64,000 nucleotides of DNA from Candidatus Zixiibacteriota bacterium (GTDB taxonomy: Bacteria > Zixibacteria > MSB-5A5 > GN15 > JAAZOE01), in contig JAZGGI010000033.1 of the NCBI GenBank assembly GCA_036480375.1, positions 1 through 64,000 on the forward strand, read 5' to 3'. Below, piece by piece: positions 1 through 64,000 of the stretch. The translations under genes were made by a program, and so were the position numbers. Within the stretch, counting starts at the first letter, position 1, and the number at the start of each line of letters is the position of its first letter. The notes below the pieces were generated by a model that did not search any database, had not been told where the DNA came from, and was given only the letters and a program-made list of their open reading frames with translations.

Positions 1-43
1 ACACCTGCACGGCACCAAATACTATTAACATGAAGTGGATACA

Positions 44-350
44 CCGCGCGACAGCTGAAAACAGGCTTTCGCCTGTTGATATGACCAAAAACGTTAATCT
101 GAGGAAACAAACCCATTTTGAGAAGCATGCCCCGTTCCGTCGGTTCTTTAACGAAGCGGTGAACCGACGGATAAATAACCGTCAGGTCACACCCACCTAT
201 GGCGTCCAAGACCTGACGGAACATATTAAAAGTTTAGATAAACCTCCCGACAGCCAAAAAGAGATGACATCCCCGACAGCAGAAAACAGGCCCCCGCCTG
301 CGAAAAGGACAAAACGAACCCAATTCGCTGTAAGTAAAATCGCGACATGA
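44..350 (+). repeat. Interspersed hairpin-rich repeat, composite copy
   Basis: Non-coding repeat DNA whose modules recur at 33190-33565, 37965-38057 and 60968-61037. It starts with the end sequence ACACCGCGCGACAGC, then a small hairpin (AACAGGC/GCCTGTT), then a conserved stretch. Two longer perfect hairpins follow: 10-bp arms 137-146/161-170 (CCGTCGGTTC/GAACCGACGG) and 10-bp arms 179-188/210-219 (CCGTCAGGTC/GACCTGACGG). Positions 248-333 closely match 37971-38057. An open reading frame of about 106 codons crosses it, but it is made of the repeat and I do not call it a gene. The rest of 1-610 shows nothing else except a short dyad ATAGC-N4-GCTAT at 545-558. Confidence 0.8.
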
Positions 351-610
351 AATTGCGAGGAATTTATTGAAACAAGAATGTGGATAACTTCCAGATTCTC
401 ACTTCAAAATCAATGGCAAGATAACTTCGCACAGAATTTGAATGCGCTCGATACTAAAATGAACAATTATTGTGCAATCATCTAAACCAGGTTTTTTCGT
501 ATTTGCCGTAACTGATGCAATACCAACGCATAATAATCTTTGGCATAGCGCTTGCTATTTTCCTAACCGTATGGCAAAACTTAGAACTAATTGATGAGAG
601 GAAGTAAAAA

Positions 611-1360
611 ATGAAAACCTCAGCCAAAGCAATCAGAATTCTGTTAACCGTTCTCATAGTAACAATCTTCTGTCAGCAGGCTTTCGGTGATATCGTGCGC
701 CGTAAACGGAAAGTGAAAATCGACGAGCCATTCCGTCCCTGGACTTTTCAATTTGCCTTTGATGATCGTATGGACGACGACGATGACGAGTATCAAGGTG
801 TACGTTTTTCGATAATGAAGAAAAACAAATCGGGCTCGGCCCTGCGGTTCAATCTCGGATTAGTCGAACGGGATAATCTTTTCTTGAATGACGGAGTCGT
901 TCATACCCATAATGCCGATTTGATCTTTCACAATAATTATTATCCGACGAATATCGACGGGGCGAATATTTCATTGCAATATCTTTTCTATCCCTCCCCC
1001 GGCAATAAAGTCGATTTCTTCTGGGGATTCGGGCCCCGCTTGAGCGCCTACGAAACCGGTCCCGGGGTTATCGTCAATCATTACGAAGATTATATTTCCG
1101 AATGGACGGAAACGATTGATTCGAGGGAAGGAACTCGACTCGGTTTTGGATTCGAAGGTTCATTGGGAATGGAATGGCATCTTGGTCGCAGTATCAGCCT
1201 GCTGGCCGAATACGGTTTCATTGCTCAAAATGAATGGTATATCATGGAGGTGGAACAATATAACATTCACGGTCGCCTCGTAACCGATCATGAATCATTC
1301 GACGATGGAATACATCTATATGGGTCACAGGCGAGAATCGGATTTTCGGTTCATTTTTAA
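611..1360 (+). CDS. Putative outer-membrane beta-barrel protein with signal peptide
   Basis: A 249-residue protein with a Sec signal peptide (hydrophobic core about residues 9-22, cleavage near FG-DIV). The mature part alternates short hydrophobic strands with polar turns, has a D-rich loop near residue 55, and ends in a strand with terminal F (GFSVHF), the usual C-terminal signature of porin-like barrels. It shows no catalytic motif. The start is supported by GAGGAAG seven bases upstream. It stands alone, with a strong terminator at 1406-1435. I do not recognise the family; an outer-membrane structural or transport role is inferred from the strand pattern only. Confidence 0.85.
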   Translation: MKTSAKAIRILLTVLIVTIFCQQAFGDIVRRKRKVKIDEPFRPWTFQFAFDDRMDDDDDEYQGVRFSIMKKNKSGSALRFNLGLVERDNLFLNDGVVHTHNADLIFHNNYYPTNIDGANISLQYLFYPSPGNKVDFFWGFGPRLSAYETGPGVIVNHYEDYISEWTETIDSREGTRLGFGFEGSLGMEWHLGRSISLLAEYGFIAQNEWYIMEVEQYNIHGRLVTDHESFDDGIHLYGSQARIGFSVHF

Positions 1361-1405
1361 GAAGATAAGCATACTTTGCCTCGCAGCATAACTCCTCAAC
1401 ACCAA

Positions 1406-1440
1406 CCCGGCGGGACTATCACAAATCCCGCCGGGAATTT
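1406..1440 (+). terminator. Rho-independent terminator after the 611-1360 gene
   Basis: A perfect 10-bp stem, CCCGGCGGGA (1406-1415) with TCCCGCCGGG (1426-1435), a 10-nt loop, and then AATTTTTA. It lies 46 bases after the stop codon of the upstream gene. Confidence 0.85.
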
Positions 1441-1465
1441 TTATAAAGTTCATAGGAATATCATG

Positions 1466-2158
1466 TCATATCTGTACGTTAAATATGTATACGATAACCA
1501 AATAAAAGCCTACGACAATAAATACAATCGCCGTAATTCGCCGAGCCCATTTTTCAAAAGCGCTCATGCGATTGAAAAACGCACTGATGAATCGGGTCCC
1601 AAACGCGATTAGCAGCGCGAAGATAACAACCGGTAAAGCCGTGCCAATACCGTAAGCAGTGGGCATTATCAGACTGGATTCATATTCTATGGCCAGCGGT
1701 ATTAGACTTCCAAAAAACAAGGCCGCCGAAACCGGGCAGAACGATAAGGCAAATAAAATCCCAAAAAGTCCGGCGCCCCAGATCCCCCATGTATCGACGC
1801 GCCGGGTTATTCTGTCGCTCACCCCCATTCCTGAAAATTTGAATTTAAAAACTTCCAGCAACAATAGCCCGACTATTATCAAAATCGGCCCCAGGAATTT
1901 ATTCATATGCTGCTGCAAAAACATGGCTATATCAGGAATCGACAGCACACTGGTAACCGCTAACGCACCAATGACTATATAGGTAATCATGCGACCAATC
2001 GTGTAGAGTATCCCGGAAAGCAGGGCGACACTCGGTCTCTCCACGTTCTTGCCGATATAAGACATGGCCGCGATATTAGTCGCCATTGGACAGGGTGATA
2101 TAGACGTCAGGATTCCCAGCCAGACGGCATAACCAATTGCCATCACAAAACTATCCAT
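1466..2158 (-). CDS. ArsG/CcdA-like membrane permease
   Basis: A 230-residue membrane protein with about six hydrophobic segments, resembling the DsbD/CcdA transmembrane domain and the ArsG group of aromatic aminoarsenical efflux permeases. Two Cys-Pro motifs, C23-P (SPCPMATNI) and C141-P (SFCPVSAAL), sit in equivalent halves of the protein, like the redox cysteine pair of CcdA/DsbD. It is the last gene of a five-gene leftward operon and starts one base after the preceding stop, so it is probably translationally coupled. The known ArsEFG system reduces nitrophenyl arsenicals and exports the amino form. Here the substrate is inferred from neighbours, and an electron-relay role to the secreted thiol protein next door is an equally good alternative. 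Confidence 0.85.
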   Translation of the reverse strand: MDSFVMAIGYAVWLGILTSISPCPMATNIAAMSYIGKNVERPSVALLSGILYTIGRMITYIVIGALAVTSVLSIPDIAMFLQQHMNKFLGPILIIVGLLLLEVFKFKFSGMGVSDRITRRVDTWGIWGAGLFGILFALSFCPVSAALFFGSLIPLAIEYESSLIMPTAYGIGTALPVVIFALLIAFGTRFISAFFNRMSAFEKWARRITAIVFIVVGFYLVIVYIFNVQI

Positions 2159-2159
2159 A

Positions 2160-2639
2160 TTATTTTTTGGACACTTTTATAAAATCCCCTAATTCCGTCT
2201 GGACGTAACCAATAAACTTTTCCTTATCCCTCACCAGCGTCCATATCTCCGTGAGATTTTTCCATTCAACTTCTTTGCCGTCATTTTTCCGGGATAGAAT
2301 TAATGATTTAGTGTAAAGTTGATAGTCTTTAACGTAGTGTTCATTACCTTCGTCTTCGAAATTCACCGTCTGCCAGACAATTGAGCTATCCTTGAGGTTT
2401 TCGGAAAATCCCGATTTAATCGCTTCTTCCGAGTAAGCTTCTATTTTTTTGCAGGTAGCACAGCGTTTATTGCCGTGCAGGTAATAGACAACGATTTGTT
2501 TTTGGGACTTATCGGCATCAGATTTTTCTTCCGAAGTAATGGTCGTATCTTTTGATTTAGCGGGTTGCTGATCATCAGATACTACTGCTGAAAACGCAAG
2601 CAGAATAAACCCTAAAAGACAAATTAGTATCTTTTTCAT
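2160..2639 (-). CDS. Secreted thioredoxin-like ArsF-family protein
   Basis: A 159-residue protein with an N-terminal signal segment (MKKILICLLGF onwards), a K/D-rich linker, and a thioredoxin-like domain carrying a CxxC motif at C60-C63 (KRCATC). It matches the pattern of the ArsF-type nitrophenyl nitroreductase subunit family. I place the start at 2639 rather than ten codons earlier because AGAGAGG lies just upstream and the signal peptide then begins the protein. It lies between the small cytosolic thioredoxin and the ArsG/CcdA-like permease, a topology suited to passing electrons across the membrane. The function is inferred. Confidence 0.85.
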   Translation of the reverse strand: MKKILICLLGFILLAFSAVVSDDQQPAKSKDTTITSEEKSDADKSQKQIVVYYLHGNKRCATCKKIEAYSEEAIKSGFSENLKDSSIVWQTVNFEDEGNEHYVKDYQLYTKSLILSRKNDGKEVEWKNLTEIWTLVRDKEKFIGYVQTELGDFIKVSKK

Positions 2640-2658
2640 AACGAACCTCTCTATCAAA

Positions 2659-2901
2659 TCAATTATCACTATTTATCATTTCTTTGAGCTGGTCAAGTGA
2701 TGGCACTTTTCCGCATATTTTCACCTGACCGTTGACTACCAGGGCCGGTGTCATCATAACACCATAGCCGGTAATTTCCTGAATATCGGTTACTTTCACG
2801 AGGGAAGCATCCAAACCGATTTCCTTGATCGCCAATTCGGTCTGCTTATACAATTCCCTGCATTTGGGACAACCGGGGCCAAGAACTTTGATATCTTTCA
2901 C
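2659..2901 (-). CDS. Small redox-active disulfide protein (thioredoxin-like)
   Basis: An 80-residue cytosolic protein of the small redox-active disulfide (TIGR00412-type) family. It has CPKC at residues 11-14 close to the N-terminus, a cis-Pro segment (MMTPALVV), and a third cysteine at C63. These mini-thioredoxins often sit beside DUF318 permeases and arsenic genes, as here between the permease (2913) and the ArsF-like gene. AGGAGA-type sequence precedes the start. It is the likely cytosolic electron donor of the operon, perhaps the ArsE counterpart; that assignment is an inference. Confidence 0.9.
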   Translation of the reverse strand: MKDIKVLGPGCPKCRELYKQTELAIKEIGLDASLVKVTDIQEITGYGVMMTPALVVNGQVKICGKVPSLDQLKEMINSDN

Positions 2902-2912
2902 GATATTCTCCT

Positions 2913-4250
2913 CTAAAATAAATTACCGTATATGATCCCGCTTATAGTAGCCATAATAATGACCAAGCATACAAAAACACTGGTTTTTTTGGTTCCTATA
3001 ACTGAGCGAATGACGAGCATATTGGGCAACGATAATGCCGGCCCGGCTAAAAGAAGCGCCAGGGCAGGACCTTTACCCATTCCATTTCCAATTAATCCCT
3101 GCAATATAGGCACCTCGGTAAGTGTCGCGAAATACATGAAGGCGCCGACAACTGAGGCAAATAAATTGGCCCCGAATGAATTTCCGCCAACCAGATTACT
3201 TATCCAGTGAGACGGAATCAGCCCTTCGCTATCGGGGCGACCGAGGAGTAATCCGGCAACCAATACTCCGGCAAAGAGCAAAGGCAATATTTGTTTGGCA
3301 AAACCCCATGTTTGGGAGAACCATTCCCCGGTTTCATCCGAGCGACGGCATGTAATGAGCGACAAACCGATTACTCCGGTTGAAAAAGAAATAATGGGCA
3401 TATCGGGAAAGATTAAGGCCATCGCTGCGACAATTATGGCGGTGAGGACAATTGGAATCCATTGTAATTTGAACCACTTAATCAGAATAAATCCTAAACC
3501 GGCCGCGGCTATACCGGTTATTATCCATTTATTGGAGTATATGAAATACCAGATTCCCGAACTCTCCTCCGGCTTTCCCCAATTAGCGAAAACAAGAATC
3601 AATATCATTGTCGCAAAATATAATCCGGTTTGCCATAACGGGCGTTTAACCTCCGTATCAGGCATGACCATTTGAGTTTTGGCCTTTTCTTCCTTAAGAA
3701 AAATCAAATGCATTAAGAGACCAATAAATATACTGAAAATAATAGCTCCGACAGCTCGAGCGATTCCCAATTCGAGTCCCAAAATTTGAGCCGTAAGAAT
3801 AATTGCCAATACATTAATGGCCGGCCCCGAATATAAAAACGCCGTTGCCGGGCCAAGTCCCGCACCCATGCGATATATTCCCGCAAAAAGGGGTAAAATA
3901 GTGCAGGAGCAAACGGCGAGTATTGAGCCGGAAATTGAGGCAACACCATATGACAGAATTTTATTCGCGCCCGGTCCAAGATATTTCATTACCGAAGCCT
4001 GATTGATAAAAACCGCGATCGCCCCGGCAATAAAAAAGGCCGGTATCAAACATAAAATGACATGTTCCCGGGCATACCATTGGGCCAGGGCCAGAGCTTC
4101 GATGAATGGACCGCCAAAGCGCAGGCTTTCAAAAGGGAAAAAATAGAAAGCCAGAAAGGCGGCAATTATTAGAGCCAGGGGCTTCCATTCAGATCTCCAG
4201 TCCAATTTACAGGCTCCTCCAAATTGAAATGGTTGTGGCCGGAGTTTCAT
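2913..4250 (-). CDS. DUF318/ArsP-like permease
   Basis: A 445-residue polytopic membrane protein of the DUF318 permease family, which includes the organoarsenical exporter ArsP. The diagnostic stretch with AVCSCTILPLFAGIYRMG followed by GPATAFLYSGPAINV is present, as is the matching C-terminal half (GPALALLLAGPALSLPN). A cytosolic linker lies near residues 188-205. It follows arsR after 30 bases and precedes the mini-thioredoxin by 11 bases, so one transcript is likely. Family members export trivalent methyl or aromatic arsenicals; the true substrate here is not proven by sequence. Confidence 0.92.
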   Translation of the reverse strand: MKLRPQPFQFGGACKLDWRSEWKPLALIIAAFLAFYFFPFESLRFGGPFIEALALAQWYAREHVILCLIPAFFIAGAIAVFINQASVMKYLGPGANKILSYGVASISGSILAVCSCTILPLFAGIYRMGAGLGPATAFLYSGPAINVLAIILTAQILGLELGIARAVGAIIFSIFIGLLMHLIFLKEEKAKTQMVMPDTEVKRPLWQTGLYFATMILILVFANWGKPEESSGIWYFIYSNKWIITGIAAAGLGFILIKWFKLQWIPIVLTAIIVAAMALIFPDMPIISFSTGVIGLSLITCRRSDETGEWFSQTWGFAKQILPLLFAGVLVAGLLLGRPDSEGLIPSHWISNLVGGNSFGANLFASVVGAFMYFATLTEVPILQGLIGNGMGKGPALALLLAGPALSLPNMLVIRSVIGTKKTSVFVCLVIIMATISGIIYGNLF

Positions 4251-4280
4251 TTGCCGTATGACTCGTTTGAATTCTTGCCA

Positions 4281-4610
4281 TTATTTCATTGCCGCTTGAC
4301 GCGCCTGCTTAATATTCGCTTTTAGAACATCTTCAATGCACCCAAAGAAATTCAGAATACAGGGAATTCTGAGGCTGTACCAAACCTGTAAACCGCGCTT
4401 TTCATCGTTTACAATACCGGCCTGTTTGAGAATTGATAGGTGTTTTGATACCGTGGAAATATCAGAACCTATCATTTTAGTCAGATCATTAACGCATTTC
4501 TCGGACCTAGCTAACTCATCCACAATGAAAAGCCGCGTAGGATGAGCCAGCGCCTTAATAATCCGAGCCCGAGCTTCAAACCTTTGTTTTTTATTAGAAT
4601 CCAATATCAT
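4281..4610 (-). CDS. ArsR/SmtB-family repressor with three-cysteine sensor candidate
   Basis: A 109-residue winged-helix repressor. The recognition helix region reads DISTVSKHLSILKQAGIV, followed by the wing KRGLQVWYSL. Its cysteines are C39 (EKCVNDL, the position of the classic ELCVCDL metal loop, with only one Cys) and C84 and C91 in the C-terminal helix. Three separated cysteines could form a trivalent-arsenic S3 site, as in ArsR variants whose ligands have moved to the C-terminus; this is inferred. It is the first gene of the leftward operon and probably represses it from the dyad at 4633-4648. Confidence 0.93.
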   Translation of the reverse strand: MILDSNKKQRFEARARIIKALAHPTRLFIVDELARSEKCVNDLTKMIGSDISTVSKHLSILKQAGIVNDEKRGLQVWYSLRIPCILNFFGCIEDVLKANIKQARQAAMK

Positions 4611-4632
4611 ACCATATGCTATATTTGCTTAT

Positions 4633-4666
4633 TTGGCAAAATAGCCAATTATATCCGGCACGTCAA
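4633..4666 (-). promoter_or_regulatory. ars operon promoter with operator-like inverted repeat
   Basis: On the minus strand, TTGACG (plus-strand 4661-4666) is separated by 17 bases from TATTTT (4638-4643). The -10 box is exactly the spacer of the inverted repeat TTGGC-N6-GCCAA (4633-4637/4644-4648). A repressor bound there would block RNA polymerase. It lies about 25 bases upstream of arsR, as expected for autoregulation. Confidence 0.65.
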
Positions 4667-4749
4667 GAGAATTTAATGCAGATTGCTTTTGCAGCATCTA
4701 AATCTGAATTAAGGGCGACAGCTTAATGAAAAAAAACACCCCGAATCTA

Positions 4750-5268
4750 TTAGCCTATCAAAGATTTGACAGTTTCAAGAACCTCATCGTAATTTGGTTC
4801 TTCGGTGGTTTCTTCGACATATTGGATGTATTTGACCTTTCTATCTTTGTCGATAACAAAAACGGTCCGGGCTAAAAGTCGGAGTTCTTTAATAAGTACG
4901 CCAAAAGCTTTTCCAAATGAGGCATCGCGATGATCGGACAGCATTTTTACGTTTTCTACTCCGGCGGCAGCGCACCAACGTGATAACGCAAAAGGAAGAT
5001 CCATACTGACACCCATGACAGCGACATTATCTGATAATTTTTCGGCTTCCTGATTAAATCTCCGAGTTTCCATGTCGCAAACCGGAGTATCAATAGATGG
5101 CACAGACACAATAACTACAATTTTACCCCCGAATGAATCCAGGCTTTTTGCCGTCAGAGTTTCATCGAGAACCTCAAATTCGGGAGCGGTATCTCCCACT
5201 TTAACTTCATTGCCAAGTAAAGTCAGAGGATTGCCCTTCATCTTGACGATATTGTTTCTCTCATTCAT
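4750..5268 (-). CDS. tpx: Thiol peroxidase Tpx (atypical 2-Cys peroxiredoxin)
   Basis: A 172-residue peroxiredoxin of the Tpx class, which reduces alkyl hydroperoxides and H2O2 using thioredoxin. The catalytic motif PSIDTPVC places the peroxidatic Cys at C64, and the resolving Cys is C99 (RWCAAAG), the typical Tpx pair. Length and the GNEVKVGDTAPEF start region fit the family. A GGAGGATAAAAA sequence precedes the start codon. It is a single gene, upstream of and co-directional with the thiol-rich ars operon but with its own spacing of about 140 bases, so it is probably separately transcribed. Confidence 0.96.
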   Translation of the reverse strand: MNERNNIVKMKGNPLTLLGNEVKVGDTAPEFEVLDETLTAKSLDSFGGKIVVIVSVPSIDTPVCDMETRRFNQEAEKLSDNVAVMGVSMDLPFALSRWCAAAGVENVKMLSDHRDASFGKAFGVLIKELRLLARTVFVIDKDRKVKYIQYVEETTEEPNYDEVLETVKSLIG

Positions 5269-5775
5269 TTTTTATCCTCCAAAAAAAATATTACACTGAC
5301 TTAATAAATCCCTCGCCAATTATTATCCGCAACAAATATTTTTTTAAATTGTGCCTGAGAAATATAGAATTTCTTATTAAAAACGAGATATTTATCAATG
5401 AAAGATTTTTAAATCCTGAACCTGTCGAAAAATGTCTGATAGCAGCCGTTGCAATAAAAAAAGAATGGTCAAAAACAGGCCTTCCCTCGGGGAATCCATG
5501 TCACGCATCTTCTATTTTAAAAATAACATCTTTCGTGTCTAGCCTGATCGTCCACAATCAATTGGCATCGGGCTGATTCAACTACGCGACAGCCGAAAAG
5601 TAAATGAATTTTACTGGCGGAGAGGCTGGGATACATATAGAACTTTTATTTTCCATGGCAACCTTTCCTTATGAAATCTTCTCTATATGCTTCTTGTCTC
5701 GTTTCTTATTGACCTCAACCCTATGGTGAGATAAATTGCCGTTACCAATAGTTGGTTGTTTGCGAGAAGATGATA
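5269..5775. other. Gene-free stretch with a repeat fragment
   Basis: About 500 bases without a convincing gene. Positions 5578-5600 (ACTACGCGACAGCC) match the end of the interspersed repeat at 37965-37985, so a degraded copy is present. A short open frame at 5349-5576 has no ribosome binding site and no recognisable protein features. Nothing else is seen. Confidence 0.6.
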
Positions 5776-6693
5776 ATGAATTTACCGGAAAATCATATTA
5801 ATAAGATTAGAGCCGTTCGGCATTCGGGTAATCCATTGATAACAATCAATTCATCAACAGCGCTGGGAGACAACATCAACGGGCCTTCCGTCATTAAGGT
5901 TCCGTCATGGATAAAAAATCCTCTTGGTAATTACTATATGTATTTCGCACATCACAGCGGTAAGTTTATCCGGCTGGCCCATTCTGATTCTCTCGGCGGT
6001 CCGTGGATAATTTATGGACCTGGTACGCTAAATTTGAAGGGGGCGAACGCATTCCGAGGGCATATAGCCTCACCGGATGTCCACGTTGATGAAGAACAGC
6101 GGAAAATTTTTATGTACTTCCATGGTCTTGCCCGAAGCCGCAAAGGTCAATGGACTGGCATCGCAAGTTCGACAGATGGATTAAATTTCAAAGCTTCGAA
6201 TGAGATTCTCGGTAAGTATTATTTTCGCGTTTGGAAATGGGAAGGGGCTTGGTATGCATTGGCCAAGAATGGTAATGAGGGCTGGGGCGAACTCTATCGT
6301 TCAGAGAATGGTTTGACAGGCTTTGAGAGCTGCGGTGATTTCTTGCGACGCGTTCGCCATTCCGCCGTACTAATCCAAGGCCATCACTTGCTTATTTTTT
6401 TCTCACGAATAGGCGATGCTCCGGAGCGAATCCTGGTGTCTTCCATTGACCTGAGGCCTGACTGGTGGGAGTGGGAATCTTCGGATGCGATGGAAGTCCT
6501 GAGGCCAGAGGCTGATTATGAGGGTATCGAATTCCCAATCATACCCTCACAATATGGTTCAGCTATTAAAGTAAATCAACTCCGCGACCCCTGCATTTTT
6601 GAAGAGGACAATCAAATATTCCTTTTTTATACTATTGCGGGGGAAATGGGTATTGCCATGGCATTGATCGAAATCGAAATGAAGCCGGTATAA
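5776..6693 (+). CDS. Glycoside-hydrolase-like five-bladed beta-propeller protein
   Basis: A 305-residue soluble protein without a signal peptide, resembling the GH43/GH130-type five-bladed propeller clan. Repeated aromatic-rich blades are visible (YYMYFAHHSG, KIFMYFHGLAR, HLLIFFSRIG, QIFLFYTIAG), and an Asp-Pro pair follows an Arg (LRDPCIF), as is usual in these propellers. I prefer ATG 5776: GAGAAG ends six bases before it, whereas the ATG at 5770 and a TTG at 5752 have poor spacing. It may act on a glycan or glycoside; the catalytic acids cannot be fixed by eye, so a non-enzymatic propeller is possible. Confidence 0.85.
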   Translation: MNLPENHINKIRAVRHSGNPLITINSSTALGDNINGPSVIKVPSWIKNPLGNYYMYFAHHSGKFIRLAHSDSLGGPWIIYGPGTLNLKGANAFRGHIASPDVHVDEEQRKIFMYFHGLARSRKGQWTGIASSTDGLNFKASNEILGKYYFRVWKWEGAWYALAKNGNEGWGELYRSENGLTGFESCGDFLRRVRHSAVLIQGHHLLIFFSRIGDAPERILVSSIDLRPDWWEWESSDAMEVLRPEADYEGIEFPIIPSQYGSAIKVNQLRDPCIFEEDNQIFLFYTIAGEMGIAMALIEIEMKPV

Positions 6694-6765
6694 ACGGCAG
6701 TAAAAGCGTTCTTTAGAATTAAGTTTTTTTAACTTGTTGGGATACATGTTGATAGCGAGAATAAA

Positions 6766-6854
6766 CGGAGAGGCTGGGATTCGAACCCAGGAGGGGCTTG
6801 TGACCCCTACACGCTTTCCAGGCGTGCTCCTTCGGCCAGCTCGGACACCTCTCC
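6766..6854 (-). tRNA. tRNA-Ser(GGA)
   Basis: An 89-nt cloverleaf. The acceptor stem is GGAGAGG/CCTCTCC with discriminator G. The anticodon stem CACGC/GCGTG holds loop CTGGAAA, so the anticodon is GGA (Ser, UCC/UCU). The long variable arm pairs AGGGG with CCCCT, and the T-loop is TTCGAATC. The 3' CCA is not encoded. Confidence 0.97.
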
Positions 6855-6986
6855 GTCAAATAACTCAACCGCCTGATTAATTTCAGGCGAATCCAAAATA
6901 TTGCTGCTTTGAATGAGCAAAATCGTCCCCTATTATATGGATTATATCTACAAACGCAAATGAAATTTAGATGAAGTGTTCGACTC

Positions 6987-7745
6987 CTAATCGACACTTA
7001 ACTGATGGGCAGAAGTAAACAATCTCCGGATTGTTAATTGAGCGGATATAATACCGGTAACTGTCACCGCCGCCGCCAGCATATACCCGACAATTATCTG
7101 AATCAGGACAGCTTTTAATGGCGACGCTCCGGCCAAAATCATACCGGTCATCGCCCCCGGCAATTGCACGATACCGACGATTTTAAGGAAATTGAGCAAA
7201 CTCATCATGCCCGCTTTTATCGAGGCTCGATAATATGGATGCGAAGCCTGACGCCAGCTTTTCCCCAGGGATAGCGATGTTTCTATGGCTAACTTATTGG
7301 TCTTTATTTCTGAATACAACCGTTCCATTACCAGAGCCGCGCAATTCATGGAGTTACCGATGATCATTCCCCCGAGCGGTATTATATAATGAGATTCCGG
7401 ACGTATTATTTGAACGGCTAACATCAATCCAAGAGTTACTATCAAGGCGACAATTATTGCCGATGAGGCCAAAAGCCAGGCGCGGTCAATCTGAGGAACC
7501 CAGCGTGAAGTCGTATGAGCGCCGACTATAACCATGATAAAAAGCATTCCCATGATCGCGAAAATGTTATCCAATCCAAAAATGAATTCCAGTGCATAGC
7601 CTATGGCTATTAGTTGAATAAAAGAGCGAAATATGCCGACGATGAGTTGTTTTTCTACGCCGATTCTCTGCCATCGCGTCAGCACAATCGCAAGAATCAT
7701 CAATAAAACCGCGAATCCAACCTCTTTAAGGCCGGTATCAATCAT
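6987..7745 (-). CDS. fetB: FetB-family ABC transporter permease
   Basis: A 252-residue inner-membrane protein of the UPF0014/FetB family with about seven hydrophobic segments. Conserved family stretches are visible (VGAHTTSRWVPQ, IIPLGGMIIGNSMN, the coupling-helix-like region RQASHPYYRASIKAGMM, and IVQLPGAMTGMILAGASP). E. coli FetAB is linked to iron export and peroxide tolerance; a comparable metal-export role here is inferred. Its start codon overlaps the stop of the ATPase gene by four bases (ATGA), which implies translational coupling. Confidence 0.93.
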   Translation of the reverse strand: MIDTGLKEVGFAVLLMILAIVLTRWQRIGVEKQLIVGIFRSFIQLIAIGYALEFIFGLDNIFAIMGMLFIMVIVGAHTTSRWVPQIDRAWLLASSAIIVALIVTLGLMLAVQIIRPESHYIIPLGGMIIGNSMNCAALVMERLYSEIKTNKLAIETSLSLGKSWRQASHPYYRASIKAGMMSLLNFLKIVGIVQLPGAMTGMILAGASPLKAVLIQIIVGYMLAAAVTVTGIISAQLTIRRLFTSAHQLSVD

Positions 7746-8497
7746 CGCAATTCACCATTTATAAATTTCTTCGAGATTTCATTCCCCGGATTTTTGAATA
7801 TCGTTTCCGTCTCCCCCGATTCTATCAGCCTGCCATCGGCCAATATTAGAGAATTTCCGCCTAATCTTAGAGCTTGATCAAAATTATGCGTTACAATAAT
7901 AAGGGTCAATCCAAGCTCTCGATTCAATCTTAATAACAATTCTTCAATTGTTCGAGCGGCTCCGGGATCCAGAGCCGAAGTCGGCTCATCAAGAAGTAAA
8001 ATTTCCGGTTCCATTACCAGGGACCGCGCCAAAGCAACTCTTTGTTTCTGGCCTACGGAGAGTTTTTCGGGATCGGCGTAAATCAATTTGGAATTAAGTC
8101 CAACCATATCAAGAAACCGCGCAAGGGATTTTGAATGCGAATCTTGTCCCTCAGGCAACCCATATGCCAGATTATCCATAACCGTTCCGGGAAATAAATA
8201 TGGAATCTGAAATGTTTTCGCGATACGGCGTCTCAATTCCGTCACGGGATATGATTCTAATGGCGAATCATGATATATGATTTCACCTCCGGTCTTTTCA
8301 TCGAGTCGATTGAGCAACCGCAACAGCGTAGTTTTTCCAGCCCCGGAAGGACCGACGATTGAGTAGATTTCATTTTTATTAAATTCACATGACACAGAAT
8401 CAATTATCACGCAGCTTCCGGAATTTACAGATACTGATTTCGAAAGATTTATGAGTTTTAATATAGCGGAGTTGGAAATATTTAATTCGCCCAGCAT
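7742..8497 (-). CDS. fetA: FetA-family ABC transporter ATP-binding protein
   Basis: A 251-residue ABC ATPase with Walker A GPSGAGKTT, Q-loop around KTFQIPYLF, signature LSVGQKQR, Walker B ILLLDEPTSALD and switch His in VTHNFDQ. It is the first gene of a two-gene leftward operon with fetB. The sequence resembles phosphate/amino-acid importer ATPases, but the partner permease identifies the pair as FetAB-like. The start shows no clear ribosome binding site, so an internal start 10-15 codons later cannot be excluded. Confidence 0.93.
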   Translation of the reverse strand: MLGELNISNSAILKLINLSKSVSVNSGSCVIIDSVSCEFNKNEIYSIVGPSGAGKTTLLRLLNRLDEKTGGEIIYHDSPLESYPVTELRRRIAKTFQIPYLFPGTVMDNLAYGLPEGQDSHSKSLARFLDMVGLNSKLIYADPEKLSVGQKQRVALARSLVMEPEILLLDEPTSALDPGAARTIEELLLRLNRELGLTLIIVTHNFDQALRLGGNSLILADGRLIESGETETIFKNPGNEISKKFINGELR

Positions 8498-8555
8498 GTA
8501 CGCAATATATCGCCTTCGATTTCTTGAACCAAATATTTTTTAATGGAAGCAATTG

Positions 8556-10148
8556 TTACAGGCTAATGATGTCAATTTCAAAATCCGTCAGGTTATTCGG
8601 GGCGAACAAATTATTTGACATTAGAATTCGTGTTATACCGGGAACGAGATTATGATTCCCAGCGTTCATATCAAATCCCATCACATAACTGGCAACGAGT
8701 CGGTTGCAATAATAATCATATAGACCCACCTCGGATGCGGTCACTTTAATGCCATATCTTTGTCCTGTATATTTTGTATCGGGTAGGTGCTCGTAAAATA
8801 ACCGGCTTTGATAATCTTCCCGGGGAAGATTATGCTTATCGAGCAATGTGATTACGCAACCATCCGGGGAATTTGAAAAATCTATTTCCTGTAAATAATC
8901 AAAATTTAACTTCCACACCGAAAACCGAATAGATTCAGATATATTTATAAGCGTTGAATTAGCGGGAGTATTATAAATAAATGGCCTGATTCCGCAATAT
9001 TCAAAGCGAGGCCAGAAATTGTTAAATCCCGCCATAATTGAATTCCAGCTCCGCCCGGAAACCGCTTCGATTTTTGATATAATATCCGCCTGAGAAATAG
9101 ATTGTATTTCGGGGTCTGTTCCCGACAGCTGCCTATAAAGTTCTAAAAAATTACTGGAATCGCATAAACGCATCAGGTAATTGATAAAAACGGCGCTTAC
9201 GGGATATGAGGTTTCAGCCGATCCAATTTTACCGTAAAAATCGTCATACGTTAGAATATCTTCAACATTGGCGATCCCAAAATGTAGATTCACATAACCC
9301 GCATAATGGATGATTGCCGGAGTGCGTCCCCACCGTCCACCCAAATTGCAGGCCAGTCCTTCTTGTATAAAGGGAAGCGTATATAGCGAATTTTCTTCCA
9401 GGGCGAAGTTGATTAATATGTGAGCCAATTCATGCTCATGAGGAAATTCCTGAGTTATTACCGCGTCCAGAGCCAAGTCCCCCATACCTCGGGCGCTAAA
9501 ACCGGTGATGGCCAGCATGTTATCTTCATCGCATAAGTAATAATAAATCTTATTTTCGGCCAGTTGTTGCATTCGACCGGCGGGTATCTTAAGCCGTGCC
9601 CCGACTGAATCAATAAATTTATCGATCTCGTCACTGGCAAATTCATTTATACGACTGGCATCATTATAAAATATTCGTACGTATCGGGTGTCCTTTATTT
9701 CCCAATCCTGACAATAATAGAATGCGGGTGATGTTAACAGCCAAATTTTATCGCTGTCCCGGATGGCATAGTAAGTGTAGTTTATGGTGTCTCCGCCTGA
9801 ACTTACTGAAACTTGAATTTTTGCTTTGTTGCCGTTTTGCGCTGTATTAGTAATGGATACTTTCGCTTTGCCTTCTGAAATCTTATTAAGATTTCTCAAT
9901 ATCGGCGAGGCGCAGTCAAATTTTAAGGGTGCATCTGAAAATGATATTCCCAGCCGTTTTGCTGCGTTCACAAACTTCGGTTCCCAGTATCTTGCCGCCT
10001 CGTTAAAACGACCCGATTTTACAGCATCAAAATAAGACTGTAATGTCGTATCCGGAGTTGATTGCGCGTAAGCGAGAGAAGCGGCGATGACGTAAAATGC
10101 CGGTAGAATTATACATAAGTGGACGATTGATTTTCCCGGTTTGAGCAT
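8556..10148 (-). CDS. Secreted HExxH metallopeptidase-like protein
   Basis: A 530-residue exported protein with a signal peptide ending near AYAQ (residue 29). Residues 30-150 look like an NTF2/SnoaL-type alpha+beta domain (LQSYFDAVKSGRFNEAARYW). The central domain carries a zinc-binding motif HELAH at 239-243 and a Glu at E263 (IQEGLA), the gluzincin (clan MA) arrangement. The C-terminal third is all-beta and not recognised. It is a single gene followed on the left by the FetAB operon. It is probably a cell-envelope peptidase; the substrate is unknown. Confidence 0.85.
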   Translation of the reverse strand: MLKPGKSIVHLCIILPAFYVIAASLAYAQSTPDTTLQSYFDAVKSGRFNEAARYWEPKFVNAAKRLGISFSDAPLKFDCASPILRNLNKISEGKAKVSITNTAQNGNKAKIQVSVSSGGDTINYTYYAIRDSDKIWLLTSPAFYYCQDWEIKDTRYVRIFYNDASRINEFASDEIDKFIDSVGARLKIPAGRMQQLAENKIYYYLCDEDNMLAITGFSARGMGDLALDAVITQEFPHEHELAHILINFALEENSLYTLPFIQEGLACNLGGRWGRTPAIIHYAGYVNLHFGIANVEDILTYDDFYGKIGSAETSYPVSAVFINYLMRLCDSSNFLELYRQLSGTDPEIQSISQADIISKIEAVSGRSWNSIMAGFNNFWPRFEYCGIRPFIYNTPANSTLINISESIRFSVWKLNFDYLQEIDFSNSPDGCVITLLDKHNLPREDYQSRLFYEHLPDTKYTGQRYGIKVTASEVGLYDYYCNRLVASYVMGFDMNAGNHNLVPGITRILMSNNLFAPNNLTDFEIDIISL

Positions 10149-10425
10149 GGTGTTTATTTTTACCTGCTATTTGGATATTAGTTCCGCTTGCGATCAATAT
10201 ATCATCAAATATCAATAAAAAAGACGCGTTTCCGACGGGCAGACTTCAAAAACAAGGCTCTTGAATTTATCAAACGGATTAAATGGATTTGGATATCCAA
10301 TATAACAATGCCTCTTTCTAACATTTTTTTAACATTATTAGCCAAAACAAGAGGAAATAAGAGAAAACACCAAACAGTCAAAATTCATGCATTTGTGTCC
10401 AGTGAAAATATAAAATGGTAATGAA

Positions 10426-11244
10426 TCAATCAGGCTGCAAAAGATTAGCGATGTCTTTTTCAAACCGCGCACGGATTAGTTCTAATATATCTTCAGCAGA
10501 TAGCCCATTTTCCATTGCATACCGTTCAACCAATCTTAATCCGGCAAAATACCCTGACCTGAATTGATATATATTGTCCGGATTGGACGCGTAGAAAATT
10601 TCAAGCTTGTGATCGCTCTTATAGTAGTATTGTGAAATCAGGCGGTATAGATTGCGTTCTTCGGCGATGCACTTTTCCCACCATCGCAGAGCATCATCAT
10701 CGCTTAAATAATCCGCCCAGAGAGCTTCCAAATTTGATATCCCAAGAAATTCCCGGGTTAAATAAGTCGCCAGTCCTTCCGTAATCAACTGACGGGAAAT
10801 CTGGAGCATCTCATTCTTCGAGTTAAAGTAAAATGAAGGGCTATTATTATAGTGCAGAGCGTGAATCAATTCATGAGTTACAAAAACCTCAACCAATTTT
10901 TCGGAAGAATAAGTCTCCAGTGGCAACCAGACCAGCCATTTGTCTTTCGAACGAAAAGCATGACCATTGGTTGTCCCAGCGCCTATAAAATAGATAAAAT
11001 CAATCGCGCTATCGTCAATGTTATTCTCATTTAGTATGATTTTCAATTTTTCTATTAATCGAGTAACCCACTTTTTCCGTTTTTGAATCTCCTCATAATC
11101 AACTATAGTAATATTTAATTCTCTTTTGGCCCAGAATCGATAGTAATTATAAAATAGATCAGGGCATGATCTTTCATAGCCGTCTCGATCCCCTTCATTA
11201 ATAAATTTGGATAAATATTTTTCGGTTAAATCAATGATTCTCAT
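10426..11244 (-). CDS. Cytosolic HExxH metallopeptidase-like protein
   Basis: A 272-residue protein without signal peptide. HELIH at 124-128 and the downstream Glu in TEGLATYL (E156) form a gluzincin-like zinc site, the same arrangement as in the neighbouring exported protein at 8556-10148, though the rest of the sequences do not look alike. The N-terminal 100 residues are alpha/beta without a recognised motif. It is transcribed away from the metal-efflux operon, and the intergenic 11245-11438 holds that operon's promoter. A peptidase function is inferred from the motif only. Confidence 0.82.
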   Translation of the reverse strand: MRIIDLTEKYLSKFINEGDRDGYERSCPDLFYNYYRFWAKRELNITIVDYEEIQKRKKWVTRLIEKLKIILNENNIDDSAIDFIYFIGAGTTNGHAFRSKDKWLVWLPLETYSSEKLVEVFVTHELIHALHYNNSPSFYFNSKNEMLQISRQLITEGLATYLTREFLGISNLEALWADYLSDDDALRWWEKCIAEERNLYRLISQYYYKSDHKLEIFYASNPDNIYQFRSGYFAGLRLVERYAMENGLSAEDILELIRARFEKDIANLLQPD

Positions 11245-11404
11245 ACATCAAAAATACTCCAAGATCTACCAGTTGTCATCAAATTATTTGAAATCACTCA
11301 AAATTGAATGAATTCTTAATTAGAGAAGACAGACAAGAAATAAGCTTTTTCTGACGAATGACAAACGTGATGCTTTTGGCAGCCAACAAGTTATATGATT
11401 TGCG

Positions 11405-11439
11405 TTGACAGGGTCTATTTTTATGTTATATTGGCGCAA
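11405..11439 (+). promoter_or_regulatory. Sigma-70-type promoter of the metal-efflux operon, likely leaderless
   Basis: TTGACA (11405-11410), a 16-base spacer, and TATATT (11427-11432). Only six bases separate the -10 from the ATG at 11439, so the predicted transcription start coincides with the A of the start codon. No Shine-Dalgarno sequence precedes the gene, which agrees with a leaderless transcript. Confidence 0.65.
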
Positions 11440-11885
11440 TGGAGAAACGGTTATATAATTATGTTTGCCGGGTTTTGATTTTCAGCTTTTCTTTGGCGAA
11501 TTTTACGGCCTGTTTCGGCGATGTCCTCTGCATCAGTGAAGATAGTACTGTGGAAATCGAGTTTGCAAATATTTCCTGTTGCCATGCCGATTGTTTAACG
11601 TATTCGTCCCTTGAAACGCCCGCAATTCATGAATCAACGAATATAGATGATTGCGGCGATTGTATAGACATCCCGTTGAAGTCAATCTGTAATTATAATA
11701 GAACCGCGCCTGAGGATAATTTTGTTTTGGCAGGTAAGGCTGTTAATCTTTGCGAAATCCATCAAATCTTTAATCAATCATTGGGACATAATCTCGATTT
11801 CAAGAATAAATTTCTTAATTCTTTCACTCCCCCTATTAATCCCGAATTAAAACAATTAGGGATATCATCTATTCTCATTTGTTGA
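11439..11885 (+). CDS. Cys-rich secreted or lipidated small protein heading a metal-efflux operon
   Basis: A 148-residue protein with an N-terminal hydrophobic segment. The sequence FTAC at 22-25 could be a lipobox. The mature region holds two cysteine clusters, SCCHADC (47-52) and DDCGDCIDIP (71-79), plus single Cys at 84, 105 and 148. The clusters and the position directly upstream of TolC/CzcB/CusA-type genes suggest periplasmic metal binding or sensing; that is an inference, as I recognise no named family. The start is fixed by the promoter spacing, because no ribosome binding site is present. Confidence 0.8.
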   Translation: MEKRLYNYVCRVLIFSFSLANFTACFGDVLCISEDSTVEIEFANISCCHADCLTYSSLETPAIHESTNIDDCGDCIDIPLKSICNYNRTAPEDNFVLAGKAVNLCEIHQIFNQSLGHNLDFKNKFLNSFTPPINPELKQLGISSILIC

Positions 11886-11994
11886 TTTTATCATCAGCAA
11901 AATATCAACTATTCTGACTTAGTATAATGTGCTCGAATTACGTCTTTCGGGCACACTTGCGACAAAGCAATTGGATATTCCAGAGGAATAATTT

Positions 11995-13320
11995 ATGAGA
12001 TTCAAACATCTAATTTACAAAAGGGCTTTATGGTATTGTATGATTACTGCGACAATGTTTTGGGGGAGCGTATCGTTTGCCGATTCAAATCCGGCTCATT
12101 GGCAATCGCCATTTGAGAAAGCAACGATTAAGCAAATCGACAATGATTCACTTTCGCTCAATGATATTGTCGGACTTGTCGCGGAGAAAAATCCAATCCT
12201 GAAATCATTAAAATGGCATCTTGAATCGGCCGAGGGAAATCTACGCCAGGCCGGGCTATGGTCCAACCCTGAACTGGAACTCGAACTTGAGGAATTTGGC
12301 TGGAACGCTCCCGGTTTCAGGGAAACCGAAATGGCCATTATCCTGTCGCAGGAACTTGAGATTTTTGGACAGCGTGGAGCGAGGAAACAACATGCCCGCG
12401 CCAACATCGATTACACAAAATGGAAAAATCAAAAGCTGGCCTTTGATTTATATCTTGACGCCAAAATGGGATATTTCAAAATGGCTCATGCACAGGATAA
12501 AGCTCGCCTGGCTCGGGAGGCTATGGAGTTAGCGCAGACCATTTATAACAACATTGAAGACCGCCATAATAAAGGAGCCGCCCTACAATCGGGACTGCTC
12601 TTATCCCGGCTTGAATTACTAAAGGCACAATTGGAATCTGACGAGGCATTGCGCGATCGAAAAAACGCGAGTATGGAACTATCTGCGCTTTGGGGCACGG
12701 ACGATAGCGGTGTTGTAGTAGAAGACTTCGGTATTGATTGTCATGAGTGCCTAAAAAACATAACCGAGCTTGATGTTTCTGTTGATTCCTGCGGCGAAAT
12801 CATCGAAATGCTTTTTCAAAAAGATATAATTGACTCGGAAAGCCGGCTTTTGGCCGCCGAAGCAAAACCAGCCCTGACTTTCAGTGGGGGAGTCAAGCGA
12901 CTTCAAGGCGATAAAGCCAATTCATTCATTCTGGGATTATCTCTGCCTCTCCCCTTTGTAAATCGAAATCAGGGCGAACGAGCTGGTCTTCAGGCCGATA
13001 TAAAGGCTCTGAAACTTGAAATAAACGAAAGAAAAGCGAGAGTATCGTCCACCGTCCGCTCTCACATCGGAAAGATTGTGCAACTGGATGAAAAGCTCGA
13101 GATAACTGATTCGCTTCTTTTACCCACCGCCGAAAAAACCTACGAATCTCTGACTCAGGCTTATAATGCCGGAAGAATCCCTTATACCAGCCTGCTTGAA
13201 GGCGAACGGGCCCTGATTGACCTGAGGTTCGATAAAAACAATATATTTCTGAACATAAGAGAACTGCAGATTGAACTGGAAAGAATAATCGGCATTCCCC
13301 TGGAAAGCATAAAAAAATAG
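11995..13320 (+). CDS. TolC-family outer-membrane efflux protein (CzcC/CusC-like)
   Basis: A 441-residue exported protein with a signal peptide (cleavage near SFA-DSN) and the two long alpha-helical hairpin halves typical of TolC-family channels: LVAEKNPILKSLKWHLESA in the first half and AYNAGRIPYTSLLEGERAL in the second. It forms the outer-membrane duct of the tripartite RND system with the next two genes. GAGGAA lies ten bases before the ATG. There is an 11-base gap to the adaptor gene, so they form one operon. Confidence 0.93.
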   Translation: MRFKHLIYKRALWYCMITATMFWGSVSFADSNPAHWQSPFEKATIKQIDNDSLSLNDIVGLVAEKNPILKSLKWHLESAEGNLRQAGLWSNPELELELEEFGWNAPGFRETEMAIILSQELEIFGQRGARKQHARANIDYTKWKNQKLAFDLYLDAKMGYFKMAHAQDKARLAREAMELAQTIYNNIEDRHNKGAALQSGLLLSRLELLKAQLESDEALRDRKNASMELSALWGTDDSGVVVEDFGIDCHECLKNITELDVSVDSCGEIIEMLFQKDIIDSESRLLAAEAKPALTFSGGVKRLQGDKANSFILGLSLPLPFVNRNQGERAGLQADIKALKLEINERKARVSSTVRSHIGKIVQLDEKLEITDSLLLPTAEKTYESLTQAYNAGRIPYTSLLEGERALIDLRFDKNNIFLNIRELQIELERIIGIPLESIKK

Positions 13321-13331
13321 AGGACATAAAC

Positions 13332-14423
13332 ATGAAGGCAATAAAGCTATCCATTTTTCGATTGGTTTTAATTATTACTGTTTTGGTGTTCGCGTTTTGG
13401 TCCCTGTCACTAACCGATTCCACTAGTAACATTCAAAATCAAACTGACCCGCATGAGAATGATCAGAAAACAGATGACGATCACAAGAAAAGTGAATTGG
13501 GGGACGATCATGATCTTGACGCTCAGACGGATGACGGTCATGACCATACCGCCGAGGAATCCGAGGGCGACGAACATGATGAAGAAGAAGAGGGCGTCAT
13601 TGAATTATCAGAGGAAGCGATAAAAATGGCCGGCATAAATCTTTCTACTGTAATAAAAGGCCGGCTTGGCAACTCACTTGACCTGCCCGGAGAAATTACA
13701 TTTAACGAAGATCAAGTTGTGCATATATCACCTCGATTTGAAGGGATCGCAAGGGAAGCCCGGTTCACGGTCGGAGATTATGTCAACGCCGGTGATATTG
13801 TAGCCGTGGTCGAAAGTAATGAAAGTATGAGCCCTTATAATATTAAGTCGCCGATTTCGGGATGGATTATTGTGCGGCATATCTCCAAGGGTGAATTTGT
13901 TTCTGCCGAAAATAGTATTTTTGTCATCGTCGATCTATCAACTGTCTGGGTTAATCTGGCGGTATATCCCAAAGACGCCGACCGCGTAAGGCCGGGCATG
14001 AAAGCATCCATTGAGGCGATTGGTTCTGATATTCATGCCGAGGGAACGATTGAATACATCACGCCTATTCTGGACGTAAATACTCGCAGTATTACGGCCC
14101 GCGTGGTGCTTCCTAATCCGGATAATCAATGGCGCCCGGGGACATTTGTTCATGCCGCCATCACTACCGATTATGGAAAACCCGGACTGTTAGTCGAAAA
14201 AGATGCCGTTCAGATTCTTGATAATGAAAAGATCGTTTTTATCGCTGAAGTCCCCGGGCATTTTATAATCACTCACATTGAAACCGGCGAATACGATTCC
14301 AAATATATAAAAGTTCTTTCAGGTCTTGAGCAGGGTATGCAGTACGTCGCCGACGGCGCCTTTGAGTTGAAAGCCAAATTGGTTACCGGTTCATTGGGCG
14401 GACACGCCGGACACGGACATTGA
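13332..14423 (+). CDS. RND periplasmic adaptor, CzcB/CusB type, with His/Asp-rich N-terminus
   Basis: A 363-residue membrane-fusion protein. Residues 1-28 are a signal/anchor. Residues 39-87 form an acidic stretch with six histidines (41, 51, 60, 70, 72, 82), and the C-terminus ends HAGHGH. These are plausible metal-binding tails. The middle has a barrel-sandwich/lipoyl-like region (VGDYVNAGDIVAVVESNE; PISGWIIVRHISKGEFV) with little hairpin between, then the beta-barrel domain. It couples the TolC partner to the inner-membrane pump. Its stop lies 14 bases before the pump's ATG. Confidence 0.93.
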   Translation: MKAIKLSIFRLVLIITVLVFAFWSLSLTDSTSNIQNQTDPHENDQKTDDDHKKSELGDDHDLDAQTDDGHDHTAEESEGDEHDEEEEGVIELSEEAIKMAGINLSTVIKGRLGNSLDLPGEITFNEDQVVHISPRFEGIAREARFTVGDYVNAGDIVAVVESNESMSPYNIKSPISGWIIVRHISKGEFVSAENSIFVIVDLSTVWVNLAVYPKDADRVRPGMKASIEAIGSDIHAEGTIEYITPILDVNTRSITARVVLPNPDNQWRPGTFVHAAITTDYGKPGLLVEKDAVQILDNEKIVFIAEVPGHFIITHIETGEYDSKYIKVLSGLEQGMQYVADGAFELKAKLVTGSLGGHAGHGH

Positions 14424-14437
14424 GGGGAGTAAGCGGA

Positions 14438-17400
14438 ATGAAAACGATCTTTGAAAACGTGCTGAAAAACCGGCTGTTTATCGTCGTTATTCTTCTGTGC
14501 GTTATAAGCGTGGGAATCTATCAATACCAAAATCTGCCCACCGACGCCTTCCCGGATATTTCTCCGGTTATGGTTCCGGTATTTGCCGAAGCCCACGGGA
14601 TGGCCCCCGAAGAAATTGAACGCCTCATAACGTTTCCGATCGAATCGGCTATGAACGGACTGCCCGGAGTAAAACTGATCAAATCCACATCCGCCTTTGG
14701 CATGGCCGTGGTATATGTCTATTTTGAAGATGATGTTGACATCTATTTCGCCCGCCAGATAGTTTCCGAAAGATTAGCCGGCGCCAGTTCAGAACTTCCC
14801 AAAATGCATGAACCTCCCGGTCTGGGACCGATTTCCACCGGTCTCGGTGAAGTATATATGTATTATCTGACAGCTGACAGCGCCGTTAATACGGAAGGCA
14901 AACAGCTTAATACTTATCTCCGGGAAGTAAACGATTGGATTGTAAAATACCAGTTGCAGACCGTTCCCGGCGTGACGGATATCCTGTCAATGGGCGGCCA
15001 TGTCCTGCAGTATCAAATCAAAGTCGATCCTTACGCTCTGAACAAATTCGGACTGGGTCTGGAAGATATCGTTGAGGCCGTTATCAATAATAACCGCAAC
15101 GCTGGCGGTCAATTTCTCATCCTGGGCTCGGAAGAATATCTCGTCCGCGGAATTGGTCTCATGGAAAAACGCGAGGATCTACGAAACGTTCAAATAAAAG
15201 TATATGAAGGCACGCCCGTTCGCCTCGGCGATGTCGGTGAAGTAGACTATGGGGAAGAAATTCGCCGCGGCGTAGTGACTCGCAATGGAACGGAGGAAGT
15301 CGTCGCCGGTATTGTGATGAAACTGTTCGGGACTAATACTTCGGAAGTGATAAGCGAACTGGAAGCAAAAATACCGCAGGTCCAGGCATCACTTCCCCAA
15401 GGTGTTCAGTTGATTCCTTATTACAATCAAAGTTCCCTTGTCGAAAACGCCGTCAAAACCGTTCGTGATGCCCTCTGGCATGGCGCCATTTTGGTAATAT
15501 TGGTATTGGCTCTTTTTATGGGAAACGCCCGCAGCGCCTTTATTGTCGCGTTGGCTCTGCCCGTTTGTGCTCTGATGGCCGCAATTTTTATGGGCGTGGC
15601 CGGCATGTCGGCCAACCTGATGTCCCTGGGAGGAATTGCGATCGCCATTGGGATGTTAGGCGACGCCTCGATTGTAATCGTCGAAAACGTGTATCGTCAC
15701 TTATCTGATGAAGAATATAAAGACAAGAGTAAATATGAGATTATCAATATCGCCTGCCGCGAGGTTTTGCGCCCGATTATTTTTTCGGTTTCGATTATTA
15801 TTATCGTCTTTATTCCGCTTTTCACCCTCGAAGGCGTCGAAGGCAAGATGTTCTCGCCGATGGCGTTTACGATTACTTTTGCCCTTCTCGGCTCTCTTAT
15901 AGCCGCTCTCGTCTTTTCACCGGTGCTTTCTTCCCTGCTTTTGAAAAAGAAAACAAAACCGGAGTTTGCAATTGTTCGTTTTATTAAAAGCGTTTATCAG
16001 CCTCTCCTTAATTTTGTCCTGCGTTGGAAAATATTAATTGTTGTCATTACACTTATCATCTTCGGAGGATCGCTGGCTCTTATACCACAACTGGGTACAG
16101 AGTTTATTCCCACTCTCGAAGAAGGCATTATTCAAATAAATATTACTATGGCGCCTTCGATTTCGCTTGAAAAGGCAACCGAAACCATTATGAAAATCGA
16201 ACGTATCATCATGGATTTCGATGGTGTTGACCAGACAATTTCAAAAATCGGCCGTCCCGAAGCCGGTAGTCATCCGCATCCGGTCAATTCTTCTCATATT
16301 CAGATAATGCTTAAACCACGGGAAGAATGGTATCAATACAATTCCAAAGCTGAAATAATTGAAGCCCTCGACAAAAAACTCTCTCAATATCCCGGTATTC
16401 AACTCAACTTTTCACAACCAATTCAAAATATGTTTGATGAGCTTCTTTCCGGGGTGCGGACACAGTTGGCTATCAAGCTTTACGGTGAGGATTTGAATAT
16501 TCTGCGATCCAAGGCGGAAGAAATTGAAGCCGTTATTGAACCTGTCGAGGGATTAGTTGATTTATCCATCGAGCAGAGCTTTGGACAACCCCAGGTGCAG
16601 ATTATCGCCAACCGCGAGGCCTGCGCCCGTTACGGCGTCAACGTATCAGATATTCTTGAAGTGGTCGAGCTGGCTATCGGCGGTGAAGTCATCGACAATA
16701 TTTTCTTAAATACGCGCCGCTTCGGGATTCACGTTCGCTATGACGAACGGCATCGCAATGATCCCGAAGCGATAAAAAACCTGCTCGTCCATTCTACCGA
16801 CGGAGTTCTCATCCCTCTTTCACAAGTCGCCCGGGTCGAAACGCTCATTGGCCCAATTCAAATTAACCGCGAGAAAAACCAACGACGCTGGGTAATTTCA
16901 GCCAACGTCCGCGGACGCGATATGGGCGGAGTCGTAGGCGATATCAAAAGGCTGGTTAAAGAAAATATCGAATTGCCGTCCGGTTATTATATAGAGTACG
17001 GCGGACAATTTGAAAATCAGGAACGTGCGATGAAACGGCTGGGAATTATTGTTCCAGTCACTTTTGGGTTAATATTCCTGATGCTTTATATGTCATTTGG
17101 AACCATTCGCTGCGCCTCACTTATTTTTATAAATGTTCCCCTGGCGTTAATCGGAGGTGTTTTGGGTCTGTATTTAACCGGTGAATACCTTTCCGTTCCC
17201 GCTTCGGTAGGATTTATCGCTCTTTTCGGCATTGCCGTACAAAACGGCCTCGTCCTGGTTTCTTATATGGATCAATTACGAAGCCGCGGCTTATCTATAA
17301 ATAATGCGATTATAAAGGCCTGCCTGCTGAGGCTAAGACCGGTATTAATGACCGCCCTGACGACCATATTAGGACTGGTGCCATTATTATTATCGCGGGG

Positions 17401-17539
17401 AATGGGTTCGGAAGTGCAGCGGCCATTGGCGGTAGTCGTAGTTTTTGGGTTACTCTCTTCCACTTTTCTAACACTGATATTAATACCCGTTTTATACGGA
17501 TGGTTCGCACCAAAAATGAGTCGAATAAATGATAACTAA
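14438..17539 (+). CDS. Heavy-metal efflux RND pump, CusA/CzcA family
   Basis: A 1033-residue inner-membrane proton/metal antiporter of the HME-RND group. It has TM1 near the N-terminus, a first large periplasmic domain, TM2-6, a second periplasmic domain and TM7-12, with the usual length. The TM4 signature reads GGIAIAIGMLGDASIVIVEN, closer to the CusA (monovalent metal) pattern GGIAIAIG..DA.IV..EN than to the CzcA DFG..VDGA pattern, so Cu/Ag is the better guess. ATG 14438 is chosen over an in-frame TTG at 14420 because GGGGAG lies just upstream. Confidence 0.94.
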   Translation: MKTIFENVLKNRLFIVVILLCVISVGIYQYQNLPTDAFPDISPVMVPVFAEAHGMAPEEIERLITFPIESAMNGLPGVKLIKSTSAFGMAVVYVYFEDDVDIYFARQIVSERLAGASSELPKMHEPPGLGPISTGLGEVYMYYLTADSAVNTEGKQLNTYLREVNDWIVKYQLQTVPGVTDILSMGGHVLQYQIKVDPYALNKFGLGLEDIVEAVINNNRNAGGQFLILGSEEYLVRGIGLMEKREDLRNVQIKVYEGTPVRLGDVGEVDYGEEIRRGVVTRNGTEEVVAGIVMKLFGTNTSEVISELEAKIPQVQASLPQGVQLIPYYNQSSLVENAVKTVRDALWHGAILVILVLALFMGNARSAFIVALALPVCALMAAIFMGVAGMSANLMSLGGIAIAIGMLGDASIVIVENVYRHLSDEEYKDKSKYEIINIACREVLRPIIFSVSIIIIVFIPLFTLEGVEGKMFSPMAFTITFALLGSLIAALVFSPVLSSLLLKKKTKPEFAIVRFIKSVYQPLLNFVLRWKILIVVITLIIFGGSLALIPQLGTEFIPTLEEGIIQINITMAPSISLEKATETIMKIERIIMDFDGVDQTISKIGRPEAGSHPHPVNSSHIQIMLKPREEWYQYNSKAEIIEALDKKLSQYPGIQLNFSQPIQNMFDELLSGVRTQLAIKLYGEDLNILRSKAEEIEAVIEPVEGLVDLSIEQSFGQPQVQIIANREACARYGVNVSDILEVVELAIGGEVIDNIFLNTRRFGIHVRYDERHRNDPEAIKNLLVHSTDGVLIPLSQVARVETLIGPIQINREKNQRRWVISANVRGRDMGGVVGDIKRLVKENIELPSGYYIEYGGQFENQERAMKRLGIIVPVTFGLIFLMLYMSFGTIRCASLIFINVPLALIGGVLGLYLTGEYLSVPASVGFIALFGIAVQNGLVLVSYMDQLRSRGLSINNAIIKACLLRLRPVLMTALTTILGLVPLLLSRGMGSEVQRPLAVVVVFGLLSSTFLTLILIPVLYGWFAPKMSRINDN

Positions 17540-17585
17540 ATTTGACCGGGGATTAAACCCGGACTACAAGGAAAGGAACATAATC

Positions 17586-18221
17586 GTGAAATCATTGATT
17601 TTTATTTTTCTAATAATGGCTTTGATGTCCCAAGCGTCTCTCGCACAGGAATGCGGCCCCAACTGTCCGGTATGTTCCGGCGCGGGATTAAGCGAGGGAG
17701 TTCTCCTCGCGCGGAATTCAATAATGGTATCAGCATTAGCCGTTCCCGATGCCGAAGAAGAGCGTACTGTCATCAATGTGAAATACGGGATTTTTAATTG
17801 GCTGGACGCCGGAATTGGTTACGCCGTCAGAACCGAAAAATTCATTTGGAATGCGCGCATCCAGCCTCTAATGGAACAAAAAGATAATTGGCGCCCCGGA
17901 CTAATTATTGGAAGCGGCAGCGTCCAAATAGGCGGCAATGACCAGTCAATCTACGCTCAGCTTTTGAAATCAATAAAATTCGACGATGATTTCAGTTTGA
18001 GCGTTAGCGCCGGAGCCGCTACGCTCTTACCTGACGTTGACGAAGTTTTCGAATTATATGGAGTAACAGCCGGTATATTTGAGAATTACAGCCTGTTTGT
18101 TAGTTATGACGGTATATCCTACCACGAAGGCGCATCATGGAAAGCCAATAATTGGCTGGCTATTTCTTTTATGATGATTGAATCGGAATACCTGGCTTTG
18201 GCTATCAACGCTACCCTGTAA
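17586..18221 (+). CDS. Secreted barrel-like protein with N-terminal CxxxCxxC cluster
   Basis: A 211-residue exported protein starting at GTG 17586 (GGAAAGGA precedes it), with signal peptide ending ASLAQ. The mature N-terminus begins with a tight cysteine group (ECGPNCPVCSG), then a strand-rich region resembling a small outer-membrane barrel (YGIFNWLDAGIGYAV, FSLSVSAGAATLL). It is the last gene of the RND operon, 46 bases after the pump, and may be an accessory metal-binding or channel component. The family is not recognised. Confidence 0.82.
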   Translation: MKSLIFIFLIMALMSQASLAQECGPNCPVCSGAGLSEGVLLARNSIMVSALAVPDAEEERTVINVKYGIFNWLDAGIGYAVRTEKFIWNARIQPLMEQKDNWRPGLIIGSGSVQIGGNDQSIYAQLLKSIKFDDDFSLSVSAGAATLLPDVDEVFELYGVTAGIFENYSLFVSYDGISYHEGASWKANNWLAISFMMIESEYLALAINATL

Positions 18222-18427
18222 TAATGAGCGCGATAAAAGGAGGTGAATTTTCTAGTGACCTTCGAAAAACTTCATTGGCATCCAATTCCAGCAACGCCTT
18301 CATTTCCGCAATAATCGCATCCAATATTAATTCATTTCGAATCGTATAACAAAAGCAATGCGGGCTCGTGTACAAAAATAGCGATGAAAAGTCACACTAT
18401 TTAACATTTTCAAAAGGAGTATCTCTC

Positions 18428-18652
18428 ATGCCATTTATTGAAGTCAAATTAATCGAGGGTGTCTTTTCCGACGCTCAAAAAAAGGAAATCATCGAAAAAC
18501 TCACCGATACGATGGTCTCTATCGAAGGTGAGAACATGCGCGAAGTCACCACGGTAGTGATTGAGGAAATGAAAAGCGGTTCTTGGGGAATCGGCGGAAA
18601 GGCATTAACCACCGAAGATGTAAAAGCCCTCGCGGCCGGGACCCCCGCTTGA
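18428..18652 (+). CDS. 4-oxalocrotonate tautomerase-family protein
   Basis: A 74-residue protein of the 4-OT superfamily. Met removal exposes Pro-1 (MPFIEVKLIEG), the catalytic base, and a SWGIGG segment follows in the C-terminal half. The start is at 18428, with AAAGGAG nine bases upstream; earlier in-frame starts lack one. Family members isomerise enol/keto unsaturated acids as hexamers. The gene is alone between the efflux operon and pckG, so the physiological substrate is open. Confidence 0.93.
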   Translation: MPFIEVKLIEGVFSDAQKKEIIEKLTDTMVSIEGENMREVTTVVIEEMKSGSWGIGGKALTTEDVKALAAGTPA

Positions 18653-18690
18653 TTTTCAATTCCAAAGGATAGTCCTTTAAAAAGTATTTC

Positions 18691-18730
18691 AAAAAAGAGG
18701 CGTCCCTATTATTGTATGGGGACGCCTCTT
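18691..18730 (-). terminator. Terminator between tautomerase and pckG
   Basis: A perfect 12-bp stem (AAGAGGCGTCCC, 18695-18706, with 18719-18730). On the minus strand it is followed by a U-run (plus-strand A-run 18691-18696), so it primarily ends pckG. It may also stop read-through from the plus strand. Confidence 0.85.
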
Positions 18731-18755
18731 CTCATAGATATAAATCTTGTCAGAT

Positions 18756-20711
18756 TTACAGGTCTTGCGGTTTCACCACCGAACCGTGTTTGGCCTTAAG
18801 CTCTTCGAGACCGGCTTTCTGCTCCTTAAGTAATTCAAAGAATCTCTCAGGGATGCCACCTTCTTTTGTGTAGGCCTCGTCCTGCAAATCAATACGACCG
18901 ATGATATTATCGATATACAGCGAGAACTGCTTCGTGTAGAGTTCTTCCGAATAATCCTTGTCGATAATTTCCTTGAAGAATTTTTTCAAATCATCATATT
19001 TCGGAATATAGCCAATCGGAGTATCAATGGCTTCGACCTCTTTGTTTGCAAAACGATCCAGCCAGCTAAGCCATGCCGGAACATCTCTCTTCTCACCAAG
19101 AAGTCCATTGCCACTCCCGCCCCGCTCTTCATGAGTCAGGAAGTAATTTAGACCGGCAATAATCGGGCGACCCGCGTCGCTAAATTTCGGATTGCTGAAG
19201 AATTTCATTTGGGCATCCATATAATCGGCTAACGAGCCCGGAATAAACGGAGCATTCGCCCATGGTTGACGCTTAACGCCGGTGGCCCCAACTTCAGTTG
19301 CCGTCGCTTTCGATACAATCGAGGCTCCAATAACAACACCGCTATCTCCATCTTTTGAAACCCAAATAGGAGGCATGGTATCTGAGTCGCGTCCGGAATA
19401 AGTAAAGACTTTAACCGTCGCGCCTTCCGGGCTTTCACCAACTTCCTTGTTATAGGTAGCAATCTGATCACAGCGCAGAGTACAGCGAGAATTGGGATGC
19501 GAAAGCGGAATAGCTTTTCCATTTTCGTCAGTTTTGCCTTCGAACCATTCGCCCTGAAAATTAATTCCCTTCTTCGCATGTTCTTCACCATTACCGGTCC
19601 AGTGCGGTTTGTTATTCTCATCAATTAACACATTCGACCAGATAACTTCACTGCCTTCTTCACGGAGGCATTTCATCAGATGCGGATCGCCTTCGCGATT
19701 CACGTCCGCAACGATTCCGAAAATTCCCTGCTCTGGATTGACAGCCCGGCAAGTGCCGTCTTCAGCAATCCAAATCTGGGCCAGGTCATCGCCAATAAAG
19801 TCGGTACCGGCCATGGCGCTTGTAGTTTTACCGCATCCCGATGGGGCTGCACCTGCGACATAAGTCACGCGGCCGCCGGGTCCTTTTACGCCAGTTATGA
19901 ACATATGCTCAGAAAGTTCATCGCCGTGCTTGTAATAGGTGGCATAGTCAACCGAAAAACGATGATTGCCTTTCTTGAGAAGGAGAGTGTTTCCGGCATA
20001 GGTACAAAAAGTGGAAAATGTTGTGAACCAACTGCGATCCATCAAAATTCGTGCGTTGGGAAGATCTTCCGGAGTATTATTTCCTTCAGCGTGAACATTG
20101 GTATAAAATATTCCTTTTCTTTCTACTTCCGCGTCAAAATGCTCATAGCAATTACGATATAGGAGATCTCCCGAGTGTAGTACATAAGTTGAGGAAGAAA
20201 TTTCGATAGCCGGAATTGAACCGACGGCGCCAATCGGGCCGCGGCTGAAGAAACCGATCATCAATGTTTTTCCCGACATGATCCCCAGCATGAATTTCCT
20301 CACATAATCCATAGCGTCAGCGCGATCCAATTTCTTGGCCAGCGGGCTGAGCTTCTCGCCTTTGTTTACGATATAAAAAGTCTGGGCAACCAAACGACCC
20401 TGTTCCTTTGCCAGATCAAAATGTATCGTATGATCTTTCATTCCCAGGGGTTTTTCTTCGCCTTTCTTGAGAGAATATTCACGCACCCACTGCTTGTCCT
20501 CTTGGGAACCGGTATTGATAAAAACGTCTTTGGGTTTGCACATGGCAATCGCATTGGCAACCTTGAGCAGGGCTTCTTCATTTTTTATTTTCGAGAGTTT
20601 ATCGAGGGTTTCCTTGTTCAAGGTTTTCTCAAATAACGCATCAGCTTCTTGTTTGTTGTGAATCCCGCCAACGACTGCAAGTATGTCGTCACCTTTTTTC
20701 AATTCCAACAT
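18756..20711 (-). CDS. pckG: Phosphoenolpyruvate carboxykinase (GTP type)
   Basis: A 651-residue enzyme that interconverts oxaloacetate and PEP, the entry step of gluconeogenesis. The kinase P-loop reads PSGCGKTTSAM (about residues 290-300). It keeps the P-loop cysteine of GTP-PEPCKs but differs from the common SACGKTN form. GDDLAQIWI supplies metal-binding acids, and the C-terminal WANAPFIPGSLADYM region fits the GTP class. It is slightly longer than usual. Monocistronic, with a terminator at 18691-18730. The nucleotide assignment rests on overall similarity. Confidence 0.93.
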   Translation of the reverse strand: MLELKKGDDILAVVGGIHNKQEADALFEKTLNKETLDKLSKIKNEEALLKVANAIAMCKPKDVFINTGSQEDKQWVREYSLKKGEEKPLGMKDHTIHFDLAKEQGRLVAQTFYIVNKGEKLSPLAKKLDRADAMDYVRKFMLGIMSGKTLMIGFFSRGPIGAVGSIPAIEISSSTYVLHSGDLLYRNCYEHFDAEVERKGIFYTNVHAEGNNTPEDLPNARILMDRSWFTTFSTFCTYAGNTLLLKKGNHRFSVDYATYYKHGDELSEHMFITGVKGPGGRVTYVAGAAPSGCGKTTSAMAGTDFIGDDLAQIWIAEDGTCRAVNPEQGIFGIVADVNREGDPHLMKCLREEGSEVIWSNVLIDENNKPHWTGNGEEHAKKGINFQGEWFEGKTDENGKAIPLSHPNSRCTLRCDQIATYNKEVGESPEGATVKVFTYSGRDSDTMPPIWVSKDGDSGVVIGASIVSKATATEVGATGVKRQPWANAPFIPGSLADYMDAQMKFFSNPKFSDAGRPIIAGLNYFLTHEERGGSGNGLLGEKRDVPAWLSWLDRFANKEVEAIDTPIGYIPKYDDLKKFFKEIIDKDYSEELYTKQFSLYIDNIIGRIDLQDEAYTKEGGIPERFFELLKEQKAGLEELKAKHGSVVKPQDL

Positions 20712-21166
20712 GATTTATTTCCTTCCTTATTTCTGTTATCCCTCCAGAACTTGATAAAAACGTCTGAACGGTTTAGTATTTTTTAAATCCGCCTTTTTTC
20801 CCCAGCTCAATTTCTCTTTTAACTTCAACTTCGCTTAGACACAAGATTATTAAATCCTCGGTCAATTCACATATTGAGCCATTTACTAATAGGTCACGTT
20901 TGACCGATTAACAAAAGGCTAAGCTATAAAGAAAATTTCTGATACGCAAGTACTCAATGTTTTATTTTTGCCTAATAGTCATTTATTTTTTCATGAACAA
21001 TTTCCTATCCAAATGCCAACGATACGGGATGAATATTATCGCCTTATAATCAATTTCCATAGTATGCCGGTTTCCGGGACAATTATTATTTATGTTTTGG
21101 GCTGGAATTTTTTCGTGGATTTTTTATATTGGCTCTAATTAGTTTATTCTTTTCAGGAGCACGAAA
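20712..21166. other. Gene-free region upstream of pckG and the YtoQ gene
   Basis: A 455-base divergent intergenic region between pckG (minus) and the YtoQ-like gene (plus). It contains one perfect dyad GGTCA-CGTT-TGACC at 20892-20905, about 180 bases upstream of pckG, which could be a regulator site. No gene or RNA fold was recognised. Confidence 0.5.
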
Positions 21167-21622
21167 ATGGCAAAAATATGGAAAATATATTTATCTGGAG
21201 AAATCCATTCTAACTGGAGAGAAAAAATTACGTCAGCTGCAAAAAAGGCACGACTTCCTGCTGAATTTTATGAGCCCGTAACCAATCATTCAGCCAGTGA
21301 TGATTGCGGAGTAGAAATCCTTGGTGAAGAATCCGATATATTCTGGCACGACCACAAAGGCGCAAAAATTAATGCCATTAGAACCCGGACTTTGATTGAA
21401 GACACCGACATCGTAGTTGTTCGATTTGGCGACAAATATAAGCAATGGAATGCCGCTTTTGATGCTGGATATGCGGCGGCGCTAAATATCCCGATAATTG
21501 TTCAGCGCCCGAAAGAATTTATACACCCCCTCAAAGAACTCGATTCTGCCGCTTATGCCGTTTGCGAAACTGTAGAACAGGTAATACGAATTCTCAAGTA
21601 TATAACCTTGGGGAAATTGTAA
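21167..21622 (+). CDS. YtoQ-family protein
   Basis: A 151-residue cytosolic protein matching the YtoQ family (WKIYLSGEIHSNWREKI at the start; DDCGVEILGEESDIFWHDHKGA; VVVRFGDKYKQWNAAFDAGYA). The fold resembles nucleoside 2-deoxyribosyltransferases, but no family function is established to my knowledge. Length is complete for the family. AGGAGCACGAAA precedes the ATG. The following S9 peptidase gene begins 98 bases downstream and may be separately expressed. Confidence 0.9.
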   Translation: MAKIWKIYLSGEIHSNWREKITSAAKKARLPAEFYEPVTNHSASDDCGVEILGEESDIFWHDHKGAKINAIRTRTLIEDTDIVVVRFGDKYKQWNAAFDAGYAAALNIPIIVQRPKEFIHPLKELDSAAYAVCETVEQVIRILKYITLGKL

Positions 21623-21720
21623 AATAACTGAAAATCATTGGCGAACTTCTTTGAAAACAGTACAACACAAGTTTTGATTTGTTTAGGAATTTAACTCATT
21701 CAAATTTTATAGGTGAATCA

Positions 21721-24117
21721 ATGAAACCGATCAGATTTTTAGCGCTTTTTTGCTCGTTATGGGTGCTGATACTTCCCGTACTCGCGGACCAAATCAATTC
21801 AGCCGAAGAGTTATCTCCGCTGACTGTAAAAAAGATCATGCGTGACAGAGCATGGATGGGAAATTGGCCCAGAAGAGCTTACTGGGGCGAACATAGTCAA
21901 AAAGTGTATTTCCGATGGAATCCCGAAAATGCCGACAACGATTCCCTGTATGTGATAGATATAAATAGCAATAATCCACGTAAAGTCTCTTCGGAAGAAA
22001 GTGATTCTCAGCCAAACCGTTACGGCGATTACGACAAGAATCGAAATCGCAAATTATTTGAACGCGATGGCGATATATTCTTGTATAATCTTAAGGATAA
22101 ATCAACTAAACAAATCACAAACACTGTCCGCCGCGAATCCAGCCCTCGCTTCACACACGATGGATTAAAAATAACTTACATTGATGATGGTAATTTGTTC
22201 ATCTGGAATCTTAATGATGGGACTATCCGCCAAATAACCAATTTCCGGGAAGGCTCAAAAAGTAAAAAAAACGTGGGGGCTAAATCCAAACATGAAAAAT
22301 GGCTGAGTGAGCAGCAAAAAGATCTGTTTCAGTCATTTCAGGAAAAAAGCAAGATTGATGATGAAGAAAATCAGATTCGAGCCAAAAAAGATTCAAATCG
22401 CCCGTCGAAGATTTTTGTAGGTAGAAAACACCAGTCAAATATTAAATTGAGTCCGAATGAGAACTTTATCACTTTTCGCATAACTCAAAGCCCACCGGAA
22501 TATTCCTCTACAATCGTTCCGAATTACGTTACTCGAAGCGGTTTCACCGAGGATATTAATAGCCGTACCAAGGTTGGACGAGAGGGATCGACTTACGAAT
22601 TTGGGATATATGATAGAGAAAGAGATACTGTTTACTTTATTGAAACCGATAGTATTCCGGGTATATTCGACCAGCCGGAGTATTATGCTGACTATCCGTC
22701 TCTCGCCGATAGTACCAACCCTCCTTCTAAGCGTGAAGTCATAATATATGGCCCTATTTGGTCGGATGAGGATAACAAGGCTGTAGTTGAAATACTATCA
22801 TCGGATAATAAAGACCGCTGGATAGTGCTTTTGAATTTATCCGACGGAGGGATGAAATTACTTGACCGTCAGCACGATGAGGCCTGGATCGGAGGACCCG
22901 GAATCAGAGGACGGTATTCACGAAATATCGGTTGGCTGCCCGATAATAATACCGTTTGGTTTCAATCGGAAGAAACGGGGTATTCGCATCTTTATACCGT
23001 CGATGTCATTTCCGGTCAAAAAAAACAACTTACTTCCGGTTCGTTCGAAATACGGAATCTTAAAATGTCGCGCGACAAAAAGTATTGGTATTTCGTCTCC
23101 AATGAAATTCATCCCGGGGAACAACAATTCTATCGGATGAAAATATCGGGAGGAAAACGTGAGCGTATCACAACCTTAAGCGGCGGCTTTGAAGTTTCGA
23201 TGTCACCCGACGAGAAAACTCTGGCCATTCTTCACTCGACGCCGAATCATCCCCCCGAATTATACCTTATGGAAAACAAACCGGGTGCACCGATGAAAAA
23301 GATCACTTCCTCTCTTACCGACGAATTTTTATCATACTCGTGGAGGACTCCGGAAATTATCACCTTTACCGCGAGAGATTCTGCCGTTGTCTATGCCCGG
23401 CTTTTTAAACCGGATGAGGTTTCTCCGAACACTCCCGCCGTAATGTTTGTTCACGGCGCCGGATATCTGCAAAACGCTCATATGCGATGGAGCGGTTATT
23501 ATCGGGAATACATGTTTCATAATTTACTGGCCGATAACGGTTACATCGTTCTCGATGTTGACTATCGGGGCAGCGCCGGATACGGGCGCGATTGGCGAAC
23601 CGGCATATATCGTCACATGGGCGGAAAAGATCTGGACGACTATGTTGACGGCGCTCGATATTTGGTATCCCAACACGGCGTTGACTCGACCCGGATCGGC
23701 ATATATGGAGGTTCTTATGGGGGATTCTTAACGCTCATGGCGCTCTTTAAAGAACCTGCAGTGTTCAAAGCCGGAGCGGCCCTGAGGTCGGTTACTGATT
23801 GGGCTCATTACAATCATGAATATACGTCCGATATTCTAAACGTACCGCATTTGGATAGTATTGCCTATACCCGAAGCTCACCCATTTATTTCGCCGAAGG
23901 TTTTCAGGGCGCGTTATTAATGTGCCATGGAATGCTGGACAGGAATGTTCATTATCAGGATATTGTCCGCCTTTGCCAACGATTAATTGAACTGGGTAAG
24001 GACAATTGGGAACTGGCTTCATACCCCCTGGATGGACATACTTTTAGAAAAGAAGAAAACTGGACCGATGAATACAGCCGTATTTTCAAATTGTTTGAGG
24101 AAAATCTGAAAAAATAA
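21721..24117 (+). CDS. Secreted S9 (dipeptidyl/acylaminoacyl peptidase-like) serine peptidase
   Basis: A 798-residue exported protein starting at ATG 21721 (AGGTGA upstream), with a signal peptide ending VLADQ. The N-terminal two-thirds is a WD40/TolB-like beta-propeller with repeated DGxxxxxWNL-type blades. The C-terminal alpha/beta-hydrolase domain carries the nucleophile in GGSYGG, the acid in HGMLDRNVH and the His in LDGHTF. Such enzymes cleave short peptides in the periplasm. A bidirectional terminator follows at 24154-24179. Confidence 0.93.
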   Translation: MKPIRFLALFCSLWVLILPVLADQINSAEELSPLTVKKIMRDRAWMGNWPRRAYWGEHSQKVYFRWNPENADNDSLYVIDINSNNPRKVSSEESDSQPNRYGDYDKNRNRKLFERDGDIFLYNLKDKSTKQITNTVRRESSPRFTHDGLKITYIDDGNLFIWNLNDGTIRQITNFREGSKSKKNVGAKSKHEKWLSEQQKDLFQSFQEKSKIDDEENQIRAKKDSNRPSKIFVGRKHQSNIKLSPNENFITFRITQSPPEYSSTIVPNYVTRSGFTEDINSRTKVGREGSTYEFGIYDRERDTVYFIETDSIPGIFDQPEYYADYPSLADSTNPPSKREVIIYGPIWSDEDNKAVVEILSSDNKDRWIVLLNLSDGGMKLLDRQHDEAWIGGPGIRGRYSRNIGWLPDNNTVWFQSEETGYSHLYTVDVISGQKKQLTSGSFEIRNLKMSRDKKYWYFVSNEIHPGEQQFYRMKISGGKRERITTLSGGFEVSMSPDEKTLAILHSTPNHPPELYLMENKPGAPMKKITSSLTDEFLSYSWRTPEIITFTARDSAVVYARLFKPDEVSPNTPAVMFVHGAGYLQNAHMRWSGYYREYMFHNLLADNGYIVLDVDYRGSAGYGRDWRTGIYRHMGGKDLDDYVDGARYLVSQHGVDSTRIGIYGGSYGGFLTLMALFKEPAVFKAGAALRSVTDWAHYNHEYTSDILNVPHLDSIAYTRSSPIYFAEGFQGALLMCHGMLDRNVHYQDIVRLCQRLIELGKDNWELASYPLDGHTFRKEENWTDEYSRIFKLFEENLKK

Positions 24118-24153
24118 ATCAGCCAATTTTTCGGAAACAAATATAGGCAAAAA

Positions 24154-24182
24154 AAATACCACCCCGAAGGGCGGTATTTTAT
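24154..24182 (+). terminator. Bidirectional terminator between S9 peptidase and PEP-CTERM gene
   Basis: Stem AAATACCACCC (24154-24164) with GGGCGGTATTT (24169-24179), one internal mismatch, CGAA tetraloop, and A/T runs on both sides. It can serve the convergent genes on both strands. Confidence 0.85.
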
Positions 24183-24199
24183 CATCCATTAAACTTGTA

Positions 24200-24832
24200 T
24201 TACTTTCTGAATTTGCGAACCAAGCCAGTTCCGAGTAAACCCAATCCCAAAAGAGCCATTGAAGTCGGCTCTGGAATCGTAACAACCTTCAGTGACGCGA
24301 AGTCAATAGCAACGTTATCCACAGTGCTACCAACAGTGCCACTCGCAAAATCAACATCCAGTATACCGTCCGCCAACGTCACAGCGCCAAGAGAGAACTG
24401 GAATACCTGTGATCCCCATGCACCCATCTCTACTCCGGCAAAAGCATTGACAACTTCAATACCGTCAAACCAGAGCCTGCTCTGGCCCCCAGCGGTAGTC
24501 TGAATACCGGAAAGATCAATCATAAAGGTACCTTCATGGAACGCTGAAGGAGCAAACGGGGCGAAATTAAAGGTGGCGTTCAGGGTATTTCGCGGCTCGA
24601 TATCAGTAAATTGAGCGCCGTTGGTAGCGGCCAATTCGGCCGCAGAGCGGTTATCGAAAATCCAACCTCCACCGGGAGTAGGATCATCGGAAAATGGCAA
24701 AGTGGCGTTGTCAGCCACGCCGTAACCATATCCGTCATTGTCACCAATCATTTCAAAATAACTGAAACCAAATGACGGAGTGGACAGGCTGAGCAAGCAA
24801 ATCGCAAATCCGAGTACCAAGATCTTTTTCAT
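24200..24832 (-). CDS. PEP-CTERM sorting-domain protein
   Basis: A 210-residue exported protein with an N-terminal signal peptide and a C-terminal PEP-CTERM signal: Pro-Glu-Pro (IPEPTSMALLGLG), a hydrophobic helix and a basic tail (RKFRK). The middle is a low-cysteine beta-rich domain, possibly a carbohydrate-binding or DUF642-like fold; not assigned. PEP-CTERM proteins are cut by exosortase and often end up glycosylated in the envelope or matrix. No exosortase is in the window. AGGAGG precedes the start, and a sigma-54-like element lies at 24880-24894. Confidence 0.92.
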   Translation of the reverse strand: MKKILVLGFAICLLSLSTPSFGFSYFEMIGDNDGYGYGVADNATLPFSDDPTPGGGWIFDNRSAAELAATNGAQFTDIEPRNTLNATFNFAPFAPSAFHEGTFMIDLSGIQTTAGGQSRLWFDGIEVVNAFAGVEMGAWGSQVFQFSLGAVTLADGILDVDFASGTVGSTVDNVAIDFASLKVVTIPEPTSMALLGLGLLGTGLVRKFRK

Positions 24833-25408
24833 TTCAACCTCCTAAATAACTTATTTTTGTTTTACCTAATTTTCTTTGAGCAAAATTCATACCAATTCAA
24901 TCGATTTTTTAAATCATTACCTTATAATAACTTATAATTTTACCCTCAACCAGGCCCGCAAAATTGTTAGTATGTCTGACATTTTTAGTAAACTTCACAC
25001 GCAAGAATTGATTATCCTGTTGAATAACAATCAATTACGCCAAATCCGGTTTTGTCCAATTGCTGAACACTTTTCGATAGACTTTAAAAACTTGCCGATA
25101 TTATTCAAAAAACATATAAGAAATCGAAGTTTAAAAGGGAAATATACTCCATAACTATACTATTAAGTTATTCATAGACAACTCCTTAATAACTTATCGA
25201 CCAATTCAGAGTTTTCTCATTTTCTCACGGGAATCCTGGGTGCCTTTCCTGTATTCCGGTGAGTTGGATAACAGATTCCTCTAAATTCTGCCCAAAAATG
25301 CATTACATTTTATGGATTTTGGCCTCTCGACATTAAACAAAGAAGACGACTTTGCGTCTTATTAAGAATAAAAAGGACATTGCAGCCATATAATTAACGG
25401 GAGCCAAA
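24833..25408. other. Divergent intergenic region
   Basis: About 575 bases between the PEP-CTERM gene and the propeller gene. It holds the sigma-54-like element (24880-24894) and a short dyad TGTC-T-GACA at 24974-24982 that could be an activator site. An open frame at 24876-25154 overlaps this promoter and has no ribosome binding site, so it is not called. Nothing else is recognised. Confidence 0.5.
24880..24894 (-). promoter_or_regulatory. Sigma-54-type (-24/-12) promoter of PEP-CTERM gene 1
   Basis: The minus strand reads TGGTATG-AATT-TTGC, i.e. GG-N10-GC with intact TGG, A, G and TTGC against the consensus TGGCACG-N4-TTGC. It lies 48 bases upstream of the start codon, giving a leader of roughly 36 bases. 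The same type of element precedes the second PEP-CTERM gene. Confidence 0.6.
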
Positions 25409-27292
25409 ATGAAAAATCTTATTTCTCTCAGAATTTTTATTCTCCTTCTTCTTCTAATTTTTTTTAACATCGCCACATTGCCTAAGCAGGCCTGTTCCGA
25501 AACAGTCGGATTTGATTCAAATCGCTGGACTATTTTGGCGGGGCAGGTTACTGAGCACCTCGGACGAACCGCCTTTGAAGGAATTGCGGTTCTCGGAGAT
25601 GTTGAATTTGAAGATGGAATAATCGAATTCGATATTGCGGCGATAACTGACCGCGAAAAATCATATCCCGGAATCATATTCCGCATCCAGGGTCAAAATT
25701 ATGAGCGTTTTTATGTTCGTCCTCATCGTTCGGCTCTTTATTCGGATGTGTTACAGTATACGCCTACTATTAACGGCGTCGCCGGATGGCAGTTATACTC
25801 GGGTGACGGATGCACCGAGAAGGCCACTATTCCCGTCGGCCAATGGATACATATGAAAATGGTTATCAAAGGAACTCAAGCTCAATTATTTATCGATGAT
25901 AATGAAAAACCGGCACTGTCAATATCGGAATTGAAATTGGGGCCAAGAAGAGGATCGATTGGTGTTTTCGGTCCCGCAGTCGGCGTGTCATATTTTTCTA
26001 ATTTCTCCTATACTCTTGATTCCACAGTTCAGATTGATCCTATACCGATTAAAGAACCCGTTTTTGGCGTTATCAAGAATTGGGAATTATCCGAACCTGT
26101 TAACCGACTGGAAATTGACGACGAAAAAACGCCCGATCAACTGGGATTGACTGAGTTATCCTGGAAGAGCGTCGAAAGTGATCCATTCGGCCTGGTTGAT
26201 ATATGTCAGCATTATACATGGAATTATTTTAATGCCAATTTAGTTTGGGCTAAAACCACGATTAACTCTTCTGAAGATCAATTGAGAAAATTCTCATTCG
26301 GGTATAGCGATGCCGTGAATATTTTCTTAAACGGCCAATTGATCTTTTCGGGAGTCAGCACCTATCAGGGCCGCGACCCGTCATTTTTGGGTATCATCGG
26401 ATTATTTGACGCTCTTTATCTGCCTTTAAAGAACGGTGACAACGAACTTATCTTCGCGGTCATGGAAACTTTTGGCGGCTGGGGCTTTATGTGCCAGGAC
26501 GCCGATACCGTTTATCTTGCTGATGGTGTTACTAAAGTCTGGGAAATTGAGAATGAAGTCAGAATGCCGGAATCGGCCGTCTACGATGCCGAAAAAGATC
26601 TGCTTTATATCACCAATTATTATAACGCCGGCCAGGAATTTATTTCAAAAATTACTCCCGACGGTCACATTCAGGAATTGAAGTGGATCACCGATCTCAA
26701 TAAGCCGACCGGATTAGCCATGTATAAGGATAAGTTATATACCGTTGAGCGAACCGGCCTGGTCGAGATTGATAAAGAAAGCGGTCAAATCTTAAACCGC
26801 TTTCCAATTCCCAATCCCGGCTTCCCCAATGACTTCACTATCGATGAAAACGGTATAGGATATCTATCTGATAGTGACGGCAACACGATCTATAAATTCG
26901 CCAATGGAGAGCTAAAAATTTGGTTGCAATCTGATGACATCATCTCACCCAACGCAATTCATTATGAAAAAGGGAGACTATTGGTCGGATGCACCGGAGA
27001 TGGGATTCTAAAATCAGTCGATATTGAAACGCAGAAGATTACACCCATTGTCAGCCTGGGAGCCGGGGCTTTAATGGACGGAATTACGCCTGATGGCCGG
27101 GGCAATTATATTATATCCGATTTTTATGGAAGGGTATTTCGCGTCAATTCCGCGGGAGAAAAAACACCTTTGATAAACACCAACGCGATTGACAGGTTTA
27201 CAGCCGATATTACTTTTATTCCCGAGAAAAATTTGTTGATCGTACCGCGACTGTATAATAGCAAATTGGCCGCTTATACCATATTGCCATAA
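25409..27292 (+). CDS. Secreted two-domain protein: LamG-like module plus SMP-30/NHL propeller
   Basis: A 627-residue exported protein (hydrophobic signal 8-26, cleavage near ACSE). Residues about 30-200 resemble a concanavalin/LamG-like jelly roll (WIHMKMVIKGTQAQLFIDDN). Residues about 215-380 form a second beta domain. From about 385 a six-bladed propeller resembles SMP-30/gluconolactonase or NHL repeats (PESAVYDAEKDLLYITNYY, DGITPDGRGNYIISDFYG). A role in binding or processing extracellular carbohydrate is inferred; catalytic metal ligands were not assigned. A terminator follows. Confidence 0.85.
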   Translation: MKNLISLRIFILLLLLIFFNIATLPKQACSETVGFDSNRWTILAGQVTEHLGRTAFEGIAVLGDVEFEDGIIEFDIAAITDREKSYPGIIFRIQGQNYERFYVRPHRSALYSDVLQYTPTINGVAGWQLYSGDGCTEKATIPVGQWIHMKMVIKGTQAQLFIDDNEKPALSISELKLGPRRGSIGVFGPAVGVSYFSNFSYTLDSTVQIDPIPIKEPVFGVIKNWELSEPVNRLEIDDEKTPDQLGLTELSWKSVESDPFGLVDICQHYTWNYFNANLVWAKTTINSSEDQLRKFSFGYSDAVNIFLNGQLIFSGVSTYQGRDPSFLGIIGLFDALYLPLKNGDNELIFAVMETFGGWGFMCQDADTVYLADGVTKVWEIENEVRMPESAVYDAEKDLLYITNYYNAGQEFISKITPDGHIQELKWITDLNKPTGLAMYKDKLYTVERTGLVEIDKESGQILNRFPIPNPGFPNDFTIDENGIGYLSDSDGNTIYKFANGELKIWLQSDDIISPNAIHYEKGRLLVGCTGDGILKSVDIETQKITPIVSLGAGALMDGITPDGRGNYIISDFYGRVFRVNSAGEKTPLINTNAIDRFTADITFIPEKNLLIVPRLYNSKLAAYTILP

Positions 27293-27320
27293 AATCGTAA
27301 ATACATCATGCTCGACAACT

Positions 27321-27353
27321 AAGGCGGGATGCCCAAAATGGCTTCCCGCCTTT
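27321..27353 (+). terminator. Bidirectional terminator
   Basis: Stem AAGGCGGGA (27321-27329) with TCCCGCCTT (27344-27352), extended by an inner GCC/GGC pairing. It sits between the convergent propeller and amidase genes. Confidence 0.85.
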
Positions 27354-27381
27354 ATCGTATTCTAAATTGAAACTCCAATAG

Positions 27382-29043
27382 TTACTCAAATCTCTCAGGA
27401 TGCTTCATATGAAAATCAGTCGCATCCTGAAATTTCCCGGCGACCGCCACAAGCGTTGCTTCATCATATAACCGTCCAATAAAGGTAATGCTCGTCGGGG
27501 CCCCCTCTTCATTAAAACCGTGCGGCAAAACCACACAGGGATGACCGCTGAGATTGGTCAAAAGGAGATTATTGCCTTCAAACGAAGGCGCTATATAAAC
27601 GTTAATATCCTTCATTAAGGCAGCCATTTTCTCTATCATCAGAGTTCTCAAGCGATTGGCCTGAATGTATTCAACGGCGGGGATAAATCGGGAACCTCGA
27701 AATGTGTTGGGCCAGGAGTTTTTTATCTGCCTGACTAACAAATCGTCGCGATTGGAACGAGTCAATTCATCAAACGCCGCCGCCGCTTCGGCGCTGAGTA
27801 TAATTGACATCGGCATTATCGGCATATCCGGAAGCTCGATTTCAATAAGGTCGACCCCCAGTCCGCGCATAACTTGAAGAGCGTTATTATTATGCTCCAT
27901 ATAACTCGAATCGGTATCAAAATCTTTTTTCAGATATCCGATTTTCAATGATTTTAAATCGATATCGGGGTTATAATTGAAGGCCGCGTCAATTACAGAC
28001 ATATCAATGCCATCTGACCCCCGAATAGCATTATAGACTAAGGCGCAGTCTTCCACCGTGCGGCAGATCGGTCCCAGTTTATCCATCGTCCAGCTCAAAG
28101 CCATCGCCCCGGCCCGGCTAACCGCACCGTAAGTGGGCCGCAATCCGGTCGTTCCGCATCGAGTCGAAGGCGACACAATCGAGCCCCAGGTTTCCGAACC
28201 GATAGCAAACGGCACCAATCCGGCTGATACGGCCGAGGCTGGACCGGCCGACGAACCGCTTGAGCCCTGCTCAAGATTCCACGGATTACGAGTCGTATCG
28301 GCAAACCAGACATCGCCCCAGGCCAATGCTCCCAAAGATAGCTTTGCCACCAGAACCGCTCCCGCCGCTTCCAGCTTTTTTATCACCGTCGCATTGAAAT
28401 CAAGGATTTGATCTTTATAAGGCATCGCTCCCCAAGTCGTCTTATATCCTTTCACGGCCAATAAATCTTTGGCACCGTATGGTATGCCGTGCAACGGTCC
28501 TCGATATTTCCCCGATTTAATTTCCTCGTCTGCCTTGGCGGCCTGAGCTAAGGCTAACTCTTCGGTAAGAGTAATAACGCAATGCAAGTCCGGGTCGAAT
28601 TTTTTAAGTCTATCCAGAGCCAGCCGGGTTAGCTGAGTCGATGTGACCTTTTTTGTTCGCACTAATTCTGCCAATTCACCGACCGAAAAAAAGGCGAGGT
28701 CGTCGATATTTTCCGGCATGGCCACTTTTTTGGGCTTGCTGAATTTTATTTTTTCCTGGTTATAATTTACTTCAAAATTCCGCGGCAAAGGGTTGAACCA
28801 GATGGATGGCGGTACCGAATTATCAATCTCGACTTTTCTCATCTCAATGTATGATTCCAAATTATCCGCTAAATCGGTAAGCATTGAATCCCGCTCGTCG
28901 GCTTCAAATTCCATCCCGATTATTTTTTCGGCGTTGCTTACATTATTGATCGTGATTTCATCTAAATTATCTCCGCAACAGCCAAATTGAAACAGAATGC
29001 CCGCCGCGGCAATAAGTACTAAATAATTGAGATTCTTTTTCAT
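27382..29043 (-). CDS. Exported amidase-signature family amidase
   Basis: A 553-residue protein with an N-terminal signal segment ending in QFGCC (possible lipid attachment, not a canonical lipobox). The amidase-signature core is intact: catalytic Lys K192 in YGAKDLL, the cis-Ser region GSSGSSAGP (260-268), and nucleophile Ser S288 in GSETWGSIVSP. It hydrolyses a carboxamide; envelope location separates it from GatA, which it resembles. AAGGGGT precedes the start. Downstream of the MFS gene and a small ORF on the same strand; a shared transcript is possible. Confidence 0.92.
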   Translation of the reverse strand: MKKNLNYLVLIAAAGILFQFGCCGDNLDEITINNVSNAEKIIGMEFEADERDSMLTDLADNLESYIEMRKVEIDNSVPPSIWFNPLPRNFEVNYNQEKIKFSKPKKVAMPENIDDLAFFSVGELAELVRTKKVTSTQLTRLALDRLKKFDPDLHCVITLTEELALAQAAKADEEIKSGKYRGPLHGIPYGAKDLLAVKGYKTTWGAMPYKDQILDFNATVIKKLEAAGAVLVAKLSLGALAWGDVWFADTTRNPWNLEQGSSGSSAGPASAVSAGLVPFAIGSETWGSIVSPSTRCGTTGLRPTYGAVSRAGAMALSWTMDKLGPICRTVEDCALVYNAIRGSDGIDMSVIDAAFNYNPDIDLKSLKIGYLKKDFDTDSSYMEHNNNALQVMRGLGVDLIEIELPDMPIMPMSIILSAEAAAAFDELTRSNRDDLLVRQIKNSWPNTFRGSRFIPAVEYIQANRLRTLMIEKMAALMKDINVYIAPSFEGNNLLLTNLSGHPCVVLPHGFNEEGAPTSITFIGRLYDEATLVAVAGKFQDATDFHMKHPERFE

Positions 29044-29118
29044 GATAATACCCCTTATGGTTTGGCCATAAGGAAATACTCTTGGAAGATAATCGCAATG
29101 TAATAATGAGGAACCGAA

Positions 29119-29334
29119 CTACTGGTTTACCTGAGTATCGATTTTGATCGGTTCGCTAATTACTATCTCAAAATCATTACGCGCGTGGGATTGGTATAAG
29201 ATATTATTGAATTCCTGCCGGACCGCGTTCATAACATCTTTATGCTCGCGCAATACGTCATTTTTTGACTCCTTGATATTATCCCTAACCCTGATATTCA
29301 AAATATCGGCCGGCAATAAAACGAGTTTTCTCAA
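29119..29334 (-). CDS. Small hypothetical protein
   Basis: A candidate gene of 71 residues starting at TTG 29334, with GAGG eight bases upstream; the frame stays open to 29403. It is highly charged and helical (DNIKESKNDVLREHKDVMN), without signal or membrane segment. It lies between an MFS gene and an amidase gene on the same strand. I recognise no family; the lack of an ATG keeps confidence low. Confidence 0.4.
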   Translation of the reverse strand: MRKLVLLPADILNIRVRDNIKESKNDVLREHKDVMNAVRQEFNNILYQSHARNDFEIVISEPIKIDTQVNQ

Positions 29335-29445
29335 AAGCGATATCCTCAAGTAGAAAAAATCTGCAAATTCACATGATAGTATAATTATCGGCAAGTCTCC
29401 CAAATAATTTCAGGATCACGCCGGTTCATATGGTAGAGTATGAAT

Positions 29446-30600
29446 TTACTTTGAATCGGGTGATAAGATATTCTTACCCGGTACTTTTAATGCCAGCAAC
29501 AAATCAATCAGGACAATCAAGGCTCCAGCCAAAAAAGTTACCTGATATCCAAACATGCTCCACATGACGCCGCCGGCGATCGGAATTACTACCGCGGTGA
29601 TATGATTGGAAGTCATGCCGAATGACAAACATCCTGTCAAATCTTCCTCGGTGGAAATTTTCCTGATATAAGATTTAAGCGCGATAGATGACCCGAACAA
29701 GATGTTATCAATCACGTATAAGGCAATTAACATCGGTAGTAAACTTACAAAAGCATATCCGCAAAAAATGAATATCAGAAAGAACGAACATCCCACCAGG
29801 ACAAATTTCTCGCCGTACCGGTCGTTGAGGACTCCCAAATATCGATTGGTAAAAATAGTAATGAAATTATTCGCTAACATAATTATCGAAACAACGGTAA
29901 TATCGAGATTATGATTTTTCACCAGTAGAAATATCGCGAAAGTAGTGAAAATATGACGACGACATCCGCGAAGAAATGACAGAGAATAATAAAGCCAGTA
30001 TTTCCTCCTTATCCTGACCTTTCTTTTTTCCTGCTTGCCTCGATTGGGCGGCAAGGCCAGAACCAGATATAATCCTATCAATATCACGGCGCTTCCGAAG
30101 ATGATAAATGAAACGCGAAAATCAATAAATAATGTCATCAGGAGAATCATCCCGGCGCCAAGCAGACCGGCCATCGATTCATAAGATAATAAACGTCCCT
30201 GCACTTTTCCGACTTCGTTTGTATCAGACAACGCCAGAAGTTGTGAGGAGTTTACCGGCTCGAAATAATGAAATCCGAACGACATCATGACGGTCGCCAG
30301 CCCCAGGACCACTAACGTAGGTGAAAATCCACAGAATAGCAGTCCCAGCCCCATCGCGATCAGAGCCAATGACGCGATTTTTGATTCGGTGAAATAAACC
30401 GCCAGCGCGCCGGCGCCAAACGCCAGCAGTCCCGGGATTTCTCGAACGGCTTGAATTACGCCGACATCAGTCGGCGAAGCGTCAAATACCTCAACCGCGA
30501 AATTATTAAACATTATCCGCCAGGCATAAAACCCGACCCACATTACGATTGCGGAAAAAGTAATAGTTTTGATTGAGACTTTATTAATCCCGAGGGCCAT
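29446..30600 (-). CDS. MFS transporter
   Basis: A 384-residue protein with about twelve hydrophobic segments arranged as two six-helix halves around a basic cytosolic loop (GKQEKRKVRIRRKYW, about residues 187-201). The second half has the MFS motif-A-like loop NRYLGVLNDRYGEKF. The substrate cannot be read from the sequence. The stop is followed by the small ORF and amidase genes on the same strand. The start ATG has a weak ribosome binding site, but the first helix begins at once, so it is probably right. Confidence 0.9.
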   Translation of the reverse strand: MALGINKVSIKTITFSAIVMWVGFYAWRIMFNNFAVEVFDASPTDVGVIQAVREIPGLLAFGAGALAVYFTESKIASLALIAMGLGLLFCGFSPTLVVLGLATVMMSFGFHYFEPVNSSQLLALSDTNEVGKVQGRLLSYESMAGLLGAGMILLMTLFIDFRVSFIIFGSAVILIGLYLVLALPPNRGKQEKRKVRIRRKYWLYYSLSFLRGCRRHIFTTFAIFLLVKNHNLDITVVSIIMLANNFITIFTNRYLGVLNDRYGEKFVLVGCSFFLIFIFCGYAFVSLLPMLIALYVIDNILFGSSIALKSYIRKISTEEDLTGCLSFGMTSNHITAVVIPIAGGVMWSMFGYQVTFLAGALIVLIDLLLALKVPGKNILSPDSK

Positions 30601-30694
30601 AATCGGACTAAGATAAATAGGATATCTCTATTTGCAAGGAAAATCGAGGATTGAACTCGGCGGCATCATGACCGAAGATACCGCCGCCGTGCTT

Positions 30695-32818
30695 TTACAT
30701 GTCTAATTCTTTGAATAAAAATCCGAGAATATCCGCCTTCTCGTTTATCTGCTTTGTCATCGGCTTGCCCGCACCATGACCGGCTTTTAATTCATACCGC
30801 AAAAGGATGCTATTGTCGCCGGCATCGGCCGCCTGAAGAGCGGCGACGAATTTTAATGAATGCGACGGATAAACTCGATTATCCGATTCCGCGGTCGTCA
30901 CAATTATCGGAGGGCATTTTATTCCCGGCCTGATATTATGCAACGGTGAATAAGCGTACAAAAATTTGAAATGTTCCGGGTTTTCCTCGGCGTTGCCATA
31001 TTCCCCGGTCCAGTAACGTCCGGCCGTAAATTTGTGATAACGCAACATATCAATCACCGGAACCCCGCAAACAACCGCGCCAAAAAGCTCGGGTCTCTGA
31101 ATCATGCAGACCGCCACCAGCAAACCTCCATTGCTTCCGCCCCAGATAGCAAGTTTGGATGAACTTGTATATTTATTGTCAATCAGCCATTCAGCGGCGG
31201 CGATAAAATCATCAAACACATTCTGTTTATTGCCCAGCATACCGGCCTTATGCCACTCTTCGCCAAACTCACCGCCTCCCCGAAGGTTTACTTTAACGTA
31301 GATTCCGCCCTTTTCCAGCCAATAGAAGTTTTTAAAATCGAACTTGGGTTTGGAACTGGAATTGAATCCCCCGTAGCCATTCAATATGGTTGGATTGTTG
31401 CCATTCAATTCCAAATCTTTTTTGTGTACAATAAACATCGGTACTTTCGTGCCGTCTTTGGATGAGAAAAAGACTTGCTTGGTTTCATAAAGATCGGATT
31501 CGACGTCAATATCATCTCGAAAACGAAGCGCCGTTTGGCCCGTTACAAAATCAAAGTGATAGAATCCGGAAGGATAGGTAAAAGATTGAAAACTATAAAT
31601 CATCTCCGTCCCCATCCTTTTACCTTCTATACCAGAGATTGTCCCCACCGCTGGAAGCTCAATATCCCTAATGAATTTCCCTTCCGAGTCAAATATTTTT
31701 GGCACACTGTAGGCATTGTGCAAATAATTGACGCTCAGATGATTATTTATCATGCTTGCCGAATTTATGGCATCACTATTTGGGGGTATTATTTCACGCC
31801 AGTTTGACTTATCGGGTTTTGTTATATCAATTGCGATTATCCTGTAATTCACCGCATCATTATTCGTCAAAAAGTAGAAGATATTGCCAATGTTTTCAAT
31901 AAAGGTGTATTCGGCTTCGGCTTGATCGATAAGCTTTACAATCCGTCCGCCTCCGATCTTCTTATAATAAATCCGATTTTCGACATCCGTTCCCCGCCAG
32001 ACATTCAGCACTAAGTACTTGCCGTCCTCGGTCATATACGGATCAAAACCATTTTCCCTATTTACAATATCCTCATAAACAAGCTGATCTTCTGCCTGAT
32101 CCGTACCCAGCTTATGAAAATAAAGTTTATTATCAAGAGTGCGATCCTCAAGAGCCACCTGATTGGAATCGGGATAACGGCTGTAATAAAATCCGGAGTT
32201 ATCATTCATCCAGGCAATACTCGTGAATTTAGTCCAACGGATTGTCTCTTCATATTCTTCGTTAGTCGCCACATTGCGGATGCGTACTTCTCGCCAGTCA
32301 CTGCCCGACTGGGAGATAGTGTAAGCCACCATTGAACCGTCATTCGAAAAATACATGTGTCCCAAAGCAACCGTGCCGTCATCGCTAAAAGTGTTGGGAT
32401 CGATCAATATTTGCGGCGTTTCCGAAAATGATTTCTGCTTATAACAAACGTATTGATTTTGAAGTCCCTCGTTCTTCTTAAATATATACCAATCCCCTTC
32501 AATTCTGAGATTGCCGTACCGGGCATAATTCCACTTCTCGGTTAATTCATTCCCAATTTCTTCGCGAACCGTATTTTCAAGATATTCGTTGGTTATCGCC
32601 TTTTCTTCAGCAATCCAGGTCCCGGTTTCGTCTGAATTCAAATCTTCCAACCAGCGATAAGGATCGGTCACAGGGGTTCCATGAAAATCATCTACGACAT
32701 CAACGGTATGAGCCACCGGGTACGAGTAAATATTGGTACTCGATTTAAAATCACATGATACTAAGCATGAAGTAAACGCGATTAATGCAAAGAACCGGAT
32801 TATACATGATTTACGCAT
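30695..32818 (-). CDS. Prolyl oligopeptidase (S9A), predicted lipoprotein
   Basis: A 707-residue enzyme that cleaves after proline in short peptides. The start at 32818 is fixed by AGAGGAGG; the protein then opens with a lipoprotein signal peptide (lipobox LVSC). The N-terminus has the S9A entry motif DPYRWLEDL, followed by a seven-bladed propeller. The catalytic domain has Ser in GGSNGG, Asp in ESDNRV and His in AGHGAG. Lipidation would anchor it to a membrane, unlike the cytosolic members. It is unlinked to the other S9 gene at 21721. Confidence 0.94.
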   Translation of the reverse strand: MRKSCIIRFFALIAFTSCLVSCDFKSSTNIYSYPVAHTVDVVDDFHGTPVTDPYRWLEDLNSDETGTWIAEEKAITNEYLENTVREEIGNELTEKWNYARYGNLRIEGDWYIFKKNEGLQNQYVCYKQKSFSETPQILIDPNTFSDDGTVALGHMYFSNDGSMVAYTISQSGSDWREVRIRNVATNEEYEETIRWTKFTSIAWMNDNSGFYYSRYPDSNQVALEDRTLDNKLYFHKLGTDQAEDQLVYEDIVNRENGFDPYMTEDGKYLVLNVWRGTDVENRIYYKKIGGGRIVKLIDQAEAEYTFIENIGNIFYFLTNNDAVNYRIIAIDITKPDKSNWREIIPPNSDAINSASMINNHLSVNYLHNAYSVPKIFDSEGKFIRDIELPAVGTISGIEGKRMGTEMIYSFQSFTYPSGFYHFDFVTGQTALRFRDDIDVESDLYETKQVFFSSKDGTKVPMFIVHKKDLELNGNNPTILNGYGGFNSSSKPKFDFKNFYWLEKGGIYVKVNLRGGGEFGEEWHKAGMLGNKQNVFDDFIAAAEWLIDNKYTSSSKLAIWGGSNGGLLVAVCMIQRPELFGAVVCGVPVIDMLRYHKFTAGRYWTGEYGNAEENPEHFKFLYAYSPLHNIRPGIKCPPIIVTTAESDNRVYPSHSLKFVAALQAADAGDNSILLRYELKAGHGAGKPMTKQINEKADILGFLFKELDM

Positions 32819-32974
32819 GAAACCTCCTCTGTCCTTTTTGGTCCCGATATTCAATATTGAACAGTCGATGATTACTTATCAATCACCCGACGCAGTTAAT
32901 ATATTAAGTATTTTTGACGCGGACTAAATATATCACACGGGCAACGATTCACAAAGCGGTATTTCGTTTTATCA

Positions 32975-33137
32975 ATGTTTTAATCCGCGCAATAATAAAT
33001 GGGCCGACGTTCTCATCAACTATTCCTGCCGTGTGAAAAAAGGTGAACTGGTTGTTATTTCCGTCAAGGGCGACAGCGCCCGGAGCATGGCGTTTTATTA
33101 TGATATTTACAATCAGCTTGATTTCGTGCGTCGTTGA
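32975..33137 (+). pseudogene. N-terminal relic of an M29 aminopeptidase
   Basis: After correcting one extra T at 32978-32981, translation gives MFNPRNNKWADVLINYSC and then RVKKGELVVI, closely like the N-terminus of M29 (AmpS/AmpT) aminopeptidases (NPR..KLA..LINYSC.V.KGE.VLI). The frame stops at TGA 33135-33137 after about 53 codons, and no downstream catalytic domain exists. Interspersed repeats begin some 40 bases later, so the gene was probably cut by repeat insertion or deletion. Confidence 0.65.
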
Positions 33138-33189
33138 AAAACAAATATATTTACGTTGGAAGCTTATGCAAAAGGCCAGACGGCGAATC

Positions 33190-33565
33190 CTCAGATTAAC
33201 GTTTTAGGTCATATCAACAGGCGAAAGTCTGTTTTCAGCTGTCGCGCGGTGTATATGAATTTTATGTCAAATATTATAAGCTGAGTGCTTCTCAAAATGG
33301 GTTTGTTTCCTCAGATTAACGTTTTTGGTCATATCAACAGGCGAAAGCCTGTTTTCAGCTGTCGCGTAGATGACCTACCGTCGGTTCACCGCTTTGCTAA
33401 GGAACCGACGGCACAGAGAGCAACTTCTAAAATGGGTTTGTTTCCTCAGATTAACGTTTTGGGTCATATCAAATCGGTGGTGATTCGGGCAGGCGAAGGC
33501 CTGTTTTTTGGCTGTCGGGGATGTCATCTCTTTTTGGCTGTCGGGGTGGCATATTTTAATTTTTC
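33190..33565 (-). repeat. Three tandem copies of the interspersed hairpin repeat
   Basis: The copies at 33190-33255, 33296-33418 and 33427-33565 share the string CCTCAGATTAACGTTTT, GGTCATATCAA and the AGGC-hairpin-CTGTTTT core in the same order. The second carries the CCGTCGGTTC/GAACCGACGG hairpin also found at 137-170; the third carries the GGCTGTCGGGGATGTCATC module also found at 60985-61010. Confidence 0.85.
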
Positions 33566-33606
33566 CTATGTAGCAGGCCATTTGTATTTCTCTTCCAAAT
33601 TCTCAT

Positions 33607-33736
33607 TGTCATACCCGCGAAAGCGGGTATCCATGCAGCGTTTGAAGAAAATGCGAAATTTGTCAATAGATGATTTGTCTGCATGGATTCCCGACTCGCT
33701 TCACCCCTTTCAGGGATTTCGCTCTCGGGAATGACA
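33607..33736. repeat. MITE-like element with terminal inverted repeats
   Basis: The left arm (33607-33638) has TGTCATACCCG, a small hairpin and CGGGTATCCATGCAG. The right arm (33679-33736) is its inverted counterpart, CTGCATGGATTCCCG ending CGGGAATGACA. The element is 130 bases with no coding capacity. A degraded relative of the right arm occurs at 59040-59094. Confidence 0.75.
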
Positions 33737-33967
33737 GGCAAACCTGTTTTCTGTAGGGACAACTCTCGAGTTGTCCTGAAATTGTAAACACTCGCAAACG
33801 CGGGCTCGTCGCGACGAGCCTCTACTGGCAATTTCCGGCCGGAAATATAATTCATACTATTAAATGCGGATGATTTCGGAAAATGCGGTGGGTTGGTTGG
33901 ATATTTGTAAATGTTCTATGCGGGAACCCAACCTCCCCGCCGAGGCGGGGAGGACGGGCCACCTGTC

Positions 33968-36193
33968 CTATTTTTCTTCCCCGCAGATTGAATCCAAAAT
34001 TCCGAGATTTTTTATTGTTCCAGCATATTGTAGTGGGAATGCTTTATCCGTATAGACTTTGAGGGCGTTTTCAAATGCCTGTCGCGCGCGCTGGCAATTA
34101 CCCGGTTTGTCTTCCACGTCGGCCAGCGTCCGGTATGCAGTTCCCAGATTATTCTGCGTCATGGCATAATCCATCGGGAAAACGTCGAGCGTATAGATCT
34201 TCAAGGCTTCTTTGAAGGCCTTAATGGCCAGTCTGCAATTACCCGGTTTGTCTTCCACTTCGGCCAGCGTACTATATGCATTTCCCAGATTATTCTGAGT
34301 CATGGCATATTGGTACGGGAAATCGTCGATCGTATAGATATTCAGTGCTTCTTTGTATGCTATAATGGCCAGATTGCAATTGCCCGGTTTGTCTTCCACT
34401 TCGGCCAGCGTTTTGTATGCATTTCCGAGATTATTCTGCGTCATGGCATAATCCATCGGGAAATCGTCGAGCGTATAGATATTCAGGGCTTCTTTGCATG
34501 CATCAATGGCCAGAGCGCAATTACCCGGTTTGTCTTCCACTTCGGCCAATGTTCCGTACGCAGTTCCCAGATTATTCTGCGTCATGGCATAATCCATCGG
34601 GAAATCGTCGAGCGTATAAATGTGCAAAGCTTCTTTGCATGCTTTAATGGCCAGCGTGCAATTACCCGGTTTGTCTTCCACTTCGGCTAGCATGCGGTAT
34701 GTATCCCCTAGATTATTCTGCATCATGGCATAATCTATCGGGAAATCGTCGAGCGTTCTGATCTTCAGGGCTTCTTTGCATGCTTTGATGGCCAGCGTGC
34801 AATTACCCGGTTTGTCTTGAACTTCGGCCAGTGTTGAGTATGCATTTCCCAGATTATTCTGCGTCATGGCATAATCCATCGGGAAATCGTCGAGCGTTCT
34901 GATTTTAAGAGCTTCTTTGCATGCTTTAATGGCCAGCGTGCAATTACCCGGTTTGTCTTCCACGTCGGCCAGAGTCCAGTATGCTTTTCCCAGATTATTC
35001 TGAATTTTCGCCACATGCTCAACCGAACCTGATTCGCCCTCCAATTCAAGGCAACGAAGGCATAATTTAATGGCAATTTTTGCATATCGGCTTTTTTGCA
35101 CAGATATTTGACTGAAATCAAATACGCGATCTTCAGCCAAAAATAAGGCATCTGAATCATCTGAAAAAACATCCAAGATTGTTTCAAAATGAGAAGGTTT
35201 ATCGAATTTCCCGTCTATAATATTTTTCAGATATGTTTCTTCGATTTGGAGGTTTCCGTTTTTTATTGAGATAAACGATTTGAATGCGAGAGATTCAAAA
35301 ATGCTATTCATCTCATATTTTTTCCTGTCCATGCCGTCAATTTTCTGGCAAATACGACTGACGCGATTTTTTGCAAAGACTTCATTCTCTTCATATATCC
35401 CGGCGTTATATAGTCTTTTTATAGCAAGGAGGACTGTTCTTTCCTCGTCGGTGCATTTTGCATAACAGTCGGTCATGGCATCAAGCCGTACAAAAATCGA
35501 TCCAATATTGCCGTTGAACCTCGCAGGCAATTCTCTTTGAGTGTCATTTGCGATTTTTTCGGCTTCGTTTCGAGGAATTTTCTCTATTTTGATAGGTTTG
35601 TCGAATATCAGCCGTTCCTGTTCAACGTTGTCGCAAAAATATTTGTATTCCGGACCGGACCTGCAGGTGGCGACGATGATAAAATCACGCTGGGCATATT
35701 CTGACAGCAGATAGGGGAAATTTCGTTTGGCGGTGTATTTATCAATATCATCCAAGAGAAGAATATTACGGGTGACAGCGCTAATCGCGGGAGGATATTG
35801 GAATTCTTCGATGTTAAAATCGTCGATATGGGGTATATATACGTAGTGAACGGGATTGAGGCGTTTCAATGTCTGATAAACCGCTCTGGATTTCCCGGCC
35901 AGAGGTTCTCCAGTGATTATCACACTTTGCCCGTCAATAATCATCTGCTCAATTTGCTTATCGTATTCCCGCTCATAATAATATTCCTCAAATCCATGAT
36001 CTTTTTGGGCTCGAATGCTCATAACATCATAAGGAATTAAATCTGATGATTTTTTGCCATCAACACGAAAAAAGCCTTTCCGCTTTTTCTTCTTTTTAGA
36101 ATAAATTTGAATTATAAAAAGGACTATTCTTACTACTATCGCCAAGATTGCGATAGCAACGCCAAGAACAGTCAGAAAATTGTATTTATCCAT
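33968..36193 (-). CDS. Membrane-anchored STAND-type P-loop ATPase with TPR array
   Basis: A 741-residue protein. Residues 8-30 form one transmembrane helix followed by a KKKKKRK stop-transfer stretch. A P-loop NTPase domain has Walker A GEPLAGKS (95-102), Walker B ILLLDDID (144-151) and a sensor-like Arg in TCRSG. A linker runs to about 385, and a TPR array follows with consensus DFPMDYAMTQNNLGNAY. The repeat unit is 47 residues, encoded by units exactly 141 bases apart. GGGGGA precedes the start. Such NTPase-TPR proteins act as signal-responsive switches in regulation, cell death or defence; no effector domain is recognised here. Confidence 0.88.
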   Translation of the reverse strand: MDKYNFLTVLGVAIAILAIVVRIVLFIIQIYSKKKKKRKGFFRVDGKKSSDLIPYDVMSIRAQKDHGFEEYYYEREYDKQIEQMIIDGQSVIITGEPLAGKSRAVYQTLKRLNPVHYVYIPHIDDFNIEEFQYPPAISAVTRNILLLDDIDKYTAKRNFPYLLSEYAQRDFIIVATCRSGPEYKYFCDNVEQERLIFDKPIKIEKIPRNEAEKIANDTQRELPARFNGNIGSIFVRLDAMTDCYAKCTDEERTVLLAIKRLYNAGIYEENEVFAKNRVSRICQKIDGMDRKKYEMNSIFESLAFKSFISIKNGNLQIEETYLKNIIDGKFDKPSHFETILDVFSDDSDALFLAEDRVFDFSQISVQKSRYAKIAIKLCLRCLELEGESGSVEHVAKIQNNLGKAYWTLADVEDKPGNCTLAIKACKEALKIRTLDDFPMDYAMTQNNLGNAYSTLAEVQDKPGNCTLAIKACKEALKIRTLDDFPIDYAMMQNNLGDTYRMLAEVEDKPGNCTLAIKACKEALHIYTLDDFPMDYAMTQNNLGTAYGTLAEVEDKPGNCALAIDACKEALNIYTLDDFPMDYAMTQNNLGNAYKTLAEVEDKPGNCNLAIIAYKEALNIYTIDDFPYQYAMTQNNLGNAYSTLAEVEDKPGNCRLAIKAFKEALKIYTLDVFPMDYAMTQNNLGTAYRTLADVEDKPGNCQRARQAFENALKVYTDKAFPLQYAGTIKNLGILDSICGEEK
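34151..35002 (-). repeat. 141-bp coding tandem repeat (TPR array)
   Basis: The marker ATTCTG recurs at 34151, 34292, 34433, 34574, 34715, 34856 and 34997, an unbroken 141-base period. Neighbouring units are nearly identical at DNA level (for instance TTACCCGGTTTGTCTTCCAC recurs), indicating recent duplication or ongoing homogenisation. Confidence 0.92.
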
Positions 36194-36447
36194 AAATAAA
36201 TCCCCCGAATATTACAAGAGTTACTAAAAATACATAAGAATATCAGAAAAGTAAAGAAAAAGTTGGCCGGTGGCCTATCCTCTGGCGGTAATCGGAGGGG
36301 CCGCCGGTCGGTTGCGGGAGGTCGGCCTGCCTTTTATGCCACATTGTTTATAATTAGCACAGTGAAGAACTAATTAAATAGAGAAACAGGACGATTATTT
36401 GATAAAGGGGGGGAACTATTCCCAAGCTAATGTCGGAGGATTTAGAA

Positions 36448-37503
36448 ATGGATACCCACGTTGGAAATCAATTCGACGAGGTGGTACAGCTTGTCTCATT
36501 TCGACTCGGCGACGAAGAATTCGCTGTTGATATCCTTAAGGTTCAGGAAATCAATCGTATGGTCGAAATAACCAGGCTTCCAGACGCACCGCACTATTGT
36601 GAGGGAGTCATCAACCTCAGGGGCACTGTGATCCCGGTTCTTAACCTGCGCAAGAAATTCGACATGGATGGCAAGGAATGGGATAAGAATACACGCATAA
36701 TTGTCTGCGTCGTCGAAGGCAGTGTAGTAGGTATGGTCGTGGACGCGGTTGAAGAGGTCCTCAGGCTTCGCCGTTCGACCATCGAGCCAGCCCCTGATAT
36801 TGTCACTTCCTGCAACACCGACTACATCAATGGTGTAGCCAAATTGGACAAACGCCTGCTCATCTTCCTCGACATTTCACGTATTGCCGTGGAAGCCCAT
36901 AAGGCCGTGAAGTCGGAAACACAGTGCTACGAACCCCAGCCGAACATGAAAGCGGAGAATTCTACCAGCACCAGCCTGACTCTTGCCAGCGGTGCCGGTT
37001 TGGAAAGGAGAACTATGATGAACTCGATAGAGATGATCGTCACCAAACTTAAAGATGTAACTCGCGAATTAAACGAGAACACCGGTGAACTCGTATCCGC
37101 CGCCAACGAAATTGTTTCCTGCGCCCAGGCCACGGTGAAGGCGGCCGAGCATATGTCCGAGCTCACGGGTAAACAGGCTCAGTGTGCCGGTCAGGTGTCG
37201 ACGACTGTCGAAGAGACGACCGTTGCCTTCACAGAAGTGTGGAGAACCTCCGGTGACAATACCAGGAAGCTGGCTGAGATGATCAAGACCATTCAGACTG
37301 AAACTGAGAACGCCAGGCAGTCGATGGAGGCGGGCATCCAGGTTGTCTATAAGGGTCGGGAGATGGCTGACAAAGCCAATAGCTCTCTTAACGAGGCTGT
37401 CGACATGTCAAAGGAGGCGATGGGTGTGATAGAACAGATTACTCCCTCCTTTGGCCAGGCTGCAGGTACAAAGAAACGCGTCGAGCAAACCGTCACGATT
37501 TGA
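36448..37503 (+). CDS. CheW-domain/MCP-like fusion, truncated before the signalling tip
   Basis: A 351-residue protein. Residues about 12-150 form a complete CheW domain (VSFRLGDEEFAVDILKVQEI; YCEGVINLRGTVIPVLNLR). After a polar linker, residues about 195-330 are an MCP-type coiled coil (STTVEETTVAFTEVWRTSG...). The frame ends just where the kinase-contacting MCP hairpin should begin, so the signalling tip and return helix are missing. The start at 36448 fits GGAGG at 36435-36439. Base composition looks richer in G+C than its neighbours, and it is flanked by repeats. It is probably a decayed or incoming gene; no other che gene is in the window. Confidence 0.82.
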   Translation: MDTHVGNQFDEVVQLVSFRLGDEEFAVDILKVQEINRMVEITRLPDAPHYCEGVINLRGTVIPVLNLRKKFDMDGKEWDKNTRIIVCVVEGSVVGMVVDAVEEVLRLRRSTIEPAPDIVTSCNTDYINGVAKLDKRLLIFLDISRIAVEAHKAVKSETQCYEPQPNMKAENSTSTSLTLASGAGLERRTMMNSIEMIVTKLKDVTRELNENTGELVSAANEIVSCAQATVKAAEHMSELTGKQAQCAGQVSTTVEETTVAFTEVWRTSGDNTRKLAEMIKTIQTETENARQSMEAGIQVVYKGREMADKANSSLNEAVDMSKEAMGVIEQITPSFGQAAGTKKRVEQTVTI

Positions 37504-37964
37504 TAGCATCGACGTGAGATGCAGGAGTCTCGTTAAATCTCCCTCGGACTGTCATGTTCTAACGCTGCCGGAGAAGTATGATATGTAAGCGCGCGGCATT
37601 CCTGTTTTCACGTGCTTCGCGGATGACCGGTAGCCCGTCCTCTGACGATAGCCAGAGGATAGTTTCTCGCATACGGCATTCGCAATTATCCCATACATTT
37701 TATGCATTTTCCGAATTCATCCTTATATGTAAGATGAAACATATTACAATTAAGCAATCACCCGTAAGGGCGCGGTTTCCGCGCCAGATGATAGAGTACA
37801 GGCATTTATTCGGGCCGGGAAACCCGGCTCCTGCAGAAAAACAGGCCATCGCCTGTTCCCCTGCCAGGCCTTTGCCTGTCTTGAGAGGGTCGCCCGCAGG
37901 GCGGGGTGTGTACATTAAGGTAGAATAAGATAAATGACTAACTTCTTGTCAAAAGTTCAGATAA

Positions 37965-38057
37965 ACTACGCGACAGCCAAAAAGGGATGACATCCCCGAC
38001 AGCTGAAAACAGGCCTTTGCCTGAAAATTGACAAAACGAACCCAATTCGCTGTAACT
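37965..38057 (+). repeat. Interspersed hairpin repeat copy
   Basis: It matches positions 248-333 almost base for base (GCGACAGCCAAAAAGGGATG, then the CCCCGACAGCTGAAAACAGG core and AACGAACCCAATTCGCTGTAA end region). Confidence 0.88.
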
Positions 38058-38132
38058 CATACGGGAACATTTACATATAAGGAATTATCAGAAATGCAAT
38101 TGTGGATAACTCTTTATTTTTGCATAAAATTG

Positions 38133-38232
38133 GTCATTGCATGGAGGTCCCGTGAAACACGGGAACGACGTGGCGATCTGCATTTAAAAACCAGAGATTG
38201 CCACGTCCGGCAACTGTCGGATTCGCAATGAC
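38133..38232. repeat. Second TIR element (GTCATTGC ends)
   Basis: A 100-base element with terminal inverted repeats GTCATTGC (38133-38140) / GCAATGAC (38225-38232) and inner arms GACGTGGCGATCT (38167-38179) / AGATTGCCACGTC (38195-38207). A CCCGTG/CACGGG hairpin lies in the left arm. It resembles a widespread class of non-coding palindromic repeats. Confidence 0.78.
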
Positions 38233-38272
38233 GGGGTTTTTTCTGATATGTTTATTTTGCGATTATCCAAAA

Positions 38273-38305
38273 AAAGCGGTGTGGGGGCCGAAAAAAACGG
38301 CCCCC
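38273..38305 (-). terminator. Terminator of the Ton-like cluster
   Basis: An 8-bp G+C stem (38283-38290/38298-38305, GGGGGCCG/CGGCCCCC) with a 7-A loop. On the minus strand a T-run follows after nine bases. Confidence 0.6.
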
Positions 38306-38395
38306 AGGTAGCTAATGAGCGCGGGCATCATCCAAAAGAGCTCCCAGCCAATGCTCCCCCGGATGATATTCATGTTTTCCCATATGCGGATAACA

Positions 38396-39163
38396 CTAAT
38401 GTCCCTGGATATCTTTATTATCGATAATGAATTTTATGACATACGAAATCCAAATCCCGACCGGCTGACCGTTTTGAATCGCCGGAGAAAATACCGATTT
38501 GTATGCCGCCTTCAGAGCTTCCTCCTCAAATCCCATCTTCGGCTTGGTACATTTGGCAATCTGAGCTTTGAGGACTTTTCCTTCTTTGCCAACAAATACT
38601 TCAACTGTCAGCGTAGCATCAAACCCCGCCTCAAGCGCCAACCGAGGATAGATCGGTTCTTCCTTATGTACAAATTCCGGATTTATCTCAACCGGAACGA
38701 ATTCTGTTGACTTGGGAATTTGCTCCCCAGACCCAATCGCACCTAATTCGCCAATGCCCGAGTTTGGATCAACCCCGATCCAGGCTTGTGCGTCAATCAA
38801 TTCCTTTATTTCTTCATTTGTCATTAAACTGCTTTCCATCTTGTCATTGCTCAAATCCGAAATCATCACAGGTCGCCCCGTTAGTTTATCAATTAGATTT
38901 TTCATATTCCCTTCCGGCCTTTTTTTCCTGCCGCCCGACACTGGGTCATCCCTCACTATTATGGGGCGTGGTTCTATATGAATATATGAGCCTTCGGAGG
39001 TATCATCCTCCGGTATGACTATTGCATCAGGCATCAATAGTAATGCCGTCGTTATTGAAACAATCGCCAGCATCGTCGACATCAATATCCCGATGAGCAT
39101 GTTTTTCTGGTAGCATTGTTTTAATTCAAATGCTCCGTACGGTACGTTTAAATTCTGTGACAT
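38396..39163 (-). CDS. TonB-family energy transducer (copy 1)
   Basis: A 255-residue protein: short cytosolic N-terminus with PYGAFELKQCYQKNM, one transmembrane helix (about 22-44), a periplasmic linker poor in the usual Pro-Lys repeats, and a TonB C-terminal domain (about 165-250; YPRLALEAGFDATLTVEVFV, KAAYKSVFSPAIQNG). The start at 39163 has GGAGG upstream. It is the last gene of the cluster, and its N-terminal motif is shared with the other TonB (39997-40722), suggesting duplication. Confidence 0.92.
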   Translation of the reverse strand: MSQNLNVPYGAFELKQCYQKNMLIGILMSTMLAIVSITTALLLMPDAIVIPEDDTSEGSYIHIEPRPIIVRDDPVSGGRKKRPEGNMKNLIDKLTGRPVMISDLSNDKMESSLMTNEEIKELIDAQAWIGVDPNSGIGELGAIGSGEQIPKSTEFVPVEINPEFVHKEEPIYPRLALEAGFDATLTVEVFVGKEGKVLKAQIAKCTKPKMGFEEEALKAAYKSVFSPAIQNGQPVGIWISYVIKFIIDNKDIQGH

Positions 39164-39173
39164 AATTCCCCTC

Positions 39174-39452
39174 CTATTTAAGTTCAATCATTTGCCCAGC
39201 AGCATTCCGCAACTGAGAATTAACTTCGGCCTTTTCATTTTGATATTGAATATTCGGCGCGATCAATGCCGCTCGATACGGCTCCATATAATTTATTAAC
39301 AGAGCCGTCCCTCCGGCTGATGCGATTATTGCCCCGATGACAATACCAAATAACAGCCCAATAAACCATTGGCGCAATCTTAAAGAATATACAATATTTA
39401 GGCAGTTGGATGAGGTTGGGGGATTTGGCGAAGTAACCGAAAAAAGACTCAT
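39174..39452 (-). CDS. Small single-pass membrane protein of the Ton-like cluster
   Basis: A 92-residue protein with one hydrophobic helix (LLFGIVIGAIIASAGGTALL, about residues 33-52), a polar N-terminus ending LRLRQW, and a charged C-terminal tail likely in the periplasm. AGGAGGGAGAT precedes the ATG, so translation is well supported. It is ten bases upstream of the TonB gene. The family is not recognised; an accessory subunit role is inferred from position. Confidence 0.8.
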   Translation of the reverse strand: MSLFSVTSPNPPTSSNCLNIVYSLRLRQWFIGLLFGIVIGAIIASAGGTALLINYMEPYRAALIAPNIQYQNEKAEVNSQLRNAAGQMIELK

Positions 39453-39531
39453 ATCTCCCTCCTGACGAAAAGGGTTTTACAGCACATGCGCTGCTATATT
39501 AATCAGTCTTTTTTCTCGTAATCTGTCAGTC

Positions 39532-39795
39532 TTAGCCTAACGCAGCGGTTGAGGTCAAATCGACTTTGGCCAACGATACTGCCGAACTGCTTTTAATCTC
39601 ATTCTTAATACTCGAAGCTTCCGGTCTTTGAACGACAATAGTAACCGAAACGATCATGGCAAACACAATCAGCGCCAATATAGCGGCCAAAACAAATTCA
39701 CGAAACCAATCCTGCCGCCAATAATAATCCATTAATTCTCGATTTGTTAAGGCCCTTTCGATTGATGAGTTGACGTCCGCATTATCAAAGTTCAT
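39532..39795 (-). CDS. Second small single-pass membrane protein of the Ton-like cluster
   Basis: An 87-residue protein with an N-terminal helix region (SIERALTNRELMDYYWRQDW), one transmembrane helix (about residues 36-54) and a short Ala/Ser-rich tail. Its layout (xxRQWF/xxRQDWFREF before the helix) parallels the protein at 39174-39452. AAGGGATGG lies before the start. It sits between the two TonB genes. No family is recognised. Confidence 0.8.
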   Translation of the reverse strand: MNFDNADVNSSIERALTNRELMDYYWRQDWFREFVLAAILALIVFAMIVSVTIVVQRPEASSIKNEIKSSSAVSLAKVDLTSTAALG

Positions 39796-39996
39796 TTTCC
39801 ATCCCTTCTTTTCCGCGGCAAATTACCGCGCATAACGCCTGTTTTCTCGGATTAATGAACCAGAATTTCCCGGACAAACCGGGAGACGGAATATTTTGGG
39901 CTGCTTAATTTGTGAGGTAAAGACGGTGTCAAACGTCTTTGGCGGGGGGATTATAAGAGAGAGTGTTTTTAATAACACTCCCTCAAATCTTGAATA

Positions 39997-40722
39997 TCAA
40001 TTATTCAACTTAAAATCGATGCCGTATGAAATCCAACAACCAATCGGAGCTCCGTTTTGAATAGCCGGCCGATATTTACAATCATAGGCGGCCTTTATTG
40101 CGGCTTCTTCAAAGCCCATATTAGGTCTTGTACAGTGCTTCGCCTGAGCCTTTTTTACATTCCCATTTTTATCGACGAATGCCTCAACAATAACTTTCGC
40201 GGTAAAACCGCCTTCTTGCGCCAGACGCGGATACACCGGAATTTCCTCGTAAATCTGTTCAGGATAGACTTCAACCGCAATGAACTCATCCGGTGATGGC
40301 ATATAGTCTTCTTCGGGAATGTCAATAAGGAGCTCAGAGCCTTCGCCTTCGTCGCCAAAAACCGGCGCGTTAATCTCCTGCAAATCTTCACGAGAAGCGA
40401 TAACGATATCCTCGTCGATAACTTCATCATCATCGACAGCCGTCGGAATACCGACTTTGGGAGCGGTGATTTTCGGCTTATCGATATTAATTTGCGGAGG
40501 CTTAGCCGCCAATGAAGGAGGAGCGCCCAGCTCCGCGATCGTCTTGATGCGGATAACATTTGTCGGTACCATATCCTCATAAGTAATAACTCGATAAATC
40601 CAGACTCCGAAACCGATCAAAACAGTCAGCGCAATGGTCGAAAGGGTGCCAAACATCATATTGCGTTGATAGGTCGATTTTAACTCAAACGCGCCGTAAG
40701 GAGTTGCTACTGAATTAGCCAT
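39997..40722 (-). CDS. TonB-family energy transducer (copy 2)
   Basis: A 241-residue TonB-like protein with N-terminal ATPYGAFELKSTYQRNM, one transmembrane helix (about 24-44), a linker with acidic DDDEVIDEDI, and a TonB C-terminal domain ending YGIDFKLNN. It starts at ATG 40722, with GGGGAGG eight bases upstream and one base after the ExbD stop. It presumably couples ExbBD proton flow to an outer-membrane receptor; none lies in the window. A small hairpin GAGTGTT/AACACTC at 39961-39980 lies just beyond its stop. Confidence 0.93.
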   Translation of the reverse strand: MANSVATPYGAFELKSTYQRNMMFGTLSTIALTVLIGFGVWIYRVITYEDMVPTNVIRIKTIAELGAPPSLAAKPPQINIDKPKITAPKVGIPTAVDDDEVIDEDIVIASREDLQEINAPVFGDEGEGSELLIDIPEEDYMPSPDEFIAVEVYPEQIYEEIPVYPRLAQEGGFTAKVIVEAFVDKNGNVKKAQAKHCTRPNMGFEEAAIKAAYDCKYRPAIQNGAPIGCWISYGIDFKLNN

Positions 40723-40723
40723 T

Positions 40724-41344
40724 TTATTCACCTCCCCTTAGAACTTTTTCAACCATCCGCGCATCGCGATTTTCCCAGGGGGCCTGGGCATAGCGGTATG
40801 AAAAACGTTTAGATTTAAATTCTTCATATCGATCGTGCCTCGAATCATTGAATTCCCTAATGGTTACATCAAGTTCCTTAGCCGTCGCGGCATTGAAAGA
40901 CCGCTCAATCAAATCGATTTCATCGAGCACATCTACAAAGGTACTGTACCTTGCGTCTTCATTAATAATAATCAGCGTATTGAGCTTGGCGTTTTCTTTG
41001 TTCCTAGCCACCAGCAACGTTCTCAGGGAATCGGCACGCATTGGGGTCGGCAGGTCTCTTCCAATACTCCAGTAGAAATTATTTTCGCCGTCAATTCGGA
41101 GAGTAAGCAAATTTGAATCTTTGACTTTAATTTCTGCTCCAGTATCGTCTATGGGAGGTAGATTGATTTCCATCGCCTGCGGCATGGAGAATACGGTCGT
41201 AACCATGTAGAATATCAGGAGGAGAAACGCGATATCGACCATCGGCGTCATATCGATGCGAATAGCAAGACGTCGTTTGGGGCGCCTGAGTCCTCCACCT
41301 TTTCCTTTTTGCGGTCGGTCACCGCCTACAGCTGCTCCACCCAT
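40724..41344 (-). CDS. ExbD/TolR-family protein, extended form
   Basis: A 206-residue protein with a Gly/Lys/Arg-rich N-terminus (about 28 residues), then the hallmark IDMTPMVDIAFLLLIFYM helix with the proton-relay Asp. The periplasmic domain is longer than usual, with about 60 extra charged residues at the C-terminus (HDRYEEFKSKRFSYRYAQAP). It lies downstream of a normal-length ExbD (41392-41862), so the cluster has two different ExbD subunits. Confidence 0.93.
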   Translation of the reverse strand: MGGAAVGGDRPQKGKGGGLRRPKRRLAIRIDMTPMVDIAFLLLIFYMVTTVFSMPQAMEINLPPIDDTGAEIKVKDSNLLTLRIDGENNFYWSIGRDLPTPMRADSLRTLLVARNKENAKLNTLIIINEDARYSTFVDVLDEIDLIERSFNAATAKELDVTIREFNDSRHDRYEEFKSKRFSYRYAQAPWENRDARMVEKVLRGGE

Positions 41345-41391
41345 TTAAATCACCGCCTTTAAAAAACTGTTTTCACATATAATCCCGGACA

Positions 41392-41862
41392 TCATAAATC
41401 AGTCTCCAAACTGGTAATAATCTGGAATCGTGGCAGATGCTGTTCCTGAAGCGTATTCATAATTTGCTCCATGGTTCCAAAACTCGATTCCTTATCCGCC
41501 TTGATCACCAAAAACGCCCTGGGATTTCTGACACGGGCTCCGTTAATATAATCACCCACATTTCGCGGGGTTGCCTCATCATAAACCCTGACCGGCCGGG
41601 AAATCTCTCTGCCGTCAATAGTCACCATCTCCTTAATAATATAATCGACAAAAATCGAATCTTCGGAAGTTACGGTGACATTGATAATGTCTCTATCCGG
41701 CAAAGAAACCATTGAATGCGATGACGGCAAATCCACATTTTTCTTCTCCGGGGGCTTAAACTGAGTAGTCGCCATATAAAAAATGAGAAGCAGAAAGGCG
41801 ATGTCAACCATCGGAGTCATATCGATTAAGATGCTTATCCGCCGTTTCTTTTTTATCTTCAT
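41392..41862 (-). CDS. ExbD/TolR-family protein, standard form
   Basis: A 156-residue ExbD with a short basic N-terminus, helix ILIDMTPMVDIAFLLLIFYM containing the conserved Asp, and a periplasmic alpha/beta domain ending near the C-terminus (LPRFQIITSLETDL). It overlaps the exbB stop by four bases (ATGA), with AAGGAGC eight bases upstream, so it is coupled to ExbB. Confidence 0.94.
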   Translation of the reverse strand: MKIKKKRRISILIDMTPMVDIAFLLLIFYMATTQFKPPEKKNVDLPSSHSMVSLPDRDIINVTVTSEDSIFVDYIIKEMVTIDGREISRPVRVYDEATPRNVGDYINGARVRNPRAFLVIKADKESSFGTMEQIMNTLQEQHLPRFQIITSLETDL

Positions 41863-42617
41863 TTATGATGCTCCTTGGCTTTCAACATCTGAAGAATTTC
41901 ATAACTGGCTTCGTCAGTAGTGTAGTTGAAAGCGTCAACCTTATTAACAAAGAAATTGTAGAAAAAAATACCCAAAATACCCGAAGCTAAACCACCGGCC
42001 GTATTAACCAGCGCCTCGGAAATACCGCGGGCCAATGCCTGAGCGTCAATAACACCGCCAGTGGTGTGACCGGTCGCCGCAAAGGCGCGAATCATCCCAA
42101 TCGTAGTTCCCAGAAGGCCGACCATAGTAGCGACTGAGGCAATCGTAGAAAGAGCGATCAGGTTGCGTTCCAGAAGCGGTCCCTCAAGAGCGTTGGCTTC
42201 TTCGATAGCCGACTGAGTCGCCGCTATCTTTTTATCGGTGTCAAACGAGTCATCTTCTTTGATGCGCATATACCGTTCAATCCCGGCACGCAGAACATTG
42301 GCCGTTGTACCGCGCTGCTTATCGCAAGCGGCCAGAGCCGATTCATAATCATTGCTCTGCAAATGACCGATTAAATTTTTGAAAAATACCTGAACCGAGC
42401 TTTTGCCTTTGGCTACACGCAACGACATGAATCTTTCCACAACAAATGCCAGAAGCATCAGCAAAATCGCTATCAGAACAACAACCAGAGGCCCACCTTC
42501 ATATAAAGTATGCAAAATCGTTCCACGTTCCGCGCTTGCGAAAATCACGCCCCATAATATCCCGCCTACGACAAACGAGATCAGAGTATTGAGGGTTACA
42601 AAAATTGTCTGTTTCAC
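41859..42617 (-). CDS. ExbB/TolQ/MotA-family proton channel
   Basis: A 252-residue protein with an extra N-terminal helix, TM1 (VVVLIAILLMLLAFVVE), a cytosolic middle, then TM2-TM3 with the family signature LSTIASVATMVGLLGTTIGMI and GISEALVNTAGGLASGI. It forms the proton-conducting motor with ExbD. The start is GTG, with GGAGGAA upstream. It is the only ExbB in a cluster with two ExbD and two TonB. Confidence 0.95.
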   Translation of the reverse strand: MKQTIFVTLNTLISFVVGGILWGVIFASAERGTILHTLYEGGPLVVVLIAILLMLLAFVVERFMSLRVAKGKSSVQVFFKNLIGHLQSNDYESALAACDKQRGTTANVLRAGIERYMRIKEDDSFDTDKKIAATQSAIEEANALEGPLLERNLIALSTIASVATMVGLLGTTIGMIRAFAATGHTTGGVIDAQALARGISEALVNTAGGLASGILGIFFYNFFVNKVDAFNYTTDEASYEILQMLKAKEHHK

Positions 42618-42655
42618 AGCTACAATTCCTCCACCTAATATTTACGTTTCAAATC

Positions 42656-43648
42656 CTAAATTTCTTTACCTTTAAGGGCCAAGACCAAAAAGGCCCCTAA
42701 CGCGACAAACATACCGCCGGTGGTCAGTCCTATAAAAGACATAAGCGAGTAAGAATCTCCCACCTGAGTCACCATCACCGACGAGTCAAAACCATACCGA
42801 GCCCCGATAAACGACAGAACCAGCATTCCCAGCCAGATAAGCACCGGAATCCAGTTAAACTTCAAAGTTTTCTTTAGATGAAGAGCAAACGCGTCGGCAT
42901 CTTTCATTTTGACTCCAAACAACAAATATAAATTATAAGCGCCCATTCCGAGACAAGACAATAAAAAGAGAATCATTAAAATTCCAGTCAGGATCAGAAT
43001 AAATCCGCTTGAAAAAACATAAGAACCGTAAGTCCCAATCGATATCAAGGCACCGATACCGCTTATTGAATACCGATCATAAGTCACCTCTGTAATAGTC
43101 GTCATATTGGGGGGAATAACATCTTCTTCTGTCCCGGCCGCCATAAGACTGTCAGCCATCGTGGAATCAGCGTCAGCCAGAGCCTCTTCAATCGGTTGTT
43201 GTTCGGCAACAACCGTTTCCGGATCTTCCGTAACGGCGGCATCATCCTGAGTATCATCAGCAATAACGGTCGAATCCTTCATATCTTCCGTAGCCGTTGT
43301 ATCGGCAACAGCTTCTGTCGCAAAGACCTGTGGGACAAGACGATGCGTCACAATCTCAAAATGCCCCGAAAACCACGGCAGAAATATCGCCAAAATCATA
43401 ATTACCGAAACCGCCGCCAGAAACATCTTTTCAACATTCGACACCCTGACTTCAAGTAAGGTGCAACGATCCCGAACTTCGCCCTGGCTCTGTCCGAATT
43501 TGGCCATTACTTTTTCAATAAGCGATTTGCGTTCTTCGTCCGATTTGAACAGGTTGCCGGCTTTTCCTGGAAACACGTCAAATCCGATATACTTAAACCG
43601 CTCATTGGAACTATCATACGGTTGTTTTTTCTTTTCACCGTCAGTCAT
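42656..43648 (-). CDS. Polytopic membrane protein with acidic periplasmic loop (Ton-like cluster)
   Basis: A 330-residue protein. A cytosolic N-terminus with a coiled-coil-like stretch (about 40-70) leads to TM1 (about 78-96), then a roughly 100-residue acidic, Ala/Thr-rich extracytoplasmic loop (DTTATEDMKDSTVIADD...), and four more hydrophobic segments from about residue 195. GGGAGATTTT precedes the ATG. It lies between the TPR protein and ExbB on one strand. I do not recognise the family; a structural part of the same complex is inferred from position. Confidence 0.82.
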   Translation of the reverse strand: MTDGEKKKQPYDSSNERFKYIGFDVFPGKAGNLFKSDEERKSLIEKVMAKFGQSQGEVRDRCTLLEVRVSNVEKMFLAAVSVIMILAIFLPWFSGHFEIVTHRLVPQVFATEAVADTTATEDMKDSTVIADDTQDDAAVTEDPETVVAEQQPIEEALADADSTMADSLMAAGTEEDVIPPNMTTITEVTYDRYSISGIGALISIGTYGSYVFSSGFILILTGILMILFLLSCLGMGAYNLYLLFGVKMKDADAFALHLKKTLKFNWIPVLIWLGMLVLSFIGARYGFDSSVMVTQVGDSYSLMSFIGLTTGGMFVALGAFLVLALKGKEI

Positions 43649-43688
43649 AAAATCTCCCGTAAATCAACTCCTACAACTCAACTCAATA

Positions 43689-45476
43689 TCAAAATTCAAA
43701 CTCGGTATCCGATTTGCCTTTTTTGGCATCCGCGTTTCCCGGCTCGCATTTCAAAACTCTATTATACCAGTCAAAGGCGTTCTTAAAAAAAGGACGCGAT
43801 TCTTCTTTTTTATCCTTTTCAAGCAAATCGGCGGCATATAGATGATAGCCCTGGGCGATATAAAGCATGACATTGGCATTGCCGCAATTGTCCATGCCCT
43901 TATCCTTGAAACAATTTAAAGCCCGCTTAAAATACCCGATGGCTTTCAAATAATCAGTGTAGCAGTCGGTGCCGAAGTAAGAGAAACCAAGAGTAATCAA
44001 AGCGTCGCAACTGGTCGTATCTTTGGCATACAGTTTTTCAGTCCACAAAATACCGTTATCGCAGTCGGCTAACTGGCGTATATAAGTATCTGAAAGCAAC
44101 AAATAGGCGCGCGTTTTAGTAGAATCGAGCTCAACCACTCTATGCAAATAATTCACCGATTTTTCCCAATCTTCGAGCTGCAATGTACAATATGAGGCAT
44201 TAAGATAAATATTGGCGTCATCCGGACCGATATCAATGCGACGGTCATAATACGTCAGGGCGTCGGCGTATTCCTTAATCTGATGAAATGAAATCGCCGC
44301 CAAAACCGCGTAACGCGAATTCTCAGGCCTGAGCTCACTGGCGGTAACATAATATTTGGCCGCGTTGGCATGATCATCCAGATCCTTATAGGCATCCGCA
44401 ATTCTACGATTCAAATCGGCATCCGGTTCCCATTCGGTATCCTGTTCTTTCATCCACTCGATATGGTTGTTTAAATAATCTATCCCCGCCTGATACTCTT
44501 CAAGGATAATTTTCGAACGACCCAGATAGAGATAGATATTACTGGGGACATCACCAATGGAAAGAACATAACTGAAGGCAGAATCAGCATTTGCATAAAA
44601 GCCTCGATTAAAATAAGCGCGACCCATATTAAAAAATACTTCACCCCCCGTACTGTCATTCGATAATTCAATAAATTTGCCGTATGACCAAATGGCCTCA
44701 TCAAATCGCTGCTTTTTCGTTTCCTGATCTCGCGCCGAGAGTCCCGCCATAGTATATAGTTTACCCGCTTCCTTCCAGGCATAAGCGTAGGTCGTATCCC
44801 GGCTGAGTACAACACTCAGTTGATCCAACGCCTCACTATACTGATTCTGAACCATGTAGGCGCGAGCTAATCGGAAATATACATCAAGATTGGTCGTATC
44901 CATTTCAATGACTTGATTGTACTCATTGATAGCCAAAGGATATATTTTGGAGAAATAGTTGGCGTCGCCAAGATTTACATGAAACTCGGCCTGATCCGGA
45001 CCAATCTGGATAGCTCTGCGGAATTCAACATCGGCCCTGGTATATTCTTCCCGTTCCATATAAACCAGACCCAGTCCATTATGGAACCACGACTTCTCAT
45101 CTTTGGCTTTATCAATACCTTTTTTAAAATCCTTTTCAGCATCATCAATTTTACCCAGTTGCAGCAAGACTCGGCCCTTCAAATACAGAGCTTCATATAG
45201 TTTTGATTTTTTATCCAGAGTAATTTCAAATTGATCGAGGGCATCCTCATAATTTCCCTGGGCAAAGAAAATCTTACCCTTTAAAAAGTAATTATAGGCA
45301 TAGGAAGGATCTGTTTTGATAATACCATCAAGTAATATCTGCGCTTGTGTCGTATCATGATTGTTTAATGCCTCGGTTACCCGAGGATCGATTTCCTCGG
45401 CAAAAATAGTCGAAGAAAACACCCCCGCCATAATCATTAAAATGCAAATCCATCGTGATGCTTTAAAAGAAGCCAT
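43689..45476 (-). CDS. Exported TPR-repeat protein of the Ton-like cluster
   Basis: A 595-residue exported protein with signal peptide (cleavage near IFAEE) and about twelve TPR units across nearly the whole length (AYNYFLKGKIFFAQGNYEDAL, LGLVYMEREEYTRADVEFRRAI, and others). I use ATG 45476 because the longer in-frame start would overlap the upstream small gene and hide the signal peptide. It precedes the membrane and ExbB genes, so it is probably a periplasmic scaffold for the complex. Confidence 0.88.
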   Translation of the reverse strand: MASFKASRWICILMIMAGVFSSTIFAEEIDPRVTEALNNHDTTQAQILLDGIIKTDPSYAYNYFLKGKIFFAQGNYEDALDQFEITLDKKSKLYEALYLKGRVLLQLGKIDDAEKDFKKGIDKAKDEKSWFHNGLGLVYMEREEYTRADVEFRRAIQIGPDQAEFHVNLGDANYFSKIYPLAINEYNQVIEMDTTNLDVYFRLARAYMVQNQYSEALDQLSVVLSRDTTYAYAWKEAGKLYTMAGLSARDQETKKQRFDEAIWSYGKFIELSNDSTGGEVFFNMGRAYFNRGFYANADSAFSYVLSIGDVPSNIYLYLGRSKIILEEYQAGIDYLNNHIEWMKEQDTEWEPDADLNRRIADAYKDLDDHANAAKYYVTASELRPENSRYAVLAAISFHQIKEYADALTYYDRRIDIGPDDANIYLNASYCTLQLEDWEKSVNYLHRVVELDSTKTRAYLLLSDTYIRQLADCDNGILWTEKLYAKDTTSCDALITLGFSYFGTDCYTDYLKAIGYFKRALNCFKDKGMDNCGNANVMLYIAQGYHLYAADLLEKDKKEESRPFFKNAFDWYNRVLKCEPGNADAKKGKSDTEFEF

Positions 45477-45543
45477 TGTTCGCTCAAACCCTTTCAGTTC
45501 AAAAGAAACCAAGAATTCCATAATACAAAAAACGCCTATTATG

Positions 45544-45810
45544 TCAAGTGATTTTTGAGGAGCCATCGTCTCGTTCTAACTCCTCAACCAACTCATGTAA
45601 ACCCTCGTTTTCCTTTTCCCGAATTTGCTTAAAGGCCACTATTGACTGTCCTATACGGGCCACAAAATAGAAGCTCACAAATATACCGATTACCCAACGA
45701 AATGTTTCCCCCATGGTACCGGGGTAATAAATCGCGATAGCCATACCGCCTATAAACATGACTAATGCCGAAAACATGTTTACAACAATTTGTAAGCCGC
45801 TAGTCGCCAT
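45544..45810 (-). CDS. Small two-helix membrane protein
   Basis: An 88-residue protein with two hydrophobic helices (ALVMFIGGMAIAIYY and WVIGIFVSFYFVARIG) and a charged C-terminal tail rich in Glu/Arg (IREKENEGLHELVEELERDD). The open frame extends 17 codons upstream, but the MATSGLQIV start fits the first helix better. It is the probable first gene of the leftward Ton-like cluster. The family is not recognised; it faintly recalls AtpI-type proteins. Confidence 0.65.
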   Translation of the reverse strand: MATSGLQIVVNMFSALVMFIGGMAIAIYYPGTMGETFRWVIGIFVSFYFVARIGQSIVAFKQIREKENEGLHELVEELERDDGSSKIT

Positions 45811-46076
45811 ATTATTTATACCATCATTAATACAATTATGTACAACAATTCTTCCGGGCAAAAGTCTGAATTATATGGAACTTGACGAATCAAAACCCGT
45901 GCCGTCAAATAAATTTTATCAAAAATTATATATTGTTGTGAAGCATCGAGTTATAATTTCCATTCCGGGTTACAAAATACCTGTTTCGGTGGATTCATCG
46001 TCAGATTATCCGACTATTACAATTAACAGGCAAGCCATTGTATTGCAACATCCTACAGGTCGCAAAATCTGCGGCT

Positions 46077-47228
46077 TTATTCCAGCCATTCGGCATTACA
46101 TACGACTTTCTTCTCGAAGTCTATCTTAATCTTTATCTTACCACGATACCACTCAAATTTACCTTCCGCATTAACAGCCGGATACCAGGTAAATCTGGAC
46201 ATTATTTTTGAAATGTTTGCTTTTAGTTTGTCTGATACTCGTGAAGCGGTAAACCTTGTTTTTCCATCCTGATCAATGTAAACCTGTCCTGCGGCGCTGC
46301 CAAAAGCGTTTTTGGTCAGGCTGCTTGAACCTCGATATCCCAACGGAAAGTTTCTCGGAATTGGATAGATATATATATCATCAGGATTTAATCTCATCGT
46401 CATAAACCACTCTTGAGCATGAGTTAAATTTCCTGAACTGTCGGCCGATTCCGTTGGCGAATAGGGATAGACAATGTTATCAAAAAATCTGAAAATTAAA
46501 AGAAAATCAGACGCAATCGCCGTATCGTTAATTGAAGCCGGAGAAAACTCTGAATTAATTAAAGCCGTCAATACCGAATGAGTACTCTTATCCATACCGG
46601 AAATTGGAAATGATACGTCAATCAATTCTCCCGTTTCATCAATTTGAACGCGAGCCACAACCGTTTCATATTTGCCGCTCTTGCTTGATGGATTAACGCG
46701 AAATTTCATCGGAGGGACATATTTTACTTCCGGCAAAACGACATTGTTTAATTTTAAAAACTCATACATCAAATCTCTATCGATTTTATATCCCGAATCG
46801 GTTTTATTTTCCTGGGGAGCAATTGGCAATCTGAGATCAATTGAACCGTTTACAAAAAATTCTTTACCGTATATCACTTCAACAGGAACACTAATTCGTC
46901 CGCCCAGTCTTCTTCCCTCAGTATACTGAAATCGTATTTTTTTGAGTTTCTTCTTCACCGGTTCTATCCAGACCGCAGAATCCGGTGGGAAATCTATTTC
47001 CTTGACCTTACCCTTTTCATCGGTACTGAGAATGACATGGATTTTAGACGACGATAATCGTCGTCGATATTTTTTAAAATCCAGTTGAATTTGCGGATTT
47101 TCTTTTGGATATGGGAGCGATATTCCCAGATAGTTTTGGGGCGAACCTATATCGGAAGCACAACCGATATTCGCCGCTAAACCGCAACCGATAAAAAAAG
47201 TGACTAAAAGAAACCAATTTCTAATCAT
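46077..47228 (-). CDS. Secreted protein with TonB-C-like modules
   Basis: A 383-residue exported protein; its N-terminal signal segment ends near NIGCAS and may be lipidated. Three regions look like TonB C-terminal domains: about 60-120 (IHVILSTDEKGKVKEIDFP ... RISVPVEVIYG), about 185-250 (ARVQIDETGELIDVSFP ... LLIFRF) and about 315-375 (GQVYIDQDGKTRFTAS ... RGKIKIKIDF). It lies just upstream of the Ton-like cluster on the same strand but about 270 bases away. The function is unknown; a domain-only TonB-C protein without a transmembrane energy-coupling helix is unusual. Confidence 0.8.
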   Translation of the reverse strand: MIRNWFLLVTFFIGCGLAANIGCASDIGSPQNYLGISLPYPKENPQIQLDFKKYRRRLSSSKIHVILSTDEKGKVKEIDFPPDSAVWIEPVKKKLKKIRFQYTEGRRLGGRISVPVEVIYGKEFFVNGSIDLRLPIAPQENKTDSGYKIDRDLMYEFLKLNNVVLPEVKYVPPMKFRVNPSSKSGKYETVVARVQIDETGELIDVSFPISGMDKSTHSVLTALINSEFSPASINDTAIASDFLLIFRFFDNIVYPYSPTESADSSGNLTHAQEWFMTMRLNPDDIYIYPIPRNFPLGYRGSSSLTKNAFGSAAGQVYIDQDGKTRFTASRVSDKLKANISKIMSRFTWYPAVNAEGKFEWYRGKIKIKIDFEKKVVCNAEWLE

Positions 47229-47548
47229 CGTATAAAGTTATACTGATAAAAGATTATAGTAAACAAAAAATTTCGGGATTGACTTGAGAAAAATGGGAAA
47301 AAGCTCCCATTTTCCGGCAGGCCGCTGAGCTGGTGGCCGTCATATATATAAAATATTATAAAAATGCCTGTTATTTATTTTCCAAATTACACATTGTCCG
47401 AATTGTCTGACGACATACAAATAAGGAGATTTTCGACCAAAAAAAAGTGCTGACGTCTTTGTCAACACCCTGAGGCGCGCCTAAAGGCGAGCCCAATCTA
47501 TCATAACCTTTGTATACTTACCCCTGGGGCATTGTTACATACCCGGTA
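47229..47548. other. Intergenic stretch
   Basis: About 320 bases between the TonB-C-like gene and the PEP-CTERM gene. It includes TGTCCGAATTGTCTGACGAC near 47396 with repeated TGTC/GACA half-sites and a small GGCGCGCC palindrome near 47475. No gene is seen. Confidence 0.4.
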
Positions 47549-48184
47549 CTACTTTTTGAAGCGACGGTAAATTCCGGCGCCGGCAATCCCCAAGCCGAAA
47601 AGAGTCAAGGTTCCCGGTTCGGGGATGGTTTTCTGACCATCATGCGAAAACGGTGCAAAAGTAAATTTGCCATCGATTTCACGATAAAAACCGTGAGCAT
47701 CAAAGTGAACATTTTCGTACGAAGTTGAAATATTCAATATGAAAATTCTACCCATATCTGTGCCGTCTTCGCCCGGCTGCATATCCATGACAACATGAGG
47801 AGCGTCATTAACCAAAGCCGCTAATTCCAACTCAAAATAATTGGCGGGAAATGTCCCATGAGGAGGATAGCCGCTGGCATTATCTCCAAATTCCGGAGGT
47901 GTTCCATAAGTGAAGTCGTTATAATCAATGCCGTTAATAGAAATCGCACCATCGGTTGGAGTTTCATCAGGTCCTAAGGACGTTACCAGCGTCAAATTGT
48001 ATATTGGCTTGGTATCACCGCTCGAGGTTATTACCTGTAGTTCAAAATCCGAGCTGTAAGTTATCCAGGTCTGAGTAGAGGCGTCCCAGTCAGCACCCGG
48101 GATATACACCTGGACGGCCGGTACGGCAAAAACCGCAGGAGTCATAAAGAAAATTGAAGCCAGAAAAATAAGGAGTTTTTTCAT
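47549..48184 (-). CDS. PEP-CTERM sorting-domain protein 2
   Basis: A 211-residue exported protein with signal peptide (MKKLLIFLASIFFMTPAVFA) and C-terminal PEP-CTERM signal (IPEPGTLTLFGLGIAGAG plus basic YRRFKK). The body is beta-rich with an acidic patch (ETPTDGAISINGIDYND); domain not assigned. ATG 48184 is preferred to an in-frame TTG three bases earlier. A sigma-54-like element lies 41 bases upstream, matching the arrangement of the first PEP-CTERM gene. Confidence 0.92.
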   Translation of the reverse strand: MKKLLIFLASIFFMTPAVFAVPAVQVYIPGADWDASTQTWITYSSDFELQVITSSGDTKPIYNLTLVTSLGPDETPTDGAISINGIDYNDFTYGTPPEFGDNASGYPPHGTFPANYFELELAALVNDAPHVVMDMQPGEDGTDMGRIFILNISTSYENVHFDAHGFYREIDGKFTFAPFSHDGQKTIPEPGTLTLFGLGIAGAGIYRRFKK

Positions 48185-48187
48185 CAA

Positions 48188-48632
48188 CTAAGCCCTTACT
48201 AAGTTAAATTCAAGTTTATTACAAGCAATCCGTATGCCGGGTTTGATTAAAATATCCTCATATTGAAAAAAACCTAATTTGTTGATTATTAAATGGTTAA
48301 GAAGACAATTAGGAGTAACAAACAAATTGTTAAAGGGATTATCGCTACATAATGCAACAGATTGATCCCTTTATTAAATTTGTGTCAGGAATCTGGACAG
48401 TTCATTATAGATTATTTATGGTTGGATATGATTAATCTTATGAAAACTGACGCCGCCCCAAAATCATAACCTTTTATTTATCAACAATATATGCGGTTAA
48501 TTAAAAGCGATTATTCATTAATCTTCATTGTCTTTGGCGATTATTGGAAAATCTCAAGATTGGTTGTAAAGCAACTGGACAATTTTGGCTTTACTCGCCC
48601 GTATTTGGTTAACTTTCGGAAAATATCTTCAC
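48188..48632. other. Intergenic region upstream of PEP-CTERM gene 2
   Basis: It holds the sigma-54-like element, then about 390 bases of AT-rich DNA. A dyad TGTCAG-GAAT-CTGGACA at 48384-48400 lies about 150 bases upstream, a distance usual for sigma-54 activator sites. No gene is seen. Confidence 0.45.
48225..48239 (-). promoter_or_regulatory. Sigma-54-type (-24/-12) promoter of PEP-CTERM gene 2
   Basis: The minus strand reads CGGCATACGGATTGC: GG-N10-GC with GGCA and TTGC intact against TGGCACG-N4-TTGC, followed by T. It lies 41 bases upstream of the start codon. Confidence 0.6.
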
Positions 48633-49955
48633 TTAATTACATCCTGCGCAGGGCCAGGTACCGTTCTTGAATACATGATTTATAAGAAATATTGCGTCTC
48701 CGATATTGGTTTCGTCGTCACAATTTACGTTTCCGGCTTCCCAATTAAACGGCTCGGGACCGCCTCGGAATATATAACTTATCAGGTAAACAGGATCACC
48801 GATATTCACTTTTTTATCGTCATTGGCGTCACCGCACATAAAAGATTGATTCAAATAAATCGAGACGCTATTTGAATAAGAAATAGTCGCCGCTATATCA
48901 ATTTTATCGTCCTCATTGAAATCCGCGGCGCAAACCGCTTGCGTTGATCCCATAGCATAAAAGCTGATATTTTCGGAAAAATCTCCCTCATCATTATATA
49001 ATACCGTTATTCTTCCGTTATGGTTTTTCATAAAATTGGCTACTATCAAATCATCATCGCCGTCATTATCGACATCACCTGAAACAATAGAACGGGGGGA
49101 GTATCCTGAGAAATAGCTGGCGTATTCGCCAAATGTCCCATCACCGTTTCCCGGAATTATGAAGATATTATCCGATTCGTCATTGGCCACTGCAATATCA
49201 ATATTTCCATCACTATTAAAATCGCCGGAACAAGCCGATTTTGAACCCGGATCGCAACGATATTCTAAAACAGGATAATAATATGATCCATCTCCTTTAT
49301 TCAGATAATGAATAAATCTGCCGGGGATATTCATAGATACATAATTTACCACCCCTATATCAATATCATTATCGTTGTCATAGTCAGAAAGATCCAGACC
49401 ATATGCGCGCAACCCAACTCCCAAATCACCTGTTTGGGTAAAGGTTGAGTCACCGTTATTCATAAATATCTGTCCCCGCCCGCGCAAAGTTGTTATGACC
49501 AGGTCGATATCACCGTCATTATCAAGATATTCGCCTTTGACTACCAGGTTGCCTTGTTCAGTTTCATAAATGGAAGGTTCTCCAAAAACGCCATCGCCCT
49601 GATTGAATAATATAGAAAAATTAAATGGTTGGAGATTGGCAGAAATTATATCGCTGAAGCCATCACCATTCATATCGGCTGCACATAATGACCATACTTT
49701 GCCGCCGGCAGGATAATGAGTAATATCATAGAAATTTCCGTCGCCTGAACCCAGTAAAACCGTAACCGATGTCGAGGAATAATTGCCAACAATAATATCC
49801 TGATGGCCATCATTGTTAAGATCACTGCAGGTGATAGAAGCCGGTTTTATCTGTGTGGGCAGGCTATTTCTTTCATAGAAAAACGCATCGGCAGCAAAAA
49901 CACTTGCGCTTGCGAAAATTATTAGTATGGCCGGTAAAATAAGCGAGTACTTCAT
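48633..49955 (-). CDS. Secreted FG-GAP/VCBS propeller protein with type I dockerin
   Basis: A 440-residue exported protein (signal ending SVFAAD). Residues 35-370 are seven-blade FG-GAP/VCBS repeats with Ca-binding DxNxDGxxD loops (DLNNDGHQDI, DYDNDNDIDI, DFNSDGNIDI). The C-terminus is a dockerin pair: GDANDDKKVNIGDPVYLI and NCDDETNIGDAIFLINHVF. Dockerins normally dock to cohesins; in this type of organism many secreted proteins carry the pair without a cellulosome, so it may be a surface-attachment tag. AAGGGGC precedes the start. Confidence 0.92.
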   Translation of the reverse strand: MKYSLILPAILIIFASASVFAADAFFYERNSLPTQIKPASITCSDLNNDGHQDIIVGNYSSTSVTVLLGSGDGNFYDITHYPAGGKVWSLCAADMNGDGFSDIISANLQPFNFSILFNQGDGVFGEPSIYETEQGNLVVKGEYLDNDGDIDLVITTLRGRGQIFMNNGDSTFTQTGDLGVGLRAYGLDLSDYDNDNDIDIGVVNYVSMNIPGRFIHYLNKGDGSYYYPVLEYRCDPGSKSACSGDFNSDGNIDIAVANDESDNIFIIPGNGDGTFGEYASYFSGYSPRSIVSGDVDNDGDDDLIVANFMKNHNGRITVLYNDEGDFSENISFYAMGSTQAVCAADFNEDDKIDIAATISYSNSVSIYLNQSFMCGDANDDKKVNIGDPVYLISYIFRGGPEPFNWEAGNVNCDDETNIGDAIFLINHVFKNGTWPCAGCN

Positions 49956-50330
49956 CGTTTGCCCCTTAGATCTATATAAAAAATATAAACGAGAATATCA
50001 CATGATGCGAATAAGACTGTATTATAATATAAAGCAAAACGCCTTGAATACAAGCGGTTTTTCATACTCGAAATGGGTTCGTTTCCTCAGATCAATAAAT
50101 CGCTGTTCAATTTTGTAGGCTTAAACTCAATATTTCTTTCCCTCCACCAACGCCTGTGGGCAAGCTTACTTTCAGGTAAATGAGTTCTTCATGGATAATT
50201 TCCATTTGTATAAATACTTAAGTCATGTATATTAAAGATATTCGGTTTGTTGTTGGCAATAGCAAACTCGCCATATATTATAAAGATAGACAATTGGGGC
50301 TAGTGGAAATGCAAAACCGTGGAGGTTACT
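49956..50330. other. Divergent intergenic region with repeat fragment
   Basis: 375 bases between two dockerin-protein genes. Positions 50078-50115 (GAAATGGGTTCGTTTCCTCA...) are a degraded fragment of the interspersed repeat (compare 33427-33450). No gene is seen; the promoter of the M1 aminopeptidase gene must lie here but is not obvious. Confidence 0.5.
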
Positions 50331-52550
50331 ATGAAGCCCATTTATCTTACTCTCATATTCATCATAAGCCTAAATAGTCTGATCCTTGGCCAGGAAAATA
50401 TAGTCAGCGAACCAGCAATTGAGAAGATCCAACAATTTTCATTTGAAGATGAAGACATATCAATATTTAGCGGTGCATTTGACTCAGATAATGATACTGG
50501 CGTGCGTGAATTGGCCGATTACTCAGACTACGACATAACTTACTATCGACTTGATTTGAGAGTGGATGAAGTGAATGAAATTATTTACGGCGCAGTTGGA
50601 ATTCAGGGAAAGTCATTAGTAAGCTCGCTAAACGAAATTAATTTGGATTTTTCCCTTAATATGATCATTGATTCGATTTATTTTGAATCGGGAGACCTTT
50701 CATTTGACTATGATCTGGGACAGCTTGTTGTCACTCTGGAGCGCGATTATAATATCGACGAAGAGTTTTACTTTACAATTGTGTATCATGGAACTCCCCT
50801 CCAACACGAGTCTAATGGATTCATATTTTCTGAGAGGAATGGTTCTCCCTTGATAATGACAAACTCAAAGGCAGATTATGCCCGAGAATGGTGGCCCTGT
50901 AAAGATATTCCCAGCGATAAGGCTGATTCTGTTGATATCATTGTTACTGTTGATACTTCATTAGTCGTTTCCTCGAATGGTTTGCAGGAAGCAGATATTG
51001 ATAATGGTGATGGTAGTCACACAGTTTTTTGGAAAGAACGCTATCCTATTGCAACCTATCTGGTGAATATCGCTGCCCATCCTTATACAGTCTGGTATGA
51101 TGAATATAATTATGGCGATGGCCAAACTTTGACGCTCCAATATTTCGTTTTCCCCGACCAATATGAGATTTCTCAGGAATATTACGGGCAGATACCGGAA
51201 CTACTAGATTTTCTCAGTAATTATTTTGGCGAATACCCATTTATTAATGAGAAGTATGGATGCACTCAAGTCATATTAAATGAAAGCGTGGAATGCCAAA
51301 CAAATGTATTTGCATGTATAGATGAAGACAGTTATGCGGATACATCCTTAATCCATGAATTAGCCCATCAATGGTGGGGTAATATGGTATCCTGTGACAA
51401 TTGGCGCCATGCCTGGCTAAGCGAAGGTTTCGCTACCTATTGCGAACTTTTACTTATTGAACACAAATATGGCTATAGTAGAAGTCAAGCAGTGCTCCTT
51501 TCATGGGATTGGAGTGTAAATGGAACTGGTAAGATATATACAGCCGCACGGGGTCCTGCAATTTTCAAGATTGAAATTTATCAAAAGGCCGCCTGGGTTT
51601 TCCGTATGCTTCACCATCTTTTCGACGATGAAACCTTCTTTGAAGCCCTGAGTAATTATCGAGAACAATATCAATATAAATCAGCAACAACACAAGATTT
51701 TCAGGAAATATTTGAGACCACATCCAATCAGGAACTTGATTTTTTCTTTAGCCGCTATATTTATACCGAGGGGCAGCCTTTGTACTATACCAGCTATATG
51801 TTTGAAGAAGGAGTCAAAAACACATATAATATTTATTATAATATATGGCAAAATATGCACCGTTGGGTTTTCCCGTACTATCTGTATTCAATGTTTTTAG
51901 ACTTGCACATTGTCTATGAATCTGGACTTCGTGACACCGTGACTGTCTTTAATGACAGAATGGATCAGAATTATATAATTAAAGTTAAGGAACCTGTACA
52001 GCTGGTTATTTTTGATCCGGACAATTTTGTATATAAATTTGGCCAACCTCCACCATCCTATGGCGTTAAGATATTGACTGAAGCACTTCCGGTGGGTTTT
52101 ATCGGTGAATCTTATACTTTTAAAATTCTTGCAAAAAGTCAAAACGGTTCTTATAGAATGGAAATTATTGACGGTACCTTGCCGGCTGGATTAACATTTG
52201 ACGGTTCAACGGGATATATAACGGGGACACCTGTTCAAAGCGGTGATTTTGAACTAATCGTACTGGCAGAGGATATTCAGCAAATCATGTATAATGATTT
52301 TGAGAATTTCACATTAACAATAATTGACCCAAATCCTTATTCGCCCGGCGACGCCAACAATGATGAATCGGTAAATATCGGCGATGCGGTATTTTTGATT
52401 AACATTGTATTTAAGGGCGGCCCGGCGCCTCAAATACCCAATGCCGCTGACGCCAATGCCGATTGCTCTGTTAATGTTGGAGATGCTGTTTATATAGTGA
52501 ATCATGTTTTCAGGGACGGCCCTGGACCTCAACCGGGATGTGTAGAGTGA
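50331..52550 (+). CDS. Secreted M1-family aminopeptidase with Ig-like and dockerin domains
   Basis: A 739-residue exported metallopeptidase. A signal peptide is followed by the M1 N-terminal saddle, then the gluzincin site HELAHQWWGN with the third ligand Glu in LSEGFATYCE. The usual GxMEN exopeptidase motif region reads ESVECQTNVF, so it is changed. After the catalytic domain come a putative Ig/cadherin-like module (about 590-660, LPAGLTFDGSTGYITGTP) and a dockerin pair (GDANNDESVNIGDAVFLI; DANADCSVNVGDAVYIV). ATG 50331 has GGAGG upstream; a GTG at 50319 is less likely. Confidence 0.94.
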   Translation: MKPIYLTLIFIISLNSLILGQENIVSEPAIEKIQQFSFEDEDISIFSGAFDSDNDTGVRELADYSDYDITYYRLDLRVDEVNEIIYGAVGIQGKSLVSSLNEINLDFSLNMIIDSIYFESGDLSFDYDLGQLVVTLERDYNIDEEFYFTIVYHGTPLQHESNGFIFSERNGSPLIMTNSKADYAREWWPCKDIPSDKADSVDIIVTVDTSLVVSSNGLQEADIDNGDGSHTVFWKERYPIATYLVNIAAHPYTVWYDEYNYGDGQTLTLQYFVFPDQYEISQEYYGQIPELLDFLSNYFGEYPFINEKYGCTQVILNESVECQTNVFACIDEDSYADTSLIHELAHQWWGNMVSCDNWRHAWLSEGFATYCELLLIEHKYGYSRSQAVLLSWDWSVNGTGKIYTAARGPAIFKIEIYQKAAWVFRMLHHLFDDETFFEALSNYREQYQYKSATTQDFQEIFETTSNQELDFFFSRYIYTEGQPLYYTSYMFEEGVKNTYNIYYNIWQNMHRWVFPYYLYSMFLDLHIVYESGLRDTVTVFNDRMDQNYIIKVKEPVQLVIFDPDNFVYKFGQPPPSYGVKILTEALPVGFIGESYTFKILAKSQNGSYRMEIIDGTLPAGLTFDGSTGYITGTPVQSGDFELIVLAEDIQQIMYNDFENFTLTIIDPNPYSPGDANNDESVNIGDAVFLINIVFKGGPAPQIPNAADANADCSVNVGDAVYIVNHVFRDGPGPQPGCVE

Positions 52551-52587
52551 GGACATTAGTATATTGTGCGTGTTCCTGAATTGGTGA

Positions 52588-53865
52588 TTAAATAAGAATA
52601 TTATTGGCTACAATTGATGGAAGAAATCTCAAAATTTTTTTCCCTCCGCCTATGCCTTTTGGCAGGCGAACTTTTAAATAATTATCGCTGACGGCGTTAT
52701 AATATCCTTCTTTGTTTTTTGAATGCTCGGAGATGACATATACCTCAACGCCGATATGCTTTTCCAATTGTCGATTACGATTTTTATCACATATTTCGCG
52801 GGCAATGCGGTTTCTTTCTTTTATCACAGGTGGACTTATCTTTTCGGGCATATCCGAAGCCGGCGTGCCCGGACGATCAGAATATGAAAAGATATGACCG
52901 TAATCGATATATCCGGATTTGAGAATATCAAGCGAATATTCAAAATCATCGTCCGTCTCGCCTGGAAAACCGACAATTAAATCGCATCCTATGGTAACCG
53001 CTTCATTCGCCTTTTTTACTCTTTCAGTGATTCTCAAATACGCGTCTCGATTATATGGCCGATTCATGAGTTTCAATATTCTATCTGACCCGGATTGGAG
53101 CGGCAAATGCAGATGCCGACAAACACGGGAGTTATTCGCCACCAGATCCATTAATTCATCATCCAATTCATTAGGCTCAAGAGACGACAGGCGCAGCCTC
53201 GGCAGGCTGGTCTCTTTGAGAATTTTATTGACCAGACCGGCAAGATTCAGGTTGTTAAATTTGTATTTGCCTATATGAACAGCCGTCAGAACTACTTCAT
53301 GGTATCCCCTGTATACCAACTCTTTGGTTTCATTTATTATCTTGCCCGATGAAAATGACACTAACTCTCCTCGCACTCGCGGCACGATGCAATAGCTGCA
53401 ATTCTGATTACATCCGGTGCCGATTTGAACCATGGGACGGTTAGGCGGAGAAATATTTTGATCTGTTAAATCCATTTTACTCAGGCATGAAGCGGAGTCC
53501 GAATCCCCGTCTTGAAACAACGCTGGATATTTTCCCCTGAGTAAATTGGGCAATTCTATCTTCTGCCGATTATCAACCACAAGATCAACGCCGTTCATCT
53601 CAGATAACATATCTTTCTCGGCGACGACGTAACATCCGGCGACAACCATAACAGCATCAGGATTTAGACGATAGGCGCGATTGATTAGATTACGGCAATC
53701 AGAATCGGCCCGTCCGGTAACGGTGCAGGTATTTAGTATATACAGGTCGGCCTTTTGGCTATAGGGTACTCTGCGCAAGCCGTATTCGCTAAGTTTCGCG
53801 GCGATTTGTTCGGTTTCATATTGATTGAGTCGACAGCCGACCGTTGTCAATGCCATTTTTTTCAT
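52588..53865 (-). CDS. mtaB: tRNA t6A37 methylthiotransferase MtaB
   Basis: A 425-residue radical-SAM enzyme that converts t6A37 to ms2t6A37 in tRNAs reading ANN codons. The UPF0004 domain has TVGCRLNQYETEQ and further cysteines (NTCTVTG, VAGCYVV) for one Fe-S cluster; the radical-SAM motif is GCNQNCSYC for the second. The TRAM-like C-terminus is short. CxxxCxxC spacing and the MtaB start motif separate it from MiaB and RimO. It is followed on the minus strand by no close gene. Confidence 0.96.
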   Translation of the reverse strand: MKKMALTTVGCRLNQYETEQIAAKLSEYGLRRVPYSQKADLYILNTCTVTGRADSDCRNLINRAYRLNPDAVMVVAGCYVVAEKDMLSEMNGVDLVVDNRQKIELPNLLRGKYPALFQDGDSDSASCLSKMDLTDQNISPPNRPMVQIGTGCNQNCSYCIVPRVRGELVSFSSGKIINETKELVYRGYHEVVLTAVHIGKYKFNNLNLAGLVNKILKETSLPRLRLSSLEPNELDDELMDLVANNSRVCRHLHLPLQSGSDRILKLMNRPYNRDAYLRITERVKKANEAVTIGCDLIVGFPGETDDDFEYSLDILKSGYIDYGHIFSYSDRPGTPASDMPEKISPPVIKERNRIAREICDKNRNRQLEKHIGVEVYVISEHSKNKEGYYNAVSDNYLKVRLPKGIGGGKKILRFLPSIVANNILI

Positions 53866-53920
53866 GACTTATTATACGTTTATTGACGAAGATGCCAAGT
53901 CTATTTTTATGTATTCAGGC

Positions 53921-53950
53921 GAAAAAAAGCCCGGAAAATATCCGGGCTTT
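53921..53950 (-). terminator. rpsA terminator
   Basis: A perfect 10-bp stem AAAGCCCGGA/TCCGGGCTTT (53926-53935/53941-53950) with a 5-nt loop. On the minus strand it is followed by a T-run (A-run 53922-53928). It begins 27 bases after the rpsA stop. Confidence 0.93.
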
Positions 53951-53976
53951 AATTTACGCATGGTTAAGCCGAAAAT

Positions 53977-56364
53977 TTATTCAGCCGGTTTTTCCTCATC
54001 CGATTCCGAATCGGCTTCCGGTTTGGATTCCGGGACGTCTTCGGCAGTTTCTTCAGGGGGTGTATCTTGAGCTTCCGACGTGGTTTCGGCAGCCGGCGCA
54101 TCTTCAGAAGCTGGCTCAGCTACTTCGGTCGGAGTTTCTTCCGCAGGAGCCTCTTCAGAAGTTGACTCGGCCGCTTCGGTCGGAGTTTCTTCCGCAGGAG
54201 CGGCTTCAGAAGCTGGCTCTGCCGCTTCGGTCGGAGTTTCTTCCGCAGGAGCGGCTTCAGAAGCTGGCTCAGCTACTTCGGTCGGAGTTTCTGCTACGGG
54301 AGCGGCTTCAGATGCTGGCTCAACTACTTCGGTCGGAGTTTCTGCCACGGGAGCAGCTTCTTCAACCTTTCCCGGTTCCGAAAGAGTTTCAGTAGTAACG
54401 GTCACAACGTTTCCGAGTGAGTCGCCCAGGCTAACGCTCGAAGTTGCGGCTTCCGAGATAAACTTCTCATATTCATCGCGGTCGCGCTTCTCGAAATACT
54501 CCTTAATCGACAGGACTATTTTTCTCGCGCCGCGATCAAACTCGATAACCTTAATCGGGATCTGAAGGCCATCGGTGAAATTCTCGGCGATTTTATCGTC
54601 ACCGTCTTTGACCAGTTGATTGCTCGGAACAAATCCTTCAACTTCACCATCCAGTTCAACGACCAGGCCGCGATCCATGGAGCGCATTATCGTACCCAGA
54701 ACTTCATTTCCGACAGCATACTTCTTGGCGTATTCCGGCCAGGGATCTTCCAGAAGCTGCTTAATGCCCAGAGAGACTCTCCGATTATCGGTGTCGATCT
54801 TGAGAATGCGAACCGCGATGATATCGCCCTTCTTCATAATTTCAGAAGGATGCTGAATACGCTTTGTCCAGGACATATCGGAGATATGAACCAGTCCATC
54901 TACGCCTTCCTCGATCTCAACAAAGGCCCCAAAAGCCGTCAGATTGCGCACCCGGCCTTTGACCACACTACCGATCGGATATTTCTCGTGAATCGTCAGC
55001 CATGGATCAGGTTCCATTTGTTTAATACCCAGGGAAATCTTTTCATTCTCCTGGTCAACCGACAAAACAACCGCCTCGACTGCATCACCCATGCTCATAA
55101 TTTTGGAAGGGTGTTTGATATGCTGAGTCCAGGACATCTCTGAAATATGAATCAATCCCTCAATGCCTTTTTCCAGTTCAACAAACGCGCCGTAATCGGT
55201 AATAGAAACAACTCTACCCTTCACTCGCTTATTGATAGGATATTTCTCATCTATATTTTCCCAGGGATACGGAGTGAGCTGTTTCAGGCCGAGAGAAATC
55301 CGTGAAGTTTTATCATCAAAATCGAGAATCTTGACATTCAGGGTATCTCCCAGCTGAACCATTTCGGAAGGATGTCTCATTCGGCCCCATGACATATCAG
55401 TTATATGCAGAAGCCCATCGACTCCGCCGAGATCAATAAAGACACCGAAGTCGGTAATATTTTTCACGATTCCTTCGCGGACCTGCCCCAGTTCGATCTC
55501 TTCCAAAAGCTCATTGCGCAGTTTATCCCGTTCATCTTCGAGAACAACGCGGCGTGAAACGACAATATTCCGGCGGCTTTTATTGAGCTTGATAATTTTG
55601 ACATCCATGGTCTCGCCAATAAGAGCGTCAAAGTCAGGCACTTGTCTCAGGGCGATCTGCGAACCTGGCAGGAAAGCATCGACGCCTATGACATCGACTA
55701 CAACTCCGCCTTTAATACGACGCTTTATTCTTCCGGGAACTAAATCGCCGGCGTCATGAGCCACGCGGATGCGATCCCAGACGCGCATGAAATCGGCTTT
55801 TTGCTTTGAAAGAACCAGCTGACCTTTGCCATCCTCAACCGCTTCCAGAAATACTTCGATTTCGTCGCCGACTTTAATATTGATGTCTCCAACGAATTCG
55901 TTAATCGGGATTATGCCTTCGGATTTAAATCCGACATCGACGATGATATCATCGCGGGTAACTCCGATTACCGTCCCGGGGACAATTTCGCCCTCCTTGA
56001 TATCCTGAAGCGTACCCTCATACATCGACATGAGCTCATCGAACTCTTCCTGGTTGTATTCTTTGGCTTCCAGATCGGTCAGGCGCATGGAATCAACTAC
56101 TTCGGGAATAGCTTCGACAACCGGAGCAGCGACGCGCTCTTTGGCTTTTTCGGAGATTCTTTTCTTGCGAGCGGTTTCGACTTTTTCAGCTACCGGAGCG
56201 GTCTCGACAACCTGCTTAACCGTTTCCGTAATTTTCTTCTTTACCTTCTTAGTCTTAACAGCCTTGGTTTTCCTGGTGGTGGCCTTCTTGGTTTTGCTCA
56301 GCTTAACCCTATCACCTCCCGTCCTGGTAGATTTTTTTGTTTTGGTTTTTTCGGCTTCAGCCAT
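53977..56364 (-). CDS. rpsA: Ribosomal protein S1 with low-complexity N- and C-terminal extensions
   Basis: A 795-residue protein. Residues 1-60 are Lys/Thr-rich (KTKKATTRKTKAVKTKKVKK). Six S1/OB domains span about 125-620, with the typical repeats GVDGLLHITDMSW, GIEGLIHISEMSW and GVDGLVHISDMSW. The last about 160 residues are acidic and made of six 17-residue repeats (PAEETPTEAAEPASEAA) plus a Glu-rich end. E. coli S1 has 557 residues, so about 240 residues are extra. AAGGAGG precedes the start. cmk and plsC lie immediately upstream, the classical cmk-rpsA neighbourhood. Confidence 0.96.
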   Translation of the reverse strand: MAEAEKTKTKKSTRTGGDRVKLSKTKKATTRKTKAVKTKKVKKKITETVKQVVETAPVAEKVETARKKRISEKAKERVAAPVVEAIPEVVDSMRLTDLEAKEYNQEEFDELMSMYEGTLQDIKEGEIVPGTVIGVTRDDIIVDVGFKSEGIIPINEFVGDINIKVGDEIEVFLEAVEDGKGQLVLSKQKADFMRVWDRIRVAHDAGDLVPGRIKRRIKGGVVVDVIGVDAFLPGSQIALRQVPDFDALIGETMDVKIIKLNKSRRNIVVSRRVVLEDERDKLRNELLEEIELGQVREGIVKNITDFGVFIDLGGVDGLLHITDMSWGRMRHPSEMVQLGDTLNVKILDFDDKTSRISLGLKQLTPYPWENIDEKYPINKRVKGRVVSITDYGAFVELEKGIEGLIHISEMSWTQHIKHPSKIMSMGDAVEAVVLSVDQENEKISLGIKQMEPDPWLTIHEKYPIGSVVKGRVRNLTAFGAFVEIEEGVDGLVHISDMSWTKRIQHPSEIMKKGDIIAVRILKIDTDNRRVSLGIKQLLEDPWPEYAKKYAVGNEVLGTIMRSMDRGLVVELDGEVEGFVPSNQLVKDGDDKIAENFTDGLQIPIKVIEFDRGARKIVLSIKEYFEKRDRDEYEKFISEAATSSVSLGDSLGNVVTVTTETLSEPGKVEEAAPVAETPTEVVEPASEAAPVAETPTEVAEPASEAAPAEETPTEAAEPASEAAPAEETPTEAAESTSEEAPAEETPTEVAEPASEDAPAAETTSEAQDTPPEETAEDVPESKPEADSESDEEKPAE
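54072..54377 (-). repeat. 51-bp coding minisatellite in rpsA
   Basis: The marker CTTCGGT recurs at 54123, 54174, 54225, 54276 and 54327, an exact 51-base period, with a degenerate copy before 54123. It encodes the 17-residue acidic repeats of the S1 tail. Confidence 0.92.
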
Positions 56365-56474
56365 TTCTAAATATCCTCCTTAAATATATTTACTCCCGAG
56401 CTTTGCCCAGGGGTATTGCTTTCATTATCGGCATGTCGATTGCTTTATTAAAGCGTCACATTCATTATCTGTTT

Positions 56475-57092
56475 CTAATTTCTACTTCCTCTATCTCGTA
56501 TGTCTCCGATGCGAGTCATTACCATTCTGGCCAGTTCACGATATCCCTCCTTATTGTCAGGATATTCTTTTATCTTATCTACAGAAATTGGTTGACCGAA
56601 TTCAATAATCATTCCTTTACGCCTGATTAACGCGTCTCGCATCTTATTGGTTCGCCAGGCATAGAGCGGTAAAATCGGAACTTCTGCTTTGCGAGCAATC
56701 ATTCCGATTCCCGGTTTGGGTTTAAGAAATTCTCGGCCGTTTCCCCGGGTGCCTTCGGGAAACATAAGAATGGCGCCTCCTTTATTGAGGCTGTCATAGA
56801 CCCGATTAAGAGATGTTGGATCATAGACGCCGCGGCGAACCGGAATCGTGTTCAGGCGGGTGATTATCCAGCCTAATATTGGTATGTCAAAGAGCTCTTT
56901 CTTGGCGAAGAAATGAATCTCCCGACGAATCATTACAGAAACAAAAGGCGGATCGAGATACGACTGATGATTGGACGCAAATATCAACGACCCCGACATC
57001 GGAATATTCTCTTCGCCGATAGCCCTCAGGCCCAAAAAACCCATTCCCAAATAGCGTACCAACGTCCAAATTGTTCTATAAAACCACTTCAT
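56475..57092 (-). CDS. plsC: 1-acyl-sn-glycerol-3-phosphate acyltransferase
   Basis: A 205-residue membrane-associated acyltransferase of phospholipid synthesis (lysophosphatidate to phosphatidate). The catalytic HX4D motif is NHQSYLDP, and the substrate motif is FPEGTRGNG. A hydrophobic N-terminal segment (LVRYLGMGFLGL) anchors it. I prefer ATG 57092, just after the cmk stop, to an upstream in-frame TTG. It is between cmk and rpsA, and co-transcription with both is likely. Confidence 0.94.
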   Translation of the reverse strand: MKWFYRTIWTLVRYLGMGFLGLRAIGEENIPMSGSLIFASNHQSYLDPPFVSVMIRREIHFFAKKELFDIPILGWIITRLNTIPVRRGVYDPTSLNRVYDSLNKGGAILMFPEGTRGNGREFLKPKPGIGMIARKAEVPILPLYAWRTNKMRDALIRRKGMIIEFGQPISVDKIKEYPDNKEGYRELARMVMTRIGDIRDRGSRN

Positions 57093-57096
57093 ATCA

Positions 57097-57798
57097 TTAG
57101 GTGAACTGTTTCCTGGCAATCTGAATTATAGTCTCAACCTGTTCTTCAATAGACATGTGAGTGGTATCAACGACAACCGCTTCATTAACCTTTTTCAGCG
57201 GCGATGCTTTTCGTTCCGAATCATTCCTGTCGCGAGTTTTGAGGCTTTCTATCTGTTCTTCAATGGTCGTTGATTGCCCGTTGTGCATGGTCTCAAGAAA
57301 GCGGCGTTGGGCCCGCGTTTTTATATCGGCGTCGAGATAGACTTTCAAATCAGCCAGAGGAAACACAACCGATGTCGTATCGCGGCCCTCAACGACAATA
57401 CTCCCCTTCTTCCCCATTTTCTGCTGCAAAGCGACTAAAATTTCGCGGACTCTTGGATGCACGGCTATGGCCGATGAACCACGGGTTGCTTCGGGTGTAC
57501 GCATATCATTCGAGATATCCTCGCCGTTTAAAAAAACCAACTGCCCTTTATCGGGATGGTTTTTGAATTCGATTGAAATTTTTGCCGCGATTTGCGTCAG
57601 AGCGTTTTCATCATCAAACGAAACATTATGACGCAGGGCAAATAAGGCCACCGCCCGATACATGGCCCCGGTATCCAGGTATGTGAAGCCCAACCGATTT
57701 GCCAATTGTTTGGCAGTGGTTGATTTTCCCGAACCTGCCGGGCCATCAATGGCGATGATTTTTCCTTGAAAACTTAAGAGCTTAATTGGTACCGCCAT
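57097..57798 (-). CDS. cmk: Cytidylate kinase
   Basis: A 233-residue kinase phosphorylating CMP/dCMP. The P-loop is IDGPAGSGKST, followed by YLDTGAMYRAVAL, GRDTTSVVFPLADLKVYLDA and the lid region RDRNDSERKASPL, all characteristic of Cmk. The open frame extends 13 hydrophobic codons upstream, but starting at ATG 57798 gives the usual family length. It heads the cmk-plsC-rpsA block. Confidence 0.95.
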   Translation of the reverse strand: MAVPIKLLSFQGKIIAIDGPAGSGKSTTAKQLANRLGFTYLDTGAMYRAVALFALRHNVSFDDENALTQIAAKISIEFKNHPDKGQLVFLNGEDISNDMRTPEATRGSSAIAVHPRVREILVALQQKMGKKGSIVVEGRDTTSVVFPLADLKVYLDADIKTRAQRRFLETMHNGQSTTIEEQIESLKTRDRNDSERKASPLKKVNEAVVVDTTHMSIEEQVETIIQIARKQFT

Positions 57799-57957
57799 AA
57801 CAGCCCGACATAATAACAGAAATATATAAAAAAGCAAGGGTTAAATTTCGTAGCAAATCGGATATTTTCTTAACAAGGTCAACTAACCATTTTTTTCCAC
57901 AGCAAGACTGCCGGCAACCGATAATATTTTATTTATCGAAACCAAAGGGTTTCCGAT

Positions 57958-58746
57958 CTACAGACTTTTTACATCAACCTCATCAATCAGGCCATGAATC
58001 GAATTTAATCGAATTTTCATCGATCTGATGAGCGGGTAAATGGGAGCATCATCGAGCGTCAACTTGCTGCCCCACACGCTTTCAGGCACTAAATCTTTGG
58101 CGTAATCGCGGACCGCCTTATCCCAGGATTGCGCACCCGAAAAGGGATTTGGCATTTCGTCTGCATTAAGAAACCCAAGATACACAAGTACAACCGGGAT
58201 GCCGAGAGTCGCGAGTTTCCAGCTCCACGCGAAGCGGTTACAGAGCTGGTAATGGTTTTCGTGAGATAAGTTCCAGCCATCCCGGACCTTGTTGAGACCG
58301 TCATTGGCCGCGTGAATGGCCTCTCCGATTCGTTCGAAATTCCTTTTATTGCTGGCGCCACAACGATCGTCTTGCTTCAACTCCTCATGATGTGCCTTAG
58401 CCTCAACCAGAAGTAAACCACATTTGCCATCAATAGTACAGGTGCTTGCGATATCCCAGTTTGGTGTCACCGAATTGCGCCTGGCAACGGCAAGCCACCA
58501 CGACTTGAGCGCCTGACCATACGGATTTACATCGAGCAAACGCTGCGCATTGTGCAACTGGGCTTCTTTAACATCATCGAAGCCCTGCGGCATCCAGTTG
58601 TCGGTCGCCGCAACCAAACCCCACGGGGTGATCAACCTGGTCAACCGCTCGGCGACCTGCTCGGGAGCGCCGTGCGTTAATAGATGGCAACGCGGCTTAC
58701 TACCAGCTCTTTGATTCGACTTCAGACTTTGCAATAAATTATTCAT
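57958..58746 (-). CDS. PD-(D/E)XK nuclease-like hypothetical protein
   Basis: A 262-residue cytosolic protein. The segment NWDIASTCTI followed by GLLLVEAKAH gives D98 ... E115-A-K117, the spacing and beta-strand context of a PD-(D/E)XK nuclease core. No helicase, methylase or specificity partner is adjacent. The start at ATG 58746 is supported by AGAAGGGG. It stands alone between cmk and a repeat-bearing stretch. A restriction or repair role is possible, but a degenerate nuclease fold cannot be excluded. I recall similar solitary proteins in unrelated bacteria, which suggests transfer. Confidence 0.78.
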   Translation of the reverse strand: MNNLLQSLKSNQRAGSKPRCHLLTHGAPEQVAERLTRLITPWGLVAATDNWMPQGFDDVKEAQLHNAQRLLDVNPYGQALKSWWLAVARRNSVTPNWDIASTCTIDGKCGLLLVEAKAHHEELKQDDRCGASNKRNFERIGEAIHAANDGLNKVRDGWNLSHENHYQLCNRFAWSWKLATLGIPVVLVYLGFLNADEMPNPFSGAQSWDKAVRDYAKDLVPESVWGSKLTLDDAPIYPLIRSMKIRLNSIHGLIDEVDVKSL

Positions 58747-59174
58747 CGGTACAACCCCTTCTGCTTTGGCCCTGTACAAAACGCAGGTGTCCTACATCTT
58801 GCTGTGGAATTCGATTTATTGTCTCTATAATTCACATTATCTAAGATCATTTACCTCAGTGCCCCAAACGATACAATCCTGCAATAATTACTGCCTAAAC
58901 CGCAGGGAGGTTAACTTACAAAATTAATAATGCCACAATTATATCTTAACGGCAAGATAAATTATGTTATCATGCTAGCGAAAGCTGGCTTCCATGCAGA
59001 CTCATCGTCAACTGACAAACACAACAATTCTCCAAACGTAGTATGGATTCCCGACTCGTCTCCCGTGAAATGGGAGACTCTCGGGAATAACAGGGATTTA
59101 ATCAGGACAACTCGATAGTTGTCGCTAATGGTTGAAGCCCGACGGGCTTCAGCCCTAAAGAACTTACGGCCGCG
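58747..59174. repeat. Intergenic stretch with compound repeat
   Basis: The first half shows nothing. Positions 59040-59094 resemble the right arm of the 33607-33736 element (ATGGATTCCCGACTCG ... CTCGGGAATAACAG). They are followed by a palindrome GACAACT-CGAT-AGTTGTC (59106-59123) and a hairpin GAAGCCC/GGGCTTC (59134-59150). The same order of parts is found at 33679-33820. Confidence 0.65.
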
Positions 59175-60047
59175 TCATCGGTTGGTTGGGAAAGCGGCTT
59201 CTACTTTAATACCGAAGACTCCACTTAAAAAATCATTCAAATCATCATCCAACGGAATCTGATAATACAGGGAAGGTCGGACCGGAAAATCGGTGATACC
59301 CATACCAATACCGACGAAATGGTCAAAGCGCTCCCCAAAATCATCAACATCACTGGTCACCGCGAAGACCCCCAGAAATTCTGCAAAGATAGCAACATTG
59401 GGCGCATCAAGCCCCATGGTCAAGCCGTAGTGCATCATTAATTCCGTATCATCATTATTATCGCCGGTCGGAATAAATAACTGCGGTCCCAGTTCAAATC
59501 CAAAGTATCCGCCGACATCCTCCGGCTCGCCGGTCAGCATCCAATAAGCGGCATTACCGCTGATAGTAAAAACCTCGGGTAAAATTCTCTGAGCCTCATA
59601 CTCATTACAAATAAGGCCCATATAATGGGGAGCCCATTCATCTTTATCAGCCGTGGGAATGTTTACCCCAAATGAAAAAATGGTACCTTTAAATTTCTGA
59701 AATTCTTCAATCGGCTGATGATACTGAAAACCAAAATAAATATTACCAATCGCCTGTTTACTATCAATCGGATAAGGGGAATCATATCCTATACCGGAAA
59801 ACGGGAATTTCAATTCGAGATTGATTTTAGGCGATACCGGCATGTTGACATATAAATCATACGTCCCGGTAAAAGTAGTAATATACGACTTGGCTTTATA
59901 ATTCGGATGGAGAAAGCGAAAACCGACTTTTGTATTGTTTTCCGGAGGGGGCGTCGTTATAAATGTCTGTCCAACCGCTGATGACGCAAATACACAAAGA
60001 AGCATCAACAATAATGAGATTTGAACACAATCCGATTGTCTGTTCAT
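59175..60047 (-). CDS. Secreted barrel-like hypothetical protein
   Basis: A 290-residue exported protein; the start at ATG 60047 (AAGGAA upstream) gives a good signal peptide ending SAVGQT. The mature part is rich in amphipathic strands (NIYFGFQYHQPI, FGFELGPQLFIPTGDN, GIGMGITDFPVRPSLYY), suggesting an outer-membrane beta-barrel. It has no cysteines of note after the signal region apart from one near residue 130. A single gene. The family is not recognised. Confidence 0.82.
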   Translation of the reverse strand: MNRQSDCVQISLLLMLLCVFASSAVGQTFITTPPPENNTKVGFRFLHPNYKAKSYITTFTGTYDLYVNMPVSPKINLELKFPFSGIGYDSPYPIDSKQAIGNIYFGFQYHQPIEEFQKFKGTIFSFGVNIPTADKDEWAPHYMGLICNEYEAQRILPEVFTISGNAAYWMLTGEPEDVGGYFGFELGPQLFIPTGDNNDDTELMMHYGLTMGLDAPNVAIFAEFLGVFAVTSDVDDFGERFDHFVGIGMGITDFPVRPSLYYQIPLDDDLNDFLSGVFGIKVEAAFPTNR

Positions 60048-60307
60048 AATGTGATTCCTTTCTTCCAACTATCTGCAACATTTTTACACTGCGAGGGGTG
60101 ATCCCCCAAAGTAGAGCGATTAATAATAATTCATTTATCAAAAAACCGCAAGATATAATTTTGCATGTGCTCAGATGTGGACAGGCTGCCGCTCACATAA
60201 CTCGTATATTTGACCTATTTATCCATTGCGTCATGTTTCGGGTGTAACTATCTTGCTACCCTAATACACTAAGCTGTCAACATAACTTCAGATAAGGAGG
60301 AAAACCC

Positions 60308-60934
60308 GTGCTCACAAACAAAATGTCCGTCAAATGGCTGGTGACGGCGGCTGTGCTGGCGATGGTAGTCCCAATAACTATGTCACTGGCTGAGCCGGAG
60401 AAAATGTCGAAACCGGAAACCGGGCAGAAGTGGCTGGACAAGAGCGGTGATGAAGAACTGGCCTATCTGCTGGTCAAGCTTGAGAAGCGAACCCGCGCGG
60501 TGATTGCCGGGCACTACGGTCGTATGCAGGACGGAGGCCCGGATGAAACTCTTGAATACAAAGAGACACTTATCCGAAACCGTATCCTGCCAGCGGCGGT
60601 GGCCGATCCTATCTTCGCGGAGGTAGTGCCCAAAGCTACCGGGGGTCGCGCCTGGGTCAGGATGGTTGTGCCCGAACCAAGGAATCCGAACAACATTGGT
60701 GACGATGTTGCCCTTGAAATACTGGCTGAGCTAAAACAGGGAGCCGAATCGGTCTGGCGCAACGCCGACGGCGCCGTGTATTACGGCGAACCGATTACGA
60801 CAAAGCCGGGCTGTTTCACCTGCCATGGTGTACCGGCGGGCGAGGCGGACCCGTACTTTCCGCAGTACAAGAAAAACGGATGGAAGCCGGGCGAAGTGGT
60901 CGGGGGCGTGATCGCGCGCGTGGCGCCGGAGTAG
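60308..60934 (+). CDS. DUF3365 (Tll0287-like) haem-binding protein
   Basis: A 208-residue exported protein with one c-type haem site CFTCH at 169-173 near the C-terminus, and the Tll0287/DUF3365 layout: helical N-terminal half, NRILPAAVADPIF, ARVVMVVPEPRNPNN-like strand, GCFTCHG. The first ATG-less start is GTG 60308, with AAGGAGG upstream. These domains may sense redox state or gases when fused to kinases, but this is a stand-alone version. The gene looks more G+C-rich than its neighbours and is followed by a repeat. Confidence 0.9.
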   Translation: MLTNKMSVKWLVTAAVLAMVVPITMSLAEPEKMSKPETGQKWLDKSGDEELAYLLVKLEKRTRAVIAGHYGRMQDGGPDETLEYKETLIRNRILPAAVADPIFAEVVPKATGGRAWVRMVVPEPRNPNNIGDDVALEILAELKQGAESVWRNADGAVYYGEPITTKPGCFTCHGVPAGEADPYFPQYKKNGWKPGEVVGGVIARVAPE

Positions 60935-60967
60935 TCTGACGAGCCCGGGCGATGTCGACATCTGCCT

Positions 60968-61037
60968 CGCACAGGCAAAAGCCTGTTTTTGGCTGTCGGG
61001 GATGTCATCCCTTTTTAGCTGTCGCGCGGTGTATCTA
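60968..61037 (-). repeat. Interspersed hairpin repeat copy
   Basis: It contains the AGGC-hairpin-CCTG core, TTGGCTGTCGGGGATGTCAT and the family end GCTGTCGCGCGGTGTAT, reverse-oriented relative to the copy at 44-350. Confidence 0.88.
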
Positions 61038-61050
61038 AAATATTTGGAAT

Positions 61051-61081
61051 AAAAAAAAGGCGTACCTGCCGACGCGCCTTT
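61051..61081 (-). terminator. fusA terminator
   Basis: Stem AAAGGCG/CGCCTTT (61056-61062/61075-61081). An A-run at 61051-61058 becomes the U-run on the minus strand. It lies 27 bases after the EF-G stop. Confidence 0.88.
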
Positions 61082-61107
61082 GAAACTTCTTTGATTCGCC
61101 TGTATCT

Positions 61108-63195
61108 TTAGCTGTTTTTCTTTTCCCTTTGCTCTTCAATGACTTCTTCTTCGATGTTTTTGGGGAGCGGCAGATAACTCATAAATTCCATCGAAAAACT
61201 GGCCCGACCGCTTGAAAGCGTACGCAGAGTAGAGGCATATCCGAACATCTCCTTTAACGGTACTGCTCCATTTAGCTTTTGCGAGCCTTTTCTGAAACGA
61301 CGAAGTCTCTCGATTTTGCCCCGGCGGCGGTTGATATCGGCAATGATATCGCCCATATATTTATCAGGAGTGTTTATTTCTATTTTCATTACCGGCTCCA
61401 GAAGCTGCGGTCCGGTTTTATGAATAATTTCTTTCAACGCCTGAACAGTACAAATCCGAAAGGCCATTTCGCTTGAATCAACATCATGATGCGAACCGTC
61501 GATGAGGACGAATTTCAAATCAACCATCGGGAATCCGGCCAAAAGCCCATCCTCGGCCGTTTTTCGAAATCCCTTCTCGACACCGGGAATATATTCTCTG
61601 GGAATATTTCCGCCCTTAATATGATTGATGAATTCCATTCCTTCACCGGGATTCGGTTCAATCCGAAATTCGATGTGCGCATACTGTCCCCTCCCGCCGG
61701 TTTGTTTTTTGTATTTATAATTATGCTGATACTCGGACGTAATCGTCTCCCGAAACGCCACCGCCGGTTCTCCGACTTTGACATCGACTTTATGTTCGGT
61801 TTTCAGCCGATCGACGATAACTTCAAGATGCAGCTCGCCCATCCCCGATATAATTGTCTCCTCGGTTTCCTCATCAAACCGGGCCGTAAACGACGGGTCT
61901 TCCAGAGATATTTTGCCGAGAGCCAGCCCCAGTTTATCCCGATATTTCTTGTCTTCCGGTTCGATCCGCAAATCAAGAACCGTTTCGGGGTAATGAATTT
62001 TCTCGAGAAGAATCGGATTTTCCTCATCGCTTAGCGTATCGCCGGTCGTGGTTGATTTCAATCCAATCAGCGCGGCGATATCCCCGGCTTTAATCTCCGT
62101 CATCTCTTTGCGGTCGCCGGCGTGGATGCGCATAATTCTCCCGACCCGTTCGCGTTTGCCACGAGAGGAATTGTAAATATAACTTCCCGCTTTCAACTCG
62201 CCCGAATAAACCCGGATAAAAGTCTGCTGGCCGACGTAGGCGTCATTTATAATCTTGAACGACAGCGCCGAAAACGGTCCATTGACCGAGGGACGACGGG
62301 TAATCGTCGTCTCGGGATCGTCAATATCGATGCCCCGAACGATTCCCCGATCAATCGGCGACGGCAGATAATTAACTACCGCGTCAAGCAAAAGCTGGAT
62401 GCCTTTATTTTTAAAAGCCGAGCCACAAAAAACAGGCGTAATACAGTTCCCCAAAACGGCCGTGCGGGCGGCGCGCATAATATCTTCAGTCGATATATCC
62501 TGTTCGTTGAGATATTTATCCATGAGATTGTCATCGTAATCGGCCAGAGTCGCAATCATGCGGTCATGCAGCTCCTGAGCTCTGGGGAGCAAATCATCCG
62601 GAATGTCCTTTTCGACGCGCTGTAATCGGTCATAGAAAGTCGCCTTCATCGTTACCAAATCGATGATGCCCTCAAAATTATCCTCTTCCCCGATCGGCAT
62701 CTGGAATGGAACGGCATTAGCGCCGAGCATCTCGTTCATAAGTTCAATGGTATGGAACATATTCGCGCCGGCGCGATCCATTTTATTGATAAACGCTATC
62801 CGGGGGACTTTGTACCTATCAGCCTGATGCCAGACAGTTTCGCTTTGAGGCTCGACGCCGCCAACGGCACAGAAGATCATGACGATACCGTCGAGCACCC
62901 GCAGGGAGCGTTCGACTTCGAGAGTAAAATCGATATGTCCGGGCGTATCGATAATATTGACTTTATGATCGTTCCAGTCGGCGGTTATCGCGGCGGATGA
63001 AATCGTGATGCCCCGTTCCTGTTCCTGCTTCATGAAATCCATGACGGCCTGGCCGTTATGCACCTCGCCCAGCCTGTGAATCATCCCCGTAAAAAAGAGG
63101 ATTCGTTCGGTGGTCGTGGTTTTTCCGGCATCGATATGCGCGACGATTCCGATATTTCTAATCTTTTGTATAGTAGCCTGATCCATTATTTCCAT
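61108..63195 (-). CDS. fusA: Translation elongation factor G
   Basis: A 695-residue GTPase with G1 AHIDAGKTT, G2 RGITI, G3 DTPGH and G4 NKMD, followed by EF-G domains II-V (RGQYAHIEFRI; HHDVDSSEMAF; KEMFGYASTLRTLSSGRA). It drives translocation and/or ribosome recycling. It is not next to rpsL/rpsG/tuf, and the C-terminal signature RRFRKGSQKLNGAVPL differs from the usual EF-G form, so a second, specialised EF-G is likely. The ATG at 63186 is an alternative start. It stands alone with its own terminator. Confidence 0.93.
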   Translation of the reverse strand: MEIMDQATIQKIRNIGIVAHIDAGKTTTTERILFFTGMIHRLGEVHNGQAVMDFMKQEQERGITISSAAITADWNDHKVNIIDTPGHIDFTLEVERSLRVLDGIVMIFCAVGGVEPQSETVWHQADRYKVPRIAFINKMDRAGANMFHTIELMNEMLGANAVPFQMPIGEEDNFEGIIDLVTMKATFYDRLQRVEKDIPDDLLPRAQELHDRMIATLADYDDNLMDKYLNEQDISTEDIMRAARTAVLGNCITPVFCGSAFKNKGIQLLLDAVVNYLPSPIDRGIVRGIDIDDPETTITRRPSVNGPFSALSFKIINDAYVGQQTFIRVYSGELKAGSYIYNSSRGKRERVGRIMRIHAGDRKEMTEIKAGDIAALIGLKSTTTGDTLSDEENPILLEKIHYPETVLDLRIEPEDKKYRDKLGLALGKISLEDPSFTARFDEETEETIISGMGELHLEVIVDRLKTEHKVDVKVGEPAVAFRETITSEYQHNYKYKKQTGGRGQYAHIEFRIEPNPGEGMEFINHIKGGNIPREYIPGVEKGFRKTAEDGLLAGFPMVDLKFVLIDGSHHDVDSSEMAFRICTVQALKEIIHKTGPQLLEPVMKIEINTPDKYMGDIIADINRRRGKIERLRRFRKGSQKLNGAVPLKEMFGYASTLRTLSSGRASFSMEFMSYLPLPKNIEEEVIEEQREKKNS

Positions 63196-63481
63196 TTCAA
63201 AAAAATACTTTCCGGTAATTAATCATCAAGTAAGGAGACCGGCGAAGATAATCATTTTTTTGAATTCGTCAAGCCTTATTTACACACTCGGGATGAATCT
63301 CTGAATATTGTTGAATAAATGACCTGATAATCAGTTCCGGCAACCTTATTTTCCTATGGAGAAACGGGTAATTAGGTAATTTGCTCCGGATTTTTCCCCT
63401 ACAGCAAAGCCGTGGACCACTCGAGCTATGTTAGTTCAAGACAGGAAGCGAAAGTCATAATCCCGGCCCGTGTCCGCGCCA

Positions 63482-64000
63482 TCATTCATGCTTCAACGCA
63501 TCAACCGGATTCGCCCGTGCTGCATTTACTGCGCGAACACATATCGTGGCTCCAGCCAGAACCAATGTAATGACTCCCGCTAGGAAGAAAAGCTCAAGGC
63601 CGATCTGGGTTCGAACCGCGTACTCTTCCAGCCAGCCTTTGGCGAGCAAGTACGCGGCGGGCCAGGCCAACGCATTGGCAATAGCAACCAGGATTATAAA
63701 GTTCCGGGCAACAAGCCAGATTACGCGGGGGACAGATGACCCCAGCACTTTACGGATACCGATCTCTTTCGTGCGTTGTTCAACCAGGAATGACACCAAC
63801 CCAAAAAGACCCAGACAGGCAATACCGATTGCCAGAATCGTCGCATAAGAAAAGATATCCTTAGTTCTCTCGATTGAGCCGAATTGCCAGTCGAAATTCT
63901 CATCGAGAAAGAAATAGTTGAAAGGTTCATCCGGAATGATTGACTTCCAGTTCGTCTCAAGGCCGGCAACCACACTTTCCACCTGGTCTGGCTCGAACCT
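63482..64000 (-). CDS. FtsX/MacB-type ABC transporter permease (C-terminal part, runs off the window)
   Basis: The last about 170 residues of a MacB-family permease. It has the end of the extracytoplasmic domain (PDEPFNYFFLDENFDWQF), then the FtsX domain with three helices and the conserved LVSFLVEQRTKEIGIRKVLG cytosolic loop, ending ARANPVDALKHE. The frame is open through the right edge, so the start lies outside. Such permeases work in efflux of peptides or lipoprotein transport with an MacB/LolD ATPase. Confidence 0.92.
   Translation of the reverse strand, partial: RFEPDQVESVVAGLETNWKSIIPDEPFNYFFLDENFDWQFGSIERTKDIFSYATILAIGIACLGLFGLVSFLVEQRTKEIGIRKVLGSSVPRVIWLVARNFIILVAIANALAWPAAYLLAKGWLEEYAVRTQIGLELFFLAGVITLVLAGATICVRAVNAARANPVDALKHE

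Follow-up and report, generated by a model that had tools for sequence, protein, structure and literature searches.

A conserved, predicted leaderless gene heads a heavy-metal RND efflux operon in Zixibacteria and is a candidate translated leader

The first gene of a heavy-metal RND efflux operon in a Candidatus Zixiibacteriota bacterium is probably a translated leader, that is, an open reading frame (ORF) whose product acts as a nascent exported metal sensor and whose ribosome licenses translation of the pump genes, thereby controlling the operon. The operon was analyzed within a contiguous stretch of 64,000 nucleotides, which we refer to as the window, and was compared with homologous loci in other genomes.

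Results

The leader gene and its operon

The operon lies on the forward strand and begins at a sigma-70-type promoter (11405 to 11432) made up of a -35 box (TTGACA, 11405-11410), a 16-nt spacer and a -10 box (TATATT, 11427-11432). The promoter matches the consensus at 11 of 12 positions, ranked first among 12 sites in a 2-kb scan and has a counterpart equally far from the ATG in most homologues. Six bases (GGCGCA, 11433-11438) separate the -10 box from the ATG at 11439, and this segment (11433 to 11441) is the predicted leaderless start. A preliminary description of the DNA had placed TTGACA-N16-TATATT six bases before the ATG and had reported no Shine-Dalgarno (SD) sequence. Both observations were confirmed: no SD match of even 3 nt was found upstream of the leader ATG in the window. 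There is also no in-frame start codon between 11439 and the preceding stop. The further statement that the missing SD distinguishes this gene from almost all others was too strong, since among 280 ORFs with 150 aa or more, drawn from 425 kb of this genome, 82 likewise have no SD of at least 4 nt before the chosen start.

The leader gene (11439 to 11885) is followed by genes for a TolC-type outer membrane efflux protein (11995 to 13320; PF02321), a CusB/CzcB/IhpB-type periplasmic adaptor with a His/Asp-rich N terminus (13332 to 14423; PF16576, with IhpB as the best NCBIfam profile) and a CusA/CzcA heavy-metal RND pump (14420 to 17539; TIGR00914, 1051.8 bits against a cut-off of 701.45). With a pump above its curated cut-off and both an outer membrane protein and an adaptor gene, the locus is a heavy-metal efflux RND operon. 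Its final gene (17529 to 18221) encodes a predicted beta-barrel protein that weakly resembles DUF5777 (E value of 0.0025, under the curated cut-off). The gene 5' of the leader (10426-11244) is divergent and on the opposite strand, so the operon starts with the leader, and the earlier proposal that it opens a metal-efflux operon stands. When the pump was aligned by eye with Escherichia coli CusA, residues N, S and E were found at the positions of M573, M623 and M672, which we take to be the copper-binding methionines of CusA. Since these three methionines are missing and the best PDB match of the pump by score is ZneA, there is a weak indication that the metal is a divalent cation rather than copper.

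The leader encodes a 148-aa protein with a signal peptide (assigned by eye), an LC motif containing C31, the clusters CCHADC (residues 47-52, codons 11577 to 11594) and CGDC (residues 72-75, codons 11652 to 11663), both putative metal ligands, and a C terminus ending in SSILIC. In an alignment of 18 members (A1), C31, C48, C75 and D77 were invariant and C72 was nearly so. No credible Pfam or NCBIfam family was found for this protein or for 17 homologues, in agreement with the initial impression of an exported Cys-cluster protein of no recognized family. A PDB search with the leader profile gave no match (best E value of 1.2), and an AlphaFold model, built from only 15 sequences, was mostly unstructured with a mean pLDDT of 52.5.

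The preliminary description had asked whether this small gene is kept before RND genes in relatives, and it is. A search with the single protein recovered homologues in 13 of 60 related genomes, its own included, and a profile search recovered them in 34 of 132 genomes of the phylum, at 41 places. Two of these were omitted (G085:C5, a poor match, and G094:C7, whose start lies off the contig). At 32 of the 39 remaining places (hand count), a TolC gene follows directly on the same strand. The other seven comprise one leader before an adaptor and a pump, three before a small lipoprotein gene and a HupE-like gene (by eye), two that lie at the end of a contig and one that stands between the CusA and DUF5777-like genes. 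The 39 proteins are 137 to 152 aa long, and 35 of them end in Cys; identity to the window protein was 18 to 25% in the first alignment. A PP motif falls within the last 15 residues in 6 of the 39, and in the window protein PP sits some 20 residues before the C terminus. A scan of genome contigs with a five-sequence alignment (A2) returned 15 loci, 6 of them in Zixiibacteriota and the others in Verrucomicrobiales, Sulfomarinibacter, Poribacteria and Calditrichota. Paralogous leaders that do not precede an RND pump were noted at L031 (G038:C18), L028 (G046:C19) and L094 (G030:C42); by eye, all three operons encode a HupE-like membrane protein and two encode a lipoprotein with the motif GMDCPGCH.

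Conservation of the predicted leaderless start

In order to assess whether the promoter arrangement is conserved, the best site within 70 nt upstream of each leader was scored blindly and was counted if it matched at least 9 of 12 consensus positions and ended 6 to 9 nt before the ATG. Such a site was present in 27 of the 39 homologues, compared with 45 of 3,900 shuffled upstream regions (1.2%). The distance from the -10 box to the ATG was 6 nt in two of the 27, 7 nt in five, 8 nt in nineteen and 9 nt in one, and the upstream regions align on TTGAC-N16/17-TATATT-N6-9-ATG. On one common, stricter measure, 24 of the 39 leaders were leaderless-like against 1 of the 87 TolC, CusB and CusA starts of the same loci, 77 of which are preceded by an SD of at least 4 nt. 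Among the leaders, the SD match was absent in 23, 3 nt long in 12 and 4 nt long in 4. Because abutting promoters recur in 27 of the 39 leaders alongside SD-led pump genes, the predicted leaderless start appears to have been conserved despite the divergence of the protein. Its presence in the leader gene is well supported by these comparisons, and conservation within the phylum has thus strengthened the leaderless reading put forward at the outset.

The exceptions are of several kinds. In G038:C18, G030:C42, G009:C4 and G048, TATATT or a near match is in place, with a poor -35 box or one off-consensus base. The promoter lies farther from the ATG in G098 (11 nt), G043 (12 nt) and G010 (31 nt), and no clear site was seen in G063, G124 or G026:C10:167825; the last is a copy placed after CusA, is not first in its operon and has no promoter. 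The three larger distances would suit an arrangement in which transcription starts upstream and the hexamers are decoys, or in which the true start codon lies downstream, as would a second site in the window (TTGGCG-N17-TATAAT, 11431-11459; 10 of 12 positions) that overlaps the start of the ORF. We nevertheless judge such an arrangement to be quite improbable. The distance from the -10 box to the ATG has been kept although the spacer sequence has diverged, and the charged n-region of the signal peptide, which begins directly after the ATG, would be deleted by a downstream start.

The leaderless reading applies to this gene rather than to the genome at large. Only 4 of the 280 ORFs in this genome have a -10 box (at least 5/6) and a -35 box (at least 5/6) within 4 to 10 nt of any candidate start, and no peak of -10 boxes was found 6 to 9 nt before the starts of the 280 genes. 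Across the phylum, TTGAC-N17/18-TATATT-N6-8-ATG had matches in 123 of 129 genomes, with few for the reversed pattern, and 19 of 38 inspected loci open an ORF of at least 60 aa. A phylum-wide leaderless class in Zixibacteria was considered and rejected: in the same 40 genomes, 188 matches had the ATG at 6 to 8 nt and 158 had it at 12 to 14 nt (summed by hand). Outside Zixibacteria, none of 9 loci had an abutting promoter of at least 9/12, and two Poribacteria loci had an 11/12 promoter some 63 to 69 nt upstream of the leader homologue. From these sequence comparisons, the predicted leaderless start belongs to this gene family within this phylum and is not a phylum-wide habit. In the open-licence literature, we found no prior account of leaderless genes or of SD-based translation initiation in Zixibacteria.

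Several other observations were made during these scans. Upstream of the leader in G038:C26, G059:C284, G089, G022, G043, G039 and G046:C51, an imperfect dyad (TTGAC-N10-GTCRA) that may be an operator was seen by eye over the -35 box; it is absent from the window. The window holds another leaderless candidate, a Radical SAM and UPF0004 methylthiotransferase-like gene (52588-53865, reverse strand), in which TTGGCA-N17-TATAAT ends 5 nt before the ATG and no SD is present. Imidazolonepropionase-like genes (by eye) with a promoter 6 nt before the ATG form a recurrent leaderless candidate at L132, L141 and L143 (G071, G051 and G055). A closely similar promoter, TTGACAAT..CCTT.GCC..TATATT..CTCGGATG, recurs in many genomes (for example, G070:C274:3095, G032:C56:4099, G075:C64:10260, G034:C2:388183 and G079:C40:9067); its ATG opens no long ORF at the three loci inspected (L130, L147 and L148), and it may drive a conserved noncoding RNA. 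Finally, a second, apparently unrelated small exported Cys-rich protein (CCDEECC...CHCAC, with a C-terminal PPR) is encoded in 8 of 129 genomes, at L149/L159 (G080:C286:4463-4768), at L164 (G126:C190) and in six others. Its gene at L149 precedes an RND adaptor gene (PF16576), and two of the eight genes (L159 and L164) look leaderless, the rest being not so or ambiguous.

The leader 3' end and the tolC start

Conservation extends beyond the protein. The gap between the leader and the next gene is 78 to 139 nt, mostly 90 to 106 nt and near 95 nt, including where the next gene is not TolC, and the leader stop codon is TGA in 33 of the 39 loci. After the stop, pyrimidines make up 85 to 95% of bases at each of positions +1 to +6 and 74% at +7 in the 39 members. 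Over +1 to +7 the figure is 87%, compared with 43% behind 48 control genes from the same DNA, and the information content is 0.44 to 1.45 bits per position against a background of 0.14. By eye, a comparable tract follows the stop in the Poribacteria and Calditrichota loci. Codon choice is also biased toward the end of the gene: 45 of 56 Leu codons among the last eight codons are CTT or CTC, compared with 205 of 521 elsewhere in the gene.

These features bear on the role of the protein. The preliminary description had offered a metal-sensing or metal-donating partner. An ordinary periplasmic metal-binding partner (a chaperone, buffer or pump adaptor) with a compact promoter, its 3' RNA features reflecting incidental translational coupling, would account for the invariant residues and for a gene that is nearly always encoded alongside the pump, and the PDB and family searches gave no regulator-like match. 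Set against this are the low-confidence, mostly unstructured model, the conservation of gap length and post-stop nucleotides, which lie outside the protein, and the three members located at a comparable distance before another kind of metal operon. We therefore regard a partner of this kind as a real but minor possibility. The sensing half of the earlier suggestion fits our results. Since the conserved 3' codons, post-stop tract and gap length involve the next start, and since no folded domain is confidently predicted, the evidence favors a regulatory leader acting through its own translation over a metal donor, and a metal-donating role, although conceivable, has no specific support.

In the window, the final codons and UGA stop (11871 to 11885) include UCUCAU (11873-11878), which is complementary to AUGAGA at the tolC start, and the tract after the stop (11886 to 11892) reads UUUUAUC, where relatives have UUCUUUC or UCCUUUC. 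The region 11840-12020 folds with a z score of -4.68. In this fold, UCUCAU near the leader end pairs with AUGAGA, a strong intergenic hairpin with a 10-bp stem occupies 11928 to 11955, and the tolC SD (AGAGGA, 11982 to 11987) lies inside a local AUUCC-AGA-GGAAU hairpin. Most of the 31 intergenic regions in which a tolC start was found fold better than their shuffles. Two complementarities recur among them, one between the last codons (AUUCUUC) and the tolC SD (GGAGAAU) and the other between the post-stop UUCUUUCAU and AUGAAAGGA at the tolC start. The two helices cross and cannot simply coexist; either one replaces the other or both belong to a more complex fold. Given the 16 best-aligned sequences, RNAalifold returned unprompted a helix between the post-stop UUCUUUC and GAAAGG at the tolC start; it is a single helix of 6 bp with near-zero energy. 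Consensus folding of all 30 intergenic regions gave no pairs. Complementarity to the leader's own partner (16.8) was slightly, but not significantly, above that to swapped partners (16.1 +/- 0.48), being reached by 16 of 200 permutations, and covariation in the 16-sequence alignment was weak, its score being reached by 29 of 500 shuffles. At L096:533-687 (G050), L088:5904-6058 (G076) and L090:6367-6516 (G048), GGAGAAT occurs twice in the gap, as a hairpin arm and as the tolC SD, and by eye one pyrimidine arm could pair with either.

The effect of a ribosome at the leader stop was then modeled. The tolC start was located by script in 31 of the 39 loci; in G038:C26 the script settled on an incorrect start (the ATG is probably at +102), and the energy tests were run on the other 30. 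With the 29 nt around the leader stop forced to be unpaired as a ribosome mimic, the recomputed cost of opening the tolC start fell by 2.48 kcal/mol on average (n = 30), compared with 0.79 when the blocked segment lay mid-gap and 0.47 for shuffles. The mean for 48 tandem junctions taken as controls from the same genomes was -0.06 (Mann-Whitney p = 1e-6, a value that, like the others, overstates independence, as the homologues share ancestry). Gains of at least 1.5 kcal/mol were seen in 57% of leader loci and in 4% of control junctions, and in several members, such as G111, G074 and G010, the modeled ribosome brought no gain. The cost of opening the free tolC start was above that of control junctions, although it was not above that of sequence shuffles (p = 0.22). 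Translational coupling of the leader to tolC is moderately supported by this modeling.

Coupling of this kind needs no metal in silico, and a constitutive leader might simply tie tolC translation to transcripts from the operon promoter; leaderless genes have been suggested, in the available text of one study, to escape read-through translation (PMC3160421). Coupling without metal sensing seems unlikely to us, however, as it leaves unexplained both the conserved signal peptide with its Cys/His clusters and the final Cys in 35 of the 39 proteins.

Discussion

Proposed mechanism

For the metal-sensing leader that we favor, the following sequence of events is envisaged. Transcription is predicted to begin no more than about 3 nt from the AUG, and the exported Cys/His peptide would be made from a leaderless mRNA. 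When the leader is not translated, its last codons and the post-stop pyrimidine tract are predicted to pair with the tolC SD and start, partly closing them. A ribosome that reaches the leader stop, and especially one that lingers there, would open the tolC start and allow translation of the pump genes, a step in keeping with the in silico blocking results. Whether the ribosome lingers may depend on metal binding to the Cys/His clusters in the nascent exported chain, as has been proposed for CutF. Since a PP motif falls within the last 15 residues in so few members, this metal-dependent pausing of the nascent chain rests on analogy.

A leaderless start could have a further consequence. A transcript reading through from upstream would have no leaderless 5' end, so the leader on it would be poorly translated and tolC would stay closed; the pump would then be made solely from transcripts begun at its own promoter. 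Tentatively, this may amount to a two-lock element used across the phylum, in which a leaderless 5' end is needed for the leader to be read and a metal-held ribosome opens the pump gene. If that were true, leaderless initiation would be a working part of a switch and not a relic.

Comparison with known systems

It is only recently that cis-acting, metal-sensing leader ORFs have been described as a class. In Rhodobacter capsulatus, copper binding to the nascent exported chain of CutF (DUF2946) delays export, and a stem-loop over the cutO SD unfolds, as set out in the available text of PMC9973294. Like CutF, the Zixibacteria leader is a small exported Cys protein encoded just upstream of a metal gene, across a short gap, and intergenic RNA may shield the next SD here as it does in CutF (PMC9973294). 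In line with the features given for CutF-like proteins (Ozturk et al. 2023), the window protein is under 150 aa (148 aa) and has an N-terminal signal peptide (by eye and from a predicted N-terminal helix), and a metal-homeostasis gene follows on the same strand, TolC being next in 32 of the 39 loci. Several differences stand out. No DUF2946 match was found for the window protein or for any of 18 members at E values up to 5, and the Cys spacing is not the same. CutF requires a C-terminal proline-rich motif, which most members here are missing (PMC9973294); a PP motif within the last 15 residues, a defining feature of CutF-like proteins, is absent from the window protein and present in 6 of the 39. 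The leader may thus function like a CutF-type leader, yet we do not class it as CutF-like, because neither relatedness to DUF2946 nor the C-terminal PP motif was found. The term "leaderless" does not appear in the CutF paper (PMC9973294).

CzcI and CzcI2 are named there as CutF-like proteins without the proline motif, and CzcI is encoded upstream of czcCBA (PMC9973294). Mapping of transcription start sites found czcI2 of Cupriavidus metallidurans to be leaderless, with a 5' untranslated region under 5 nt (PMC7563307). These proteins belong to another phylum and are likened to the Zixibacteria leader by description only, and a leaderless start conserved across a phylum is not described in the available text of either source (PMC7563307, PMC9973294). 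The CruR upstream ORF (PMC9426467) and CopL (PMC9973294) also precede metal genes and, in the available accounts, are believed to work in cis by being translated; the proteins and the downstream genes are different, and this comparison too is by description only. For both CutF and CruR, according to the available text of a later paper, translation arrest still awaits experimental proof (PMC10987492).

Bacterial leaderless genes in general have a -10 box about 10 to 12 nt before the start codon and no SD, which the leader resembles, and in the available text of PMC3160421 they form a genome-wide class in some phyla, whereas here a single gene family is concerned and such starts are otherwise uncommon in the phylum. 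Leaderless translation is usually regarded either as a habit of whole genomes or as a remnant of an ancestral state (PMC3160421). To the class of metal-sensing leader ORFs, the present gene would add a family that has no known domain, occurs in several little-studied phyla and is tied to leaderless translation. It also makes it possible to ask directly whether selection at one gene can favor leaderless initiation as the gate of an operon.
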